In this document: piece after piece, positions 1 to 64,000 of the stretch
Position numbering within the stretch: the stretch's first letter is position 1
Layout of the letters: every line of letters starts with the position of its first letter
Origin: Capniomyces stellatus
Taxonomy: Eukaryota > Kickxellomycota > Harpellomycetes > Harpellales > Legeriomycetaceae
Assembly (NCBI GenBank): GCA_001661515.1
Contig: LUVW01000031.1
Span: 1 to 64,000, forward strand
Direction of reading: 5' to 3'
Length of the DNA: 64,000 nucleotides
The notes under the pieces: generated by a model
Told to the model about the DNA's origin: nothing
What the model saw: the letters and a program-made list of their open reading frames with translations, nothing else
Database searches by the model: none
Program-made: the position numbers and the translations under genes

Positions 1-229
1 ACCATACACGATAATCAAAATTGGAGACAAAGGGGCATACACGATAGTAGACGATCACGGGAATTGCGACACGGTACATGGGGACAGATTGAAATTATAC
101 AAAGAATCGACACGAATGATACCAGAAATAACGACGCGAAGAATTGCTTCTACTTTAAAACAATTTAGAGAAGTGCAACTTGTTGAGACGGAGCCTCAAG
201 ATAGGTGGGGGGGACTGTCGTATATATAA
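1..229 (+). pseudogene. 3' end of LTR-retrotransposon pol (integrase C-terminus)
   Basis: Reading frame 2 is open from the window edge to the TAA at 227-229. It encodes about 75 residues resembling the integrase C-terminal (GPY/F-like) region of Ty3/gypsy-type polyproteins: an opening PYTIIKIGDKGAYTIVDD followed by VHGDRLKLYK, where a 'VHGDRLKPY'-like motif is usual. The rest of pol lies outside the window, so it is not known whether the element is intact. The ORF runs into a purine-rich tract (about 201-214) and then a TG-starting sequence, which is the normal order of pol end, polypurine tract and 3' LTR. The Ty3/gypsy assignment rests on the motif and the layout. A related LTR superfamily cannot be excluded. 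Confidence 0.55.
201..214 (+). promoter_or_regulatory. Polypurine tract (plus-strand primer site)
   Basis: The run ATAGGTGGGGGGGA sits immediately before the putative LTR start at 216, where a retrotransposon polypurine tract is expected. It overlaps the end of the pol frame. Confidence 0.4.
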
Positions 230-621
230 TACGACCAAAAGTAATAGTGGATAATATAATCAAACAGCTATGTACAGTTGAGTTTTGTCCCCTTGTGGTT
301 TTATCAACAGTATTTAGAGGTCCGATTGGATGTGCTCATTATTATTATCAATTATTTAGTTATTTATTTAGTTATTTTAATTATTTAGTTAGTTAGTTAT
401 AAGGATATGAGATTCGACTCAAAGGAGTGAATCTTCCTAGTTTTTACTTAGCAATAAAAGGTATACAAACATCAGATACGGACGATCTCGAGTGAGATCA
501 AAATAAGACTAGCAGTTAACATTAATATATGCAGGTGATATTTTAAGCCGGAAATTCACACTACACTAAAATTTTGTGTTTTTGCTTTGTTTTGTTCAAA
601 ATTAATAATAGTTTATCGACA
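216..621 (+). mobile_element. Probable 3' LTR
   Basis: A sequence beginning TGTCGTATAT directly follows the polypurine tract, and a sequence ending ATCGACA lies at 615-621. This gives 5-bp terminal inverted repeats (TGTCG/CGACA) and a length of 406 bp, within the usual LTR range. An AATAAA-like signal lies near 450. The 3' boundary is inferred from the inverted repeat only, because the other LTR is outside the window. Confidence 0.4.
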
Positions 622-3600
622 TTACGACGTTCTTTGTTTTAATAAATCTCTGCTTTTTCAACAATTTTACTTTTAAACCAAGTTGGTATTGCTAACAAAG
701 ATATTTGTTTATCCAGTTATAAACAAACCCATAAAGACCATCTTTTAGGATACCCAAATCGAAACTGGAATAACGGATCTTGTTGGTTTTGTTTGAATTT
801 CTTTAATTCCTTGATTACACTCTTTTTTTTTAATAAGCAAAATTGGATCTTTGTTTGAAATAGGACAAATAAATTGACTATTGATTTTCGATAATTAAAT
901 TCATTGGGCTTTTATTACATAACGAGGTTATCCACAACTTTAGGGGAAAATATGATATCATTGCGAACATGAATGAATAATAATCCCGTACAACAAAAAC
1001 AACAGATAAAGCAAATGCCAATTAGTAAAGTAAGGGGTATCAAAAACTATTTGAAATACAAACCTTTATCTTTCACTTTTGCTTTTTGAATTAAAAACAT
1101 CGTTTTGAGCTACAATCTACTTTGTTATCTGGGAAGGCTATTGACTAATTGAAATTTAAAAAAAAAACAGGAAAAGAATAATAGCTAGATTAGTTGTGTA
1201 TCTTTACCACCAATTTTTTTGATCAAAGTTGAGCAATTCACATGCATGAAACCTTTGACGTTTATTTCGACGTAAAGATGAAACATGGTTATCATTTAAG
1301 TACTCGTTTTTCTGGTTACACACAGATTTGTTTGGTCAATTCTCGAGTACATAGCGAACCCGCTTTTCTACCAAATTTCACCAGCCTGCCTATTGGCCCT
1401 GATATTTATTTGGCCTAGTTTGGTCTGCAATTTTTGTCGATTCAGAATTGCAGATAAATCAGCGTAAAGTTTTCAGATTTACTGGCATCTTGCTTACCAA
1501 CCAAAATTCACGGAGCAGCGTCTTGATATTACCAATCATCCAGCTAATCAATCCATCAACTCATCGATCTATCAATCTATCCATCAATCAATCTATCCTG
1601 CTAATCTATCAATCAATTCTCTTGTCAATTCTCCTGTCAATTCTCTTGTCAAACATCCTGTCAAACATCCTGTCAAACTTCGCTCTACTTTTTACCTTTG
1701 ACACAGACCAAAATGCCCCCCCGTAGAGTTTTGCTGTACACATTTCAATACAAAAGCATGTACATTCCTACAACTGTTTATAGCAATAGCCCCTTCTCAG
1801 CTTACACGCATGCTTTATGGCGAGGATGGATGCTTCGCAAAAATAATTATCTACAGCTGCTGCCAAAGGCGATGAGTAAAAAAATGAAGCTGGACTATGT
1901 GCTGGGTCGCATTATTCCATTGTGCGAATAATTTTTTTAGTTTGCAAATGTTCCGTTAGTTGATTTAATGTGTTTTGTTGTACTTGGTAGAGTGACTGCA
2001 TATACTTTTAATCGAGCTTGCGAATCAACCTTGAGTGATAACAAAAAAACAGTAGTTTGGACAGTTCAAAACAAAGACTTTATTATTTGCAACCGGAAAC
2101 AAAATGGCCCTATTTGAGTTAAATTGCTAAAGTTGTTATAATGGCTTTTTTTTTATTGAAATACTTTTTTTTCACTATTTCACTATTTCACTTTTTCACT
2201 TTTTTTTCCGTTACCATAACTTGAAAACCCAGCAAATCGAGCACAGTAGTGCAATAAAATTTATCAAAATCCATTGTTGTGCGTTTTTTCTTCATACATT
2301 GCGTCCTAACCTGCCTTTAGACTCTGTTGCGAATCGGCTTTATTTTTATTTTTTGCAAATCTACTATAGAGATTTCTTGAGCGCTACTGATGTATTAAGT
2401 GAACCTCTTTAACGCTGCTACGAACAAAAGCTCTCGAATAAAAACATGATAGGGAAGTTAAAGTTTTACAGCACCAGATCCGGTAAATTTGAGAAGCCCT
2501 TACAAGACTAATAGGTTTTGCATTGGCTACTTTGACATGAAACAACACTCGAAAGCAAAACCGATATAACTTTTTTATCTTTCGATTACATAATATTAAA
2601 AAAAGTAACTATAATACAATTTGGTATTTCCAACAAAGCACCATACTAATAATTGGGACAAGCAATTTTCCCACACTTGGCCTTTAATTCTACCTACACT
2701 CAACCCGGTGTAACTTTTTCTTCTAGAATGCCAATGGGACATGATGTGTCTAACTTCAATATCCCATGGGCTGTGTCATTCCTTAACATCATATACATGT
2801 GCACAGCTTTACAAGCCACCAATTCGATAAATAGGGCTTAAATACAAGAAACTGTCAAGTAAATTTTTGTTGTGCTCATCATTGACAAAGAAGAAGTGTC
2901 AGGCATCCGCCGCATTATTTGTAAATATCAATATGACTGTTTTTATGTTTGCAAAAGTGTAAAGTAACTTGAGTATTGCAGGTTTGTGGAGCTGTATCAC
3001 CTGACATTAGCATCTGACTTTCCAATGCTATTTTTGAAGGCAGTAACGCTTCTGTAGCAACTGAGAGTCAATCTTGTGGAATTAATAAACACATTGATGA
3101 GGATAGTGTCATTTTGGAATGACCCAAAAGGAACGGGAGTGGAAAAATAATTGATTTTTAGTTTTGAAGCCTCTAGCTAGGTTCAGTGAGGAGATGGTAA
3201 AAAAAATTAAAATAAAAAAGAACGAATGCCAAAATGTTTTCCAAATTGACGAATGCCCCAATTATTAGTCATGCATTTTATGATAAACAGCACAGTTGTC
3301 ACTTGACCTGAATTTATCCAAGAGTATTGGCGCTTTTTCAGGTAGGGTGTTTGCTTAAGACTCGTGTTTGTGTTTATTTAGAGTTAGTTTATCATTCTTA
3401 TCATTGCGGTTTAGAGTGGTTTGTTATCAAAAAAAACAAAAAAACATTGGCTTGATTACGGGTAAAAAGAGTTCAGTGCTCTATCTTTGTTTCAACCTCA
3501 AATAATATTTTACATGGCACATGTCTGCAACTGAACACAATTTCTTTATCTAAAAGGTAAATGTAAATATTCTGAGCGAATTTGCTTGGTTGTGGCCCAA

Positions 3601-5231
3601 GAGCCCAAGAATCAAAGCTTTGAAATAAGACGCTGTTTAAGGGATATTATGGGGTTCTATCAACTTGTTATGATCATCTTGTTACTGTTGTCAATATTTT
3701 TGTCTTTAATCTGCTTAAAATTCCAAGTTTAAAGGCGGGTCAAAGACCATGTTAAAAAAAATGACTCGTAAAGGGGCCCCATACAAACCATGAATACCAA
3801 GAGCTTCAAGTACTGTCGAAAGCTCATGATCCAAAATTCTGAGCTCTAAGTTCCAGAGCTCCAAGATCCATAGTCCCAGTGTTCAAAACTCAACCCATTT
3901 ACACCAAAAAAAAAACCTATATCATAAAAGCAAGGTGTCTACAGACTTTTATGGCGGTCGAGTATTCAGATTTCTAGTAGGGATTATTATCAATATCTGA
4001 AGAATTTCAAGAGACCAATAGCAAGTGACAAGTGTATGGCAAATGACATTCAGAAGAGCTTGGGCTTGAGTTTGATAGAGTGCCCTAAAGTGTGGATTAT
4101 CAAGTTTGCTAGCATTTTTGTTGAGTGTTATACATATTTTAGTGGAAAAGGTATAATATCCTATGAGAAAACAGCAGTGAATTAAATGAATTTGGCAGAT
4201 TTATTTGGCCGCTAATTGCTAGTGAATTTCAGGGGTAAAAAAAAAAAAGAAAATGAAATAAGGAAGTGTGAAAGATTTGCAATTACAGTGGTATAAATAT
4301 ATAGCACTCTAAATAGATAAACAAATTGACTTTTTTGGGCTAGGAGTGCTAAAGGCTATAATGGATTTTTTTTCCTATTTTTGCCTAAAGGCTTAGACCA
4401 GCTTTAAATTACTTGTTTTTTCTGTTATACCAGGCTTCGCATTGGTTGTAATTATTCCAGTTTAATAAATGAACATGGAGTCTAATATAGCTAATTAAAA
4501 GATAAGAACAGCTATTGCAAGATAAGGGCATTTGTTTTAAGTGTTCTTATCAAATCAGACAAAGCCAATAATAGGCTGAAAAACGACAAACAATAGGAGA
4601 ATTCTGCGAATTACTAGATGTGACAATCTATTTCATTACGCATGAGCCAAATTACAAATTGAGTAATAGTTTGAATTTAAAGAGTGAAAAAAGACAATAG
4701 CAATTTCACGACGAGAAATTAGAGTGTTGAGCGAGTAAAATTTCAGCACAGAATTTACCGCTTTATTTAATTTTTTAATTAAAGACTTGATTTATATTAA
4801 GTTTTGTCTCTTTTTATTTAATTTTTCAGTAAATCAATTGTTGGTATGGTAGAACCCAAGCATTTGTTGAATTTGCAAAACAAAAAAAGTTATAGTTTTC
4901 AAAATTTCTCTATTTCAACTTTTTTCTCATTTTTTTTTTTTAAATTTTCAAAAAACTACATAAAGTGTAGACTAATAGTAATAGCAAGTCAAGAGATATA
5001 TAAATGGAAGACGCAAAGTCGAGGCTGTCTGATTAATGCAATGATTATAGAATACCATCTTTAATTTATTTCACCAAGAATTATAACAGAAGAAGAAAAA
5101 CTACAGCTAAAAACATAAATCAAGAAAAGCCGTTCAGTTGTGTCTACTAACATCACCGACGTTCTTTTTTTTTTGTCACCACAAGACCTGTACTAATAAA
5201 AAATTAAACAAAAAATACAAACTAACTTAAA
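622..5231. other. Gene-poor AT-rich region
   Basis: Only short open frames without recognisable motifs occur here, and none has convincing splice continuity. The stretch holds simple repeats (1541-1683; T-rich 'TTTCACTA' runs near 2160-2200) and AGCTC-rich sequence near 3820-3890. It probably includes the promoter of the carnitine acetyltransferase gene at its right end. I see no gene. Confidence 0.5.
1541..1683. repeat. Imperfect short tandem repeats
   Basis: Successive short repeats: TATCAATC-like units, then 11-mers of the CTTGTCAATTC / CCTGTCAATTC type, then ACATCCTGTCA units. They create a spurious Leu/Ile/Ser-rich open frame that I do not regard as a gene. Confidence 0.6.
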
Positions 5232-7414
5232 ATGGGGTACGATTTATCATACTTGAACAACTACAAAGACGTACCAAAACTACCTGTACCAACACTTGAG
5301 GAGTCTATAGAAAGACTTCTGAAAACCGTCAAGCCTCTCTGTACGGAAGAGGAGTTCAAGGTTTGCAAGGGCAAGGCAGAGGACTTGTTGGACCCAAGCA
5401 AAAGCATTGGGAGGACGCTTCAAAAAAGGCTTGAAGAGAGAGCAAATGACCCAGAGATTGTTTCTTGGGCGGAAGAGTGGTGGAACGACGTAGCATATTT
5501 CCAAAACAGACAGTCTACATGCTTCCACGTAAACTACTTTTTTGGGTTTCGGGAAATAAAGCTGAAAAATAATGCTGCTCCACAGCAAGAAAAACTAGCA
5601 GCGGTTTTAGTAAAGTCTATACTAGACTACAGAGCCGAGATACTAAATGGCACTTTTAAAACTGACAGCGTTAGAGGCAAAACATTGTGTATGAAACAGT
5701 TTATTTACCAGTTTGGGTCATGCCGTCACCCCGGAGAAGTAGTTGATACAACAAAAGTTTATCCATTTGAGGAGAGCAGTCACATCGCGGTGGCACATAA
5801 AGGAAAATTCTATATTCTCCAGCCATACAACGAAGATGGAACCATCAAGTCAGTTGAGCAACTCGAAGGGTAAGAATGTATTCTACAACAGTCATTTATG
5901 ACGTACTTTTCTTTTATTATTATTATTATTCTTCTTCTTTACCTCTTGTCAATATTTCAGATGTGAAGGCATCGTTGACATATCCAGGTTGTATGAGTAA
6001 ACTGGGTTTATTTGGAGATGCTCAGAACTGATCAACAAGTCAGTTTAAGCATGGGTTAAACACCACTTTACGAGCACAAAAGCAATCACAAATATTTTTT
6101 AGCTATAATAGGAATATGTTACTAATGCTGATATTGTTGATAACAATTAGACACTTTTCTGCTTTGACTCGCAATAACGCCAACTACAAGGTCGACCGTA
6201 GCAAGTCTATTGGGATTTTGACAGCCCTTGAAAGAGATGATTGGTACCACGCACGCAATGCACTGCTTGAAGTTTCTGACAAAAACAAAGAGCTACTGCA
6301 CCTTGTGGAGTCATCAGCATTCCTTGTGTCCCTGGATAGCAATTCGCCAGTAACACACGACGAGTTTTCCAAGGCTTGTTACCATTCAGATGGGCTGAAC
6401 AGATACTTTGACAAAAACTTTCAGTTGCTGGTGTTTGCAAACGGTAGATACGGATTCAACGGAGAGCACTCGCTGACCGACGGCACAACAGACGTGAGAC
6501 TCTCAAACTACTTTGTCAACGAGGCCGAAAAATACTTTAGCGACACTGAAATAGCAAGCGCAGTTTACCCGCCAACAGAGGCACCAAAGGAGCTGAATTT
6601 TGAATACAACGGAGTTCTAAATCGATATATTCGCCGAGCTCTGTCTTACTTTGACCACTATACATTTAGACAGGAAATGTCGGTGTTGCACTTTGAAAAG
6701 TTTGGCAAAGAGCAGATCAAGAAGTTTAAAGTCAGTCCCGATGCCTTTGTCCAGATGTCAATGCAGCTGGCCTACTATCGGCTGTTTGACCAGTTTGTTG
6801 CTACTTATGAGTCAGCCTCTACCCGGTCCTTTGCCTACGGAAGAACAGAAACCTCAAGATCCATCAGCGAGTCAAGTGTTGCTTGGTGCAAGCTGATGAT
6901 GGGTGATGATCCAAGGCAGCTGAAAGGCGAGGAGGTCTCTGCTATTGAAAAGGCTGCCATGCTAAGGCAGGCAATTAAGGAACAGTCCACATTTACTGCT
7001 GCTGCTGCCCAAGGTCGCGGTGTCGATAGACACTTTATGGGGCTACGGCATTGCATAAAGCCTGGGGAAGACTACCCTGAACTGTTCTTTGACAGCGCGT
7101 TTAAAAAGTCCAGCTACTGGCAGCTGTCTACTTCCCAAATCAGTGAGGAAACCATCGTGGCTTATGGCTGGGGTCAAGTCGTGTACGATGGGTTTGGAAT
7201 TGCTTACATGGTTCTGCCCAACGTTCTGCACTTTAACTTTTCAAGCACCCATTTAGGCTCAATCAGAATGTGCGAGTCTGTAGCAACTTCCTTGGAAGAA
7301 ATGGCCGAATTGCTGATTGCCGAAGCAGAGTCGCTCAGCGAAACCGAACCCTTGACCGACTCTTTGGCAAAATCTCTACACGTCTCAACTTTTGCCACAA
7401 AGCAGGCAGTTTAA
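5232..7414 (+). CDS. CRAT: Carnitine O-acetyltransferase
   Basis: Predicted to transfer acetyl groups between CoA and carnitine. Exons are 5232-5869, 5961-5990 and 6151-7414. The phases join without a stop and give 643 aa, normal for the carnitine/choline acyltransferase family. Exon 1 carries the family N-terminus (YLNNYKDVPKLPVPTLEES, WW..VAYF). The catalytic histidine is His329 in NGEHSLTDG, and the C-terminal half has the family GWGQVVYDGFGIAY and FNFSSTH motifs. Exon 2 is only 30 nt but keeps the frame and supplies residues leading into SKSIGILTALERDDW, which aligns with the conserved 'SVGILTS..RD.W' segment. There is no obvious mitochondrial presequence and no SKL-type peroxisomal tail (it ends KQAV), so a cytosolic, YAT2-like form is likely, though this is inference. 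Family call is firm. Confidence 0.93.
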
Positions 7415-7917
7415 AGATCACCAAATAAATAAAGAGCACATTTAGGGGGGGGGAGAGAAGTAAGAGGAGGTTTGAACTTTGGATTTTTACCTTTTGTGGG
7501 GGGTTTTTTTTTGCTTGTCTTTTATTTATGCCCTTCACCTTATACATATACCATGTTATTATAGCCGGCTTTGCCTTTACCTGTTTATAATTTTATTTAA
7601 AACTTTTCTAGCGGTTTAAAGTATCTCTGTCATTTGCAGCATTATAGATGTATTTTTATTAATAATACCATAAACAACTCGCTTGTAAATTTTTTTTGTC
7701 AGATTTAGTTTTACTGTTGAAAAGCAATTTGGCAAAAACGAAGACTAAAACAGAAAAAAAAGGTAAAATTACAGATAATTATAAGTATGTTTACAAAACA
7801 TTGGCTGATTTAGCATTTGTAATCTAGACTATGTTTGACTTTGCTGATGTACAATGTAAGCGGATGGACCGTAAACAACACCACTTCTGCCCGTTCAGCC
7901 TAGCCTAGCCCGGATCC
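7415..7917. other. Convergent 3' intergenic region
   Basis: Lies between the 3' ends of the carnitine acetyltransferase gene (+) and SGF11 (-). It is T-rich with G-runs (7446-7455, 7497-7503) and contains AATAAA near 7425. No gene is seen. Confidence 0.6.
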
Positions 7918-9269
7918 TCAAACTTTAAATTTCTTTTTCAAGTCAGAGCTAAAATCACCGTTAAGTGGTTTTCCTAAATTCAATCAGATTAATAAAAACA
8001 AAGCAGTGTTTTATGGTATTTTTATAGCATTGTTTGATATTACATTTTTTTGTTGTGTCGATTCTGTTGCCAATAAACCACACAAATAAAAAATAAAAAC
8101 AATTGGTAATAAAGAACAAGTTAAGCCAGACTTACTTTTATTATCCAAGTCGATGCCGTTATACTCGTTAGAAGCGGTGCTATTGGGTGTTTGTACGTTG
8201 CTCGTAGCAGCAGATCGGCTATAAATATACCACAACAGCAAAAAATGATTTATAGTATTGCCTTTAAACTCGTGTCAATTAGCACAACTCTCAAACAGTT
8301 AAAGTCCTAACATAAACAGGCTTTTTCTTTTTTAGGCCAAGTACCTCCGACTAGCTATCCTCCTTGAAGAAAGTCCCATGCACTTGTCCATATGCGCTGC
8401 GTACCGAGAGGAGGGGTATTCTCGTTTGCAATTCACACACTCAATCGGATCAGAGGATGACGATTGCGGGTCCTGACCAAATATATCAACCCCTGGCAGA
8501 TCCACTACATTGTATAAAAACAAATACCAACCAATTAATCAATTAGTTGGTAAAAAAATAGCAAAAAAAACAAAATAGCAACAAAAACAAAATAGCAACA
8601 AAAACAAAGAGCTTTTTCAATGTTGGCCAAACCAATGTCGTTTAGCCAATAGTTCGAATACTCTAGCTTGCAGCTTATTCTGTATATATATTCAATCGAA
8701 TTCTATTACATCCATGTACTCATGCGTATTTATGCTTTTTTTAAAGCGAAATCATTACCAAAGGTTCGACATCTATTTTGAATATAAACATTGATCAGTT
8801 ACTTGCTATTTATTTGATTCATTGCACTCAAAAAGCAATATAGAGTATGGTATCGTGGATATATTTCAGAATAATTACTTTGTAAGACACAATGGACATG
8901 TAGAAATAGATTGTTTGGCATCTCTATGGCTCTCAAATATAATCTCCATTGCGAAATCTTCAACTAATTGAGAAAATATCTCTTCCGCCTATCCACAGCA
9001 ATAATACCTTTGTTAATATTACTACCAGTTTTGAACCTAAATACGATTTCACGCTATCGACAAGCAGCACTTTCGGTCTACTATATATATATTTGTACTT
9101 GTTTATTGTAAAATATATGTTTAATTCTTACTAAATCAGTACGGTAGAATTTCTCCTCGCTAACAATCTTTGCGGTTGGCTCTATACTTTCCAGAATCTC
9201 CTTTACACTTTTTAAACGTTTGATATGCTCATCGTATAACTCGAGTAATTTCTCTTGGGCCTTTTCCAT
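7918..9269 (-). CDS. SGF11: SAGA-associated factor 11 (ATXN7L3-like)
   Basis: Subunit of the SAGA histone H2B deubiquitinase module. Six exons were reconstructed on the minus strand: 9269-9132, 8988-8879, 8679-8633, 8504-8345, 8218-8136 and 7973-7918. The phases agree throughout and give 197 aa. Exon 2 gives the Sgf11 helix (SQLVEDFAMEIIFESHRDAK), which in the family binds Sus1/ENY2. Exon 4 gives VDLPGVDIFGQ followed by the C-x2-C...H-x3-C zinc finger (ECVNCKREYPSSRYAAHMDKC) and the basic SSRRIASR patch. The last exon ends with a Lys-rich tail. Exon 1 adds about 46 residues of probable coiled coil not typical of the yeast protein. Exon 3 and the GTTTGG and GTACTT donors are the least certain parts. 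The SGF11 assignment from exons 2 and 4 is strong. Confidence 0.82.
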
Positions 9270-9539
9270 TCTGCATTAGTAGAAACTAATTAAATAATTT
9301 TGATATTATTAATGTTGCCTATTCAACAAAGAGCGAAATTTGCTGACTTCAGTTTTTTTATTTTATTTGATATCAATGGAAAAAAAAACAAATGTTGATT
9401 TCGATACTAAGTTTGAACTCGAGCAATTTAAAGATTCTCCAAAGTTTGGACTAAATTAATTCGTTTCTCAAAATTGTATATTATTTTTTTATTTTTTATT
9501 TACGAAACTGACAAATCATTTTATAGATGTTGGTAATAG
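9270..9539. other. Upstream region of SGF11
   Basis: AT-rich sequence between the SGF11 start and the LINE remnant. It presumably contains the SGF11 promoter. No distinct element is recognised. Confidence 0.4.
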
Positions 9540-9981
9540 CTGTAAGTTAGCACAAGTACATTCTTTTCTACTCAACATCCTTATATATAATACCTGCACT
9601 ATTAATAAACTAAATATACAATTAATGATTAATCTGCCCCCTCTCGTCCTACTAGGGGCATCTTATCTTGCCGTCTTGATTCGATGTCATGATCTAGTAT
9701 CCATTTTGTAATTTCGGACACGTCGTTCTTTTTTGTCATCTTTACTAGTGCCTCTGCTGCTCCTCCTGCCTTGTCCGAGTCACTGTATTTCTTTAACCAT
9801 CTGATGCAGCCGCTTACCCATGTGTTGCATCTGTTTTTGAATGGTTTGTCTATTAGATCTTTGATCCAAGTTCTGTTACTTACTCGTTTGAAGTGGGCTC
9901 TTTCTCTTGCTGGAGTTATCCTGCTGTTTACTGATGGGATTTTTAGTTCCTGTCTCAGTCTGACCATGGATGTGATTTTAC
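9540..9981 (-). mobile_element. LINE (non-LTR) reverse transcriptase remnant, unit 1
   Basis: A minus-strand frame (9967-9629) encodes 112 residues of a non-LTR retrotransposon C-terminal region (MVRLRQELKIPSVNSRITPARE..., ending at a stop at 9629), plus probable 3' UTR to about 9540. In unit 2 the same peptide is preceded by sequence typical of the region after the RT domain (SVLIPIACYGGKLFGMSKA), which supports a LINE origin. The upstream (5') part of this copy is replaced by the abnormal block at 9982-10317. The element is truncated and has no complete RT in the window. Confidence 0.6.
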
Positions 9982-10317
9982 GACGTGAGTACTAAACAGA
10001 ACAACGAAACAGCTAATGAAAAACATTACCGAACGTAGAACGAAACGAGTAAGGTTTATCAAACGGAGGTATCGTGCGATAACCCTACTCATGACTAGAC
10101 TGATCATAACAAGAATCACGGTGTCCCCATAAAGACAGACGACTCCTTCTTCGACCTGCACTAATGTGAAAGGGACCACAACCGATGCAACAAGAAATAA
10201 CAAGCAAACGTACAGGTCAGCCTCAACCTGTCATAAGAGTCCATGAACATAAACAGACTGTACCTCTGCTAAAGAAGAAACTAAAATTTGAGTTTCAGTT
10301 TCAGAACCCAACTGAAA
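9982..10317. other. 336-base block: complement without reversal of the LINE segment
   Basis: Base by base, this block is the unreversed Watson-Crick complement of 13768-14103, with no gaps and no mismatch found on reading through it. The flanks on both sides (to 9980, and from 10318) are collinear with the other units in normal orientation. A true inversion would give the reverse complement, so this is not explained by known DNA rearrangement. It is best treated as a sequence-assembly or processing error over the LINE 5' part. Any open frame read inside it is meaningless. Confidence 0.93.
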
Positions 10318-10571
10318 TGTTATTTATTGCATTTAACTTTACGCATTTTTTGATATTATATGGTACTTGGGGTTAATGCTTGTTTAATGGTTATACTTTA
10401 TTTTGGAGCTCCTGGTTGGCAGCTATAAAAAACTACAAGCTTAATAAAGAGTGAGAACAGCTGTCAACTAATATTGGCCAGCTTTGTCTGATAGTAAAGT
10501 AGAAAAGAATAAATAAAGTGGAAATCGCGAAACTAAACGGCAGAAATGTGCCATTGATACTTGAACCTAAT
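10318..10571. other. 3' flank of secreted-protein gene, unit 1
   Basis: Sequence shared almost unchanged by all three units (14104-14357 and 17059-17312). It holds the likely 3' UTR of the minus-strand gene. No separate gene is seen. Confidence 0.5.
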
Positions 10572-11885
10572 TTAGATGATGAACATCGAAATAGCGCCTA
10601 AAGCAACAGTGGAAATTTTCAGGACGCTATTGACAGATCCAATGTTGTTGCCAGCCCCATTTACTATTTTGGCCACAGGTTTATTGTCAGGTGCAGCTGG
10701 AGCAAAGTAACGAGTGTCTTCTTCGCTAAGTTTAACCTCACTGTCCAAGACCTTAAAAATATTATCAAAATCGGACCTGGTTCCAGTCTCGTTGGTGCCG
10801 GTGAAAACAGTATTGACAGCATCTTTGACTACGTCCAAAACAAACTTTAAAGCATAGACTGTGGCTTCGATCGTGCTTTCGTTGTATTCTTTAATCAAAA
10901 CATCTTCTTCGCTTTTATCATTAGTTTTGAGAGTAGAGATAACATTAATATCTTCTAAATATACCATAAGGAGCTCACGGAGTTTTGTATTAATATAATC
11001 AGGATCAAAGACAACTTCACGCTTAATAATTCGGTTGCTATCAATATCACTCTGTAATCGAAAAAGTTCCATGACTTTGCTGACTATGCTGGCAATATAT
11101 TTAATTTCATCTTTTTTTTCTTCAATGTAAGATTTCAGACTTTTTGCTAAATCAACTTTGGGGCCTTTGAAATAAGTGCTGTTCAGCTTATCTTTATAGC
11201 CAACAATGAACGACATACGTCTTATAAACTGTGAGCCTGCTACTTTAAAACTTAGTTTTTGCTTTTTGGAATCGAGTTCTTTGAGCTCAAAGAAATATTT
11301 GAGAATTTCGTTCTCTTTGAGTTTTTCGAGTTTTTGGATACTTAAGGTTATACCGTTATCGGGTTTAAAAAAATTTTCGATACTTTCAAAATTTTTGGAA
11401 TCATTTTCAAAATTGAAATTAAAATCAGCTTCGAGATTTTTGATCTTTGAGAGATTTGCATTATCTTCATCAGTCCTGGAATCACTACCTTTAGCTTCAA
11501 TTTTAATTTTGAGCGCTTTAAGCCAATTGTACATTTTGAGCCATTTATCTCTTCCATTTTTAAAAGCATCATAGTCAGTAATTCCCTTTTTAATCGCTTC
11601 AACCAACTCAGCATATTTTTTATTAATATCATTCCTGTATAAGAATGTTACTTTGTTTGTTAAAATATCTTTAACAAATGTTTTAAGCCAGATTTGACTC
11701 CGACTTTCAGAATCTTCCCCGTCTCTACGGTACAATTTACCAGTTAAATTTTGATTTACTGCGCCTACTTCAGATCCTCTAACTCTTGAGCTTGAGTCAA
11801 TCTCAGAAGCACCAGGACTGCCTTCTTCAGTCTTTGAATAGGCTTGGGCGACAAGGGCCAACTGGAATACTGCTGCGATTCTCAT
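10572..11885 (-). CDS. Predicted secreted GPI-anchored protein, array copy 1
   Basis: 437 aa, intronless, family not recognised. It starts with a signal peptide (MRIAAVFQLALVAQAYS) and ends with a small-residue stretch and a hydrophobic tail (NGAGNNIGSVNSVLK... to IISTOP) that fits a GPI-attachment signal, so a cell-surface or wall location is inferred. The mature region is Lys/Glu-rich and probably helical. Possible N-glycosylation sites are NLT, NST and NET. Dibasic sites KLYRR (after residue 50) and IIKRE in the second half could be Kex2 cleavage sites. Copy 1 lacks the poly-Gly tract of copies 2 and 3. It matches copy 2 near residues 55-75 and copy 3 near residues 210-330. A TATA-like element lies 75-95 bp upstream of the start. 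Confidence 0.8.
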   Translation of the reverse strand: MRIAAVFQLALVAQAYSKTEEGSPGASEIDSSSRVRGSEVGAVNQNLTGKLYRRDGEDSESRSQIWLKTFVKDILTNKVTFLYRNDINKKYAELVEAIKKGITDYDAFKNGRDKWLKMYNWLKALKIKIEAKGSDSRTDEDNANLSKIKNLEADFNFNFENDSKNFESIENFFKPDNGITLSIQKLEKLKENEILKYFFELKELDSKKQKLSFKVAGSQFIRRMSFIVGYKDKLNSTYFKGPKVDLAKSLKSYIEEKKDEIKYIASIVSKVMELFRLQSDIDSNRIIKREVVFDPDYINTKLRELLMVYLEDINVISTLKTNDKSEEDVLIKEYNESTIEATVYALKFVLDVVKDAVNTVFTGTNETGTRSDFDNIFKVLDSEVKLSEEDTRYFAPAAPDNKPVAKIVNGAGNNIGSVNSVLKISTVALGAISMFII

Positions 11886-11961
11886 TTTTCTGTTCTGTTC
11901 CTTTTTTTTGAAGTAGTGTGCTTGGAGTTGGTTTTTCTGTTGACTTTGTTGGAAAAGAAAG

Positions 11962-11980
11962 TATATATTTATATATTTAT
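11962..11980 (-). promoter_or_regulatory. TATA-like promoter element, copy 1
   Basis: Alternating A/T sequence (TATATAAATATATAC on the minus strand) 77-95 bp upstream of the copy 1 start codon, in a region conserved in all units. Confidence 0.35.
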
Positions 11981-12846
11981 TGTTTTATATTGTGGGTTTA
12001 TTTATGTTTTATTCTCAAGTCGATGGATGAGGATAATTTTAAAATTTTGAGAAGGGTGGCGGACATGCTTCTTATATATTTTTTTTCTACTTTCAAAATA
12101 ATAGATACCACACCCTATTTCACCATGTTAATTCCTGTTGGAAATGATAATACAACTACTAAAAGCTGTGAAAATAAAGGGTTTGGGAGTATAGGTTTGG
12201 AAGTATGGGTTCATCTGGTCTTGTAAAGGTGCAAGTAACATTATGTTGTATGTTTACGTTTATTTACAAACATAAAAGCAGAGTGTACGATGTGGAACTG
12301 TAAAAAAGAAAAACAACGAATATTCCAAAGGAATATTATTAGACACGTAAAAGCAGAATACAGGCAAATACTGAGATAAGAGAAAAGAAGCAGTTACAAA
12401 ATGGCGCATACTTGGTGCGTGTATTTGGTTGGAGTGCGTGTGTAAAGCCAATTAGGACTGCCAAAGAAACTTTATCGAAAACAAGAAGGACACATCGATG
12501 AGTTGACAAAGATCAGTGGCCGATGAACAAAACACAGAACAAAATACAGAACAAAAGATTTAGAAGCATGGAAATGGAAAGAGTAAGGATTGCGCGAGTC
12601 TATAGTAAAAAGTTTTGGATGTCTAGTATATCAACAAAGCTACGAGTTTATAGCTTCCATTTGCAAAGGTCGTCACATAATTGTACATAACAGCGATGGT
12701 GATTATTGGTGGAAACAAAAAACACACATAACGTTTGGTAAATAAATCAAACACTCTACTCGATGGCGATTGGACTGGCATGCTTTTTTGACGTGCTAGT
12801 ATGTAGAGAATATAGAATAACAAAGGTAGAACAAAGGTAGAGCAAA
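11981..12846. other. Upstream intergenic part of unit 1
   Basis: Conserved in all three units. Short open frames on both strands recur in each copy only because the DNA is duplicated; they lack motifs. It presumably contains regulatory sequence for the minus-strand gene. No gene is called. Confidence 0.5.
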
Positions 12847-12908
12847 AGAAAGTAAGAAAGTAAGAAAGTAAGAAAGTAAGAAAGTAAGAAAGTAAGAAAG
12901 TAAGAAAG
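12847..12908. repeat. (AGAAAGTA)n microsatellite, unit 1
   Basis: Seven to eight near-perfect 8-bp units running directly into the N gap, so the true length is unknown. Confidence 0.9.
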
Positions 12909-13693
12909 NNNNNNNNNNNNNNNNNNNNNNNNNNNNNNNNNNNNNNNNNNNNNNNNNNNNNNNNNNNNNNNNNNNNNNNNNNNNNNNNNNNNNNNNNNNN
13001 NNNNNNNNNNNNNNNNNNNNNNNNNNNNNNNNNNNNNNNNNNNNNNNNNNNNNNNNNNNNNNNNNNNNNNNNNNNNNNNNNNNNNNNNNNNNNNNNNNNN
13101 NNNNNNNNNNNNNNNNNNNNNNNNNNNNNNNNNNNNNNNNNNNNNNNNNNNNNNNNNNNNNNNNNNNNNNNNNNNNNNNNNNNNNNNNNNNNNNNNNNNN
13201 NNNNNNNNNNNNNNNNNNNNNNNNNNNNNNNNNNNNNNNNNNNNNNNNNNNNNNNNNNNNNNNNNNNNNNNNNNNNNNNNNNNNNNNNNNNNNNNNNNNN
13301 NNNNNNNNNNNNNNNNNNNNNNNNNNNNNNNNNNNNNNNNNNNNNNNNNNNNNNNNNNNNNNNNNNNNNNNNNNNNNNNNNNNNNNNNNNNNNNNNNNNN
13401 NNNNNNNNNNNNNNNNNNNNNNNNNNNNNNNNNNNNNNNNNNNNNNNNNNNNNNNNNNNNNNNNNNNNNNNNNNNNNNNNNNNNNNNNNNNNNNNNNNNN
13501 NNNNNNNNNNNNNNNNNNNNNNNNNNNNNNNNNNNNNNNNNNNNNNNNNNNNNNNNNNNNNNNNNNNNNNNNNNNNNNNNNNNNNNNNNNNNNNNNNNNN
13601 NNNNNNNNNNNNNNNNNNNNNNNNNNNNNNNNNNNNNNNNNNNNNNNNNNNNNNNNNNNNNNNNNNNNNNNNNNNNNNNNNNNNNNNNNNNNN
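12909..13693. other. Assembly gap (785 N)
   Basis: A run of 785 Ns between the unit 1 microsatellite and the unit 2 LINE remnant. By comparison with the other units it should hold the rest of the microsatellite, the GAGATA tail and the 3' part of the LINE copy. An open frame crossing the Ns is artificial. Confidence 0.95.
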
Positions 13694-14103
13694 TGCTGGA
13701 GTTATCCTGCTGTTTACTGATGGGATTTTTAGTTCCTGTCTCAGTCTGACCATGGATGTGATTTTAACTGCACTCATGATTTGTCTTGTTGCTTTGTCGA
13801 TTACTTTTTGTAATGGCTTGCATCTTGCTTTGCTCATTCCAAATAGTTTGCCTCCATAGCACGCTATTGGGATGAGTACTGATCTGACTAGTATTGTTCT
13901 TAGTGCCACAGGGGTATTTCTGTCTGCTGAGGAAGAAGCTGGACGTGATTACACTTTCCCTGGTGTTGGCTACGTTGTTCTTTATTGTTCGTTTGCATGT
14001 CCAGTCGGAGTTGGACAGTATTCTCAGGTACTTGTATTTGTCTGACATGGAGACGATTTCTTCTTTGATTTTAAACTCAAAGTCAAAGTCTTGGGTTGAC
14101 TTT
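13694..14103 (-). mobile_element. LINE reverse transcriptase remnant, unit 2
   Basis: Minus-strand coding remnant of a non-LTR retrotransposon. It reads from DKYKYLRILSNSDWTCK (14045 downward) to CYGGKLFGMSKARCKPLQK and KITSMVRLRQELKIPSVN, with a frame break near 13909. The order matches the region just after the RT catalytic domain. It is truncated on both sides, with the gap on the left and unit sequence on the right from 14104, so it is non-functional. Confidence 0.65.
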
Positions 14104-14357
14104 TGTTATTTATTGCATTTAACTTTACGCATTTTTTGATATTATATGGTACTTGGGGTTAATGCTTGTTTAATGGTTATACTTTATTTTGGAGCTCCTG
14201 GTTGGCAGCTATAAAAAACTACAAGCTTAATAAAGAGTGAGAACAGCTGTCAACTAATATTGGCCAGCTTTGTCTGATAGTAAAGTAGAAAAGAGTAAAT
14301 AAAGTGGAAATCGCGAAACTAAACGGCAGAAATGTGTTATTGATGCTTGAACCTAAT

Positions 14358-15698
14358 TTAGATGATGAACATCGAAATAGCGCCTAAAGCAACAGTGGAA
14401 ATTTTCAGGACGCTATTGACAGATCCAATGTTGTTGCCAGCCCCATTTACTATTTTGGCCACAGATTTATTTTCAGGCGCAGCTGGAGCAAAGTAACGAG
14501 TGTCTTCTTCGCTAAGTTTAACATCATTTTTCAAGACACTAAAAATATTATCAAAATCGGACCTGGTTCCAGTCTCGTTGGTGCCGGTAAAAACAGTATT
14601 GACAGCATCTTTGACTACGTCCAAAACAAACTTTAAAGCATAAACTGTGGCTTCGATCATGTTTTCGTTGTATTCTTTAATCAAATCAACTTCTTCGCTT
14701 TTATCATTAATTCCAGTTTTGAGAGTAGAGATAACATTAATATCTTCTAAATATACCATAAGGAGCTCACGGAGTTTTGTGTTAATAGAACCAAAATCAG
14801 TGACAGTGTCACGCTTACTAATTACGCTGCTTGTAATGACACTTTGTACTTTAAGAAATTCCATGATTTTGCTGGCTATGTTGGCAATATATTTAACTTC
14901 ATCTTTTTTTTCTTCAATGTATGATTTCAGACTTTTTGTAAAATCACTTTTTTGGGTTTCGAAATAAGTGCTGTTCAGCTTATCTTTATAGCCAACATTG
15001 AATAATATACGTCTCAAAAATAGTGAGCCAGCTGCTTTAAAACTTAGTTCTTGCTTTTTGGAATCTTCGAGTTCTTTGGAATCTTCGGACTTAAAGTTAG
15101 ATTTGAGACTTTTGAGTATTCCGAGTTTTTCGGAACTTAAGGTTTCACCGATATTGGTTATAAAAAAATTATTAATCTTTTTGATACTTTCTAAATCATC
15201 GAGAGATCCGAGTTCAAAAGCAACCTTGATACTATTGAACTTCTCAATAATGTCGGTGTAATCAGCATTGCGACTACCACCACCACCACCACCACCTTCA
15301 GCTTCAGCTTCAATTTTAATTTTGAGCGCTTTAAGCCAATTGTACCTTTTGAGCCATTTATCTCTTCCATTTTTGAAAGCATTATATTCAGTCTTTCCCT
15401 TTTCAATCGCTTGAATCAACTTAACAAATGTTTCATCACTGCCTTTTTTCTCAACGTATAGTTTGGTTTTTGTTAAAATATCTTTAACAAATGTTTTAAG
15501 CCAGATTTGACTCCGACTTTCAGAATCTTCCCTGTCTCTACGGTACAATTTACCAGTTAAATTTTGATTTACTGCGCCTACTTCAGATCCTCTAACTCTT
15601 GAGCTTGAGTCAATCTCAGAAGCACCAGGACTGCCTTCTTCAGTCTTTGAATAGGCTTGGGCGACAAGGGCCAACTGGAATACTGCTGCGATTCTCAT
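14358..15698 (-). CDS. Predicted secreted GPI-anchored protein, array copy 2
   Basis: 446 aa, the longest copy. The first ~54 and last ~30 residues are essentially those of copy 1 (signal peptide and GPI-like tail). The centre is more different: it has EAEAEGGGGGGGSRNADYTDII and the NNFFITNIGETLSSEKL segment shared with copy 3. It also has its own version of residues 215-320 (SLFLRRILFNVGYKDK, YFETQKSDFTK, ISKRDTVTDF). The dibasic KR in the second half is kept although its surroundings changed. It is intact, with no frameshift. Function is unknown; a surface protein is inferred from the ends. Confidence 0.8.
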   Translation of the reverse strand: MRIAAVFQLALVAQAYSKTEEGSPGASEIDSSSRVRGSEVGAVNQNLTGKLYRRDREDSESRSQIWLKTFVKDILTKTKLYVEKKGSDETFVKLIQAIEKGKTEYNAFKNGRDKWLKRYNWLKALKIKIEAEAEGGGGGGGSRNADYTDIIEKFNSIKVAFELGSLDDLESIKKINNFFITNIGETLSSEKLGILKSLKSNFKSEDSKELEDSKKQELSFKAAGSLFLRRILFNVGYKDKLNSTYFETQKSDFTKSLKSYIEEKKDEVKYIANIASKIMEFLKVQSVITSSVISKRDTVTDFGSINTKLRELLMVYLEDINVISTLKTGINDKSEEVDLIKEYNENMIEATVYALKFVLDVVKDAVNTVFTGTNETGTRSDFDNIFSVLKNDVKLSEEDTRYFAPAAPENKSVAKIVNGAGNNIGSVNSVLKISTVALGAISMFII

Positions 15699-15773
15699 TT
15701 TTCTGTTCTGTTCCTTTTTTTTGAAGTAGTGTGCTTGAAGTTGGTTTTTCTGTTGACTTTGTTGGAAAAGAAA

Positions 15774-15793
15774 GTATATATTTATATATTTAT
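15774..15793 (-). promoter_or_regulatory. TATA-like promoter element, copy 2
   Basis: Same A/T-alternating element as in copy 1, 76-95 bp upstream of the copy 2 start. Confidence 0.35.
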
Positions 15794-16659
15794 TGTTTTA
15801 TATTGTGGGTTTATTTATGTTTTATTCTCAAGTCGATGGATGAGGATAATTTTAAAATTTTGAGAAGGGTGGCGGACATGCTTCTTATATATTTTTTTTC
15901 TACTTTCAAAATAATAGATACCACACCCTATTTCACCATGTTAATTCCTGTTGGGAATGATAATACGACTACTAAAAGCTGTGAAAATAAATGGTTTGGG
16001 AGTATGGGGTTGGAAGTATGGGTTCATCTGGTCTTGTAAAGGTGCAAGTAACATTATGTTGTATGTTTACGTTTATTTACAAACATAAAAGCAGAGTGTA
16101 CGATGTGGAACTGTAAAAAAGAAAAACAACGAATATTCCAAAGGAATATTATTAGACACGTAAAAGCAGAATACAGGCAAATACTGAGATAAGAGAAAAG
16201 AAGCAGTTACAAAATGGCGCATACTTGGTGCGTGTATTTGGTTGGAGTGCGTGTGTAAAGCCAATTAGGACTGCCAAAGAAACTTTATCGAAAACAAGAA
16301 GGACACATCGATGAGTTGACAAAGATCAGTGGCCGATGAACAAAACACAGAACAAAATACAGAACAAAAGATTTAGAAGCATGGAAATGGAAAGAGTAAG
16401 GATTGCGCGAGTCTATAGTAAAAAGTTTTGGATGTCTAGTATATCAACAAAGCTACGAGTTTATAGCTTCCATTTGCAAAGGTCGTCACATAATTGTACA
16501 TAACAGCGATGGTGATTATTGGTGGAAACAAAAAACACACATAACGTTTGGTAAATAAATCAAACACTCTACTCGATGGCGATTGGACTGGCATGCTTTT
16601 TTGACGTGCTAGTATGTAGAGAATATAGAATAACAAAGGTAGAACAAAGGTAGAGCAAA
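15794..16659. other. Upstream intergenic part of unit 2
   Basis: Near-identical to 11981-12846, with only scattered single-base differences. No gene is seen. Confidence 0.5.
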
Positions 16660-16731
16660 AGAAAGTAAGAAAGTAAGAAAGTAAGAAAGTAAGAAAGTAA
16701 GAAAGTAAGAAAGTAAGAAAGAGAGATAGAG
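16660..16731. repeat. (AGAAAGTA)n microsatellite, unit 2
   Basis: About seven 8-bp units followed by a short GAGATAGAG tail, then a single N at 16732 and an abrupt switch into LINE sequence. Confidence 0.9.
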
Positions 16732-16732
16732 N

Positions 16733-17058
16733 GATTTGTCTTGTTGCTTTGTCGATTACTTTTTGTAATGGCTTGCATCTTGCTTTGCTCATTCCAAATA
16801 GTTTGCCTCCATAGCACGCTATTGGGATGAGTACTGATCTGACTAGTATTGTTCTTAGTGCCACAGGGGTATTTCTGTCTGCTGAGGAAGAAGCTGGACG
16901 TGATTACACTTTCCCTGGTGTTGGCTACGTTGTTCTTTATTGTTCGTTTGCATGTCCAGTCGGAGTTGGACAGTATTCTCAGGTACTTGTATTTGTCTGA
17001 CATGGAGACGATTTCTTCTTTGATTTTAAACTCAAAGTCAAAGTCTTGGGTTGACTTT
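16733..17058 (-). mobile_element. LINE reverse transcriptase remnant, unit 3
   Basis: Same remnant as 13778-14103. The segment equivalent to 13694-13777 is missing at the single N (16732), so this join probably hides a gap of unknown size. The peptide DKYKYLRILSNSDWTCK is again present on the minus strand. Confidence 0.65.
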
Positions 17059-17312
17059 TGTTATTTATTGCATTTAACTTTACGCATTTTTTGATATTAT
17101 ATGGTACTTGGGGTTAATGCTTGTTTAATGGTTATACTTTATTTTGGAGCTCCTGGTTGGCAGCTATAAAAAACTACAAGCTTAATAAAGAGTGAGAACA
17201 GCTGTCAACTAATATTGGCCAGCTTTGTCTGATAGTAAAGTAGAAAAGAGTAAATAAAGTGGAAATCGCGAAACTAAACGGCAGAAATGTGCCATTGATA
17301 CTTGAACCTAAT

Positions 17313-18638
17313 TTAGATGATGAACATCGAAATAGCGCCTAAAGCAACAGTGGAAATTTTCAGGACGCTATTGACAGGTCCAATGTTGTTGCCAGCCCCA
17401 TTTACTATTTTGGCCACAGGTTTATTGTCAGGTGCAGCTGGAACAAAGTAACGAGTGTCTTCTTCGCTAAGTTTAACATCATTTTTCAAGACACTAAAAA
17501 TATTATCAAAATCGGACTTGGTTCCAGTCTCGTTGGTGCCGGTAAAAACAGTATTGACAGCATCTTTGACTACGTCCAAAACAAACTTTAAAGCATAGAC
17601 TGTGGCTTCGATCGTGCTTTCGTTGTATTCTTTAATCAAAACATCTTCTTCGCTTTTATCATTAGTTTTGAGAGTAGAGATAACATTAATATCTTCTAAA
17701 TATACCATAAGGAGCTCACGGAGTTTTGTATTAATATAATCAGGATCAAAGACAACTTCACGCTTAATAAATTGGCTGCTTTTAATATCACTATGTAATC
17801 GAAAAAGTTCCATGACTTTGCTGACTATGCTGGCAATATATTTAATTTCATCTTTTTTTTCTTCAATGTATGATTTCAGAATTTTTGCTAAATCAACTTT
17901 GGGGCCTTTGAAATAAGTGCTGTTCAGCTTATCTTTATAGCCAACAATGAACGACATACGTCTTATAAACTGTGAGCCTGCTACTTTAAAACTTAGTTCT
18001 TGCTTTTTGGAATCTTCGAGTTCTTTGGAATCTTCGGACTTAAAGCTAGGTTTGAGTTTTTTGAGTTTTTCGAGTTTTTCGGAACTTAAGGTTTCACCGA
18101 TATTGGTTATAAAAAAATTATTAATCTTTTTGATATTTTCTAAATCATCGAGAGATTCGAGTCCAAAAGCATTATTGATACCATTGAACTTGTCAATAAT
18201 GTCGGTGTAATCAGCACTGCGACTACCACCACCACCACCACCACCTTCAGCTTCAATTTTAATTTTGAGCGCTTTAAGCCAATTGTACCTTTTGAGACAT
18301 TTATCTCTTCCATTTTTGAAAGCATTATATTCAATCTTTCCCTTTTTAATCGCTTCAATCAACTTAAATGTTTTATCATTATCTGGTTTCTTAACGTATA
18401 GTTTGGTTTTTGTTAAAATATCTTTAACAATTTCTTCAAACCAGATTGAAATTTTATTTTCAGAAACTTCGTTGCTTCTACGGTACAATTTACCAGTTAA
18501 ATTTTGATTTACTGCGCCTACTTCAGATCCTCTAACTCTTGAGCTTGAGTCAATCTCAGAAGCACCAGGACTGCCTTCTTCAGTCTTTGAATAGGCTTGG
18601 GCGACAAGGGCCAACTGGAATACTGCTGCGATTCTCAT
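17313..18638 (-). CDS. Predicted secreted GPI-anchored protein, array copy 3
   Basis: 441 aa with the same signal peptide and GPI-like tail as copies 1 and 2. After residue 54 it has its own segment (SNEVSENKISIWFEEIVKD), then a centre like copy 2 (poly-Gly tract, SADYTDII, NNFFITNIGETLSSEKL). From about residue 210 it reads as copy 1 (SQFIRRMSFIVGYKDK, KGPKVDLAK, IKREVVFDPDYINTK), and it returns to the copy 2 form at FSVLKNDVKL. This patchwork indicates gene conversion or unequal crossing-over between copies. The frame is intact. Function is unknown. Confidence 0.8.
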   Translation of the reverse strand: MRIAAVFQLALVAQAYSKTEEGSPGASEIDSSSRVRGSEVGAVNQNLTGKLYRRSNEVSENKISIWFEEIVKDILTKTKLYVKKPDNDKTFKLIEAIKKGKIEYNAFKNGRDKCLKRYNWLKALKIKIEAEGGGGGGGSRSADYTDIIDKFNGINNAFGLESLDDLENIKKINNFFITNIGETLSSEKLEKLKKLKPSFKSEDSKELEDSKKQELSFKVAGSQFIRRMSFIVGYKDKLNSTYFKGPKVDLAKILKSYIEEKKDEIKYIASIVSKVMELFRLHSDIKSSQFIKREVVFDPDYINTKLRELLMVYLEDINVISTLKTNDKSEEDVLIKEYNESTIEATVYALKFVLDVVKDAVNTVFTGTNETGTKSDFDNIFSVLKNDVKLSEEDTRYFVPAAPDNKPVAKIVNGAGNNIGPVNSVLKISTVALGAISMFII

Positions 18639-18713
18639 TTTTCTGTTCTGTTCCTTTTTTTTGAAGTAGTGTGCTTGGAGTTGGTTTTTCTGTTGACTTT
18701 GTTGGAAAAGAAA

Positions 18714-18733
18714 GTATATATTTATATATTTAT
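18714..18733 (-). promoter_or_regulatory. TATA-like promoter element, copy 3
   Basis: Same A/T-alternating element as in copies 1 and 2, 76-95 bp upstream of the copy 3 start. Confidence 0.35.
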
Positions 18734-19600
18734 TGTTTTATATTGTGGGTTTATTTATGTTTTATTCTCAAGTCGATGGATGAGGATAATTTTAAAATTT
18801 TGAGAAGGGTGGCGGGCTTGCTTGTTATATCGTTTTTTTCTACTTTCAAAATAATAGATACCACACCCTATTTCACCATGTTAATTCCTGTTGGAAATGA
18901 TAATACAACTACTAAAAGCTGTGAAAATAAAGGGTTTGGGAGTATAGGTTTGGAAGTATGGGTTCATCTGGTCTTGTAAAGGTGCAAGTAACATTATGTT
19001 GTATGTTTACGTTTATTTACAAACATAAAAGCAGAGTGTACGATGTGGAACTGTAAAAAAGAAAAACAACGAATATTCCAAAGGAATATTATTAGACACG
19101 TAAAAGCAGAATACAGGCAAATACTGAGATAAGAGAAAGGCAGCAGTTACAAAATGGCGCATACTTGGTGCGTGTATTTGGTTGGAGTGCGTGTGTAAAG
19201 CCAATTAGGACTGCCAAAGAAACTTTATCAAAAACAAGAAGGACACATCGATGAGTTGACAAAGATCAGTGGCCGATGAACAAAACACAGAACAAAATAC
19301 AGAACAAAAGATTTAGAAGCATGGAAATGGAAAGAGTAAGGATTGCGCGAGTCTATAGTAAAAAGTTTTGGATGTCTAGTATATCAACAAAGCTACGAGT
19401 TTATAGCTTCCATTTGCAAAGGTCGTCACATAATTGTACATAACAGCGATGGTGATTATTGGTGGAAACAAAAAACACACATAACGTTTGGTAAATAAAT
19501 CAAACACTCTACTCGATGGCGATTGGACTGGCATGCTTTTTTGACGTGCTAGTATGTAGAGAATATAGAATAACAAAGGTAGAACAAAGGTAGAGCAAAA
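18734..19600. other. Upstream intergenic part of unit 3
   Basis: Near-identical to the equivalent parts of units 1 and 2, with a small cluster of changes near 18815-18832. No gene is seen. Confidence 0.5.
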
Positions 19601-19782
19601 GAAAGTAAGAAAGTAAGAAAGTAAGAAAGTAAGAAAGTAAGAAAGTAAGAAAGTAAGAAAGTAAGAAAGTAAGAAAGTAAGAAAGTAAGAAAGTAAGAAA
19701 GTAAGAAAGTAAGAAAGTAAGAAAGTAAGAAAGTAAGAAAGTAAGAAAGAGAGATAGAGAGATAGAGAGATAGAGAGAGAGG
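19601..19782. repeat. (AGAAAGTA)n plus (GAGATA)n microsatellite, unit 3
   Basis: About 18 units of the 8-bp repeat (19601-19749) followed by GAGATA repeats to about 19782, then unique sequence. This is the only copy of the boundary read completely. Confidence 0.9.
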
Positions 19783-20225
19783 TATGGAAATATAAAGCAT
19801 GTGTTTGTGTGTGATTGGTTTGGACGCAGCTTGTTGAAGCATCGGCAAAAGTAGCTATTAACCGCATCAACCAATAGATGCAAAAGATAGATAGCATGAG
19901 CAGTTTTATTTTTCAGCAAAATAAAAAAAAAAGAATATAAACTGCGTTGTTATGTGTGTGTGCACTGAATTGGGTGTTTACAATAAGCAAAAAAGTGCGG
20001 TTTGTCACAATGCTGTGTAAAAAAAATTAAGAAAATAATATAGAGCGCTGATTTAACGGAATCGAAAAAAAAACCAAACAAATTTACACAAACTTTGTCA
20101 TTTATTTGGTTCAACAAAAGAAAAAGAAAAAGAAAAAGAAAACAATAGGATAAATCAGTGGATGATAAAATCCAAGCCAATGCAGTTATAAGGTAAAAAA
20201 AAAACAAAAAGTAGTGTTCAGGTTA
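19783..20225. other. Intergenic region between array and CDC7
   Basis: Unique AT-rich sequence, including an AGAAAA run at 20118-20141. It contains the CDC7 3' flank. No gene is seen. Confidence 0.5.
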
Positions 20226-23200
20226 CTAAATAAGCAAAAAAGGATGCTTCAAGGCATCCGAAGCACTAATTCTTTTGTTTGGATGAAGGGTCAAACACTT
20301 CTTCAACAAATCAAACACATCAGTGGTATCGACATCTTTCCACGCATCCTGGCTGTAAGTTTTTACAAGGGCTTCAAAGCGAATACCTTTGTCTTTAACT
20401 GTTGGAACATTAGTCAAAAAAGTCCTGTTCAAGTCTGTGGCCAACCGCTCCATTTGGACCTTTCCAAACAAAACTGCAATCTCCAACAATGCCTCTGTGT
20501 CATCAGTACTCTGGAAAAACGGAAAGCGCTTTGTCAAAAAGCACAGCAAAATGACACCCGCTGACCAAACATCAATTGCTAATACCCATCAATCAAATAT
20601 TCCAATATTAATTTCAATGTTTATGCTAGTTCCAAAAACAAAATGCATATTCATATAGTATAAATGTTTAGGAGGAGAAAAAACAAATAAAGAAATATAG
20701 TAATGGAAAGAAAAGGGAAGGAAAGGAAAGGGTAGTCAGGACTTACCAACAGTCTGGTTAGTGATCTTGAATAGAACCTCAGGTGCTCTAAACCCTCGGG
20801 TTCCAGCACGGTTTGCACGTATCGCATATCTAAGTTTATAATATGTACACATATGTACAGTTGTGTACACATTAGCTCAATTAACAAGTGTGTTGTACAA
20901 ATAGTGTACAAAAAAAAGGTATAGGCATCAACATATGGTAGCTTTTAGAGTAGGAACCGTACCTGTTGTCTTTTCGAGGAACTCCTGGGTTTCCCTTTTC
21001 GTCAAAGCTTCTGTATATTCTTGCGGCAGCAGCAGGGTTGATATTATTGTGCATTTTGGGGTTCCCAATAGGTCTTGGAGTACTTTGGTTATTTTCTCTC
21101 TAAAAATATGGTTATTAAAGGCCAATTTAAACAACAGATCCAAAAGCATGAAGAAAGAAAGGAGAGTGAGTGAGGGATGATAAAGTATAATAGCCGGGGG
21201 TTTTTTTTTTGTTTTTTTATTTTTTTACCTCTGCCAGTCCAAAATCAACCAAAACTCCGTGTTTTTGTTTGACATTGTAAAGAAAGTTTGACGGTTTGAC
21301 GTCGCGATGGATGATCTTGTTTTTGTGCGTGTGCGAAAGTGCACCAAATAGCGATATAAAGTAGTACCGAATGTCGTCAATATCCAAGTTCAGATAGTAA
21401 CTCTACCACAAAACCAACAGCAGAACATCAACAGCCATTTAGTAACCAGAATATTCAGCTACTCTAGACGGGTGGCTTTGTATGCTTATTGTTTTGTTTT
21501 ATATTGTTTTGTTTTATATTGGTTTGTTTTATGTTGTTTTGTTTTGTTGAAATTACCCTAAAGTCTTCGTTTCTTATATATGGCAATATGACAACCACTT
21601 GGTCTTGATTTCGCAAAGCAGTTATTAATGGAACAATCTTGTCACAGTCACTATTTAATTTACAACAAATTTTAATGACACGTTAATATTTGACTGAAAC
21701 GATAATAGTTGATTGACACGATAATAATATGACACGTTTTGTGAATAAGGCTGGGATAAATTACCTTAGGTCTCTAAGAATGCTGATTTCATTTGCAATT
21801 CGTTTTGGTGAGCTTGTTACATAAATTTTCTTTATTGCAACGATTCTTGCCTCTCTGCCTTTAATTCCATTTGATTTGTGAAACAGCATTGGCCTCCATC
21901 TCGAATTATCAAACGCATCGTGGTTCAAGTCAACTGCCTTGTAGACTGTACTGAATGTCCCTATTGAGTTGATTGTTTGTCAAGTAGTTAGTTAGCAATC
22001 AGACACCATAAATCACACTTAAAACAGCAATGTTGGATCCATTCAATTACCTTCACCAATTTTGCCCAGTAACTGGTAATTTTCTTTGATCTCTGGGAAG
22101 AAATTGGTCAGTTCGTTCATTTCCTGCTTTTCCTCCTCGCTGGTTACACTGTTTGACTTTCGGATCTGTCTTTTCAGCCACTCGTTTTCCATAGCCTCAG
22201 CATCCATTTCTATCGCGTTAGGTTGTGTGTAGGCTTGGTTTCTGCCTACACTTCCAAATCCGTTTTGTTCGTTATTTTTCATTTTCTTGTGTTTTGTTGA
22301 TTTTGCGATATCTAGTTCTGAAAGTCTCTTGTTACTCTGATTCTTGTTAATATCGCTTTTATCATCATCATCATCCTCTTCCTCTTCCTCTTCCTCTTCC
22401 TCCTCGTCACAATCTTCATCATCCTCTTCCTCTGAACATTCCTCTTCTTCCTCTTCTTCCTCATCTTCCTCTTCCTCACCTTCGTTTTCTTCCTCCTCTT
22501 CTTCATTTTCTTCTTGGTCTTCACACATATCTTGGCCACTTTGTTCTTCTTCTTCTTCTTCTTCTTCTTCTTCTTCACCAGAGTTACCACTTTCTCTTGT
22601 TATACCCGCTTCCTCCTCCTCACAACTCTCCTCCTCACTTCCGGGATCTCCTTCAACGTCTGTTTCTTCTGTCGCTTCTGCCACATCCATTAAATTATCG
22701 CCCTCTTTGGTTTTTACTACTCTTGTCCCAGCTTCAATTCTACATTCTATATCTGATTTGCAGTCTAAGCCACCACATGCAACGTTTTCTATAATTGTAG
22801 GCTGTTTGTGCGTAACTGTATCATCGTCTGAATTCTCTAAATACTCGCCATAACAACCGCTCTGTTGCTTCAGGTCCGGCTCTTCCTTACTTTTAACCAA
22901 CCAACTGTCACTCTCGCTAATCGAGTCATTGGGCTGCAGTGTTTCTGACCGTCTGCTTGCCTCTATTAACCCAGTCAAAATGTTTTTTTTGTTTTGTTAT
23001 GTCTTACTTTCTTTTTGTTTTTCAGTATCTGGCTCGCTACTAGCTTTATAATTCCGCTATACTTTACTGCCTTCATCAATTACACTTTGGTAATTCCTCT
23101 CAATAAAAACTCCATTATTTATCTTGCCCAGTATTCTATATTAAAAAATAAAAATAAAATTACCTGTTCTATATCCCTCTTGCTTCAGATCTACCAACGC

Positions 23201-23641
23201 ATTTTTGTTTATCCCCCCAGCTTCGACCTTCCCGCTTACTTCTTCCTGGTAGTACTCCAGGAGCCCAAAGTTTCCACTTACTTTCTTCTCAACCTCAATG
23301 GTTTTAAAAGCATTTCCTTTTCTACGGCAGACGTATTTTTCTCCTTCAATGTATCCCCTTGAATAAATACTTTTTGTCACCTCTGTCTTTTCAGAAACCG
23401 CTATATTTCCGTGAATGTAGTACAGACTTGACCTATACCCGCCCTCAACAACTTTTGTTCCATTTCCCAACACCTCTTTGAAATCCATTTGCTCTCCGCC
23501 TAGATTTACTTTGGCCTCATCTTTATCCTCGTAGCATAAATTTCCAACGTACATTTTGGATCCTGTATGAGAAACCGTTTGGAAACCAACACCGACTTTG
23601 TCATTCCCATAGTTTTCCTGCACCTTATTTATTCTCTGCAT
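20226..23641 (-). CDS. CDC7: Cdc7/Hsk1-type protein kinase (DDK catalytic subunit)
   Basis: Kinase that with Dbf4 phosphorylates MCM helicase to fire replication origins. Eight exons: 23641-23164, 22962-22051, 21960-21765, 21650-21557, 21402-21229, 21099-20963, 20829-20747 and 20578-20226. Phases agree throughout, giving 808 aa. Motifs include LLGKIGEGTFSTVYKAV (about 455-471), VAIKK, HRDVKPSNF (His592-Asp594), VDFGLAE (Asp613), the family insert between DFG and APE, GTRGFRAPEVL, and AIDVWSAGVILLCFLTKRFPFF. The split kinase core with TRGFRAPEVL and the C-terminal RTFLTNVPT segment is typical of Cdc7. The ~455-residue N-terminal extension is unusual: exon 1 is unrecognised and exon 2 contains a very long Glu/Asp tract. 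If exon 1 does not belong, Met at 22978 could start the protein, but it lies inside the proposed intron. Confidence 0.88.
22372..22580 (-). repeat. Glu/Asp-coding trinucleotide tract in CDC7
   Basis: Imperfect GAA/GAG/GAT repeats encoding a mostly Glu/Asp region about 70 residues long. It is seen as CTT/CCT runs on the plus strand and makes spurious poly-Ser and poly-Lys frames elsewhere. Confidence 0.85.
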
Positions 23642-24970
23642 CCTACTATTTACCCTTTGCAGCTCTCGATTAACCTTTCCTTTTACAATTGGAACTCACG
23701 CGCAACTTTTACTTTACTTTACTCCCTTGCTCTCTAGTTTATAAATATCTCTATTTGCTTTATGTTCTATTTATCCTAATTTCAATATTTGCCAACTCTG
23801 CCTACTTTTCTTGTTCGGTTTAGATAAACACTATATCCTTTTGGTGTCTATAAGGCGGGTTTATATTATTATTTACAAATGAAAACACAAGTTGCAGAAT
23901 TGTGCCATGAAATATTCATTGATATCTTTTACATTAAATCTTCCTCTTTGCTTGATTATTTTAATATCGATATATATTTTTTTTTCTGTTTTTGTTTACT
24001 TGTCATTAAATCAACTTGCTGATTGTTTTTTTTTTAACACTGATTCACGTTACTTTTCCTATCTTTACTGTGTTTCCATTTTGGCTCCTTTGACCAAACC
24101 AAACCAAACCAAACCATCAATTGAACACTTGGACGTTTCTTGATGAATGTGTTTTTATTATGACAATGTTTTTTTTTGGTGCACTACGTTTACGGCATAT
24201 CTTTGGACAAGTGTGTCTATCCTAACAACCATGTGTAATTTACTAGAATGACGAGGGTCTTTTAGTCAATGGCTCTGATGTTTATTCTTAGTCAAAACCT
24301 CAACGTCAGCTACCCAAAGCCATTAGACAACAATAACAACAAGCTTCAAGCATATATCTCACACACTTAGCTGTGTAGTATCTGTGGCTATTAAACTGGT
24401 ATTACCAGTTGCATTTTTGATTACAAAAATAGCTCTTTAATCGGTGTAGCTGTCATGGCAGTGTGATGTATTAACTATTTTAACAAAAACACACGGTAAA
24501 TGTTTGTAATGTTTGCGTATTGGTTGATTCTTTGATGAGGTAATTTAAATTAACTGTTTTATCTCTTCTTTCATTTCTATAAATAAAAGCGTGACTGGAT
24601 TATTAATCATTTTATTGTCACCAAAGTAAATAAATAAGCCGAATCAATCCATGATTACGCATGAAAATAGATACAAGAACAAAATTTAAAAAAAACCCAA
24701 CACCAATATCAGACTGTACATTAAAACAAAAGTGATTCAATTCATGCTTTACTAATCCAAAGTCTTGATTTTTTTTTACTTTAATTTGGATATTTTTTTC
24801 TAATTTAATTTTAAATTAATAATATTTATTTATTTTATTGAAATTCAGACTAGTAGTAATATTTATTTCTAATTAAACAATTAAAGAAAAAGAAACAGTA
24901 AAAGTTTTACGTTCGAAAATAAAACAAACGTGACAATAAAATAAAGGTAAACACCGGAATATTTCCAAAA
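23642..24970. other. Divergent intergenic region, CDC7 / GST-like gene
   Basis: Lies between two divergently transcribed genes and presumably holds both promoters. It contains an ACCAA-type run at 24096-24115 and AT-rich stretches. No gene is seen. Confidence 0.5.
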
Positions 24971-25729
24971 ATGAACTCGCAGATTACCAAATTCGATCTT
25001 TACACCTTAAACTATAGATACTCGTCATGGTCATTGAGAGGATGGTTGGTGCTGAAGCTGGTTGGCGTAGAATTTACTGACACCAATCTGAACTTGATCG
25101 ATCCTGAATTCAGCACAAAGGCTTTGGCTGTGTCACCAACCAAGCTGCTTCCAGCCCTTAAATTAACCGTGGCAGGAACTGAGGCACCGGTAGTTATTTG
25201 GGACTCCCTATCTATTGCAGAGTGGGCCTATGAATTTTCCTTAAACGCACCAAATACTTTAAGCAAGTTGCATCCTGAGTTTTGGCTTGATCGTGCGGTG
25301 GCACGTTCTGCGATTGCCGAAATTCACTCTGGGTTTTCAGCTCTTAGGACACACTGCTCGTCAAACTTTATCACCAAGCGATCACTTTCTGAAAAGTGGT
25401 GGAACGATGAAGTAAAGGCCGATTTGAAACGGTTGATCAGCTTGTGGAATGAATGCAGAAATCAGTTTAAAGCCACCAGAAGAAACGCTGTTTACGGAGC
25501 TGACGCTAAAAATAATACCAAGGATGATGGATATCTCTTTGGCGAATTTGGTATCGTGGATGCGTTTTTCGCTCCTGTAGTGTTCAGGGTTAAGCATTAT
25601 GGCTTGCCAGTTGAAGACAAGTTTTGCTTGGAATACATGGACAGGGTTGTGAACAACGACCTTATACTGGAGTGGCTTGAGCTGGCTAAAGCAGACTCTG
25701 TCATTGTTCCGCACTACGAAAACATCTAA
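24971..25729 (+). CDS. Glutathione S-transferase-like protein
   Basis: 252 aa, single exon. The N-terminal thioredoxin-like half has NYRYSSWSLRGW, in which a Ser would be the usual GSH-activating residue, then a 'P-x-K-LLPAL' cis-Pro segment and the GSH-binding WDSLSIAEW. The helical half has RAVARSAIAEIHSGFSALR and ends with the LFGEFGIVDAFFAPVVFRVKHYGL signature. This pattern is the GST type common in proteobacteria (YfcF-like) and also found in fungi. Predicted role is glutathione conjugation or reduction in the cytosol; the substrate is unknown. Gene and family are secure, the exact activity is not. Confidence 0.87.
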   Translation: MNSQITKFDLYTLNYRYSSWSLRGWLVLKLVGVEFTDTNLNLIDPEFSTKALAVSPTKLLPALKLTVAGTEAPVVIWDSLSIAEWAYEFSLNAPNTLSKLHPEFWLDRAVARSAIAEIHSGFSALRTHCSSNFITKRSLSEKWWNDEVKADLKRLISLWNECRNQFKATRRNAVYGADAKNNTKDDGYLFGEFGIVDAFFAPVVFRVKHYGLPVEDKFCLEYMDRVVNNDLILEWLELAKADSVIVPHYENI

Positions 25730-28128
25730 TTAATATTGCTGCCATAATGACTAGACCTCTTGCTGTTTAGCCTTTTTGTATTTGTTTTTGTTGGTCTTTG
25801 TTTTTTTCTTTTGTTTTTGTTGAGCTTTGTTTTTGTTGATCTGTTTTTTATTTTCTATTGCTATAATATTGCATTTCATCCAACTAAAAATAAATAAATA
25901 AATACTGGACTCTATATATACATAACGGAGTAAATTACAACCCGAAACAACAATTTAGCAACCCACGGAAAATCAGTCTACTTTTTCAAATGTATTCAAA
26001 GTTATGATACTGATCTAGACCAACTGAAAGTGTTGTCGGTCAAAAGTGTTGTTGGTCAAAAGTGTTATTCGCTGAGAGTGATATGTGCTCAAGACGGTTC
26101 ACCATATAGTTTCATAAGTTGGGCCTAGTTGGTTTTGGCTGGCTTTAGGTATAAACATCGCTGTTTTAAAGAATGCTTGGTTAGTTGGCAGAAATTCTGG
26201 TGGAAGCATTGCAGTTTATAAAATCACTACTTCTTGGGTTTTGGTTTACATAAACCACAACACTGTTTTGGTGGCATTAAGCTGCTATTTAGTAATCGGT
26301 AGTACAGGCATGCAACCATCCAACATTAACAGTAGCTTTGAAACAAAAAAAACGCTTGATATTCCAAAGCATAAATAACGAAATGCCAGCAATTATAAAG
26401 TCGAGTCATATAGGTATCTTGATGTGGGGACAATCAACTTAACGAGACTAAAAAAAAAGTAAGTGCGACAATTATTTTGCCCTTTGAAGAAACCATAGTT
26501 GACCCAACTGTTTAGTAAAATAGCAGAATCTTTTGAAACCACACAATTGAATTTGGTGATTGAAGAGACAATATCTTTACTTTAGTAGCAATTGGTTGGT
26601 GAGGTGAGTTTGTATTTGCATCATCAGCTTTTCTTCTTTTTTTTTTTTGTTAGGCTCAGTAATAGCAGCAAAAGGGCAAAAGTATTAGGTGCAGCAACAC
26701 GTTTGCACAGGTAGTATGAAAGTCGCTTATCCAAACAAAATATGTTTTAAAAATAGAAACATATGCAGTATAGATCACAAGTTGGTAAACAAACCCCATC
26801 AACCAAGTTTGATCAAAAAGACTGCTAAAGGATCTTTGTTTATGTTTTACTATTTGCAATGTAATGAATGCACTGTGAAGTTATTTGGTAAGACGCGAGG
26901 TGAGTGTGCTAGACTTATCATGTGGTTTGCGCACTGCTTGTCTTTTTTTTTCTTTCTTTCTAGCGGTTCAAATAGTAATGACGATTTTTTTTTCCTTTGA
27001 AAGTCATAAAAGATGTGAGGTAAAGAAAAGATGAGCAAATAACAGCAACAAAAGCGAGATAAAGTTGGAAACCAAGGCCATTTTTCTTTCTAGGTTTGTT
27101 TAATTTGATACAATTTACATGATACCAAAAGTCTAAAAGCAAGCATTGGCTTCGAATGATTTGACATGGAATGCTGAGTTTGATTATACGATTCGCAATA
27201 AAAAAGAAGCAAATTGACGCAATGCACGCATTCAATGAAACACAGCCAATGGAAAGCAAGAAGTAGTGATTACGTTACAATGTTTATAGGGAGCATTGGT
27301 TTATGCTTTTTGTTGCTAAATTAACAAGATGCTTTTTATCACTACTTTGTTATTTTTTTATTTTTGATACTAATAGTTTTAGGGGATCAGTTTAATGAGG
27401 TGTACTTGGTATTGGTGGTGGGCATCAAAACTGTATGATATTAACGAGTTTGTTTTTTCTGGACAAAAGTGAATAAAGAAAAAAAGAATAAAGGAGAATA
27501 GAATAAAGAATACGTAAAAAAGAAAAGAGAGCACAGAAAAAATAAAGAGACTACGGAAAAATGCAAGGAAAAAGGAAAATTAAAAAAAAAATCAGAGTTT
27601 TTAAACCCCTGCTGAATTAGGATTTCAAAGATTTCCCGCTGATTGAATAGTAAATTGCTCGCAAATTGGAATTTATACAGTGATTTATTGTTATTATTTT
27701 TGAAGGATTAAAATGCTCTAGAGAATTGGAACGCAAAGAGACCAAAAGAAAAGGGAGAAAAAAGCAGAGAGATTTAAATAAGTTGACATCCTATCATAAA
27801 AAAAAAGGTCATAACATAAACATGAATGATAAACAAAGAGAGTAGGAGAGTAAAAAACAGAAACAGAAATAAGAGCAGAAATAGAAGAGTAAAGGTAAAA
27901 ATAAAATAATTACAAAATAGCAGCGTTGGAAAATAGAACAGAAAAATCAGCTAGGAAAAAAAAACAAAAAAACAAAGAAATAAAGAATTTAAAACCCAAA
28001 CAATTCTACTAAATAAAAGGAGTAGTCTGTTTAGTTTATCGAGATATCAGTAAATAAACATAAATATCAAGTTTTGTTTTAAATAACACTAGCAAGAAAT
28101 TTACAAGAAAAAAAAACATAATTTCAAG
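25730..28128. other. Intergenic region upstream of 14-3-3 gene
   Basis: 2.4 kb of AT-rich sequence. It contains a short direct repeat (GTCAAAAGTGTT at about 26038-26066), an A/G-rich stretch (27470-27590, 27840-28000) and the probable 14-3-3 promoter and 5' UTR. No gene is seen. Confidence 0.5.
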
Positions 28129-29422
28129 ATGGACCGCACAGATTTTGTTTACATGGCAAAGCTTTCAGAGCAAGCTGAACGTTACGACGGTATGTTTTTT
28201 TTTTAAAAAAAGATGAGCCATTTAGCCAGGCAAATTCTCATCATTTAGATTTTATGCTGGCTTGAATTAATTCGGGATATACTTTTAGTTGAAGGCGACC
28301 AAGGTTCTGTAGTAGTAGTAGTTGTATACATGTACAACGCTTGTTGTTTTATTTTTGATGCACACACTATTTAACGATAGCAAGATGATTGCGAAGAGGT
28401 TAAAAAAAAAGAAAGAGAAAGAAAGAGAGAGAACAGTAAATAGTAGTAAACTTATCATCTAAAAAAAACCTACACGTTATTATTGATTGTTTTTAGAGAT
28501 GGTCGAAAACATGAAGAAAGTTGCTTCAGATGAACAAGAACTTTCAGTTGAAGAACGTAACCTCTTGTCAGTAGCCTACAAAAACGTAATTGGGGCACGC
28601 AGAGCTTCATGGCGTATTGCATCCTCAATTGAGCAAAAGGAGGAGTCAAAGGGAAACACAGCACACGTATCAATTGTTGCTACTTACCGTGCCAAGGTTG
28701 AAAAGGAGCTACAAGAAATCTGCAATGACATTTTGGAGGTTTTGGAAAAGTACCTTATTCCAAAGGCCAGCACAGGAGAATCCAAAGTGTTCTACTATAA
28801 GATGTAAGATTAGCAAACCAGTTTTTATGTTTGTAACTGTGTATTTGTATTTGTATTTGCAATTCCTTTGAGTTGATTATGTGTTTACTTGGTTACTGCA
28901 GGAAATTAAGTTTGGTGGTATTGAAAGTTAAAGCTGTTATATATGAAAGTGTGTAGAGAGAAAAATGGAGAAATTAACTTTAAATGTTTAACTGTATATA
29001 GGAAGGGAGATTACTACCGTTATCTTGCAGAATTCCAGCCAAAGGAAGATCGCCAAGCTTCTTCAGACAGCTCATTGGAGGCCTACAAAGCAGCTTCAAA
29101 AATAGCCAACTCTGACCTCCCACCAACACACCCAATCCGTCTTGGTTTGGCTCTCAACTTCTCGGTGTTCTACTACGAAATCCTGAACTCACCAGACCGT
29201 GCTTGCCACCTCGCCAAACAAGCTTTCGATGACGCCATTGCTGAGCTCGACACATTATCTGAGGACTCATACAAGGACTCCACCCTCATCATGCAGCTCC
29301 TCAGAGACAATTTGACTCTTTGGACCTCAGACATGCAAGATGCCAGTGAAAACGCCAAGGCTGACGAATCTGCTGCTGACGATGAGCCAACAGCTGAAGC
29401 CAACACTGAGGAGGCTGCCTAA
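28129..29422 (+). CDS. BMH1: 14-3-3 protein
   Basis: Phosphoserine/threonine-binding dimeric adaptor of signalling and the cell cycle. Exons are 28129-28189, 28497-28803 and 29002-29422, giving 262 aa, the normal family size. Exon 1 encodes [20 protein letters not shown]; exon 2 has the [21 protein letters not shown] signature with the phosphate-binding Lys/Arg; exon 3 has [25 protein letters not shown] and the second signature ending [11 protein letters not shown]. The tail is acidic and Ala-rich (ending TEEAA). Codon use is less AT-rich than in the surrounding genes, as expected for a highly expressed gene. Family is certain; orthology to one particular paralogue is not. Confidence 0.97.
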
Positions 29423-30260
29423 ACTAAAACTTTTATAGCCTTTTCTTATTCTTTTTTTTTCTTTTTTTTCTCTTTTCTTTACTTTCTTTCTATTCCTTTT
29501 TTTTTATTACTATTATTAACCTTACCTTATCAATTCAGTTAATGCTAAATTTTAGTCTATTAAAGTCAAATGTATCTTTACATTTATTTTCCCCCATTCG
29601 TTTTTTTTTTTTTTTTAAAAAAAAATGAACTTTAGGGTCAAGTATACAAAAGCTGTTTACTAAATTTATTATTCTAGTTCACATCTACCAACCTCACCTC
29701 TCACACAACCGTCTCCTTCCTCTTTCTTCTCTTTCTTCTCATTTTCAAATTTAATACCACCACCGCCAAAATAGTTACCTAGTTGCGATTATTTATAAGA
29801 GGTGTCAAAATTAATCCAATATTGGGTGAATAACATAGTCCGGCCAATAGACGTTCAAAGCACACATTTTAATATTTTTCTGAATTGAAATTTGATCTTT
29901 TTAATTATTATACGCTTTTCTTTTAATAATGGTAAAAAAAGTAGAAAGTTAAAAAAAATAAAAATAAAAATAAAAGGAACGTGTTGGAGTTTAAAATCGA
30001 TATTAAACGAGTCCATGCAAAAGCAAGACTGGTATAATTTGAAGAATATATTATTAGCTGTTACTGTTGTTGGGAACAGGGTAGTTTTAGAAAATCAATA
30101 GAGCAGAAAAAAAATAAACTGGTCTTTTCTTATTTTTATTTACTTTTTAACTTTAGGAATAAAGGGCGAATATATTTAAAGAGATAAAGAAAATAGTCGA
30201 ACCAGAATACAAAATAAAAGTAAAATAACAAAAAAGTAAAAGTAGTAGGATTGAAGCACC
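29423..30260. other. Intergenic region
   Basis: 14-3-3 3' flank with T-rich runs, then AT-rich sequence up to the next start. No gene is seen. Confidence 0.5.
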
Positions 30261-33200
30261 ATGAGAAGGGTTTCGTTGAGATTAAGTGCAAAGAGCAAAG
30301 AGGCAGCAAAGGAGGAAAGTGTAGATAAAATAGAGAGTGTAGAGACAATAGAAAATGTAGAAAGTGTAGAGACAATAGAAAATGCAAAAACGACAGCAAT
30401 GGCAAAGCCTAAAAAAGTAGGTAGACCTGCAGCAAAAAAGACCAATATAGCACAACCAAACAGTGGTAAAAAGGAAAGCAATAAAAGCAAAACTAGATCG
30501 AAAAGCAGACTCGAAACCGAAACCGAAACCGAAATCGAAATCGAATTAGACGGGGATAAAGAGGATAAAGAGGATAAAACAAAGGGAACAAGTATTAGTG
30601 AGGTTATGAAAAAGAAAGTGGTGGTTGGGAGAGGTAGAGGTAGAGGTAAAAAGACTAGTGATGTTGAAGAGAAAACAGAGGAAACTGAAGCGGTTAAAGG
30701 TGTTGAGGGGGTTGAGTTGATTGTTGTGGAGCGAGAGAGCAAAGAACAAGATATTGAGACACTAGTTATGAATAGGGATTCTGGAGATATAATGCTGGGT
30801 GGAGAGTCTACGGAAATAATTAGCGGAGTGGTGAAAAGCAGAGGCGATAATGAACAGGCCAGGGAGGATATTGTAGGGGATATTGTAATGGGTGAGCAAA
30901 GGGAAGATAAGGAAGGGAGAGGAACTGGAGTTGGTATTGGAGTTGGAATTGGAATTGGAATTGGAGTTGGAGTTGAAGGGGGGAAAAGGATATTGAGGAC
31001 CAAAAGAGTAGTTTCAAATAGGAATTCGGTTATTGGAAAGATAAAAAAGAGGCTTATGAATGAGCCAACATCATCAAATAGGCGGGCGGGTACAAATAGA
31101 GGTAAGTTGGAGATAAAGAGTACAAGTTGGTGTTAGAAGGTTTATTTTGTTAGTGATTGAGAGGGATTGAGAGGGATGGTTTAATGATTATATGTGGTTA
31201 TGAAAATAGCGATAATAGAAGATACAAAAAACGGCGGAATTGGCCAAAAACCAGAAAGTACCAAACCAGAACCAAAGACAAAACCAAAGCCAAAGCCAAA
31301 GCCAAAGCCAAAGCCAAAAGCCAAGTCTAGAGGTAAAGAAGTGAGGCTAAATCAGGAGACAAATAGTAATAAAGACGACAATGATGATGGAACGGTAAAA
31401 GAGAAAAGAAGAGAAACCAGAGTGGTACAATCAAGAGTAGAAAAAAGGCAAGAAATGTTGAATATTTAGTATATATTATATATTATTTAGTAAATAGTAT
31501 AATTGACTGATAATAAATGTGTGAATATAGAAAAAATGAGAAAATAGAAACAGAGAAAGAAAGAGAGATTATGTTTGATAAGGCCAGCTTTATGAAATAC
31601 TCGATTTTGGCAAACGATTTGGAGCTGAGAAGAGAATTTGAAATTGACAGTTTGTGTGGGTTTGACAGCAGTGATGTTGAAATGGAAGAAATGGAAGAAA
31701 TGGAAGAAATGGAAGAAATGGAAGAAATGGAAGAATTGAAAGAATTGGAGAATAAAGATAGAGAGAATGTAGAGAAGGAAAAGGTAGATCAGAGAAAAAT
31801 ACTGAAAAGACCAGGAAAATTGGAACCGAATAAAAGCATGAATAACGGGGAAAGGGTAGTGAGGAGAAAAGGTGGAGTAGATCTTGTATCTTCGTTGCTA
31901 AAGATGATAGGAACTGATTCGGACAAGGCAGAAAAGAGCAGTAATGGTACTGATAAACAAGCAATAGAAATAACAGCTCAAAGTAAATCACATGATCAAA
32001 TTGTTACTGAAAAATTTAGAGACATCAATGCGAAAAAAAATGGGAAAAGTGGGAAAAGTGATGGTTTGGATTTGGGTAAATTACCAGCTGATATGCGAGT
32101 AGCAATGGAAGCGGCTGGGATGTCGGTAGATATGGTTAGTATTGGTAATGGTAGTGGTAGTGGTAGTGGTAGTGGTAGTGGTAGTGGTAGTGGTAGTAGT
32201 GAGACTAAGGTTATTGAATCTGAATTTGAATCTGAATCAAAAAACATTAAAAACAATTCTGGTCAAAGCCCAAGAGTTTCTACTGTTTCTGCTGTTTCTT
32301 CTACTTGCGAAAGAGTAGTAGTAATCAAGAAGAGTGATTTGATGGTAAAGCCATTGTTTGTAATAGCAACAATGCAATTATCGGATAAAAATGTGGAAAT
32401 TTCCAACACCAATCCAACATCAAGTGATAATAATAATAATAATAATAATGATTTTCAGTTTGGCAATGAGTTTGGATCTAGATTTGGGTTTGGAAGTGAA
32501 ATGGTGGATTATGGAGATGAATTTGTTTTAAAGTTGATGCAAGTAAAGATTTCTAAACTAAGTCAATACGACCATAACGAGTATTTAAGGTTACAAAGAA
32601 TGTTGGTGGAAACGGTAAGATTAACAATTAAATTAAATTAATTAAATAATAATTAAGTAATAATTAAGTAATAATTAAATAATAATTAAAAAAGGGAAAT
32701 TCCGAGTCAACTACACAAGTCAACAATATAAAGACGCAGTTCCAGAATATGAAAACCAAGTTTACGATTGAGCAAAAGGAATTCCACAGTCGAATGAAGG
32801 AACAGTGTAGAGTGTACAAGACAAGGCAGCATCAAGAGGTTTTAGAGAAAGTGAGGAGATTGTTGAGAGAAAGAAACTTGGTTGATGTTGAGTTGTACCC
32901 TAAAAGATACACAGAGATTTTGGCATTGACACTTTCGAGCGTTCCAACTGAACCAGTGTACAATTTGGAGTATTTGGATATTCTGTACCAAAATGTAAAT
33001 ATTAATTTTTGACATGTTTTTGTATATAGATGAATCAAACTTCAACTAGGATATAAAAAAAATAAAAAAAATTAATAATAATATTTTGATTTTAAATTGT
33101 GTAATTGTGTAATTGTAGGGGTCGTGTTATAAAATGGATGTGGAAAAAGCTCTTTATGGTCCAAAGCCAATAGACCAATTGATAAGCAACATTGAGACTA

Positions 33201-34655
33201 TAACAACAGAATGTGTAAGAACCAAATTTACTCGAAATTTACTAGAAATATAAATATAAATATAAATTTACTAGAAATTTTTATGGTTGAATTCTGGGTG
33301 ATTTGAAATTATAGATGCCAAAAATATCTCAAGATAAACTAGCACTGCAACTAGCAATAACAAACAAAGCAGATATAGTGATATCAGAAGAAGCACTGGT
33401 GTTATTAATAACACACCCACAAAGCATCCAAACAAACTTGATTATTCCAATATCAAAAAGGCAACCCACAAATACCCCAAACAACTGTAAACAAATCGTC
33501 TTTGTTGATGATGAACTTGTAACCAACCAAACTATGGAAAGCGACGAGGAAATGGTTAAGGCTGGTGCAGGGCTGGTTTTTGGGTCATTGGTTGCTGATA
33601 CTAGTGACGTTTTGGTACTAGGATCTGGGTTTTCAGAACAAAGACATTGTACTGACACTTTGGAGTTTATCCAAGAAACAAACAAAACTAATTCCGCCAA
33701 TAAAACTAATAACGTAAACTATACATTATGGAAACTTGGCCAGTTTCGAATTATAATCAGGTTCAAAGTCCATGGTTTCATTGTTGATTCAATAACCACA
33801 ACAACAACAAAAACAACAACAGAAACAAAAACACCAAAACCACTCAACTTTTCCAACCCTCATCAAAATCTTGTCTCAAAAACCACCGCCTCTCTCTTTC
33901 CCATCCTAGAACCGTTTCCTCACATTGGACCTAGACTTCTAACCGACAAGGAAAAAGTTGAAATCTACATTCGTGCGTACATCAGAGGTCAATCCCTTCT
34001 TGTCATTGGTCACTTTTGCCAACTAACCGCTTCAAACTCCTTCATCAACCCATCATCCCCCGAATCCATCCAAAACTCGGCCAATTGGAACCTTGTTCAT
34101 TTTGGTACTTTTAACTCTACTGATATTTTCAGCTCTTCTACACCTACTACACCTACTACATCCACTATACCTAATGCATCCACTGCATCTACTGCTCAGC
34201 CCAATTACGAGTCCAAGTTCTTGGCTCCTTACTTGCGCAAACTTTATTCTCTATTCTCTTCATTCATTCATCTCGACTCAACCCCTGCTACTACTGCTAC
34301 TACTGCTACTACTGCTCAACCTAGTGACCAATTCTACCTTCTTGTACACAAATCTGGCTCATGGAGCTCCCACATCTACGCCGCTGTCGATCCACCTCCC
34401 CAGTCTACCCCCAATCCTTCCACCAGTCCAATACCCCACCTTGAATCCCCCAGTCTAAATTCCTCAAAAGTCTTGCCCGAAAGTTCCCTCTTCAATTTAT
34501 ACAGCCAAGTCGTTCCCCAAACTATTTCCCACCACAAACAACCCGACCTGCTCAGCTACTCGCCTATTGCCTGGCCACTCCTCCCCAACCGCGTACCATA
34601 CACTTTTCCCACAATCGATGACTCTACTCGCCTATACTACTCTAGCTCATATTGA
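30261..34655 (+). CDS. ICE2/NARG2-C domain-like large protein
   Basis: Likely exons are 30261-31101, 31210 to about 31332 or 31466, about 31544-32614, 32734-32994, 33119-33214 and 33315-34655. All joins agree in phase except exon 2/3, which I could not fix. The N-terminal half is low complexity, with AT-hook-like KKVGRPAAKK and GRGRGRGKK, PK repeats, EEM repeats and a (GS)n run. The C-terminal half is ordered: KLSQYDHNEYLRLQRMLVE, a helical segment (FHSRMKEQCRVYKTRQHQE), NKADIVISEEALVLLI, WKLGQFRIIIRFKVHG and finally AWPLLPNRVPYTFPT. This order recalls the C-terminal domain of ICE2/NARG2 of the little elongation complex, which acts in snRNA gene transcription. That assignment is from remembered family pattern only and is moderate; the gene itself is well supported. 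Confidence 0.55.
31681..31740 (+). repeat. (ATGGAAGAA)n coding repeat
   Basis: Nine-base units encoding (MEE)n in the ICE2-like protein. Confidence 0.85.
32143..32199 (+). repeat. (GGTAGT)n coding repeat
   Basis: Six-base units encoding (Gly-Ser)n in the ICE2-like protein. Confidence 0.85.
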
Positions 34656-34899
34656 ACTTACTGTTCTACTATTCTACTATTCTACTATTCTACTATTCTA
34701 CTGACTGGTCTTTTGATCTTTTGGCCTTTTGACCATTAAATTCATATTTTGTATATTTAGCTTTTTGATTTATTGGTTTTATTGTTAAAATTATAATCAG
34801 TTCAACTTCCAATTAACCAACTAATCAATTAATTAATTTTAATAAAATATTTACAAATGTATCCCATATACAATACTGCATTTTATATAGTATATAGTA

Positions 34900-37800
34900 T
34901 CATGTCGCCGCATCCAGAATCTTTGCAGTATAGTTGATTCTATTGATGAGTTCAGAATGGTTGAATTTCGTGCCAGAGAAAATCGACTTTACAGGCTCGC
35001 GAATATCAAATGTCGTCGTCGTGTTGTTCTTGTCCGTAAATGTTATTGTGTTGTCCCCATAAAAAAGTAGCTGCGAACCGTCCCTAAAGCACACCTGAAT
35101 AGCCCCGTTGCTGATCCGGTACATGCTCACGTTTGCTGCCGATAGGTACTTGGTCACAAACACTAGTGACTGGCTGCTTACATTCTGTGCTATATTTTCC
35201 TGGCTCGGCATTTTCAAATAAGGCTGTTCTTGAACCGCAATGACAAACTGTGAAAATAGTGCCAATTTATGTTCCATTCCCTTTATTTTGTCTGTCTGTG
35301 GCAGCTGTTTTATCTCTACTCTACCATTGTTTGTAAGCACACATAGCAAAGGACTGTTTTCTGAACGGTAAAGCAGACTCGATCGGTCTCGAAAAGACAC
35401 CCCAAAGGTCCCATTGGTCAGCTCGTACCCTAATCCGTACTTTGGAACCCGCACAAACCGCGACAAATGAACTGGTTGGTCCAAAGTAACGTGCTCAAGT
35501 ATAATCGCTTTTGTCCCTTTCTTTTCTGGTGAACTCCACTCTGGATCTGTTGCTATCGTTTGCTGATACAGATTAAATCGATATGACAGAATATCAAGTC
35601 TTGCCTGCCAAACCCGGAACAAAGAGTTGTAATCTGCCTTTTTTGTCTCATTTGATTTTCTTGACATTTCTACCTCTAATTCGACTTCTTCCTCCAATCC
35701 ATTCCTTCCATCATTACAGCTCTCATTAGTGAGATTAATAACATTCGAAATGCTATTCTGATTTTGAATCTGATTCTGATTTTGTATTTGATGTCTTGTT
35801 TCGGTTTCGTCATCCACTTCAATTGCATCCTCAATTCCATTTCCATTTCCATTTCCATTTCCATTTCCATTTCCATTTCCATTTCCATTTCCATTTCCAT
35901 TTCCATCTCCTTTTCCATTTCCATTGGTTTCTTTGCTTGCGTAATTGCTTTTACTTTTGCTCTTTGACGCACGATCCTCTATTTCCATTCCTACTTCCAT
36001 CGCCTCTTCACCTCCTTCACCTCCTTCACCTTCTACTGCATCATCATAATCTTCCTCCTCCTCATCTTCTTCAACTTCATTTTCTTCATCAACACTTTCC
36101 CTTTCCTCTTGCTCTTCTTGTTTTTGTTGTTGTTCTTGTTCCATTTCTTCTTCTTGTTCCACTTCCATTCCATCATCAGTCCTATACTCAGTTTTTAGTT
36201 GGCTATAACTATGGACTTGGTTTCGATCCATGTGTTGCTCATTGTTGACGTTGTTACTGCTGTTACTGCTGTTTATTGGTATGTTATTTCCTGTCTGGTT
36301 GGTATGGTTCTTATATTTAATGTAACTGTGACTATTGCTATTGCTATTGCTGTTACTATTTACATTGCTAATTCCGTTACTATTACTGCTGTTATAATGC
36401 CCAAATGCCACGTTTTGATTGCTGTTCTGTGTTTGTGTTTGTGTTTGTATCTGTTTGAAATCAACATTCTTCTTGTAATTGGATACCGTGTCTGGTTGGT
36501 TGTATATTTGAGGCTGATTTCTATCATGGTAATTCCCTGTCTTCCTGTACATTTCTCCTCCCGGATTTCCTTGGTTCTTGGTCAATGTTCTATGGTCCTT
36601 TCTAGGAAAGCTTGGTCCATTTTGCATTACTTTGACATCTCCATTTATATTATGTGTATTATTGGCACTGTGCATATTATTAGCATTGCTGAAATTGTGT
36701 GTATTGTGGGTGTTGTATGGATTGTTTCCACTAGCACACTGATAAACTGTTACTCCGCTATTTGCATTGTTGTTCATGTTCGTATAGTAGTTACGCTTTG
36801 CATTCTCCTGCTGCTCGTAATAATTCCCTTCGCCCCCTAATGTCTGTTTGCTTGATATCGCATCTGAATCCTCTCTTTTGTAGTTCTGCTGCACTCCATT
36901 CTTTCTCCCTTGACTGTATACATTCGCTGCCCGTGAATTCGGCTTCAATCTTTCCCTTGTGTCTATATTCTCCTTGGTCTGCTCCTTGTTCAGAACTCCT
37001 CTCTCTGTATTTTCTCCAAATTTTCTACTTAGCACCCCATTAATCTTATAATTATTATTGTTGTTGTTTGCCTCATACGCCGTTTTTGCGTCTTTTTCAT
37101 TCAGTTCAGAAATAAATACCCCCGAATCAACCCGCTTTACAGGCTCTGGATTCTCATTGGCTTTGTTGCGCAGATCCGAAATCCTTGTTATCCCCGTGCT
37201 CACTTCCCTTTTCGCCAGCCCCTTAATCCCAATATTTCTAATCCCCTCCGGAATCATCCTATTGATAAACGCTGTTCCTGCTCTGCCTGCCGGTACTTTG
37301 CTCTCTTCAAAAGACGCCGACTCATCCATCTGCCGCATATTGTATGGCTCTATTGGTGTTTTAAAGATCGCATCCGGCATAAATTCTGGAATCTCGTTTT
37401 CGTGATTTACTATCCATGGATGAAGCCTTATCTGATTCGTCTTTATTCTTTTATCCTCTGGCTTTTGGCACAACCTGTAAATCAAATCCTTTGCATCATC
37501 CGAAATACTCAGGTTCTCTGGAAAACTTATTATTCCATTCGTTATCTCCTTGTAGTAATGCTCTGGCTTTGCTGGCTTTGATTTCGGCGTAAACGGCGTT
37601 TTCCCCACCAACATCACGTACAAAAACACCCCCAGTGCCCACACATCAACCCCAAAACTATGCCCTCCCCCATTCCTCATCACTATCTCTGGCGACAAAT
37701 AATTCAGCGTCCCTAAAAACGACGTTTTGCGCTCGTCCCTTCTTGTTAGTAGCGCTGAAAGCCCAAAGTCCCCGATTTTTATCTGGTTTTTGCTGTTCAG

Positions 37801-38292
37801 CAACAAGTTTGCCAGCTTGATGTCTCGGTGGATAATCTTCCTACGATGCAGCTCAGACACCCCCTCTACCACCTGTGTAAAAAAGTATCTCGCCTCATAC
37901 TCTGATAGTCGCTTCCTCCCCCTAATCAATGTCTCCATTGTACTCTTGCTGCACAGCTCCATCACAATATATATCCTGTTTGAATCCTGAAATACATGGT
38001 GCCCATACGCTATTCGCCTGTGCCTCGGCAAATTCTGCACAATCGTAACTTCAAACTGCAACCGTTCTTTTATCTTTGGTGTTGTAATGTTCGTTTTGTC
38101 CAGCACTTTGCAAGCCCATTCCCTATCCATATCGCCCCCCACCTCCTTGACCCTGTAGCACCTCCCAAATGACCCAACCCCTAGCACATCCTGTATTTGA
38201 TACTTTACACTGGGCTTTTTATCGTCAATCAGTATTTTTTGAATCTTGCTGCCGTCTGGATTCGTAAAGTATTCCGTTTTCCCATTTGACAT
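34900..38292 (-). CDS. Polo-like kinase with long low-complexity linker
   Basis: Mitotic Ser/Thr kinase, 1130 aa in one exon, about twice the usual polo length. The kinase domain (about 31-295) has LGVGSFGRCYRV, Lys62 in WACKVLDK, HRDIKLANLLL (Asp157), GDFGLSA (Asp175), and a T-loop Thr190 in ERKTSFLGTLNYLSPE aligned with PLK1 Thr210. Residues about 350-880 are Asn-, Gln- and Glu-rich and include a (Asn-Gly)n run. The last ~240 residues form a polo-box region: PB1 has FVRVPKYGLGYELTNGTFGV and PB2 has ISNGAIQVCFRDGSQLLF. Key PLK1 phosphopeptide residues are not conserved: Trp414 aligns with Phe, and His538/Lys540 align with Gly/Gln. It may be a divergent paralogue. It converges with the ICE2-like gene 244 bp away. 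Confidence 0.88.
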   Translation of the reverse strand: MSNGKTEYFTNPDGSKIQKILIDDKKPSVKYQIQDVLGVGSFGRCYRVKEVGGDMDREWACKVLDKTNITTPKIKERLQFEVTIVQNLPRHRRIAYGHHVFQDSNRIYIVMELCSKSTMETLIRGRKRLSEYEARYFFTQVVEGVSELHRRKIIHRDIKLANLLLNSKNQIKIGDFGLSALLTRRDERKTSFLGTLNYLSPEIVMRNGGGHSFGVDVWALGVFLYVMLVGKTPFTPKSKPAKPEHYYKEITNGIISFPENLSISDDAKDLIYRLCQKPEDKRIKTNQIRLHPWIVNHENEIPEFMPDAIFKTPIEPYNMRQMDESASFEESKVPAGRAGTAFINRMIPEGIRNIGIKGLAKREVSTGITRISDLRNKANENPEPVKRVDSGVFISELNEKDAKTAYEANNNNNNYKINGVLSRKFGENTERGVLNKEQTKENIDTRERLKPNSRAANVYSQGRKNGVQQNYKREDSDAISSKQTLGGEGNYYEQQENAKRNYYTNMNNNANSGVTVYQCASGNNPYNTHNTHNFSNANNMHSANNTHNINGDVKVMQNGPSFPRKDHRTLTKNQGNPGGEMYRKTGNYHDRNQPQIYNQPDTVSNYKKNVDFKQIQTQTQTQNSNQNVAFGHYNSSNSNGISNVNSNSNSNSNSHSYIKYKNHTNQTGNNIPINSSNSSNNVNNEQHMDRNQVHSYSQLKTEYRTDDGMEVEQEEEMEQEQQQKQEEQEERESVDEENEVEEDEEEEDYDDAVEGEGGEGGEEAMEVGMEIEDRASKSKSKSNYASKETNGNGKGDGNGNGNGNGNGNGNGNGNGNGNGIEDAIEVDDETETRHQIQNQNQIQNQNSISNVINLTNESCNDGRNGLEEEVELEVEMSRKSNETKKADYNSLFRVWQARLDILSYRFNLYQQTIATDPEWSSPEKKGTKAIILEHVTLDQPVHLSRFVRVPKYGLGYELTNGTFGVSFRDRSSLLYRSENSPLLCVLTNNGRVEIKQLPQTDKIKGMEHKLALFSQFVIAVQEQPYLKMPSQENIAQNVSSQSLVFVTKYLSAANVSMYRISNGAIQVCFRDGSQLLFYGDNTITFTDKNNTTTTFDIREPVKSIFSGTKFNHSELINRINYTAKILDAAT
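35834..35907 (-). repeat. (GGAAAT)n coding repeat
   Basis: Twelve or so 6-bp units encoding (Gly-Asn)n in the linker of the polo-like kinase. Read on the plus strand as CCATTT repeats. Confidence 0.9.
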
Positions 38293-40089
38293 GCTCTCTT
38301 CTTTCTTTCTCCACTCTATATATTCTTTTTCCTCCCTTGCTATCTATTTATCTGCCTCCTTTGCGTTGCTGCCTGATTCTCGTGGCGTATGTTTCCAAAG
38401 TTCAAACAACCTTGTGTTTCTGTTTTTGTTTTTGCTGTATTAGTTCGCCTAGTTCTTCTTTTACGCCAAGTGGTTCATTTATATACCCGGTTTCTTCAAA
38501 GCAAATATTATCTCTGGTAAGTGCTGATAGTTTGGCAGATATTTTATCTTTTCCAGTTCTATTTTTTTTTACCCTCGATCTTTTGCCGCCAAAAGGGTAT
38601 ATACAATATCCTGTTCTCAACGTCTCTTTATCCTTTGTGCAATTTACTGTGCTGCTCTGTGCTGTGCTCTGTTGCTGTGCGTTTGTATTCTTTACTGAAA
38701 AATATATATGTACAAAATAGTCCTGCTTACTTTTTTATCAAGCGTTTCAAGCAGTGTGGCTATGTGTGTAATGTGTTATTTTTAGGCTGCTTAATGTTAT
38801 TTCCCAGATATGCTTGCTGTTTAGATCTAATGAGTCACTGGTACCTTCAGAATTCGGAGCTTATAAATCTGTCGATTTTGGTTCAATTGAGACTTTCTTC
38901 TTTATGATTATAGTTTTATATGACTGTTTGTTTTGCTTTTCTTTGTTTACTTTATAGTTTTGTGTTTGCATTATTTTTGTGCCCATTGTTTACTGTTTAT
39001 TTCTGTATGCTTTGTTTATTTTATTCATCAATAATTTCATTACTACACACTAATAAGCACCAATTGGGCTATTTATACTCAAATCAACATAAATGCTACA
39101 TTTTAGTTTGGATCGTTTACTCAATTTTTTTTTGCTTTTCATTAGGTTCTAGTACGTAATAACGTTGCGGCTTTTTTTTATTTTAATACGACTATTGATA
39201 GGCATCAACTTTAGCCACCACTCGCTTTTTAAAAACTAAACTGTATTCGTGCCATAGTCACCATATGAAATGACTATACGCTATTTTAAACACCACTATG
39301 CCATTGTACATGTATAATCTTTTGTGAAAAGTACAGCATACAGACTAGCAGCGATCTTTAAAGTCTACTAGCGGAATTCCACGTTTTACAATTAAGTGAA
39401 CGGCTGCTTTGTTGATAATGGTGTGGTAGACAGTTGAGTATAGCCGTTGCTACTATTGTTGTGTTTTTTTTATCAGCAAGTTTTTGAGTTGCATGTATCA
39501 GTCGTGCATCTACTAATGACCACAATCTTGTAACTAAGGCCACACACTAGCAACAGGCAAGGCGGTGTGGTAAATTGAAGAAATAGGGTCTTGACTCAGC
39601 CCAGCAAATCAGACGGCTATAAATAGTCGCTGAAAAGCATATTTAACATGGTGTATCCTCAAAAACGAAGATATTCGTTGTATCAAAGACCTGTATTTAT
39701 AAAGTAGCAACAGTTATCATTGCTACTTGGTACATTTATAGGTCTCACATTACCTCAGCAGTACTGATTTTGACAGGGTTTCGATTATATTTTGAGAGTT
39801 TCAATCTGTAAGCTTACACTTTCAAGTGTACCATTATACGCCTTTCTACGAATTTTTTTTTCCAACTTTCAATTTGATAACCTTCCATGACTTTGAAAAC
39901 AACAAAAAATGTAAACACTTTTCAAAGGCAAAAAATAAACAAATGAAAATTAGTGGCTAAACAGCCAAGTTGGTTGATTTAACAATAATGCAGGTATTAA
40001 TAATAAAAGAAGTCTATACATGTATGTAAATGGCAGCAAATAGGTGCGATGCTTGTGTGGGGTCTATTTGGTGTTTTAGCAAGCCACTG
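38293..40089. other. Intergenic region
   Basis: Upstream of the polo-like kinase. T-rich with scattered short frames and no recognisable motif or splice continuity. No gene is seen. Confidence 0.45.
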
Positions 40090-40434
40090 CTACTCTGTGC
40101 CCATAAATGTAAGGAACATAGCAGAGTTGAAAATTGTTATCGCGTCAAAAATCAACTTGTCTCTTTTATGAACGTCCGATGCTTCAGGCTTGTCGCCGCC
40201 CTCTCGCTCCTCGTACTTTCTATAGCCTGTCTCTTCGAGCTTTTTAAAATAGTAGTACTTTAGTGTTAAAATCAGGACAAAGTGTAAGACCCAGAACCCT
40301 CCAACGCTCCAAAAAATCGAACTCGAGATTCCATACACCCTGTTGAATGAGGCTAATATTGCTGTAGTTATGGATAGAATCGATAGGTTAATACATATGT
40401 AGTATAAAAAGACCCTAGTGTTGTTGATACTCAT
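40090..40434 (-). CDS. Small predicted membrane protein, unrecognised
   Basis: 114 aa. Two or three hydrophobic segments (VFLYYICINLSILSITTAIL, then SSSIFWSVGGFWVLHFVLIL, and a weaker AITIFNSAMFLTF at the end) are separated by a charged loop (KKLEETGYRKYEEREGGDK). Residue composition and the clear alternation of hydrophobic and charged parts look like a real protein rather than a chance frame. I do not recognise the family, and an intron or extra exons cannot be excluded. Confidence 0.4.
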   Translation of the reverse strand: MSINNTRVFLYYICINLSILSITTAILASFNRVYGISSSIFWSVGGFWVLHFVLILTLKYYYFKKLEETGYRKYEEREGGDKPEASDVHKRDKLIFDAITIFNSAMFLTFMGTE

Positions 40435-43400
40435 TATGGCGCACTTTGCTGTTTAATGTTCCTCAATAAAAGTTACTATTGTTGGTAGGTAGGCGAAGAT
40501 ATCTATTTTAGTTTTTTCTCGAGTTGAATTGAATTAGGTTGTATTGGATTGAGAGATATTTGCAAACTGGGGGGGTTCGAGATATCTTAAAAGACAAGCA
40601 ATAGCAAACCTTGAGTGTTGTTTTCCAAGGGAATAAGAGTAAAATGGGGTATTAATAGTAAAAAAAGGTAAAACGGAATGTCTAAAGAACGTACCTTTAA
40701 ATACTTTTGTTTTTTTCTCAACCGAATTAATCAATCAATTAATTTGTCATCCTTCATTTTATTTCTTTTCCTTTTTTTTTTTTTATTTATGACTTCACTT
40801 TAATTAGTAATATCCCTTTAAATTTAGGAAAAACGATTAACGTGCCAAACACAATTTCAGTTTTTGAACTTGAAAAGTACAAATAGAATTCAGTAAAAAA
40901 AATCAATAACCCAAGTACAAGGTTTTTATTGGATAGCAGCTATTCCTTGGTATTTAATTGTAAGCACAATTAGTAATATTGGTCGAAGGGCAATATTGGC
41001 ATGACCAATGATGCTCTATTGCTATTAATCCACCAAAAAAAAAAAGGGTCGCCAGTTTTTTTTTTAGTTTATCCGAATCCAATCAGTGAAACTGACTGAC
41101 TCAAAAAAGCACAAACTGCAGTTGATATAAATGGTGGTTTGGTTGACGCCCATTTGTATACTAAATGCACAGTTTAAATAGCTTGTTTTGAAAAAGACTA
41201 TTTGGAACCGGCAGAGTGTGCGATAAATGCTGCGTTAATTTACCCGGAAGTTACTGCGTTTGTGTTAAAAATAAAAAAAAACCTCCAGTGACAAAAGCAG
41301 GGCAAATGGGAAAAAAAAAGCAAAGTAAAATAATAGTTTGTGTAGATTTCTTGGATACCTATTTTCGACCAAAACACCAAAAATGTTGTTATCCATCCGC
41401 TTACTTTCAAGTTGGTGGGTGTTGCTGAACAGACAAAGTACGGGACTGCAGTAAAACAGGCAGGGGGGGGAGGGTGCACTACGCATCCCTAGAAACCATA
41501 GAAAGCTTACGAGCGTATACTTTCGGCTTGTGACTTTAATTACCGACATCCCTGGTTAATTGCCACTTGGTAAAAAAATAGATAATTAAAAGAATTAATG
41601 AGAAATAAAAAATGATGACATTGACCATAAATTCCGAGTTCTATGCCAACGTTGTGGCAGCGGCTTTTTTTTTTTGTTCTATAATTAACATTGAAAAAAA
41701 GGCATAAAATTGGACAAACAACAGCAAAAGATGCTAACTTGCATCAACACTTTGTTTCGTCATAAACACAATCAATCAAGCGACAAAAGCGTTTGAATAA
41801 AAACGTTTTTTTGAATTCTTGGCACCATTTCAATCAATAATAGAGTCTTGAGCGAGTTCTGAATATTTAAATTGTTGCTAAATGGCTCAGTTAGTGCGAA
41901 TATATATATATATTTATTTAAATTGGCTTATACCACTCTTGCTTCGTATTAAAAAAACCGCGCGTAAATAGGAGTGGGCTGTGCTTTATTTTAGCCTTCT
42001 TAACTTGGAAAGTGGAAAAAGCATGAACGCAAACTAAAACGTGTATATGGTTGTGACAGTGGTGTGATATCTACTCCAGTGATAGGAACCAACTTTGCTT
42101 GAGAAATATCCTGTGAAGATGAATGATATGTCTGTTGTTATTGTGGTAATCCGACATTGATAATTGGAAATACTTTGAATTGGGCAGCGCAAGATGCGTC
42201 GCTTGTTTAAAGCATACGGCACTCGTATTTGGTAGCGTATGATAATAATAAAATATCCACATACTTTATATACAAATATAAAAACAATAGTGTTTTGGTA
42301 GCCAACATACTATGATAGGCTGGAGGGGTGGTTTGTTTCTGTAACATAGTATTTCCATACCAAAAAAAGTGTTTGGTTAGCAACACGGTTTGGTGGTGTA
42401 GAATTACTAAAAAAAAAATTAGTGCTTTAAACTACAAACGGCAAGTAGTTGATAAAATATTGGGCGGTAACTGGCACAAGTAAATTTAGTTTTTATCAAG
42501 TAAAACAGTATTTTAAATGTACTGGTAGCTGAAGTAACTTGAGCCAATCAGTTCAAGTAAGGCTGTTCAAATATAGTAGGTCTGAGAAAAACAATGTTGT
42601 GGAGCATATTTAAATGTGTGGTTTTCCTATGGTTTACAGTGTCAAGTACAAAGTTTAGGTGTTCTAAATGCAGAGTTGCCACAATAGCTCTATTTGTGTT
42701 CAAAACAGAATTCCGTTTCGACCAGGGCTATACCTGTACTGGTACTAGTACCATTGCCATTTTAATAATAAATCTTGTATTGTTACAATCAAAATAAAAA
42801 GTATATATTCAGAGTTCGCTTTGAAAAGAATTCACCTTCTAGTGTTGGATATTAGGAATGCAGAGGAAGGTGGGTTCATTGCAGTAGTAATGACACAGTT
42901 AGGAGCCGAGAGCTGGCTGTCAAGATGTAGTACAAGAGATTGCCTTCAATGCAATGATATCCAATAAGAGAATCCAAAACCCAATATATATTAATATTAA
43001 TACAAGTAAAAACACTTGTCGGGCCTGTATAATTTGTTAACGTATTGTGAAAATAGTAAAAGCTGGTTTGGACAAGTGTTATTCAGAGAACCAAGTTAAA
43101 TGATTGAGCTAACAGGTTTTTTCATTGAATATAAAAGGGAGTGAAAGCATAAATGGTGGAAAGCATAAACTGGAGTGTGTTTAAATAAAGACAATTTGTA
43201 AATATTAAGAAAGATAGTGGAATGGTGACATCGAGAGGAAGTATAGTTAAGGCTTCAATTGAAGGTGATGTGTAAATGTAATCAGGGGGATAGTGGTATA
43301 ATAAATGGGTGATGTGTTAGTATGAGATGATAGTCAAGTGATGTGTGAATCGTACTTTAGTGACTCTGGAAGTCAACAGTCAAAGGGGTTGATTAGTACC

Positions 43401-44631
43401 TTGCAAGACTTGCGATCTTTACAAGCCCCACTTTTACACAGATAACCAAGTTTTTTTGGAGGCCAAAAAACGTATTCATAGAGCTGTGAGCTGATTAATA
43501 CATGTTGGACGTCGTTAGTGGGTGTTTTTTTATTTGATTTTAAAAGCCAAATAGCAATTGAGAGTTATATTAAAAATTAATTTGATGCTATGGAAACTTA
43601 ATTAAAAATTAATAAAATCAAGACAAACAATAGGTCTGGAAACCGAAATACAACATTAAATTGAAACTAGTTGGAAAGAAATACAAATATGGGATGTTCT
43701 AGTATCTCGTCCCAGTTTAGCAAGAAGCATCTTTATAGTAGTGAGAGAAAAAAAAGGAAAAGTTGAAGGGAGAGCAAAAGGAAGAAAGGAGGGAAAATAA
43801 AACTAGACTAGACTAGACTTGTATACTTGTTTAGTTGTAAAATGTTTGAATATGCTAACTTTGAGCCTATTAGAGAATAGTGGGTGTTTGATATGAGTAA
43901 ACAACCTTCTCCCCCACCTCTCCTTTGACTTTAGGGTCAACATGAACATGAACATTAAACTTGAAGTAATTGGCTTCGTAAACAACACAGAAATAGTTTT
44001 GCTAATTAAAAAAAGGCTAATTAATTTAGGAAATTGGTTATAGATTAAGTTACATAATATGCTTTTAAATAAAAAAATAGTAACAAATTTGAAAGTAAGG
44101 GGAAAAAAAAATATAATCAGAAATCAACTAAATTGGTTTAATTAAATCAAGTACATTTACAAACCAAACCAGTAAAAGGTAACAAAACCACTTTTACAAC
44201 CAAAATCAAAACTGCAATATATTACATACAACCTGCAATTCTCCATTTTTCTTTTACTTCCTTTCTTAATACAAAACGTCAAAGGCACCAGAAAAAGGGA
44301 TCAGTGCCTGTACCTTTTTTTTTTTCATACCGAGGATTAGGAGAGCAATAGACGAACAAAAAGTTGCAAAACCCAAATATCAAATAGCGCACACGAGCAC
44401 ACGAGCACGGCAAGAGAGGACACAAGTAGATAGGAGATTTACAATATTTGTTTTAAATTAAAGCAAAGTATAGTTCACGAAAGCTATAAAAGCCTCGACT
44501 TGTTATAGTATAGTAGCATATCCATTTACCCGCCCGCTTGACTATTTGATTTGGATCCCAAAACAGAGCAGGGTTAGCGACAGCAGCAGTAAAAAATAAG
44601 TAAATAAAAAACTCAATAACACGGGGTTTAC
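40435..44631. other. Long intergenic region
   Basis: 4.2 kb without a convincing gene. Contains AT-rich and simple sequence (TATATATATA near 41900, A/G-rich 43740-43800) and, at its right end, the probable promoter of the GH5 gene. A short frame at 41192-41428 contains a chance EGF-like Cys pattern. Confidence 0.45.
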
Positions 44632-47600
44632 ATGGTTAAACTGACAAACGAGCCTGTAGCTATGCGGGCCAGGGGGAAGGTTGAAGAAAATGGGCTAAAG
44701 AGTGTTAAGCCCGGGTTGGCTGGCCTGGTACACAAAACACAGACAGATAGTAGCACTGAGAAGGCGCATAGTGGGAAAAGCGTGTCGAGCACACTGAATA
44801 GTTCAAATGTAGTAGAGCTGAGCATAGAGCTGAACGAGATGGAATCTAAAGAGGTGATAAAGAAGTTTAAAGGGATGGTTGCTAGAGAAAAGGGAGTGCA
44901 GGACATGAGTGATATCAGTAGAGTGGGAATTGTGGACCGAGCCTTTACTGATTCGAGGGGGAAAAAGCTGTTTTTGAGAGGAGTGAATGTGGGGGGGCAA
45001 TGTAAGCTGCCTTATGTCGAGAGTGAAGATGCAAAAAGAGAAAGATATGATGGAATAACAGGGTGTGGCGGGATGGGGGCAGGCAGCCATGTGGTTAAAG
45101 ACTTTTACAACCACAGGGACGTATCGTTTGTAAACCGGCCGTTTAAGCTGGAGGAGGCAAGATTCCACTTTAAGAGGTTAAAGTCGTGGGGGTTCACGTT
45201 TGTGCGGCTGTTGGTGCCGTGGGAGGCGTTGGAGCACGGGGGGCCGGGGGTATATGACAAGGAGTACATCGAGTACCTGCAATCGCTGCTAGAAATAATG
45301 GACAGAGAGGGGCTGAAATGTTTAATAGACCCGCACCAGGACATGTGGAGCAGATTTTGTGGGGGCAGTGGTGCGCCAGGATGGACGCTTGAAAAGGTGG
45401 GATTTGAGCTGAAGAACTTTAAAGACACAGGAGCGGCGTTTGTGCATTGCGAAAACTATAGAGATGGAATGGAACCGCCAAAGATGATGTGGGTTACCAA
45501 CGCGACAAAGCTGGCAACAGCAACGATGTTTACGCTGTTCTTTGCGGGAAAGTCGTTTGCACCAAAGTGTAGGATTGAGGGGAAGAACGTACAGGACTAC
45601 TTGCAAGATTGCTACATCAACTGCTATGCACACTTGGCAAAGGCGTTGAAGGGATACAGAGCGGTTATTGGATTTGAAGCAATGAACGAACCAGAGTAAG
45701 AATAAGGCTGATTGATTGGATATGGCGTGTTTATCATTTTTAAATAAGAAGACTATAAACTAAATATAAAAAATGGATAAATAGCTCGGGGTATATAGGA
45801 ATGAAAACGTTGAAAAAGTATGAATTCAAAAAGCACTTGATGTTGGGACATTCGCCAACGCCGCTTGAGCAGTTTGCGTTGGGGAGTGGGCAGGATGTAA
45901 GGATCAAGGTGTATAAGCCGTGGTGGCCGAGCCCATCGATATTTGACTGCTACACAAACCCAAACAAAGCGAAGCAGCGGGTGTGGCAGGAGGGGCGAGA
46001 GTGTGTTTGGGAGCAGCACGGGGTGTGGAGGAGGGATGAGAAGAAGGGGAATGTGTTGGTAAAGAAGGATTACTTTTACATTGATCCGGTTACGAACAGT
46101 GTGGCAGATTTCAGTAATATGTACTATAAAAGGTTTCTTAAAAGGTACCAAGAGGCGATTGAGCAGGTGGACAAAAAGTGGATATTTTTCATTGAGCCAA
46201 AACCAATGAATGAGCCGCCAAAGTTTATGGCGAGCGAGAAGAAGGAGATGTTTGCGTATGCGCCACATTGGTACGACCTGTACAGTCTGTTTTCAAAGGA
46301 GTTTAGCGGAAGGGTGTCGTTTAATGTGCTGGGGCTTCAGAGCGACCTTAATGTGTTTAAACACGTGTACTTTGGGCAAAAGGGGACAATTTTGAGCTAT
46401 ACCAGGCAGATGGAGATGATTATTAATATGGGGTTGAGGAACGCTGGAAGCATGCCGGTGATAATTGGAGAGTGCGGAATACCAATGGACCTGAACGGGC
46501 GAAGGGCGTATAAGAACAATGACTACAAGTACCAAACAATGATGATGGACAGTCTGATGCAAGCGATGGAGAAGGTGTGTGTTGGGTTTACTTTGTGGAA
46601 CTACAACCCGTACAACGACAATATTTTTGGGGATTATTGGAACGGGGAGGACTTTTCGGTTGTGTCAAAATCAAACATCAAAAGGGTCGGAGCAGCAAGA
46701 GACGCACAAGGAAATGGTTTGGATCACGTGGAAATCGGGCCACGTGGCGAGAGTTTGGGTGATTGGGGGCAGACCAGATGTGTTTTGGACTACGAGGAAG
46801 AGCTAGAGAGGTGCAATGACAGTGGGCGGGTGTTGGATGCGGTTATCAGGCCGTACATAACAAGAGTAAAACCAAGCGTAGCAATAAAAACATCCAAGTT
46901 TACAATCAAAAGCAAGACGTTTGATGTTGAAATAAACGTTTCGAACGTTCCGCATCGACAAGTCCAGACATTTGTTAGTTCAAATGCGACCAATATTCGA
47001 GAGTCGGTATCAACAAGGATATCAGGAAGTCTTTCGGAAACCATCAGTACTAGCAGCAGGGGCAGAATTCCAGGTTTAAGTCCAAGTTCATATACAAACT
47101 CAGTTTTAGACTTGGAATCAATTAGAAACTTTGGGTTTGGCATCACGTCAAGTCCAAATAATCTGTCAAACATCAATCTAGGCCCTAATTTCAACCCTAA
47201 ACTCAACAACAGTTTGTTCCACAGTACTATTTCTTTACTAAACAAAACCCCAACCGCCAGTCCAAATCCAAACACCAGTACTGGTACCAGTACTGGTGCT
47301 AATGGATATGGCGATATTGTTCAAGGACTGGGACTAAATTCGATAACAAACCTGGTACCAGGTAAAAAAGTAAAGTCGAATCCAAGCTCAGTACTCGGTA
47401 ATGGCGTACCATCAGACCAGAACTCTTCCAACAATAGCAGCAACAAGAGTAGGAGCAGGAGCAAGACCAAGACTGAACTGGAACTGGAATTGGAGCTAGA
47501 ATCGAATCTGGGACCGAGTTTGGACATGAACTATATAGAGGATTTTGGGATTAGTATGAATTTTGGAGCGAACTTTGTGTTTGACTTTGACTTCAAGTAC

Positions 47601-47981
47601 AACTTTAAGAGCAGTTCAGTATCGATATTTGTTCCATACCACCACTACCGAAACGGGCCGATTGAAGTGGCAATAAAGAACAAGTCTGGACCGCCAACAA
47701 ACTTTTCGTACCTCTACGTGCCACACTTGCAATCGTTATACGTCAATTTTGTTCCGGTAAGTAGCAAGATTATAACAAATATTATAATTCAGGTTAGACA
47801 AAGAAAAGTGGACGCAGTAAAGTGTCTAGGTAAAAAGCTGCTGTTCCAACTGGGAAACTCAAGTCTCAATCGTACAAGCACTGGTTTAATCGCGAAAAAA
47901 GGCTTTGCTATTGGGACAGGAAACACGTGTGTGTTCAGGGACTCGAACAATTCTGTTTCATTAACTAGATTTTTTATATAA
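44632..47981 (+). CDS. EGH1: GH5 steryl-beta-glucosidase / glucocerebrosidase-like enzyme (EGH1/EGCrP type)
   Basis: Predicted to hydrolyse the beta-glucoside bond of sterylglucosides or glucosylceramide. Exons are 44632-45695 and 45785-47981, giving 1086 aa. The family core runs from DSRGKKLFLRGVNVGGQCKLP through FTFVRLLVPWEALEHGGPG, LIDPHQDMWSRFCGGSGAPGW and the acid/base Glu353 in NEP. After the intron it continues SGYIGMKTL..., LGHSPTPLEQFALGSG, the nucleophile Glu584 in IIGECGIP, and the WNYNPYND motif. The intron falls directly after the acid/base motif. Residues about 745-930 form a low-complexity Ser/Asn/Thr insertion before a beta-rich C-terminal domain. There is no signal peptide, in line with intracellular EGCrP2/Egh1 enzymes. 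Which lipid is the substrate cannot be told from sequence. Confidence 0.9.
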
Positions 47982-48117
47982 ACTGTAAAACTCGTCTATC
48001 AACTTGCCATTTCTAGCTTGTTTAATTTATTCACCTTTTAACAACAGCATAATAAATAAATATATATATTAAAAAAATAAAAAGTAAAAAGTAAAAAGAA
48101 AGAAATGGAGATTTCGG

Positions 48118-50407
48118 TTATACAAGTTGGTTCTTGTTAGAGTAAGTTTGGTCAATGATTTTTTCAATATCGGAAACGCCGTACTTGAGTCTGATTTGGC
48201 CTCGAGAGCCGCTGGTGCTAATGACATCACGGTTTTTGTCGAGGAATTTCGAGTATTGGGGAACCAAACTTTCAATTGCGTCCTGGGTCAGCTTGCCTCT
48301 GAGATCAGGATCAGGTAGGAGGAACGAGTTGATGTCGCGGCAGAGTTCATCAAACGTCTTGTTGAACATTTCAAGTTTCTCCTCAACATTCAATCCCATT
48401 GACGGGAAACTGGCAAAGCACGACTTCCAAATCGCCATTAACGCCTTTCTGTTTCTTTCAGTGTTGGTTTCGTACTTTAACATAACTTTTTCGTCGAGAA
48501 TCGAGACCAAATCCGTGTACTTTATTGCTTTGGCTATGTAGTGGTAGTTGTTTGCCTGGAACGCAAACATCGACCCTGGCTGCATAAACTGCTTGCTTGC
48601 CACGTCAATCATCTGCCCAACACTTGCCAAGTAATCCTCAATATAGTGACAAAATATCGATGTCCCGTTATTTGGATTCGACGCTCGTCCACTCAGCGAC
48701 TGTTCCTGTGCTGTTTCGTTCCAATGTCCATCGCCCAGTTTCAGCATCATCTCGGAAATGCTCGACTTGTACTCCACCATACTCTTGATCAGATGCATCG
48801 ACATCACTGTTGGCTTGTATATTCCGCCGTTTCTCGAAATAGGCGGTTTGTTTGACGTACTCCTCAACGTTCTAATCAGCCCTGAAAACGCTCTATTGAT
48901 TGGAAGCGCCAGTAATTCCAGCATCCTTGGAATCTCGTTCTGGTTCTTTTCCCGCAAGTTCAACAATTTGTCCAGTGCCGGTAAACTATACTTTAGCGCT
49001 GATTGCACATCTATCGCCACTAGCAGGTTCGAGTACAAATCCGACACAAAACTCTCGCATATCCTCTGCGCAGTTGATGTGAACTGCCGGTACGCCGGTC
49101 CCGCCACCAAGTCAAACGTCTTTTTCGATATTGGCGATGGCATGATTTCTGAACACTTGAGAATTTCAGATTCCAACATCTTGCACAGATTCTCAACATA
49201 CATCAAAAACACATTTGAACTTCCTCCCCTTGACTGCGCCTCATTCACTTCTGGAATAACAAACTGGCTCACTGGGTTCACATTTGACGTTATTATCCCC
49301 GAACTCTCCTCCTTCTTCTCCCTATCCTTCTCGTCTAGCTTGTAAAACTCCCTGCACGCATTGTCCAGCCCACTCAAACACTCCACCAGGTGCTTCCCCC
49401 GGATCTCTGCATACGTGTCCGCCAGCTTGTTCAAGTTGCTCGAGTTTCCCTCGCTATCATAAAAATATCCCGCCAAGTACCTCAGCTCCTTTGACCTCTC
49501 CACAGACACCGTTGGTATGTCTCGGTCGCTCTTGAAGTACGTTGGGTCAATCTTCTTGCTGCTCTTCTTCAGCCACAAGTAAAACACCTTTCTCACATTC
49601 TCCAGTCCAACCCCAATCAGGTTCTCTGTCTCCCTCTGGCTCTGCACCGCTGATTCCAAACTCAACCTCGATAACCGTGACTTTGCCTCTTTCAACCGTG
49701 TAATTGCCTCTAAATATGGCTCCATATCATGCTCATTACACCTACATCAACCAATTCATCAACTCCTTTAACTTTTTATTCCTCTCTCATTATCTTTAAT
49801 CTCCTCCCCCCCCCCCTTCCCACCAGTTTACTCGCCCTATATTCAATCTCATCACCTCTACCCTCACCCTATCATAATAACTAATCTCTTACCCTGAAAT
49901 TATCAAACTTGAGTCCTCCCCATTCACATCATAGTATTTCAAAATATTGTCCAAAGAAACTATTGTATCCTCCACATCTATATTTTCCAACAACCATTTT
50001 TAACAATTAGTTTTTATCCAAGCCTAACAAAACTACAACTGCCACTATTCGCAAAACTCCGCCCTCTTTCTCTCTCATTGCACTTACTGTCGTATAGCAC
50101 TGTCAGTTTCTTGGTCGATTTATAAATCGGTGTCATTATTTTCCCCAAATTCTTGATTCGCAAATCAAACACCTTCAGCACTCTTGCCTATTTATTACCC
50201 AAAAAAAAAAATACACACATTAATACCCCTCTAGTGCCAAGCCCAAAGTACAACACGTATTCTTTGTATTATTATATTTCTACTAGTTGAATCCGTATAT
50301 TTTACTGTTTGCTCCGACAATTCATTCAGCTCATTCAAACTGTCCTGCATAAACTCCAATTCCTCCTTCTCCTCAACAAGTGATTCGGCAGAGTACTTTG
50401 TCGCCAT
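48118..50407 (-). CDS. EXO70: Exocyst subunit Exo70
   Basis: Tethers secretory vesicles to the plasma membrane, binding PI(4,5)P2 and Rho GTPases. Four exons: 50407-50306, 50187-50088, 49977-49893 and 49741-48118, all phase-consistent, giving 636 aa, the normal length. The N-terminal coiled coil (SLVEEKEELEFMQDSLNEL, FDLRIKNLGKIMTPIYKST, TIVSLDNILKYYDV) comes from the three small exons. The large exon carries the helical rods and the basic C-terminal region, with PQYSKFLDKNRD and the typical terminal RLKYGVSDIEKIIDQTY. It converges with the GH5 gene, with 136 bp between stops. Identification is firm; the first exon junction (Thr34/Ala35) is slightly less certain. Confidence 0.9.
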
Positions 50408-52450
50408 CTTTTCATTTACACTCTGAATTCTTCAAATATACTATCGCCTAACTTTATCTTTTTTATTTCTAATCTCTTTGATTTGATTGTAAAAATAAAG
50501 GTAAAAAGGCTCGACTTTTGCGCTCGACTTTGAATTATCGTCCTTTATGTTTGCTCTTGTTTTCAACTTGCTTCTGAATAAAATCCTCTTTTCCCAAATC
50601 ATTTCTGTTTGTTTATTTCCAATTTGCCATGCTCAGCGAATAACTCGAGCGTATATCGATTTATGTTATTTAAATTAACCAATAATCCAGCACCAATTAT
50701 TGTGTGTTTTATTTTTAAAGTGGCGCAAAAAAATATATACCAACTAGGCCAACCAAGAGCCAGTTTTCAATCACCGCCACCAGCAGAAATTACACGACCT
50801 TGATGATTTAGAACAATTTAATCATTATTTACCCTCCCAACCACAACCACAACAATAATAATAGAAACCAGACTATGGTCATCATATGATGTATCAAACT
50901 GTAATCAGATAACATGTGCAGTATCAATAAAGTTAGCTTATAAAGCACAAGCGGATAGGTATGGAGTATCTGGTACAGAGAATGTGCTATTTGTAGCAAC
51001 TGGGTGCATAATGCCTCCCACACCTGTACTTTAAAGCATGGTCACATCAACTCGGGTGCTTGGAATAATCTGTATTCGACAAAAGTGTCTTGATTCTGAT
51101 GACAAAGGTTTATCCAAACCGACCAAGTCTTGATTCTAATTGTCATTTTTTTAATGTTTTAGAATGAACTTTATTTTATCGTTGTTTTACAAATAAATGT
51201 TGGAAATAAAAAAAAAAAAATGAAGTTTGCGAGGAGGAGAGAGAAAGAGAGAAATGGGATGTAGTTTTAGAAATGGTATTCTACACTCAATGAGTCAAGA
51301 AATGGTGTTTACATTGTCCCGAATAAAGAAAAGCTGGTAAATGTAAACAGTGTGAATAAGGGCACGGTGTGGCGGATGCATAACAACCAAGGATGTTTAA
51401 AAGTTGTTTTTTCTTTTTACTTTCTTTTGGTGTTAAGGGTGAGAAAATCGGCCGAGTTGGACATTTGCACTTGTTTCTATTTGTTTATTCTAATTGATAT
51501 TTTGATTTTATTTATTTCTAATTGATATTTTGATTTATTTAATTTAATTTGCTTTAAATAACCATGATGGTTTATTTTTGATTTGCGGAAAGTGGTGGTA
51601 ACCAAAGGCAATGGAGAAGAATTCGAGACTAACTAGTCAAAAAATAAACATCAGATTACTGGCGACATTTTACTAGTGACATTTTATTTACTATATTTTG
51701 CTTTTTTTTTTGCTCTATTTTACAACTTGTAACTGGGGCAATTTAGAAGACTAGTGGTAATAATAATAAAGTCAAAGAATAAGAGGGCATTTTTTTATTT
51801 TATTTTTCAAATAGTAAGAGTAATGACCGAGTTGGCTTGGTGTAGTGGAATAAAAGACAAAATAGTGGAAATAAATCCGGGTTTCTTTGAATAGGGAATT
51901 ATATACAAATAAATAGAAAGAGGTGATTTTAGGCGACTACAAATAAAGTAAATTGGGTGCAAAAGAGGAACAGAATTTAGTAGGAACGGGGAGGAATAAA
52001 ACGGGGGAATTGAAAGAAAAAGAACAGTAGAGACAGCTCATGAATATTTAGTTGGAACAGCTTGTTTTTGGATTTAACTCTTTTTATTATTATTTTAATA
52101 GCAAATATTTATATTCAATTTACATTTATATATATTATCAAACTCAAAATTTACTACAATTTAGTGGCGATTTGTTTGAAAACATCAGCTAAACCATTGG
52201 AAGTGTTACCAACAAACAAAAGTAGATAAAAAACAAGCACTAAAAAAAAGTTGAGGCTAAATAAATCCAGAGTTGTAAAACACAAAGAACAAAAAGTAAA
52301 ATGAGAGATTAAACGAAGCTAGAAGCAAAAGAACAAGGAAAGTCAAGTGGAATCAACTACAGCAACGATAAAGAAAGAGATAGATCATATATAAGGCCAA
52401 GAACACAAATTAATGAAATATAAGGGCGATAAAAGTAATAGACAGACATA
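50408..52450. other. Divergent intergenic region, EXO70 / USP
   Basis: Presumably contains both promoters. AT-rich, with GAGA-rich sequence at 51231-51256. No gene is seen. Confidence 0.5.
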
Positions 52451-55058
52451 ATGGAATCAAAGTACATATTAATGGTGTATATAGCGGTGCTATTTGTGTT
52501 GGGAGTAGTGTTGTGTGTATACTTTAAATGGCACACGATAAGAGGACGGTATGGATTACTGCGGTATTATGCAAAGCGGGGGGGAAGAAAGATGCTTCGG
52601 ATAGGTAAAAGGCTGCCCATGAAGATATGGAAAAGGTTGTGGGTGGTGTTGGGGTTTTCGTTAATTTTTGGGCGGTATTCGTCAAAGAGGCGTAGGGAGA
52701 GTGGGGGCAATGAGGAAACTAATGGTAAGAATAGACAAATAACAAAGGGGCGATGAAATGGATGAGATAAAAAAAAAAAAAAAAGGCAGATATTGAAGGA
52801 GTAGAAGCTTTGAAATGAACTTTTTTAAAACAATATAAATAGATAAATCGTGGATTAGAGTGTTTATCAAGAGTGCGCAGATATTTTTTGGGAAATTGTA
52901 CAACACAAATGAAATGGAGACAGAGGTGTCGCTAGAGTACTACTTGGAGGATAGCGGAAAGAAAGGAAAGGGGGCGATGGATGCAAGATGGGATGGCAGT
53001 GGGGATGAGAGCAGCAGCAGCAGCAGTAGTGAGAGTGAAAGCAGCGACGAGTACTCGGATGGGATGGAGGGGTATGAAGAAGGGGGAAGTAAGCAGCAAG
53101 TAAATGGGCTTATAAACACAGGAAATTCGTGTTTTTTGAACAGTGTGCTGCAGGCGTTGGCGTCGTCAGAGTACTTGAAGAGGTACTTGAAGAACAAGCT
53201 GAGGGAGCTGGAAACGATAAACAAGAAAATGGGGAAGAGGACGGTGGAGCTACCGGTGACATCGGCGCTGTACGAGACGTTAAGGTATATAAACACGACA
53301 GTGGATAGAGACGCGGCGTTCCGGCCGTACACGTTGCTGGCAGCAATAAGCAAGCATGTGCGGATGGTGGGGAGTGAGCAGCAGGATGCGCAGGAGGCGT
53401 TCCAGTTGATATCGACATCGTTAAGTGAGGAGCGAGTGGAACTGGAAAAGATCAAAAAGAGGGTGGCAAACGGGATCAACAACTTTGAGCAGTTTGGGGT
53501 TCCAAGGGGGTACGGGATGGTGGGGGATTTGGGGGAGGAGTTGGGGGAGTTTGGGGGCAGAGTGAATAACAGCAGCAGCAGCACAAGCAACATGGCGGAG
53601 AACGTGCGGGTAAAAGGGGGGGATGAGATGAGAGCAAAAATTAAGGCGAGAATTGAGGGTGGAAAGAGGGGGTTTAGGGGGTTTAGGGAGGAGAAAAGGA
53701 GTCCATTTTCAGGGCTGTTGGCGTCAAGACTGTCGTGTGCAAGCTGTGGATATACAGAGGCGATTCGGCACTTTGGGTTTGACAACTTGTCATTGACGCT
53801 ACCGCTGACAAACAGCTGTGAGTTGGAGGAAGCGTTACTGGAGTATGTGGGGATTGAGGAGCTTGGTGATGTGGTGTGTAAAAAGTGTAGCCTGCACCTG
53901 ACAATGAGCAGGACAATGAAGAAGATGCGGACCTTGAAGGGGCTGAAGGACGAGATTTGCCTGAGCAGCAAGAGAAGAAACGTGAACAGGAGCGAGTATG
54001 TGGCGGGGCTGTTTAAGGCGAGGGGAAGGAGGAGCTTGGAGAGGAAGATTGATAGGTTGGGAGAGCGCAGGGACCCAAACTCAGACTCAGACTCGGACTC
54101 GGACTCGGATTTAGACTCGGATTTAGACTCGGATGCGGGATTGGGTTTAGAAGGTAGAGAGAAAATGGTGTTGGAAGTGATTGAGAACAAGTTCAAAGAG
54201 ATGAAGGAGAGCGCACAGACGATCACAAAGATACTCAGAACCAACCTACAGCAACCAATTCCAGACACGATCAGCCTAGACAAGGCGTACTCAAAGCTGA
54301 CAACCAAGCAGGTTATGATTGCAAAGGTACCAGACACACTGACGTTGCACCTGCAAAGAAGCACAGTGTCAATGACAACAGGGTACATAGTGAAGAACTT
54401 GGTGATGGTAAAGTACCCAGAGTTTCTTGACCTGACGCCATTTGTCACGGATGGGCATTTGGTTACTAATCCGGGCAAGTCGCTGGTGGATTTGGGGAGA
54501 GTTTCTTCGGGATACAGTCCAATGTACCTGTACAGGCTGCAGGCGGTTGTTGTGCACTTTGGGTGTCATTCGTACGGCCACTTTATCACCTACCGCAGAA
54601 AACCGCTTTCTGGAGGTCTTGAAGGGCTTGACTGGCCAGACAATGTGAACTCACCCCTGATGTCGTTTGTCAACTTGCCATCAATAGCCAGTAATACAAA
54701 CATCATAAACAATACAAACAATACAAATGGCAATAATACTGATTGCTGGTATTTGGTTTCTGACGAGGAGGTTTTGTCTGTTGATGTTAATGAAGCGCTA
54801 GGTGCTAACCCGTACCTTTTATTTTACGAGCGCGTATTCAACAACAGCGTAAACAACAGCAACAGTTACGGTGGTGGTAGTGGTAGTGGTAGTGGTGATA
54901 AACGCACTAAAGCATTTGGGTTGGACCTGGGCATTTCATCTGATTTGGATGGAGATTACCCAGACTTGGTGGATACTGGGTCAGTTGAACTTTCTGGTTT
55001 AAATGGAGATTCTGACACTTTTTTGAACTCGTACTCGACTAGTTTGGAAACCTCTTGA
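52451..55058 (+). CDS. Membrane-anchored ubiquitin carboxyl-terminal hydrolase (Ubp1/USP30-like)
   Basis: Deubiquitinase of the USP family. Exons are 52451-52724 and 52861-55058, giving 823 aa. Exon 1 encodes an N-terminal membrane segment (YILMVYIAVLFVLGVVLCVY) followed by a strongly basic stretch, a layout shared with yeast Ubp1 and with mitochondrial USP30. The catalytic domain starts GLINTGNSCFLNSVLQALAS (Cys182), then EQQDAQEAFQ, a zinc-ribbon pair (SCASCGY, VCKKCSL), and the His box YRLQAVVVHFGCHSYGHFITYRR followed by CWYLVSDEEV. An acidic-Ser insertion precedes the Cys box, and an (SD)n run interrupts the middle of the domain. Whether it sits in the ER or the outer mitochondrial membrane is not decided by the sequence. 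Confidence 0.88.
54079..54132 (+). repeat. (GACTCG)n-like coding repeat
   Basis: Six-base units encoding (Ser-Asp)n and Asp-Leu-Asp in the ubiquitin protease insert. Confidence 0.8.
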
Positions 55059-55348
55059 ACCATTTTTTTTTTTTTTTTACATTACATTATACATTATATT
55101 ATAAATTATATTATATATTATTCCAATTACTTTATTTCAATATTCAATGTAAAACTACATTTTTTTTTCATTTTTTTTTTTTTTTTCAACATTTACATCA
55201 CCATTTTTCTTTATTAAACCTTTTCATTTACTTTTCGTTGTTTATTTAGTAATTGGAAAAGGCAAGGAGAAAATGATTCAATTCCAAAGAGAGATTATGT
55301 ATATAAGAAAAATAATAATATAATAATAAAATAATATATAATTAGACT

Positions 55349-56905
55349 TTAATGGTCTAGAATACGTAAATCGCCTGAAACGACTTTATCGTTCAAAACA
55401 GCGCCACGAGGGATATCAATGTGAGCACCATAGTTGGCAACCACAATGACGGTACCGGTGAGAGTGACATTGGCGCCAAAGACAACATCGCCAGTAACAC
55501 TGAGGTGATCAAGCTCGAGGATCTGGGGTGGAGTTTTGAATCTTGCGAGGTAGTCCTTGACCTTTTTGAAGTGGTCACCGAGCTTGACGATTGGGGCAGT
55601 TGAAAAGGTTCTTGCGGGATTCATGTTCAAGTACCCGTTTTTCATGATGTACAGGTTAGAGGTGACGAGGAAAAGATCTGAGGTGGATTTGACGGGCAAA
55701 AAGCGGGATCTTGGGACATTTACACCATGAGCTCTGTTGAAGTACTTGATTGCAGCACCAACAGCAGTTTCCAGCTGGACAACGGGGGTTCCATCGTCGG
55801 TGGTTTTCTTGTTGATGATGAGGTCGAGATCGAGTTTGGACTCTTCAACGAGCTTTTTGATGGATTTGAGGTTGACCCACAGATTGTTTGTATTGAAAAT
55901 CTTGAACTTCTTTACGCGCTTGAAGTCGTCTACATGCTCTTTGGGCACTTGTGCAATTTCAAGCAATCTGATTTGTCCGTCGTAATCAATGATTGTTCCT
56001 CCCTTGATATCTGCCTTGGTCTTGTCTGTCACCTCCATAATAAACTCAGAATCTGTTTCCGCCATATGTCTCAAAATCACTGGGTCCACCGTCGCTCCCA
56101 AATTGTCCACATTCGATATAAACACCCACTCCTTTCCCTCCTCAATCAGCTGGTCCAGCAGTCCGCTGTTTGCAAAACTCTTGTACAAATCTCCGTGACC
56201 TGGTGGGTACCACACTCCTGGTGTGTTCTCTGGCGTCTTTGCTATTGGCAGGCTCGTGTCTGCCTTTATTCTTGGCCATCTTGACTGGTTAAACGTGTAT
56301 ATTATCGCATTTGAGTTTGCATACTTCTTCACTATCTTCTCTGTATCGTCGTTTGTGTTGAAACTGTTCATCAATATCAGCGGTACGTGTGCATTATACT
56401 CTGTGTTCAAATGCTCAATCTGCTGCACTGTCAAATCAAGAAACGTCTGTCCATCTCTCACTTCTATTGCTGACTTTGGCCCCACACACCCCATTGTTGT
56501 CCCCAACCCTCCATTCAACTTCAGCACCACCAACTTGTCAAGCAATGGAACTACATCATCAAACCCTGTCACCTCCAGTCCCTTGTACCCCAACACATAC
56601 TCTGGCTTTGGACTCTTCACCTTGTTCCAATCCAACTCTGTTCGGGTCTTCTTCTCCTCCAAGTACCTCCCCATCTGCCCATAGAAATCTTCCATCTCTT
56701 TGCCAAAAGTCTTGTCTTCCTTTGCCTGCTCAACCAGCGAATCAACTATCTGCTTAATCGCCCCCATTGTTCCCCCCGAGTTCAACACCTTTGCCCCAGT
56801 GCTAGCCTTGTTGTGGCTTGAGAACTTTTGCTTGCTTACTTCTACACCGTCTCCCATTTCTACTATTTCTTTATTCTTTTCTTTCTTTCTTTCTTTCTTT
56901 TTCAA
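55349..56905 (-). CDS. UGP1: UTP--glucose-1-phosphate uridylyltransferase
   Basis: Makes UDP-glucose from UTP and glucose-1-phosphate for glucan, glycogen, trehalose and glycolipid synthesis. 518 aa, single exon, normal length. It has the nucleotide-binding loop LVVLKLNGGLGTTMGCVGPKS, LMNSFNTNDDT, FNQSRWPRI, PPGHGDLYKS, FISNVDNLGATVD, and the C-terminal left-handed beta-helix (LSVTGDVVFGANVTLTGTVIV). The first 16 residues are a Lys/Glu-rich stretch that may be untranslated; the next Met (56857, MGDGVEVSK) is an equally good start. Its 3' end faces the ubiquitin protease gene, about 290 bp apart. UDP-glucose is also the sugar donor for the glucolipids that the GH5 enzyme would degrade, but the two genes are not adjacent. 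Confidence 0.96.
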   Translation of the reverse strand: MKKKERKKEKNKEIVEMGDGVEVSKQKFSSHNKASTGAKVLNSGGTMGAIKQIVDSLVEQAKEDKTFGKEMEDFYGQMGRYLEEKKTRTELDWNKVKSPKPEYVLGYKGLEVTGFDDVVPLLDKLVVLKLNGGLGTTMGCVGPKSAIEVRDGQTFLDLTVQQIEHLNTEYNAHVPLILMNSFNTNDDTEKIVKKYANSNAIIYTFNQSRWPRIKADTSLPIAKTPENTPGVWYPPGHGDLYKSFANSGLLDQLIEEGKEWVFISNVDNLGATVDPVILRHMAETDSEFIMEVTDKTKADIKGGTIIDYDGQIRLLEIAQVPKEHVDDFKRVKKFKIFNTNNLWVNLKSIKKLVEESKLDLDLIINKKTTDDGTPVVQLETAVGAAIKYFNRAHGVNVPRSRFLPVKSTSDLFLVTSNLYIMKNGYLNMNPARTFSTAPIVKLGDHFKKVKDYLARFKTPPQILELDHLSVTGDVVFGANVTLTGTVIVVANYGAHIDIPRGAVLNDKVVSGDLRILDH

Positions 56906-59823
56906 TTCTTTCCTTTTACTTGCAAGTAAAAGTTATATCAAATATTCCGATATTCTGCTATTTCCCACTTTATACAAAGCTTAAATGAAAAAAAAATATC
57001 CAAAGTCCAAAACGTTAAACTATTTCTATCTATCGACTTGTTTATTTTTAAAGTTTGGTTCTTTTATCCTTTTATACAATTAAAAAAAAATTAGTTACAA
57101 TCTTCAATCTTTATACTATTGACCCTTCAAAAACTTTCTCAATTGACACTCTAGATCCTTATTATCTTTTCTTTCTTTTTTTCTTTCTTTTTTTTTTAAA
57201 ACCCCTGGTTTTTATTTAAGCTTTATGAATCTGTGCTCTATATTTACTTATTACAATTTTTGTTTTCTTTTTACTAATGCCATCCTTGTTTAATGGGCTA
57301 TTCTTTCGTTGTATTTTGTGTGTTGTTTGATTGAAATCGATTCAAGTTTCGTTTTCATGTCAATTTTCGACACCATCAAATTTCCCTTCACCTCTAATCA
57401 TCTAGTTAGTAATTTACATAAACAACTTTATCGGTATATAACCCGGTTTCATTTTACTAAGCTATCTGCCTTTTTCGCATTGGTTTATTTACATAATCCT
57501 GTATTATTTAAATAAACTTTATTTATCGCCCTTTTGTATCTCGTTCTACTTTTACCCACTAATTTTACACCTCTCGCATTTACTTATCTCTCTTGTCACC
57601 TTTCCAATCGATGCCAATCTTTTTTTTTTTTTCCTTCAACAAACTTTTACCATACCAGCTCCAGTCAATCTAGTAAACTATAAACCTCCTCTAAACTTCT
57701 AGCTGTTTGACACCACAAAATAGCTGGGATACTAATACGATCTAAAAATAAAAAAGACTATCCTAGTTCAGGTAAAAACCCAAAATGTTTCTACACTTTC
57801 AGTTTTTATTTATTTTGCTGTGTTAACTTAGCCAAACACAACCTTCCCTTTTTTTAAAATACAAAATATCACGTCTCAAAAATAAAAATAAACAAGTTGA
57901 CTTGTTTCTCTTTAGCTTTGGTATTTCGTCCTGTTTAACCCAATCAACACCCGCCCCCTCCCCTTTCCTACCACACCACCATTCTGAACTGACTGTGATT
58001 TGGGGGGCAGAATTGCGCCATTTCCTCATCTGTAATGGAGTAATTGCCAAAACTTCTGTGCTTTTTGACACTTGGTGGGAGTGATAACCATAATTCTATT
58101 TTTATTTTTATTTTTACTTTTACTTTTATTTATATTTATATTTTTTCCATCTATTTCTTTTTTACTTTCTTTTCTTTTTCTTTTTTCTTTTTATTCATAT
58201 TAGATTTCTAAATTGGCGGCTTTACATTATGTAATTTATTAATCCGCCATCTCTAAGTAACATTGGTGGAAAACCATAAACAAAAAAAAAAAAAGTATTG
58301 ACCACGTTTAACCTAATTTGCGGTCAATTCAATTTCACTGACCAACTTGTTATATTGAAGATGTTTGACTTCTCATCGATAAGATTAAGCAAGTAGATTC
58401 TCTTGCTTTCCCTGTTAGTCCCAATTGTTATTGGCTAGGATGGCATAACGACACAATACAGCCTGGTATAGGATACCTACGGTTATACCCTCCAACCCAA
58501 GCACATCAACATTTGACTTATTGGCCTTTGAAACTACTTGTATCAAAAAAATCGAAAAGTGAAAAGTGAAAACAAAAAATTGTTTGTGATACGCTCAGAC
58601 ACATACACTCTCACAAAAAGGTATCGTGTTGAAAATATTACACCATTTGGGGGTCATTGATAGTATTGGCTATTGGCTATTTTACTTTTTCTACTTCAAG
58701 ATTCACAAAAGTGAAAAATCAATGCGAGTATTGTAACGGTTATGCTCTCTCCTTGTTTTTTTATTTTGCATCTATTCAAAGCTTAGTTTATTCAGTACAC
58801 AACAATTACTAAAGCGAATAATTAAAACTCAAAGTATAAACATCAAAAAAGTCGAGTGTATCACATTCAATTCTTTCTTTGCTTCCTTGATAAACCATAT
58901 CTCATTGATGTTGCGCTACATTTCATATATCACGGATCTGGTAAGTTTAAACACTATAGTCTGTGCTTGAACAATACATGTAAAATACACAGTTATATTA
59001 TCAGCACGCGCTTGGGGGGCATATATGGCGGTTGATTTGTAACATAGTTTAACAATAGACCTACTGGTAGCCAAGGTGTGTATACAGAATGGTAGCTGTA
59101 TCAAGCGTCATTATTATCCTCCAACAAACAAAAGTGTTCTGGTATAGACACGGGTAGTTTGAATGTTAATTTTCTTTGCCTTGTTTATAACTACAGGTAA
59201 GTTTGGTCCAGCATGCTCTGTATTTAACCAATACTCTTGACAAGTTTTCTTTCACTTTTCATCGACACTAGCATTGAGCTGCATTTGTACGTTTATAGCG
59301 ACGCATGCAGCTTCACGCTTGTCTTGAAGTTTATGCAGAGCCGTTCATAATAAATACTATATAACGACTTTTATTATTTTTGGCTATTCAGATTTTGACA
59401 ACTTTTACTGCAAGCAAAAAAAAGAAATGTGCCAAAAAAAAAAGAGCAGATTATGTTTAATTAGAAGAAAAAATAATACATTGTTTTAATTGGGTTTAGG
59501 TGATGAAATTAACCAAATAAAAAAAAAAATGAGCAAATCAATAGTTTCAATATTAGAGGGCAGAATAGCGCTGATTTTGAATTTAGAAATAAAAAGGCAA
59601 ATGAAAAGCGGGAAACCAGAAGCTTAACATGAGATTGGCAGAGGTTTGAAAAATTAAACAAAAAATAAAACAAAAGTAAAAGCAAAAAAAAGTGAACAAA
59701 CGACAACTAATTACCGACATTTACTGTTAATAAAAATGTAAGTTATAAAAGTTACCTTTAATTTAAAAAAAATGTAAACGGTAAAAAGGTAGACTAAAGA
59801 ATTCAATTTAAAAAAGTGGACTT

Positions 59824-59856
<33 letters not shown>

Positions 59857-60215
59857 NAAAAAAAAATAAAAAAAAAAAAAAAAAAAAAAAGGAGCAAGAA
59901 AGCAAAAAAGGACTTATTTTTTGCTTGTTTTAGACAAAATTTTTAAAAATCAAATACTTGAGAGAATTTGGGGAAACAACAATTTAAAAAAAAACACAAA
60001 AAACAATTTAAAAAAAAACAAAAAAAACTAGTAAAAAAACAAAAAAACTAGCAAAAAAACAAACAATAAACAAAATAAACGACTAAAAAAGGGCACCAAG
60101 TGTATTGTAAAATCGATCAAGGTCAAAAATATTTTTACTTCATTGGAGAATAAAGCAAAGATAACATCTTTATACGAAAAGAAAAGAAGCAAAAGCAAGA
60201 GGAACAGAGGTTAAG
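56906..60215. other. Long intergenic region
   Basis: 3.3 kb of AT-rich sequence with no convincing gene. It contains a T/TTTC-rich segment near the UGP1 start, a long poly-A run (59826-59890) and A-rich repeats up to about 60070, then the GIS2 promoter and 5' UTR. Confidence 0.5.
59826..59890. repeat. Poly-A run with one N
   Basis: A 65-base almost pure A tract interrupted by one N (59857) and one T. Its length is probably imprecise. No retrocopied gene was seen next to it. Confidence 0.85.
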
Positions 60216-61834
60216 ATGGAAACACCAAAGGTAATAAACACAATCTTGGGCTATAGAATGAGTTGAGGATTCGTAATCTACATCTTAACACGTCTACACA
60301 GCTCTTTATATAAATTAAAAAAGGAGGGGAGGGAGGAAAAGTAGAGAGAAGGAATTAAACGAGATGTTGTACCTTTTTTCACTGTTTACTTAGGCTATTA
60401 AACGTATAATGTGCTACAAGTGCGGAAAAGGTTAGAGACAGAATAATATACAAGATTCAACTTGATGATATCGATAAAAAAGATCTTCATCTTTGTGCTT
60501 TTGAATCAGATGTTTTTTTTTTATATGGGTTTACTTTGTTTATAAAGAGGGTAAAAAAAAAAACTAAACACACCTTTCTTGCTTTTTTAAAAAACAAACA
60601 AACAAAAACAAATAGTTGGACACGTAGCACAAGAATGTAGACAAACGGATAGATTGTGTTATAACTGCTCAAAGCCAGGCCACAACTCAAATGAATGTCC
60701 TGAAGAGCGCACTAATGATGCAAAAGAATGTTTCCGTTGCAACAAACGTAAGATTTATTTTAGATATTTTTCTGTGTTATAATTGAGAAGATTGGTAACA
60801 ATAGTAAGGAATTTTGGTCTGCTTTGGATCAATCAACAATTACTAAACCAGAATTTAGCAAAAGAAAAGACAAAAGACAAAAATCAAAACACTGAAGCTT
60901 TACTTGATATTTGGAATTATTAGCTGGTCATATTGCAGCAGATTGCAACAGCCCAGTTGTGCCTCGCGAAAAGTTCCAAGCCGAAGGTCCACGCGGAAAC
61001 AAGTGCTTCAGCTGCCAAATGATTGTAAGCCCAACACAACACAAATAACACAACACAAATAACACAACATAGAATGATATGATATAATACAGTAGATCAT
61101 CCTTAATCTAACCATACTATTTTTTTTATTTTATTTTTTTTTAAAAAAAAAACACTTATAGGGTCATATGGCTAAAGATTGTCGCAACCGAAACGTTGGT
61201 GGTTACAGTCGCGGAGCCCCACGCGGTAGATTCACAGGCGGTAGAGGATACCCAACAAATCGCGGTCCATCCAATTTAACTATTTGTTACGGATGTGGTG
61301 GTAATTCTCTCTTTTCTTTTCTTTCATTTCTTTTCTGTTCAGAGTAACATTATTGTACTATCTCGTTTTGTGACATTCCTCTGACTCGAGTCCCAGTTCC
61401 AATTCTTATTTAACCCTTGTTTTATCCTATCATATTCTACCTTTTTATTATTACTTCTAGGTGCTAATCACTTGGCTAAAGACTGTATGGCCCCACAAAA
61501 CAAATGCTACTCTTGTGGCGGTTATGGCCACTTGGTAAGCCTTTTTGCCTTTATTATTTCTTTTATTATTTCCTTTATTATTTCTTTTATTTCCTGGTTT
61601 CTGTAACCCTAACCCATTTTATCTTCCATCTATTTATTTACTCTCTCTTTTAAACTTTAGGCACGCGATTGCCGAAAACCTCCTGTAAACTCGGGACGTA
61701 AAAATTGCTACCGCTGCAACGAAATCGGCCACATTGCTCGCGATTGCCCCAACCCACCATCAGAGAACGCAAGAAACTTTGATCACTCTGGATCCGATGC
61801 TCATAGCTCACCATCCGATTCTTCAGATGTTTAA
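60216..61834 (+). CDS. GIS2: CCHC zinc-knuckle nucleic-acid-binding protein (Gis2/Byr3/CNBP)
   Basis: Single-stranded nucleic-acid-binding protein linked in the family to translation control. Seven exons: 60216-60230, 60394-60430, 60616-60747, 60924-61024, 61162-61300, 61461-61534 and 61661-61834. All phases agree, giving 223 aa. There are seven C-x2-C-x4-H-x4-C knuckles: CYKCGKVGH, CYNCSKPGH, CFRCNKPGH, CFSCQMIGH, CYGCGGANH, CYSCGGYGH and CYRCNEIGH, each followed by four residues and Cys. An Arg/Gly-rich linker lies between knuckles 4 and 5, as in CNBP. The tail is Ser/Asp-rich. Exon 1 encodes only five residues. Five of the six introns split a knuckle. Confidence 0.93.
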
Positions 61835-63585
61835 TTATTCTGCAAAGTTCAAGTTCTCTCTTTTTTTTTTTGGTTTCAGTTTTAGTTGACTTTAGCAGTT
61901 TTTTTTTTTGAAAAAAAAAACAACGGGTTATTCACATGAAGATATCATTAATTCACATAGAATTTGTTTTTTATTCTTCATTTTATAATTTATTATCTTA
62001 TTATTAAAAAAAAAACCCCCTCTTTTATGTTTTTGCCTTTAAAAAAATATAGTCTATTATATCATTTTTCCCGAGTTGTTTATTGATTACTCTGTATCAT
62101 TCTGATGTTGGGATACCCGTAGTCCTTGGGTGTTTTACCTCTGCGCATTGATCTCTTTATTTCTCTTAACGCGAATCCATTATACAACAAGACAAGCATA
62201 TCAGACTGAAATTCGTCCATTCATCTGTACCAATCAATTTTTCAACACGTTAGCCCAACACTGGCCCACAACGAAAAAATAAATAAATTTATATAATAAA
62301 CTTGGGAAAAACAGCAATTTTATAGCAACACCAAAATAATACATATCCACATTTTGATACCAACTCTGTCCTATTTTCAGAGTGTATCTCGGTATCAGCA
62401 GCAATAGTATCAACAGCTGGGTTGAAATAGTTGCTGATTAGTGTTTCTTAAACATCCATATAGCGAACATGACGCTGTTGTCATTTTTATACAGCTTAAT
62501 AACCGAAATAACAATTAAAGAAAAAATAAGGGTCAGAACAATAAAGTGTCATTAACATCAAGTTCAATAGTCGGAACGACGTGGCAGTTTTAGCACAAGT
62601 ATAATTTAGCACTTGGAATCAGCAATATACAGTAATGTGTGTGTGTATGTTTTTTTATTTTATTTTGGTATGTGTTTAGTGAATTAATTGGAGGGATGCG
62701 TTTATAAAGAAAGTATGCGCAATAAGCTCAGAGTTGTAGTAGCCAAAAAAGCCCGGTTAGAAATAATTAAACGAAATAATTACATTGAAAAAAAGTTGTA
62801 AATGATACACTTTTTTTTATTTAAGTTGATACAATGATACAGAATTTTGATTTTACCAATAACTCCAAGTTGTATTCATTCTACTTTCAATGTGTTTTGT
62901 GGATTCCCCACACTTGATCTATAATGTGATTTGATCTCCGCTTTTATTTTCCATCCTCTCCATTTAAAGTAGCAATTTTATAGAGCGAATACTTTCGAAA
63001 TAATATATCCAAAGCGTTTTGTAACTGAACTAATCGTGTGATGTATTATACTACTCTCTTTAGGTTATTCTGTATTTTTTTTTTGTTCTGCTTTGTGTGC
63101 CAATTACACACACGAATATTTGGAAGGAAAATAAAAACTTACAAAGGTGTGTTTTAACCAGCAACTAACGATTTTATCGACAAAGTGACTAATGATGCCA
63201 TTTGGCCTCAACATCCCAAAGTAAGGACCATACTGCTTTCTGTGAATATGAATGCGTGTATACAGCGAGCGCTGCCACAAGCCGATAGATTGGTTCAAAG
63301 AGTTTTGGATAGTTGTTGGTCTTTGCTTTTTGTTTTATTAGTATCACTAAACGCCTGTGTTTGTGTGTAACAGATTGCTGTTTTACTTTATAAACACAAA
63401 TCATTACTTGAAAGTTCGATGCTTTGACATTTGTAACTGTTTTTTCTTTAATGTATTATCTTTTAAATGGCTTATTATTAGTTTTTAATTTTATTTTGCT
63501 ATACTTGTGATTTATAAAATAAGCTTCGATTAGCCGAAAACTCGTAAAAATAGCTTTTTGGGTTATATTTAATTTGAAGTTTTTT
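61835..63585. other. Intergenic region
   Basis: GIS2 3' flank, then AT-rich sequence with a short TG run near 62638. No gene is recognised. Confidence 0.45.
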
Positions 63586-63954
63586 CTACCTTTTAACAAA
63601 CGGATTATTTAAAACAGTAGTAGGAGAGGAGAGTTCAAATCTTATCGAATCTTTTATTTGTTTAACCTGTTTTGGTGAGGTTTTATCTAAACCAGAAAAA
63701 GCGACATTATAATTAGCAGCGAAAAGGTAAGTCATCGCATAAGAACACACCATCAAATCAATCAAAAACCAAACCACTTGATTCCTAAAACACCAATTGT
63801 GCCCTAGCAGATTAATCATACTCTCGATATAACTAACGAGACTCTAAAAATACATTTTGTTGTTTTAAATCCGAGTTGTTTCCACACTTTTGTTGGAATA
63901 TAATAATCACTCTGACACCTTGCCGTTTCGCCAACTTGGCCAAACATTACGTAA
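63586..63954 (-). CDS. Possible 3' exons of a membrane protein gene (partial)
   Basis: A minus-strand exon 63784-63586 follows an acceptor (TTTTAG) and encodes a hydrophobic stretch (VVWFLIDLMVCSYAMTYLF) and a polar tail ending NNPFVKR. A small upstream exon (63954-63919, after TATTCCAG) joins in phase and adds YVMFGQVGETAR. The rest of the gene would lie beyond the window. The donor (GTGTCA) is weak and the family is not recognised, so this is a tentative call. Confidence 0.3.
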
Positions 63955-64000
63955 CTGGAATAAAAAAGAAAAAGTTGTATACAATAATAAAGATAGATAC

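Follow-up and report, generated by a model that had tools for sequence, protein, structure and literature searches.

Does a genome hold DNA that complements its sister copy base for base while keeping the same polarity, or does such a string arise only where sequence is handled in files? The question is raised by a block of 336 bases in an assembly of Capniomyces stellatus (24.5 Mb, 59 contigs). The window analyzed here is the first 64 kb of a 285-kb contig (C25), and its genes, among them those for a polo-box kinase, a ubiquitin hydrolase, and a carnitine acyltransferase, mark it as eukaryotic; neither an Rfam family nor a tRNA was detected in it. Three units stand in tandem here, and the block sits in the first of them, inside a 5'-truncated, degenerate retrotransposon fragment. 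Each unit contains such a truncated fragment and a minus-strand gene for a protein of 437–446 aa, and it terminates on the right with a GAAAGTAA microsatellite (Table 1). The three protein copies are 71–82% identical, and their DNA differences cluster in the middle of the gene between nearly identical flanks. Judged by eye, these proteins have a hydrophobic start and end, as in secreted or anchored types; copies 1 and 2 had no match in Pfam, and the unit 2 protein had no further match in this genome.

Table 1. Features in and around the complemented block (positions in the window).
Feature	Position	Strand	Remark
Retrotransposon copy, 3' end, left of block, normal polarity	9681–9981	-	Genome matches of 9400–9981
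Left junction	9981/9982	.	9981 normal, 9982 complemented; exact to the base
Block complemented but not reversed, unit 1	9982–10317	.	336/336 complement of 13768–14103; ranks first in window and loci by complement log-likelihood ratio
Right junction	10317/10318	.	10317 complemented, 10318 normal; exact to the base
Tandem protein genes (437–446 aa), three copies	10575–11984, 14361–15797, 17316–18737	-	
785-N gap	12909–13693	.	Where the left part of the unit 2 retrotransposon fragment would be
Unit 2 counterpart, normal polarity, retrotransposon fragment	13768–14103	-	13694–14083 matches C34 (95%) and C57 (93%) in direct continuity
Single-N gap at unit 3	16732	.	Sequence resumes 10 bases past the equivalent of the block's left edge
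Unit 3 counterpart, normal polarity	16733–17058	-	Starts directly after the single-N gap

The first-pass annotation of the window had claimed that the block is the ungapped plain complement of its unit 2 counterpart; it expected an identity of about 100% and named about 95% as the threshold of refutation. The claim was borne out well above that threshold, since the unreversed complement of the block equals 13768–14103 at 336/336 positions, with no mismatch or indel. The available part of unit 3 likewise equals the plain complement of the corresponding block bases (326/326). Compared with unit 2 in the other orientations, the block agrees at 0/336 positions directly, at 80/336 when reversed, and at 102/336 when reverse-complemented, and among the 24 letter permutations, each read in both directions, the unreversed complement is the sole one above 210/336. 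The block therefore follows one fixed base-exchange rule with its polarity kept (336/336), and it switches sharply to and from regular sequence, both edges being exact to one base, as described for "swinger" DNA. The string is also what the expected sequence would become if its reverse-complementing were left incomplete, and the replacement is in place, the length being unchanged relative to the counterpart.

The edges themselves carry information. A base change that had been assigned to 9981 turned out to be misplaced: the C at this position is common to unit 1 and all of the outside genomic copies reaching the site (5/5), and unit 2 alone has an A, at the equivalent position 13767. Because this C is the family base, it is unit 2 that deviates, and the left edge of the block is exact. 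The private A adjoins the block-equivalent edge; it may stem from a faulty consensus call next to the gap. The right edge is exact because 10318–10508 is identical in units 1, 2, and 3. The first-pass annotation also held that both flanks match the other units, which is correct for 10318–10508 and for 9908–9980 (73/73 with another unit), but not for 9629–9907, as nothing left of 9908 has a unit counterpart; the unit 2 equivalent of 9629–9907 presumably lies within the 785-N gap. When the block is read as complement, the single difference between units 1 and 2 across the 601 bases 9908–10508 is the one adjoining the left edge, which is placed as the boundary of a graph node would be, although this is a post hoc observation. 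In this reading, units 1 and 2 share an exact repeat of 527 bases (9982–10508). Two features count against an artefact. The right edge is marked by no difference between the units, which stay identical for another 191 bases, and neither junction has an N or a duplicated overlap, i.e., the contig bears no mark of a patch. The number 191 equals 2 × 96 - 1, which would suit a k of 96 (or 192), though for now this is numerology. Matches to the C34 and C57 copies end (at the equivalent of 14083) about 20 bases short of the right edge.

Copies of the element elsewhere in the genome indicate which unit was altered. Among the 29 genome matches of 9400–9981, 19 start at 9681–9684, the 3' end of the element, and their other ends differ, the pattern expected of 5' truncation. 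The part of the element adjoining the block on the left (9681–9981) is matched by copies elsewhere at 92–98% (four copies over about 300 bases). Five outside copies (on contigs C34, C57, C38, C14, and C3) run across the equivalent of 9981/9982 without a break and in normal polarity. Those on C34 and C57 each cover 316 of the 336 block-equivalent bases (at 94 and 93%, respectively), and those on C38, C14, and C3 cover 94, 59, and 48 bases, respectively. Since these five copies and units 2 and 3 are all of normal polarity, unit 1 is the altered, derived copy. The C57 copy has one 220-aa open frame through the whole region, of which the block corresponds to residues 84–189. RVT_1 was detected at residues 11–87 of this frame, just upstream of the block-equivalent part (30.1 bits, cut-off 29.6), and in the C34 copy (53.1 bits); Pfam gave no match for three retrotransposon frames of units 1 and 2. 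The element is probably a non-LTR retrotransposon, an assignment that rests on RVT_1 in the fuller copies and on the common 3' end with variable 5' truncation. One frame of the block, read in its present form, gave a DUF3413 match (E 0.005; 16.4 bits against a cut-off of 27.1), which was taken as chance.

The truncated 3' end also recurs at a spacing of 3.86–3.91 kb on three contigs (C25:137119 and 141006; C33:249771 and 253685; C34:671240, 675096, and 678953), which suggests that it is part of further tandem duplications. At one locus on C38 (L007), a 54-base stretch of the retrotransposon occurs twice, at 2200 and 2564, 364 bases apart; the first occurrence stops at a single N, as if the end of a contig had been duplicated and left beside a gap.

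The block lies at a site of assembly difficulty. Units 2 and 3 are interrupted at the same place, by the 785-N and the 1-N gap, respectively, and unit 1 runs through it without a gap. Sequence resumes in unit 2 at 74 bases before the equivalent of the block's left edge, and unit 3 begins, after its single N, at the equivalent of 9992; the join at 16732 may hide missing sequence. Single-N gaps recur, at 16732 and 59857 in the window and at five distinct sites in the other loci that we analyzed (L005, L007, L015, L017, and L026), and may represent gaps of negative size for which one N was written.

A partial survey covering the window and 55 loci of the 24.5-Mb genome revealed no second complemented block. 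Elsewhere in the window, no complement match reached 20 bases, and other exchange rules, forward or reversed, gave no 30-mer match in the window apart from low-complexity sequence. A complement self-BLAST of the window and the 55 loci (the loci amounting to 211,711 bases, overlaps included) gave 64 matches, and the 60 listed all involve 9982–10317 or its duplicate among the loci (L061). Complement queries were also run against the genome, the best candidates alone being scored: the 3' end of the element (301 bases) and 552 bases of the unit gave no match, and the C34 element (725 bases) matched C25:9982–10297 only. As the 3' end has at least 19 copies of normal polarity, its complement could have detected a complemented one. 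That the block stands alone was counted against a software fault, since a recurrent fault might leave several blocks, in so far as a partial survey can tell.

A strand-aware Markov test, in which the complement of each 300-base segment was scored against the segment itself (log-likelihood ratio, in nats), singles out the block without reference to its sister units. With leave-out models, trained on the window and the loci after removal of the segment under test and of all copies of the block, the block ranked first of 253,857 overlapping segments at k = 5 (23.3 vs 12.2 nats for the next; mean -9.5, sd 7.1) and again first at k = 4 (15.3 vs 11.8 nats). Under a model trained on the window alone, it led the window with 22.7 vs 4.2, and the highest scores in the loci were 19.3 (L031, on C15), 17.5 (L055), 14.2 (L007), 13.8 (L027), and 13.2 (L054). 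The value of 19.3 for a low-complexity coding repeat on C15, next to 22.7 for the block, means that the test has false positives. This repeat, one of six stretches inspected, was rejected as a second block; it is a normal minus-strand coding frame with a methionine start and threonine-rich repeats, and its leave-out score was 11.6. Under the leave-out models the L055 stretch scored 8.3 at k = 4 and fell outside the best 12 at k = 5. The power of the test is about 61%, as estimated with an in-sample model that recovered 1194 of the 1948 complemented 336-base pieces of the window, and further complemented blocks are therefore possible despite the scan.

Judging from these sequence comparisons, we have little doubt that the block is a digital artefact, arisen at whatever stage, and not DNA of the organism. 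To our knowledge, no process of accepted biology complements a strand with its polarity kept, and because accepted DNA biology performs no such exchange, an error of strand handling in a file is almost certain. An artefact of assembly, gap filling, or file handling had been proposed in the first-pass annotation, and this proposal agrees with the exact edges, the unchanged length, the single block found, the gapped sister units, and the normal polarity of the copies elsewhere. The accompanying statement that no known process could do this holds for accepted biology, but claims of such an exchange (PMC4942731) and of parallel synthesis (PMC4304224) have been published, as far as the accessible parts of these papers go.

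We infer that the error was a software one, made during assembly or the closing of gaps, and that what was skipped was the complement. Unit 1 would have included a 336-base piece placed on the opposite strand and carried as a graph node, a patch, or a gap fill, such a carrier being likely because units 2 and 3 are gapped at the same spot. This piece would have entered the contig reversed, with the complement step omitted; since reversal of the reverse complement of a sequence X gives the complement of X, the outcome would be the observed string in the right place, with unchanged length and seamless edges. The setting of the error would be the truncated retrotransposon in a three-copy tandem repeat of which units 2 and 3 are gapped. 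The first-pass annotation had spoken of an error that "complemented but did not reverse" a segment, which is right for the string; as a mechanism, reversal without complement of a minus-strand piece is the simpler route, because it needs one omitted step instead of a superfluous step on a plus-strand piece. It counts against an artefact that the error could not be traced to a particular program, and that a literature search covering few subscription journals brought up nothing that looked like a report of such a block as an artefact of assembly (PMC9635638 proved irrelevant).

How, then, do the other explanations fare against an error at the assembly stage? The same type of error might have been made after deposition, when the sequence file was copied or prepared, so that the public assembly would be normal here. 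Its outcome would look identical, and the genome copy that we searched does contain the block but comes from the same source as the window and is hence not independent. A repeat with assembly gaps in both sister units, however, fits the assembly stage, whereas a random later error would fall there only by chance, and we regard a post-deposition origin as unlikely. We give about as little credence to a variant in which the contig was flipped by a case-sensitive routine that failed to complement a lower-case, soft-masked repeat. By our reasoning, this would yield blocks reversed in place but not complemented, with exact edges; it is disfavored because the neighboring 300 bases of that retrotransposon copy (9681–9981), which would be masked as well, are in normal polarity, though a lower-case gap fill might still fit.

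Far less probable is a real 336-bp duplex in the nuclear genome, synthesized by a polymerase that preserved the polarity of its template (as a parallel strand or by an A↔T + C↔G swinger exchange) and then replicated normally. The block does match the swinger DNA of the Kamimuria wangi 16S gene, as reported in part of PMC4942731, in its string, in the sharpness of its switches, and in replacing sequence in place, and parallel-direction synthesis in PCR is claimed by one paper (PMC4304224, in the parts available). Against a real duplex stand the lack of accepted enzymology, as far as general knowledge goes, the fact that, of the 23 rules, A↔T + C↔G alone can result from an error of strand handling, and the position of the sole block found next to an assembly trouble spot. 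As for an ordinary inversion, a mirror repeat, or chance similarity, we found nothing in favor, and the probability is negligible. The block is not the reverse complement of its counterpart (102/336), the reversed reading is no better (80/336), both are near chance level, and the other permutations reach at most 210/336, so that inversion, mirror repeats, and other exchange rules are out for the window; chance as the source of 336/336 is out of the question.

If the block is an artefact of strand handling, as we believe, it offers a clean and checkable example of an error class that is invisible to ordinary aligners, which consider identity and reverse complement only, and it warns that published A↔T + C↔G swinger DNA needs proof at the level of reads. 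The strand-aware Markov score flags such a block even where it has no homologue, its false positives notwithstanding. If the block were real, copying of a template without antiparallel geometry would overturn the basic chemistry of replication.

Misassemblies of tandem repeats and transposon copies usually collapse or expand them, or invert them properly, and leave strand chemistry intact. The block shares their setting of near-identical units, gaps, and truncated repeats, but differs in the chemistry, which the usual misassembly keeps. The parallel-direction DNA synthesis claimed in PCR (Bhardwaj and Sharma, 2014, PMC4304224) resembles the block in that the product is described as complementary to the template with polarity kept; it differs in being in vitro, primer-driven, and on a single-stranded template of 120 bases, and the abstract and results, in the parts available, say nothing on genomes. 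A close published parallel in DNA is the mitochondrial 16S gene of K. wangi, presented as swinger DNA with the A↔T + C↔G exchange (Seligmann, 2016, cited in PMC4942731). According to the accessible sections of PMC4942731, this was the sole rule detected in DNA until then, for unknown reasons; short swinger repeats in the mitogenome are also mentioned there, and swinger RNA reads are argued to be non-artefactual. For the K. wangi mitogenome, PCR fragments were cloned, read in both directions, and joined with ContigExpress, DNAMAN, and CodonCode Aligner, and its lrRNA secondary structure is described as consistent with other insects (PMC3900512, in the sections available), which sits ill with a complemented gene. 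Like the block, the K. wangi swinger DNA, as there described, is an unreversed complement with sharp switches, embedded in regular sequence. It concerns an rRNA gene in a small, PCR-assembled mitogenome, and ours 336 bases in a repeat of a draft assembly. Unlike the K. wangi case, as far as the available parts of these reports describe it, the block has normal sister copies adjoining it, in which the original state is visible base by base.
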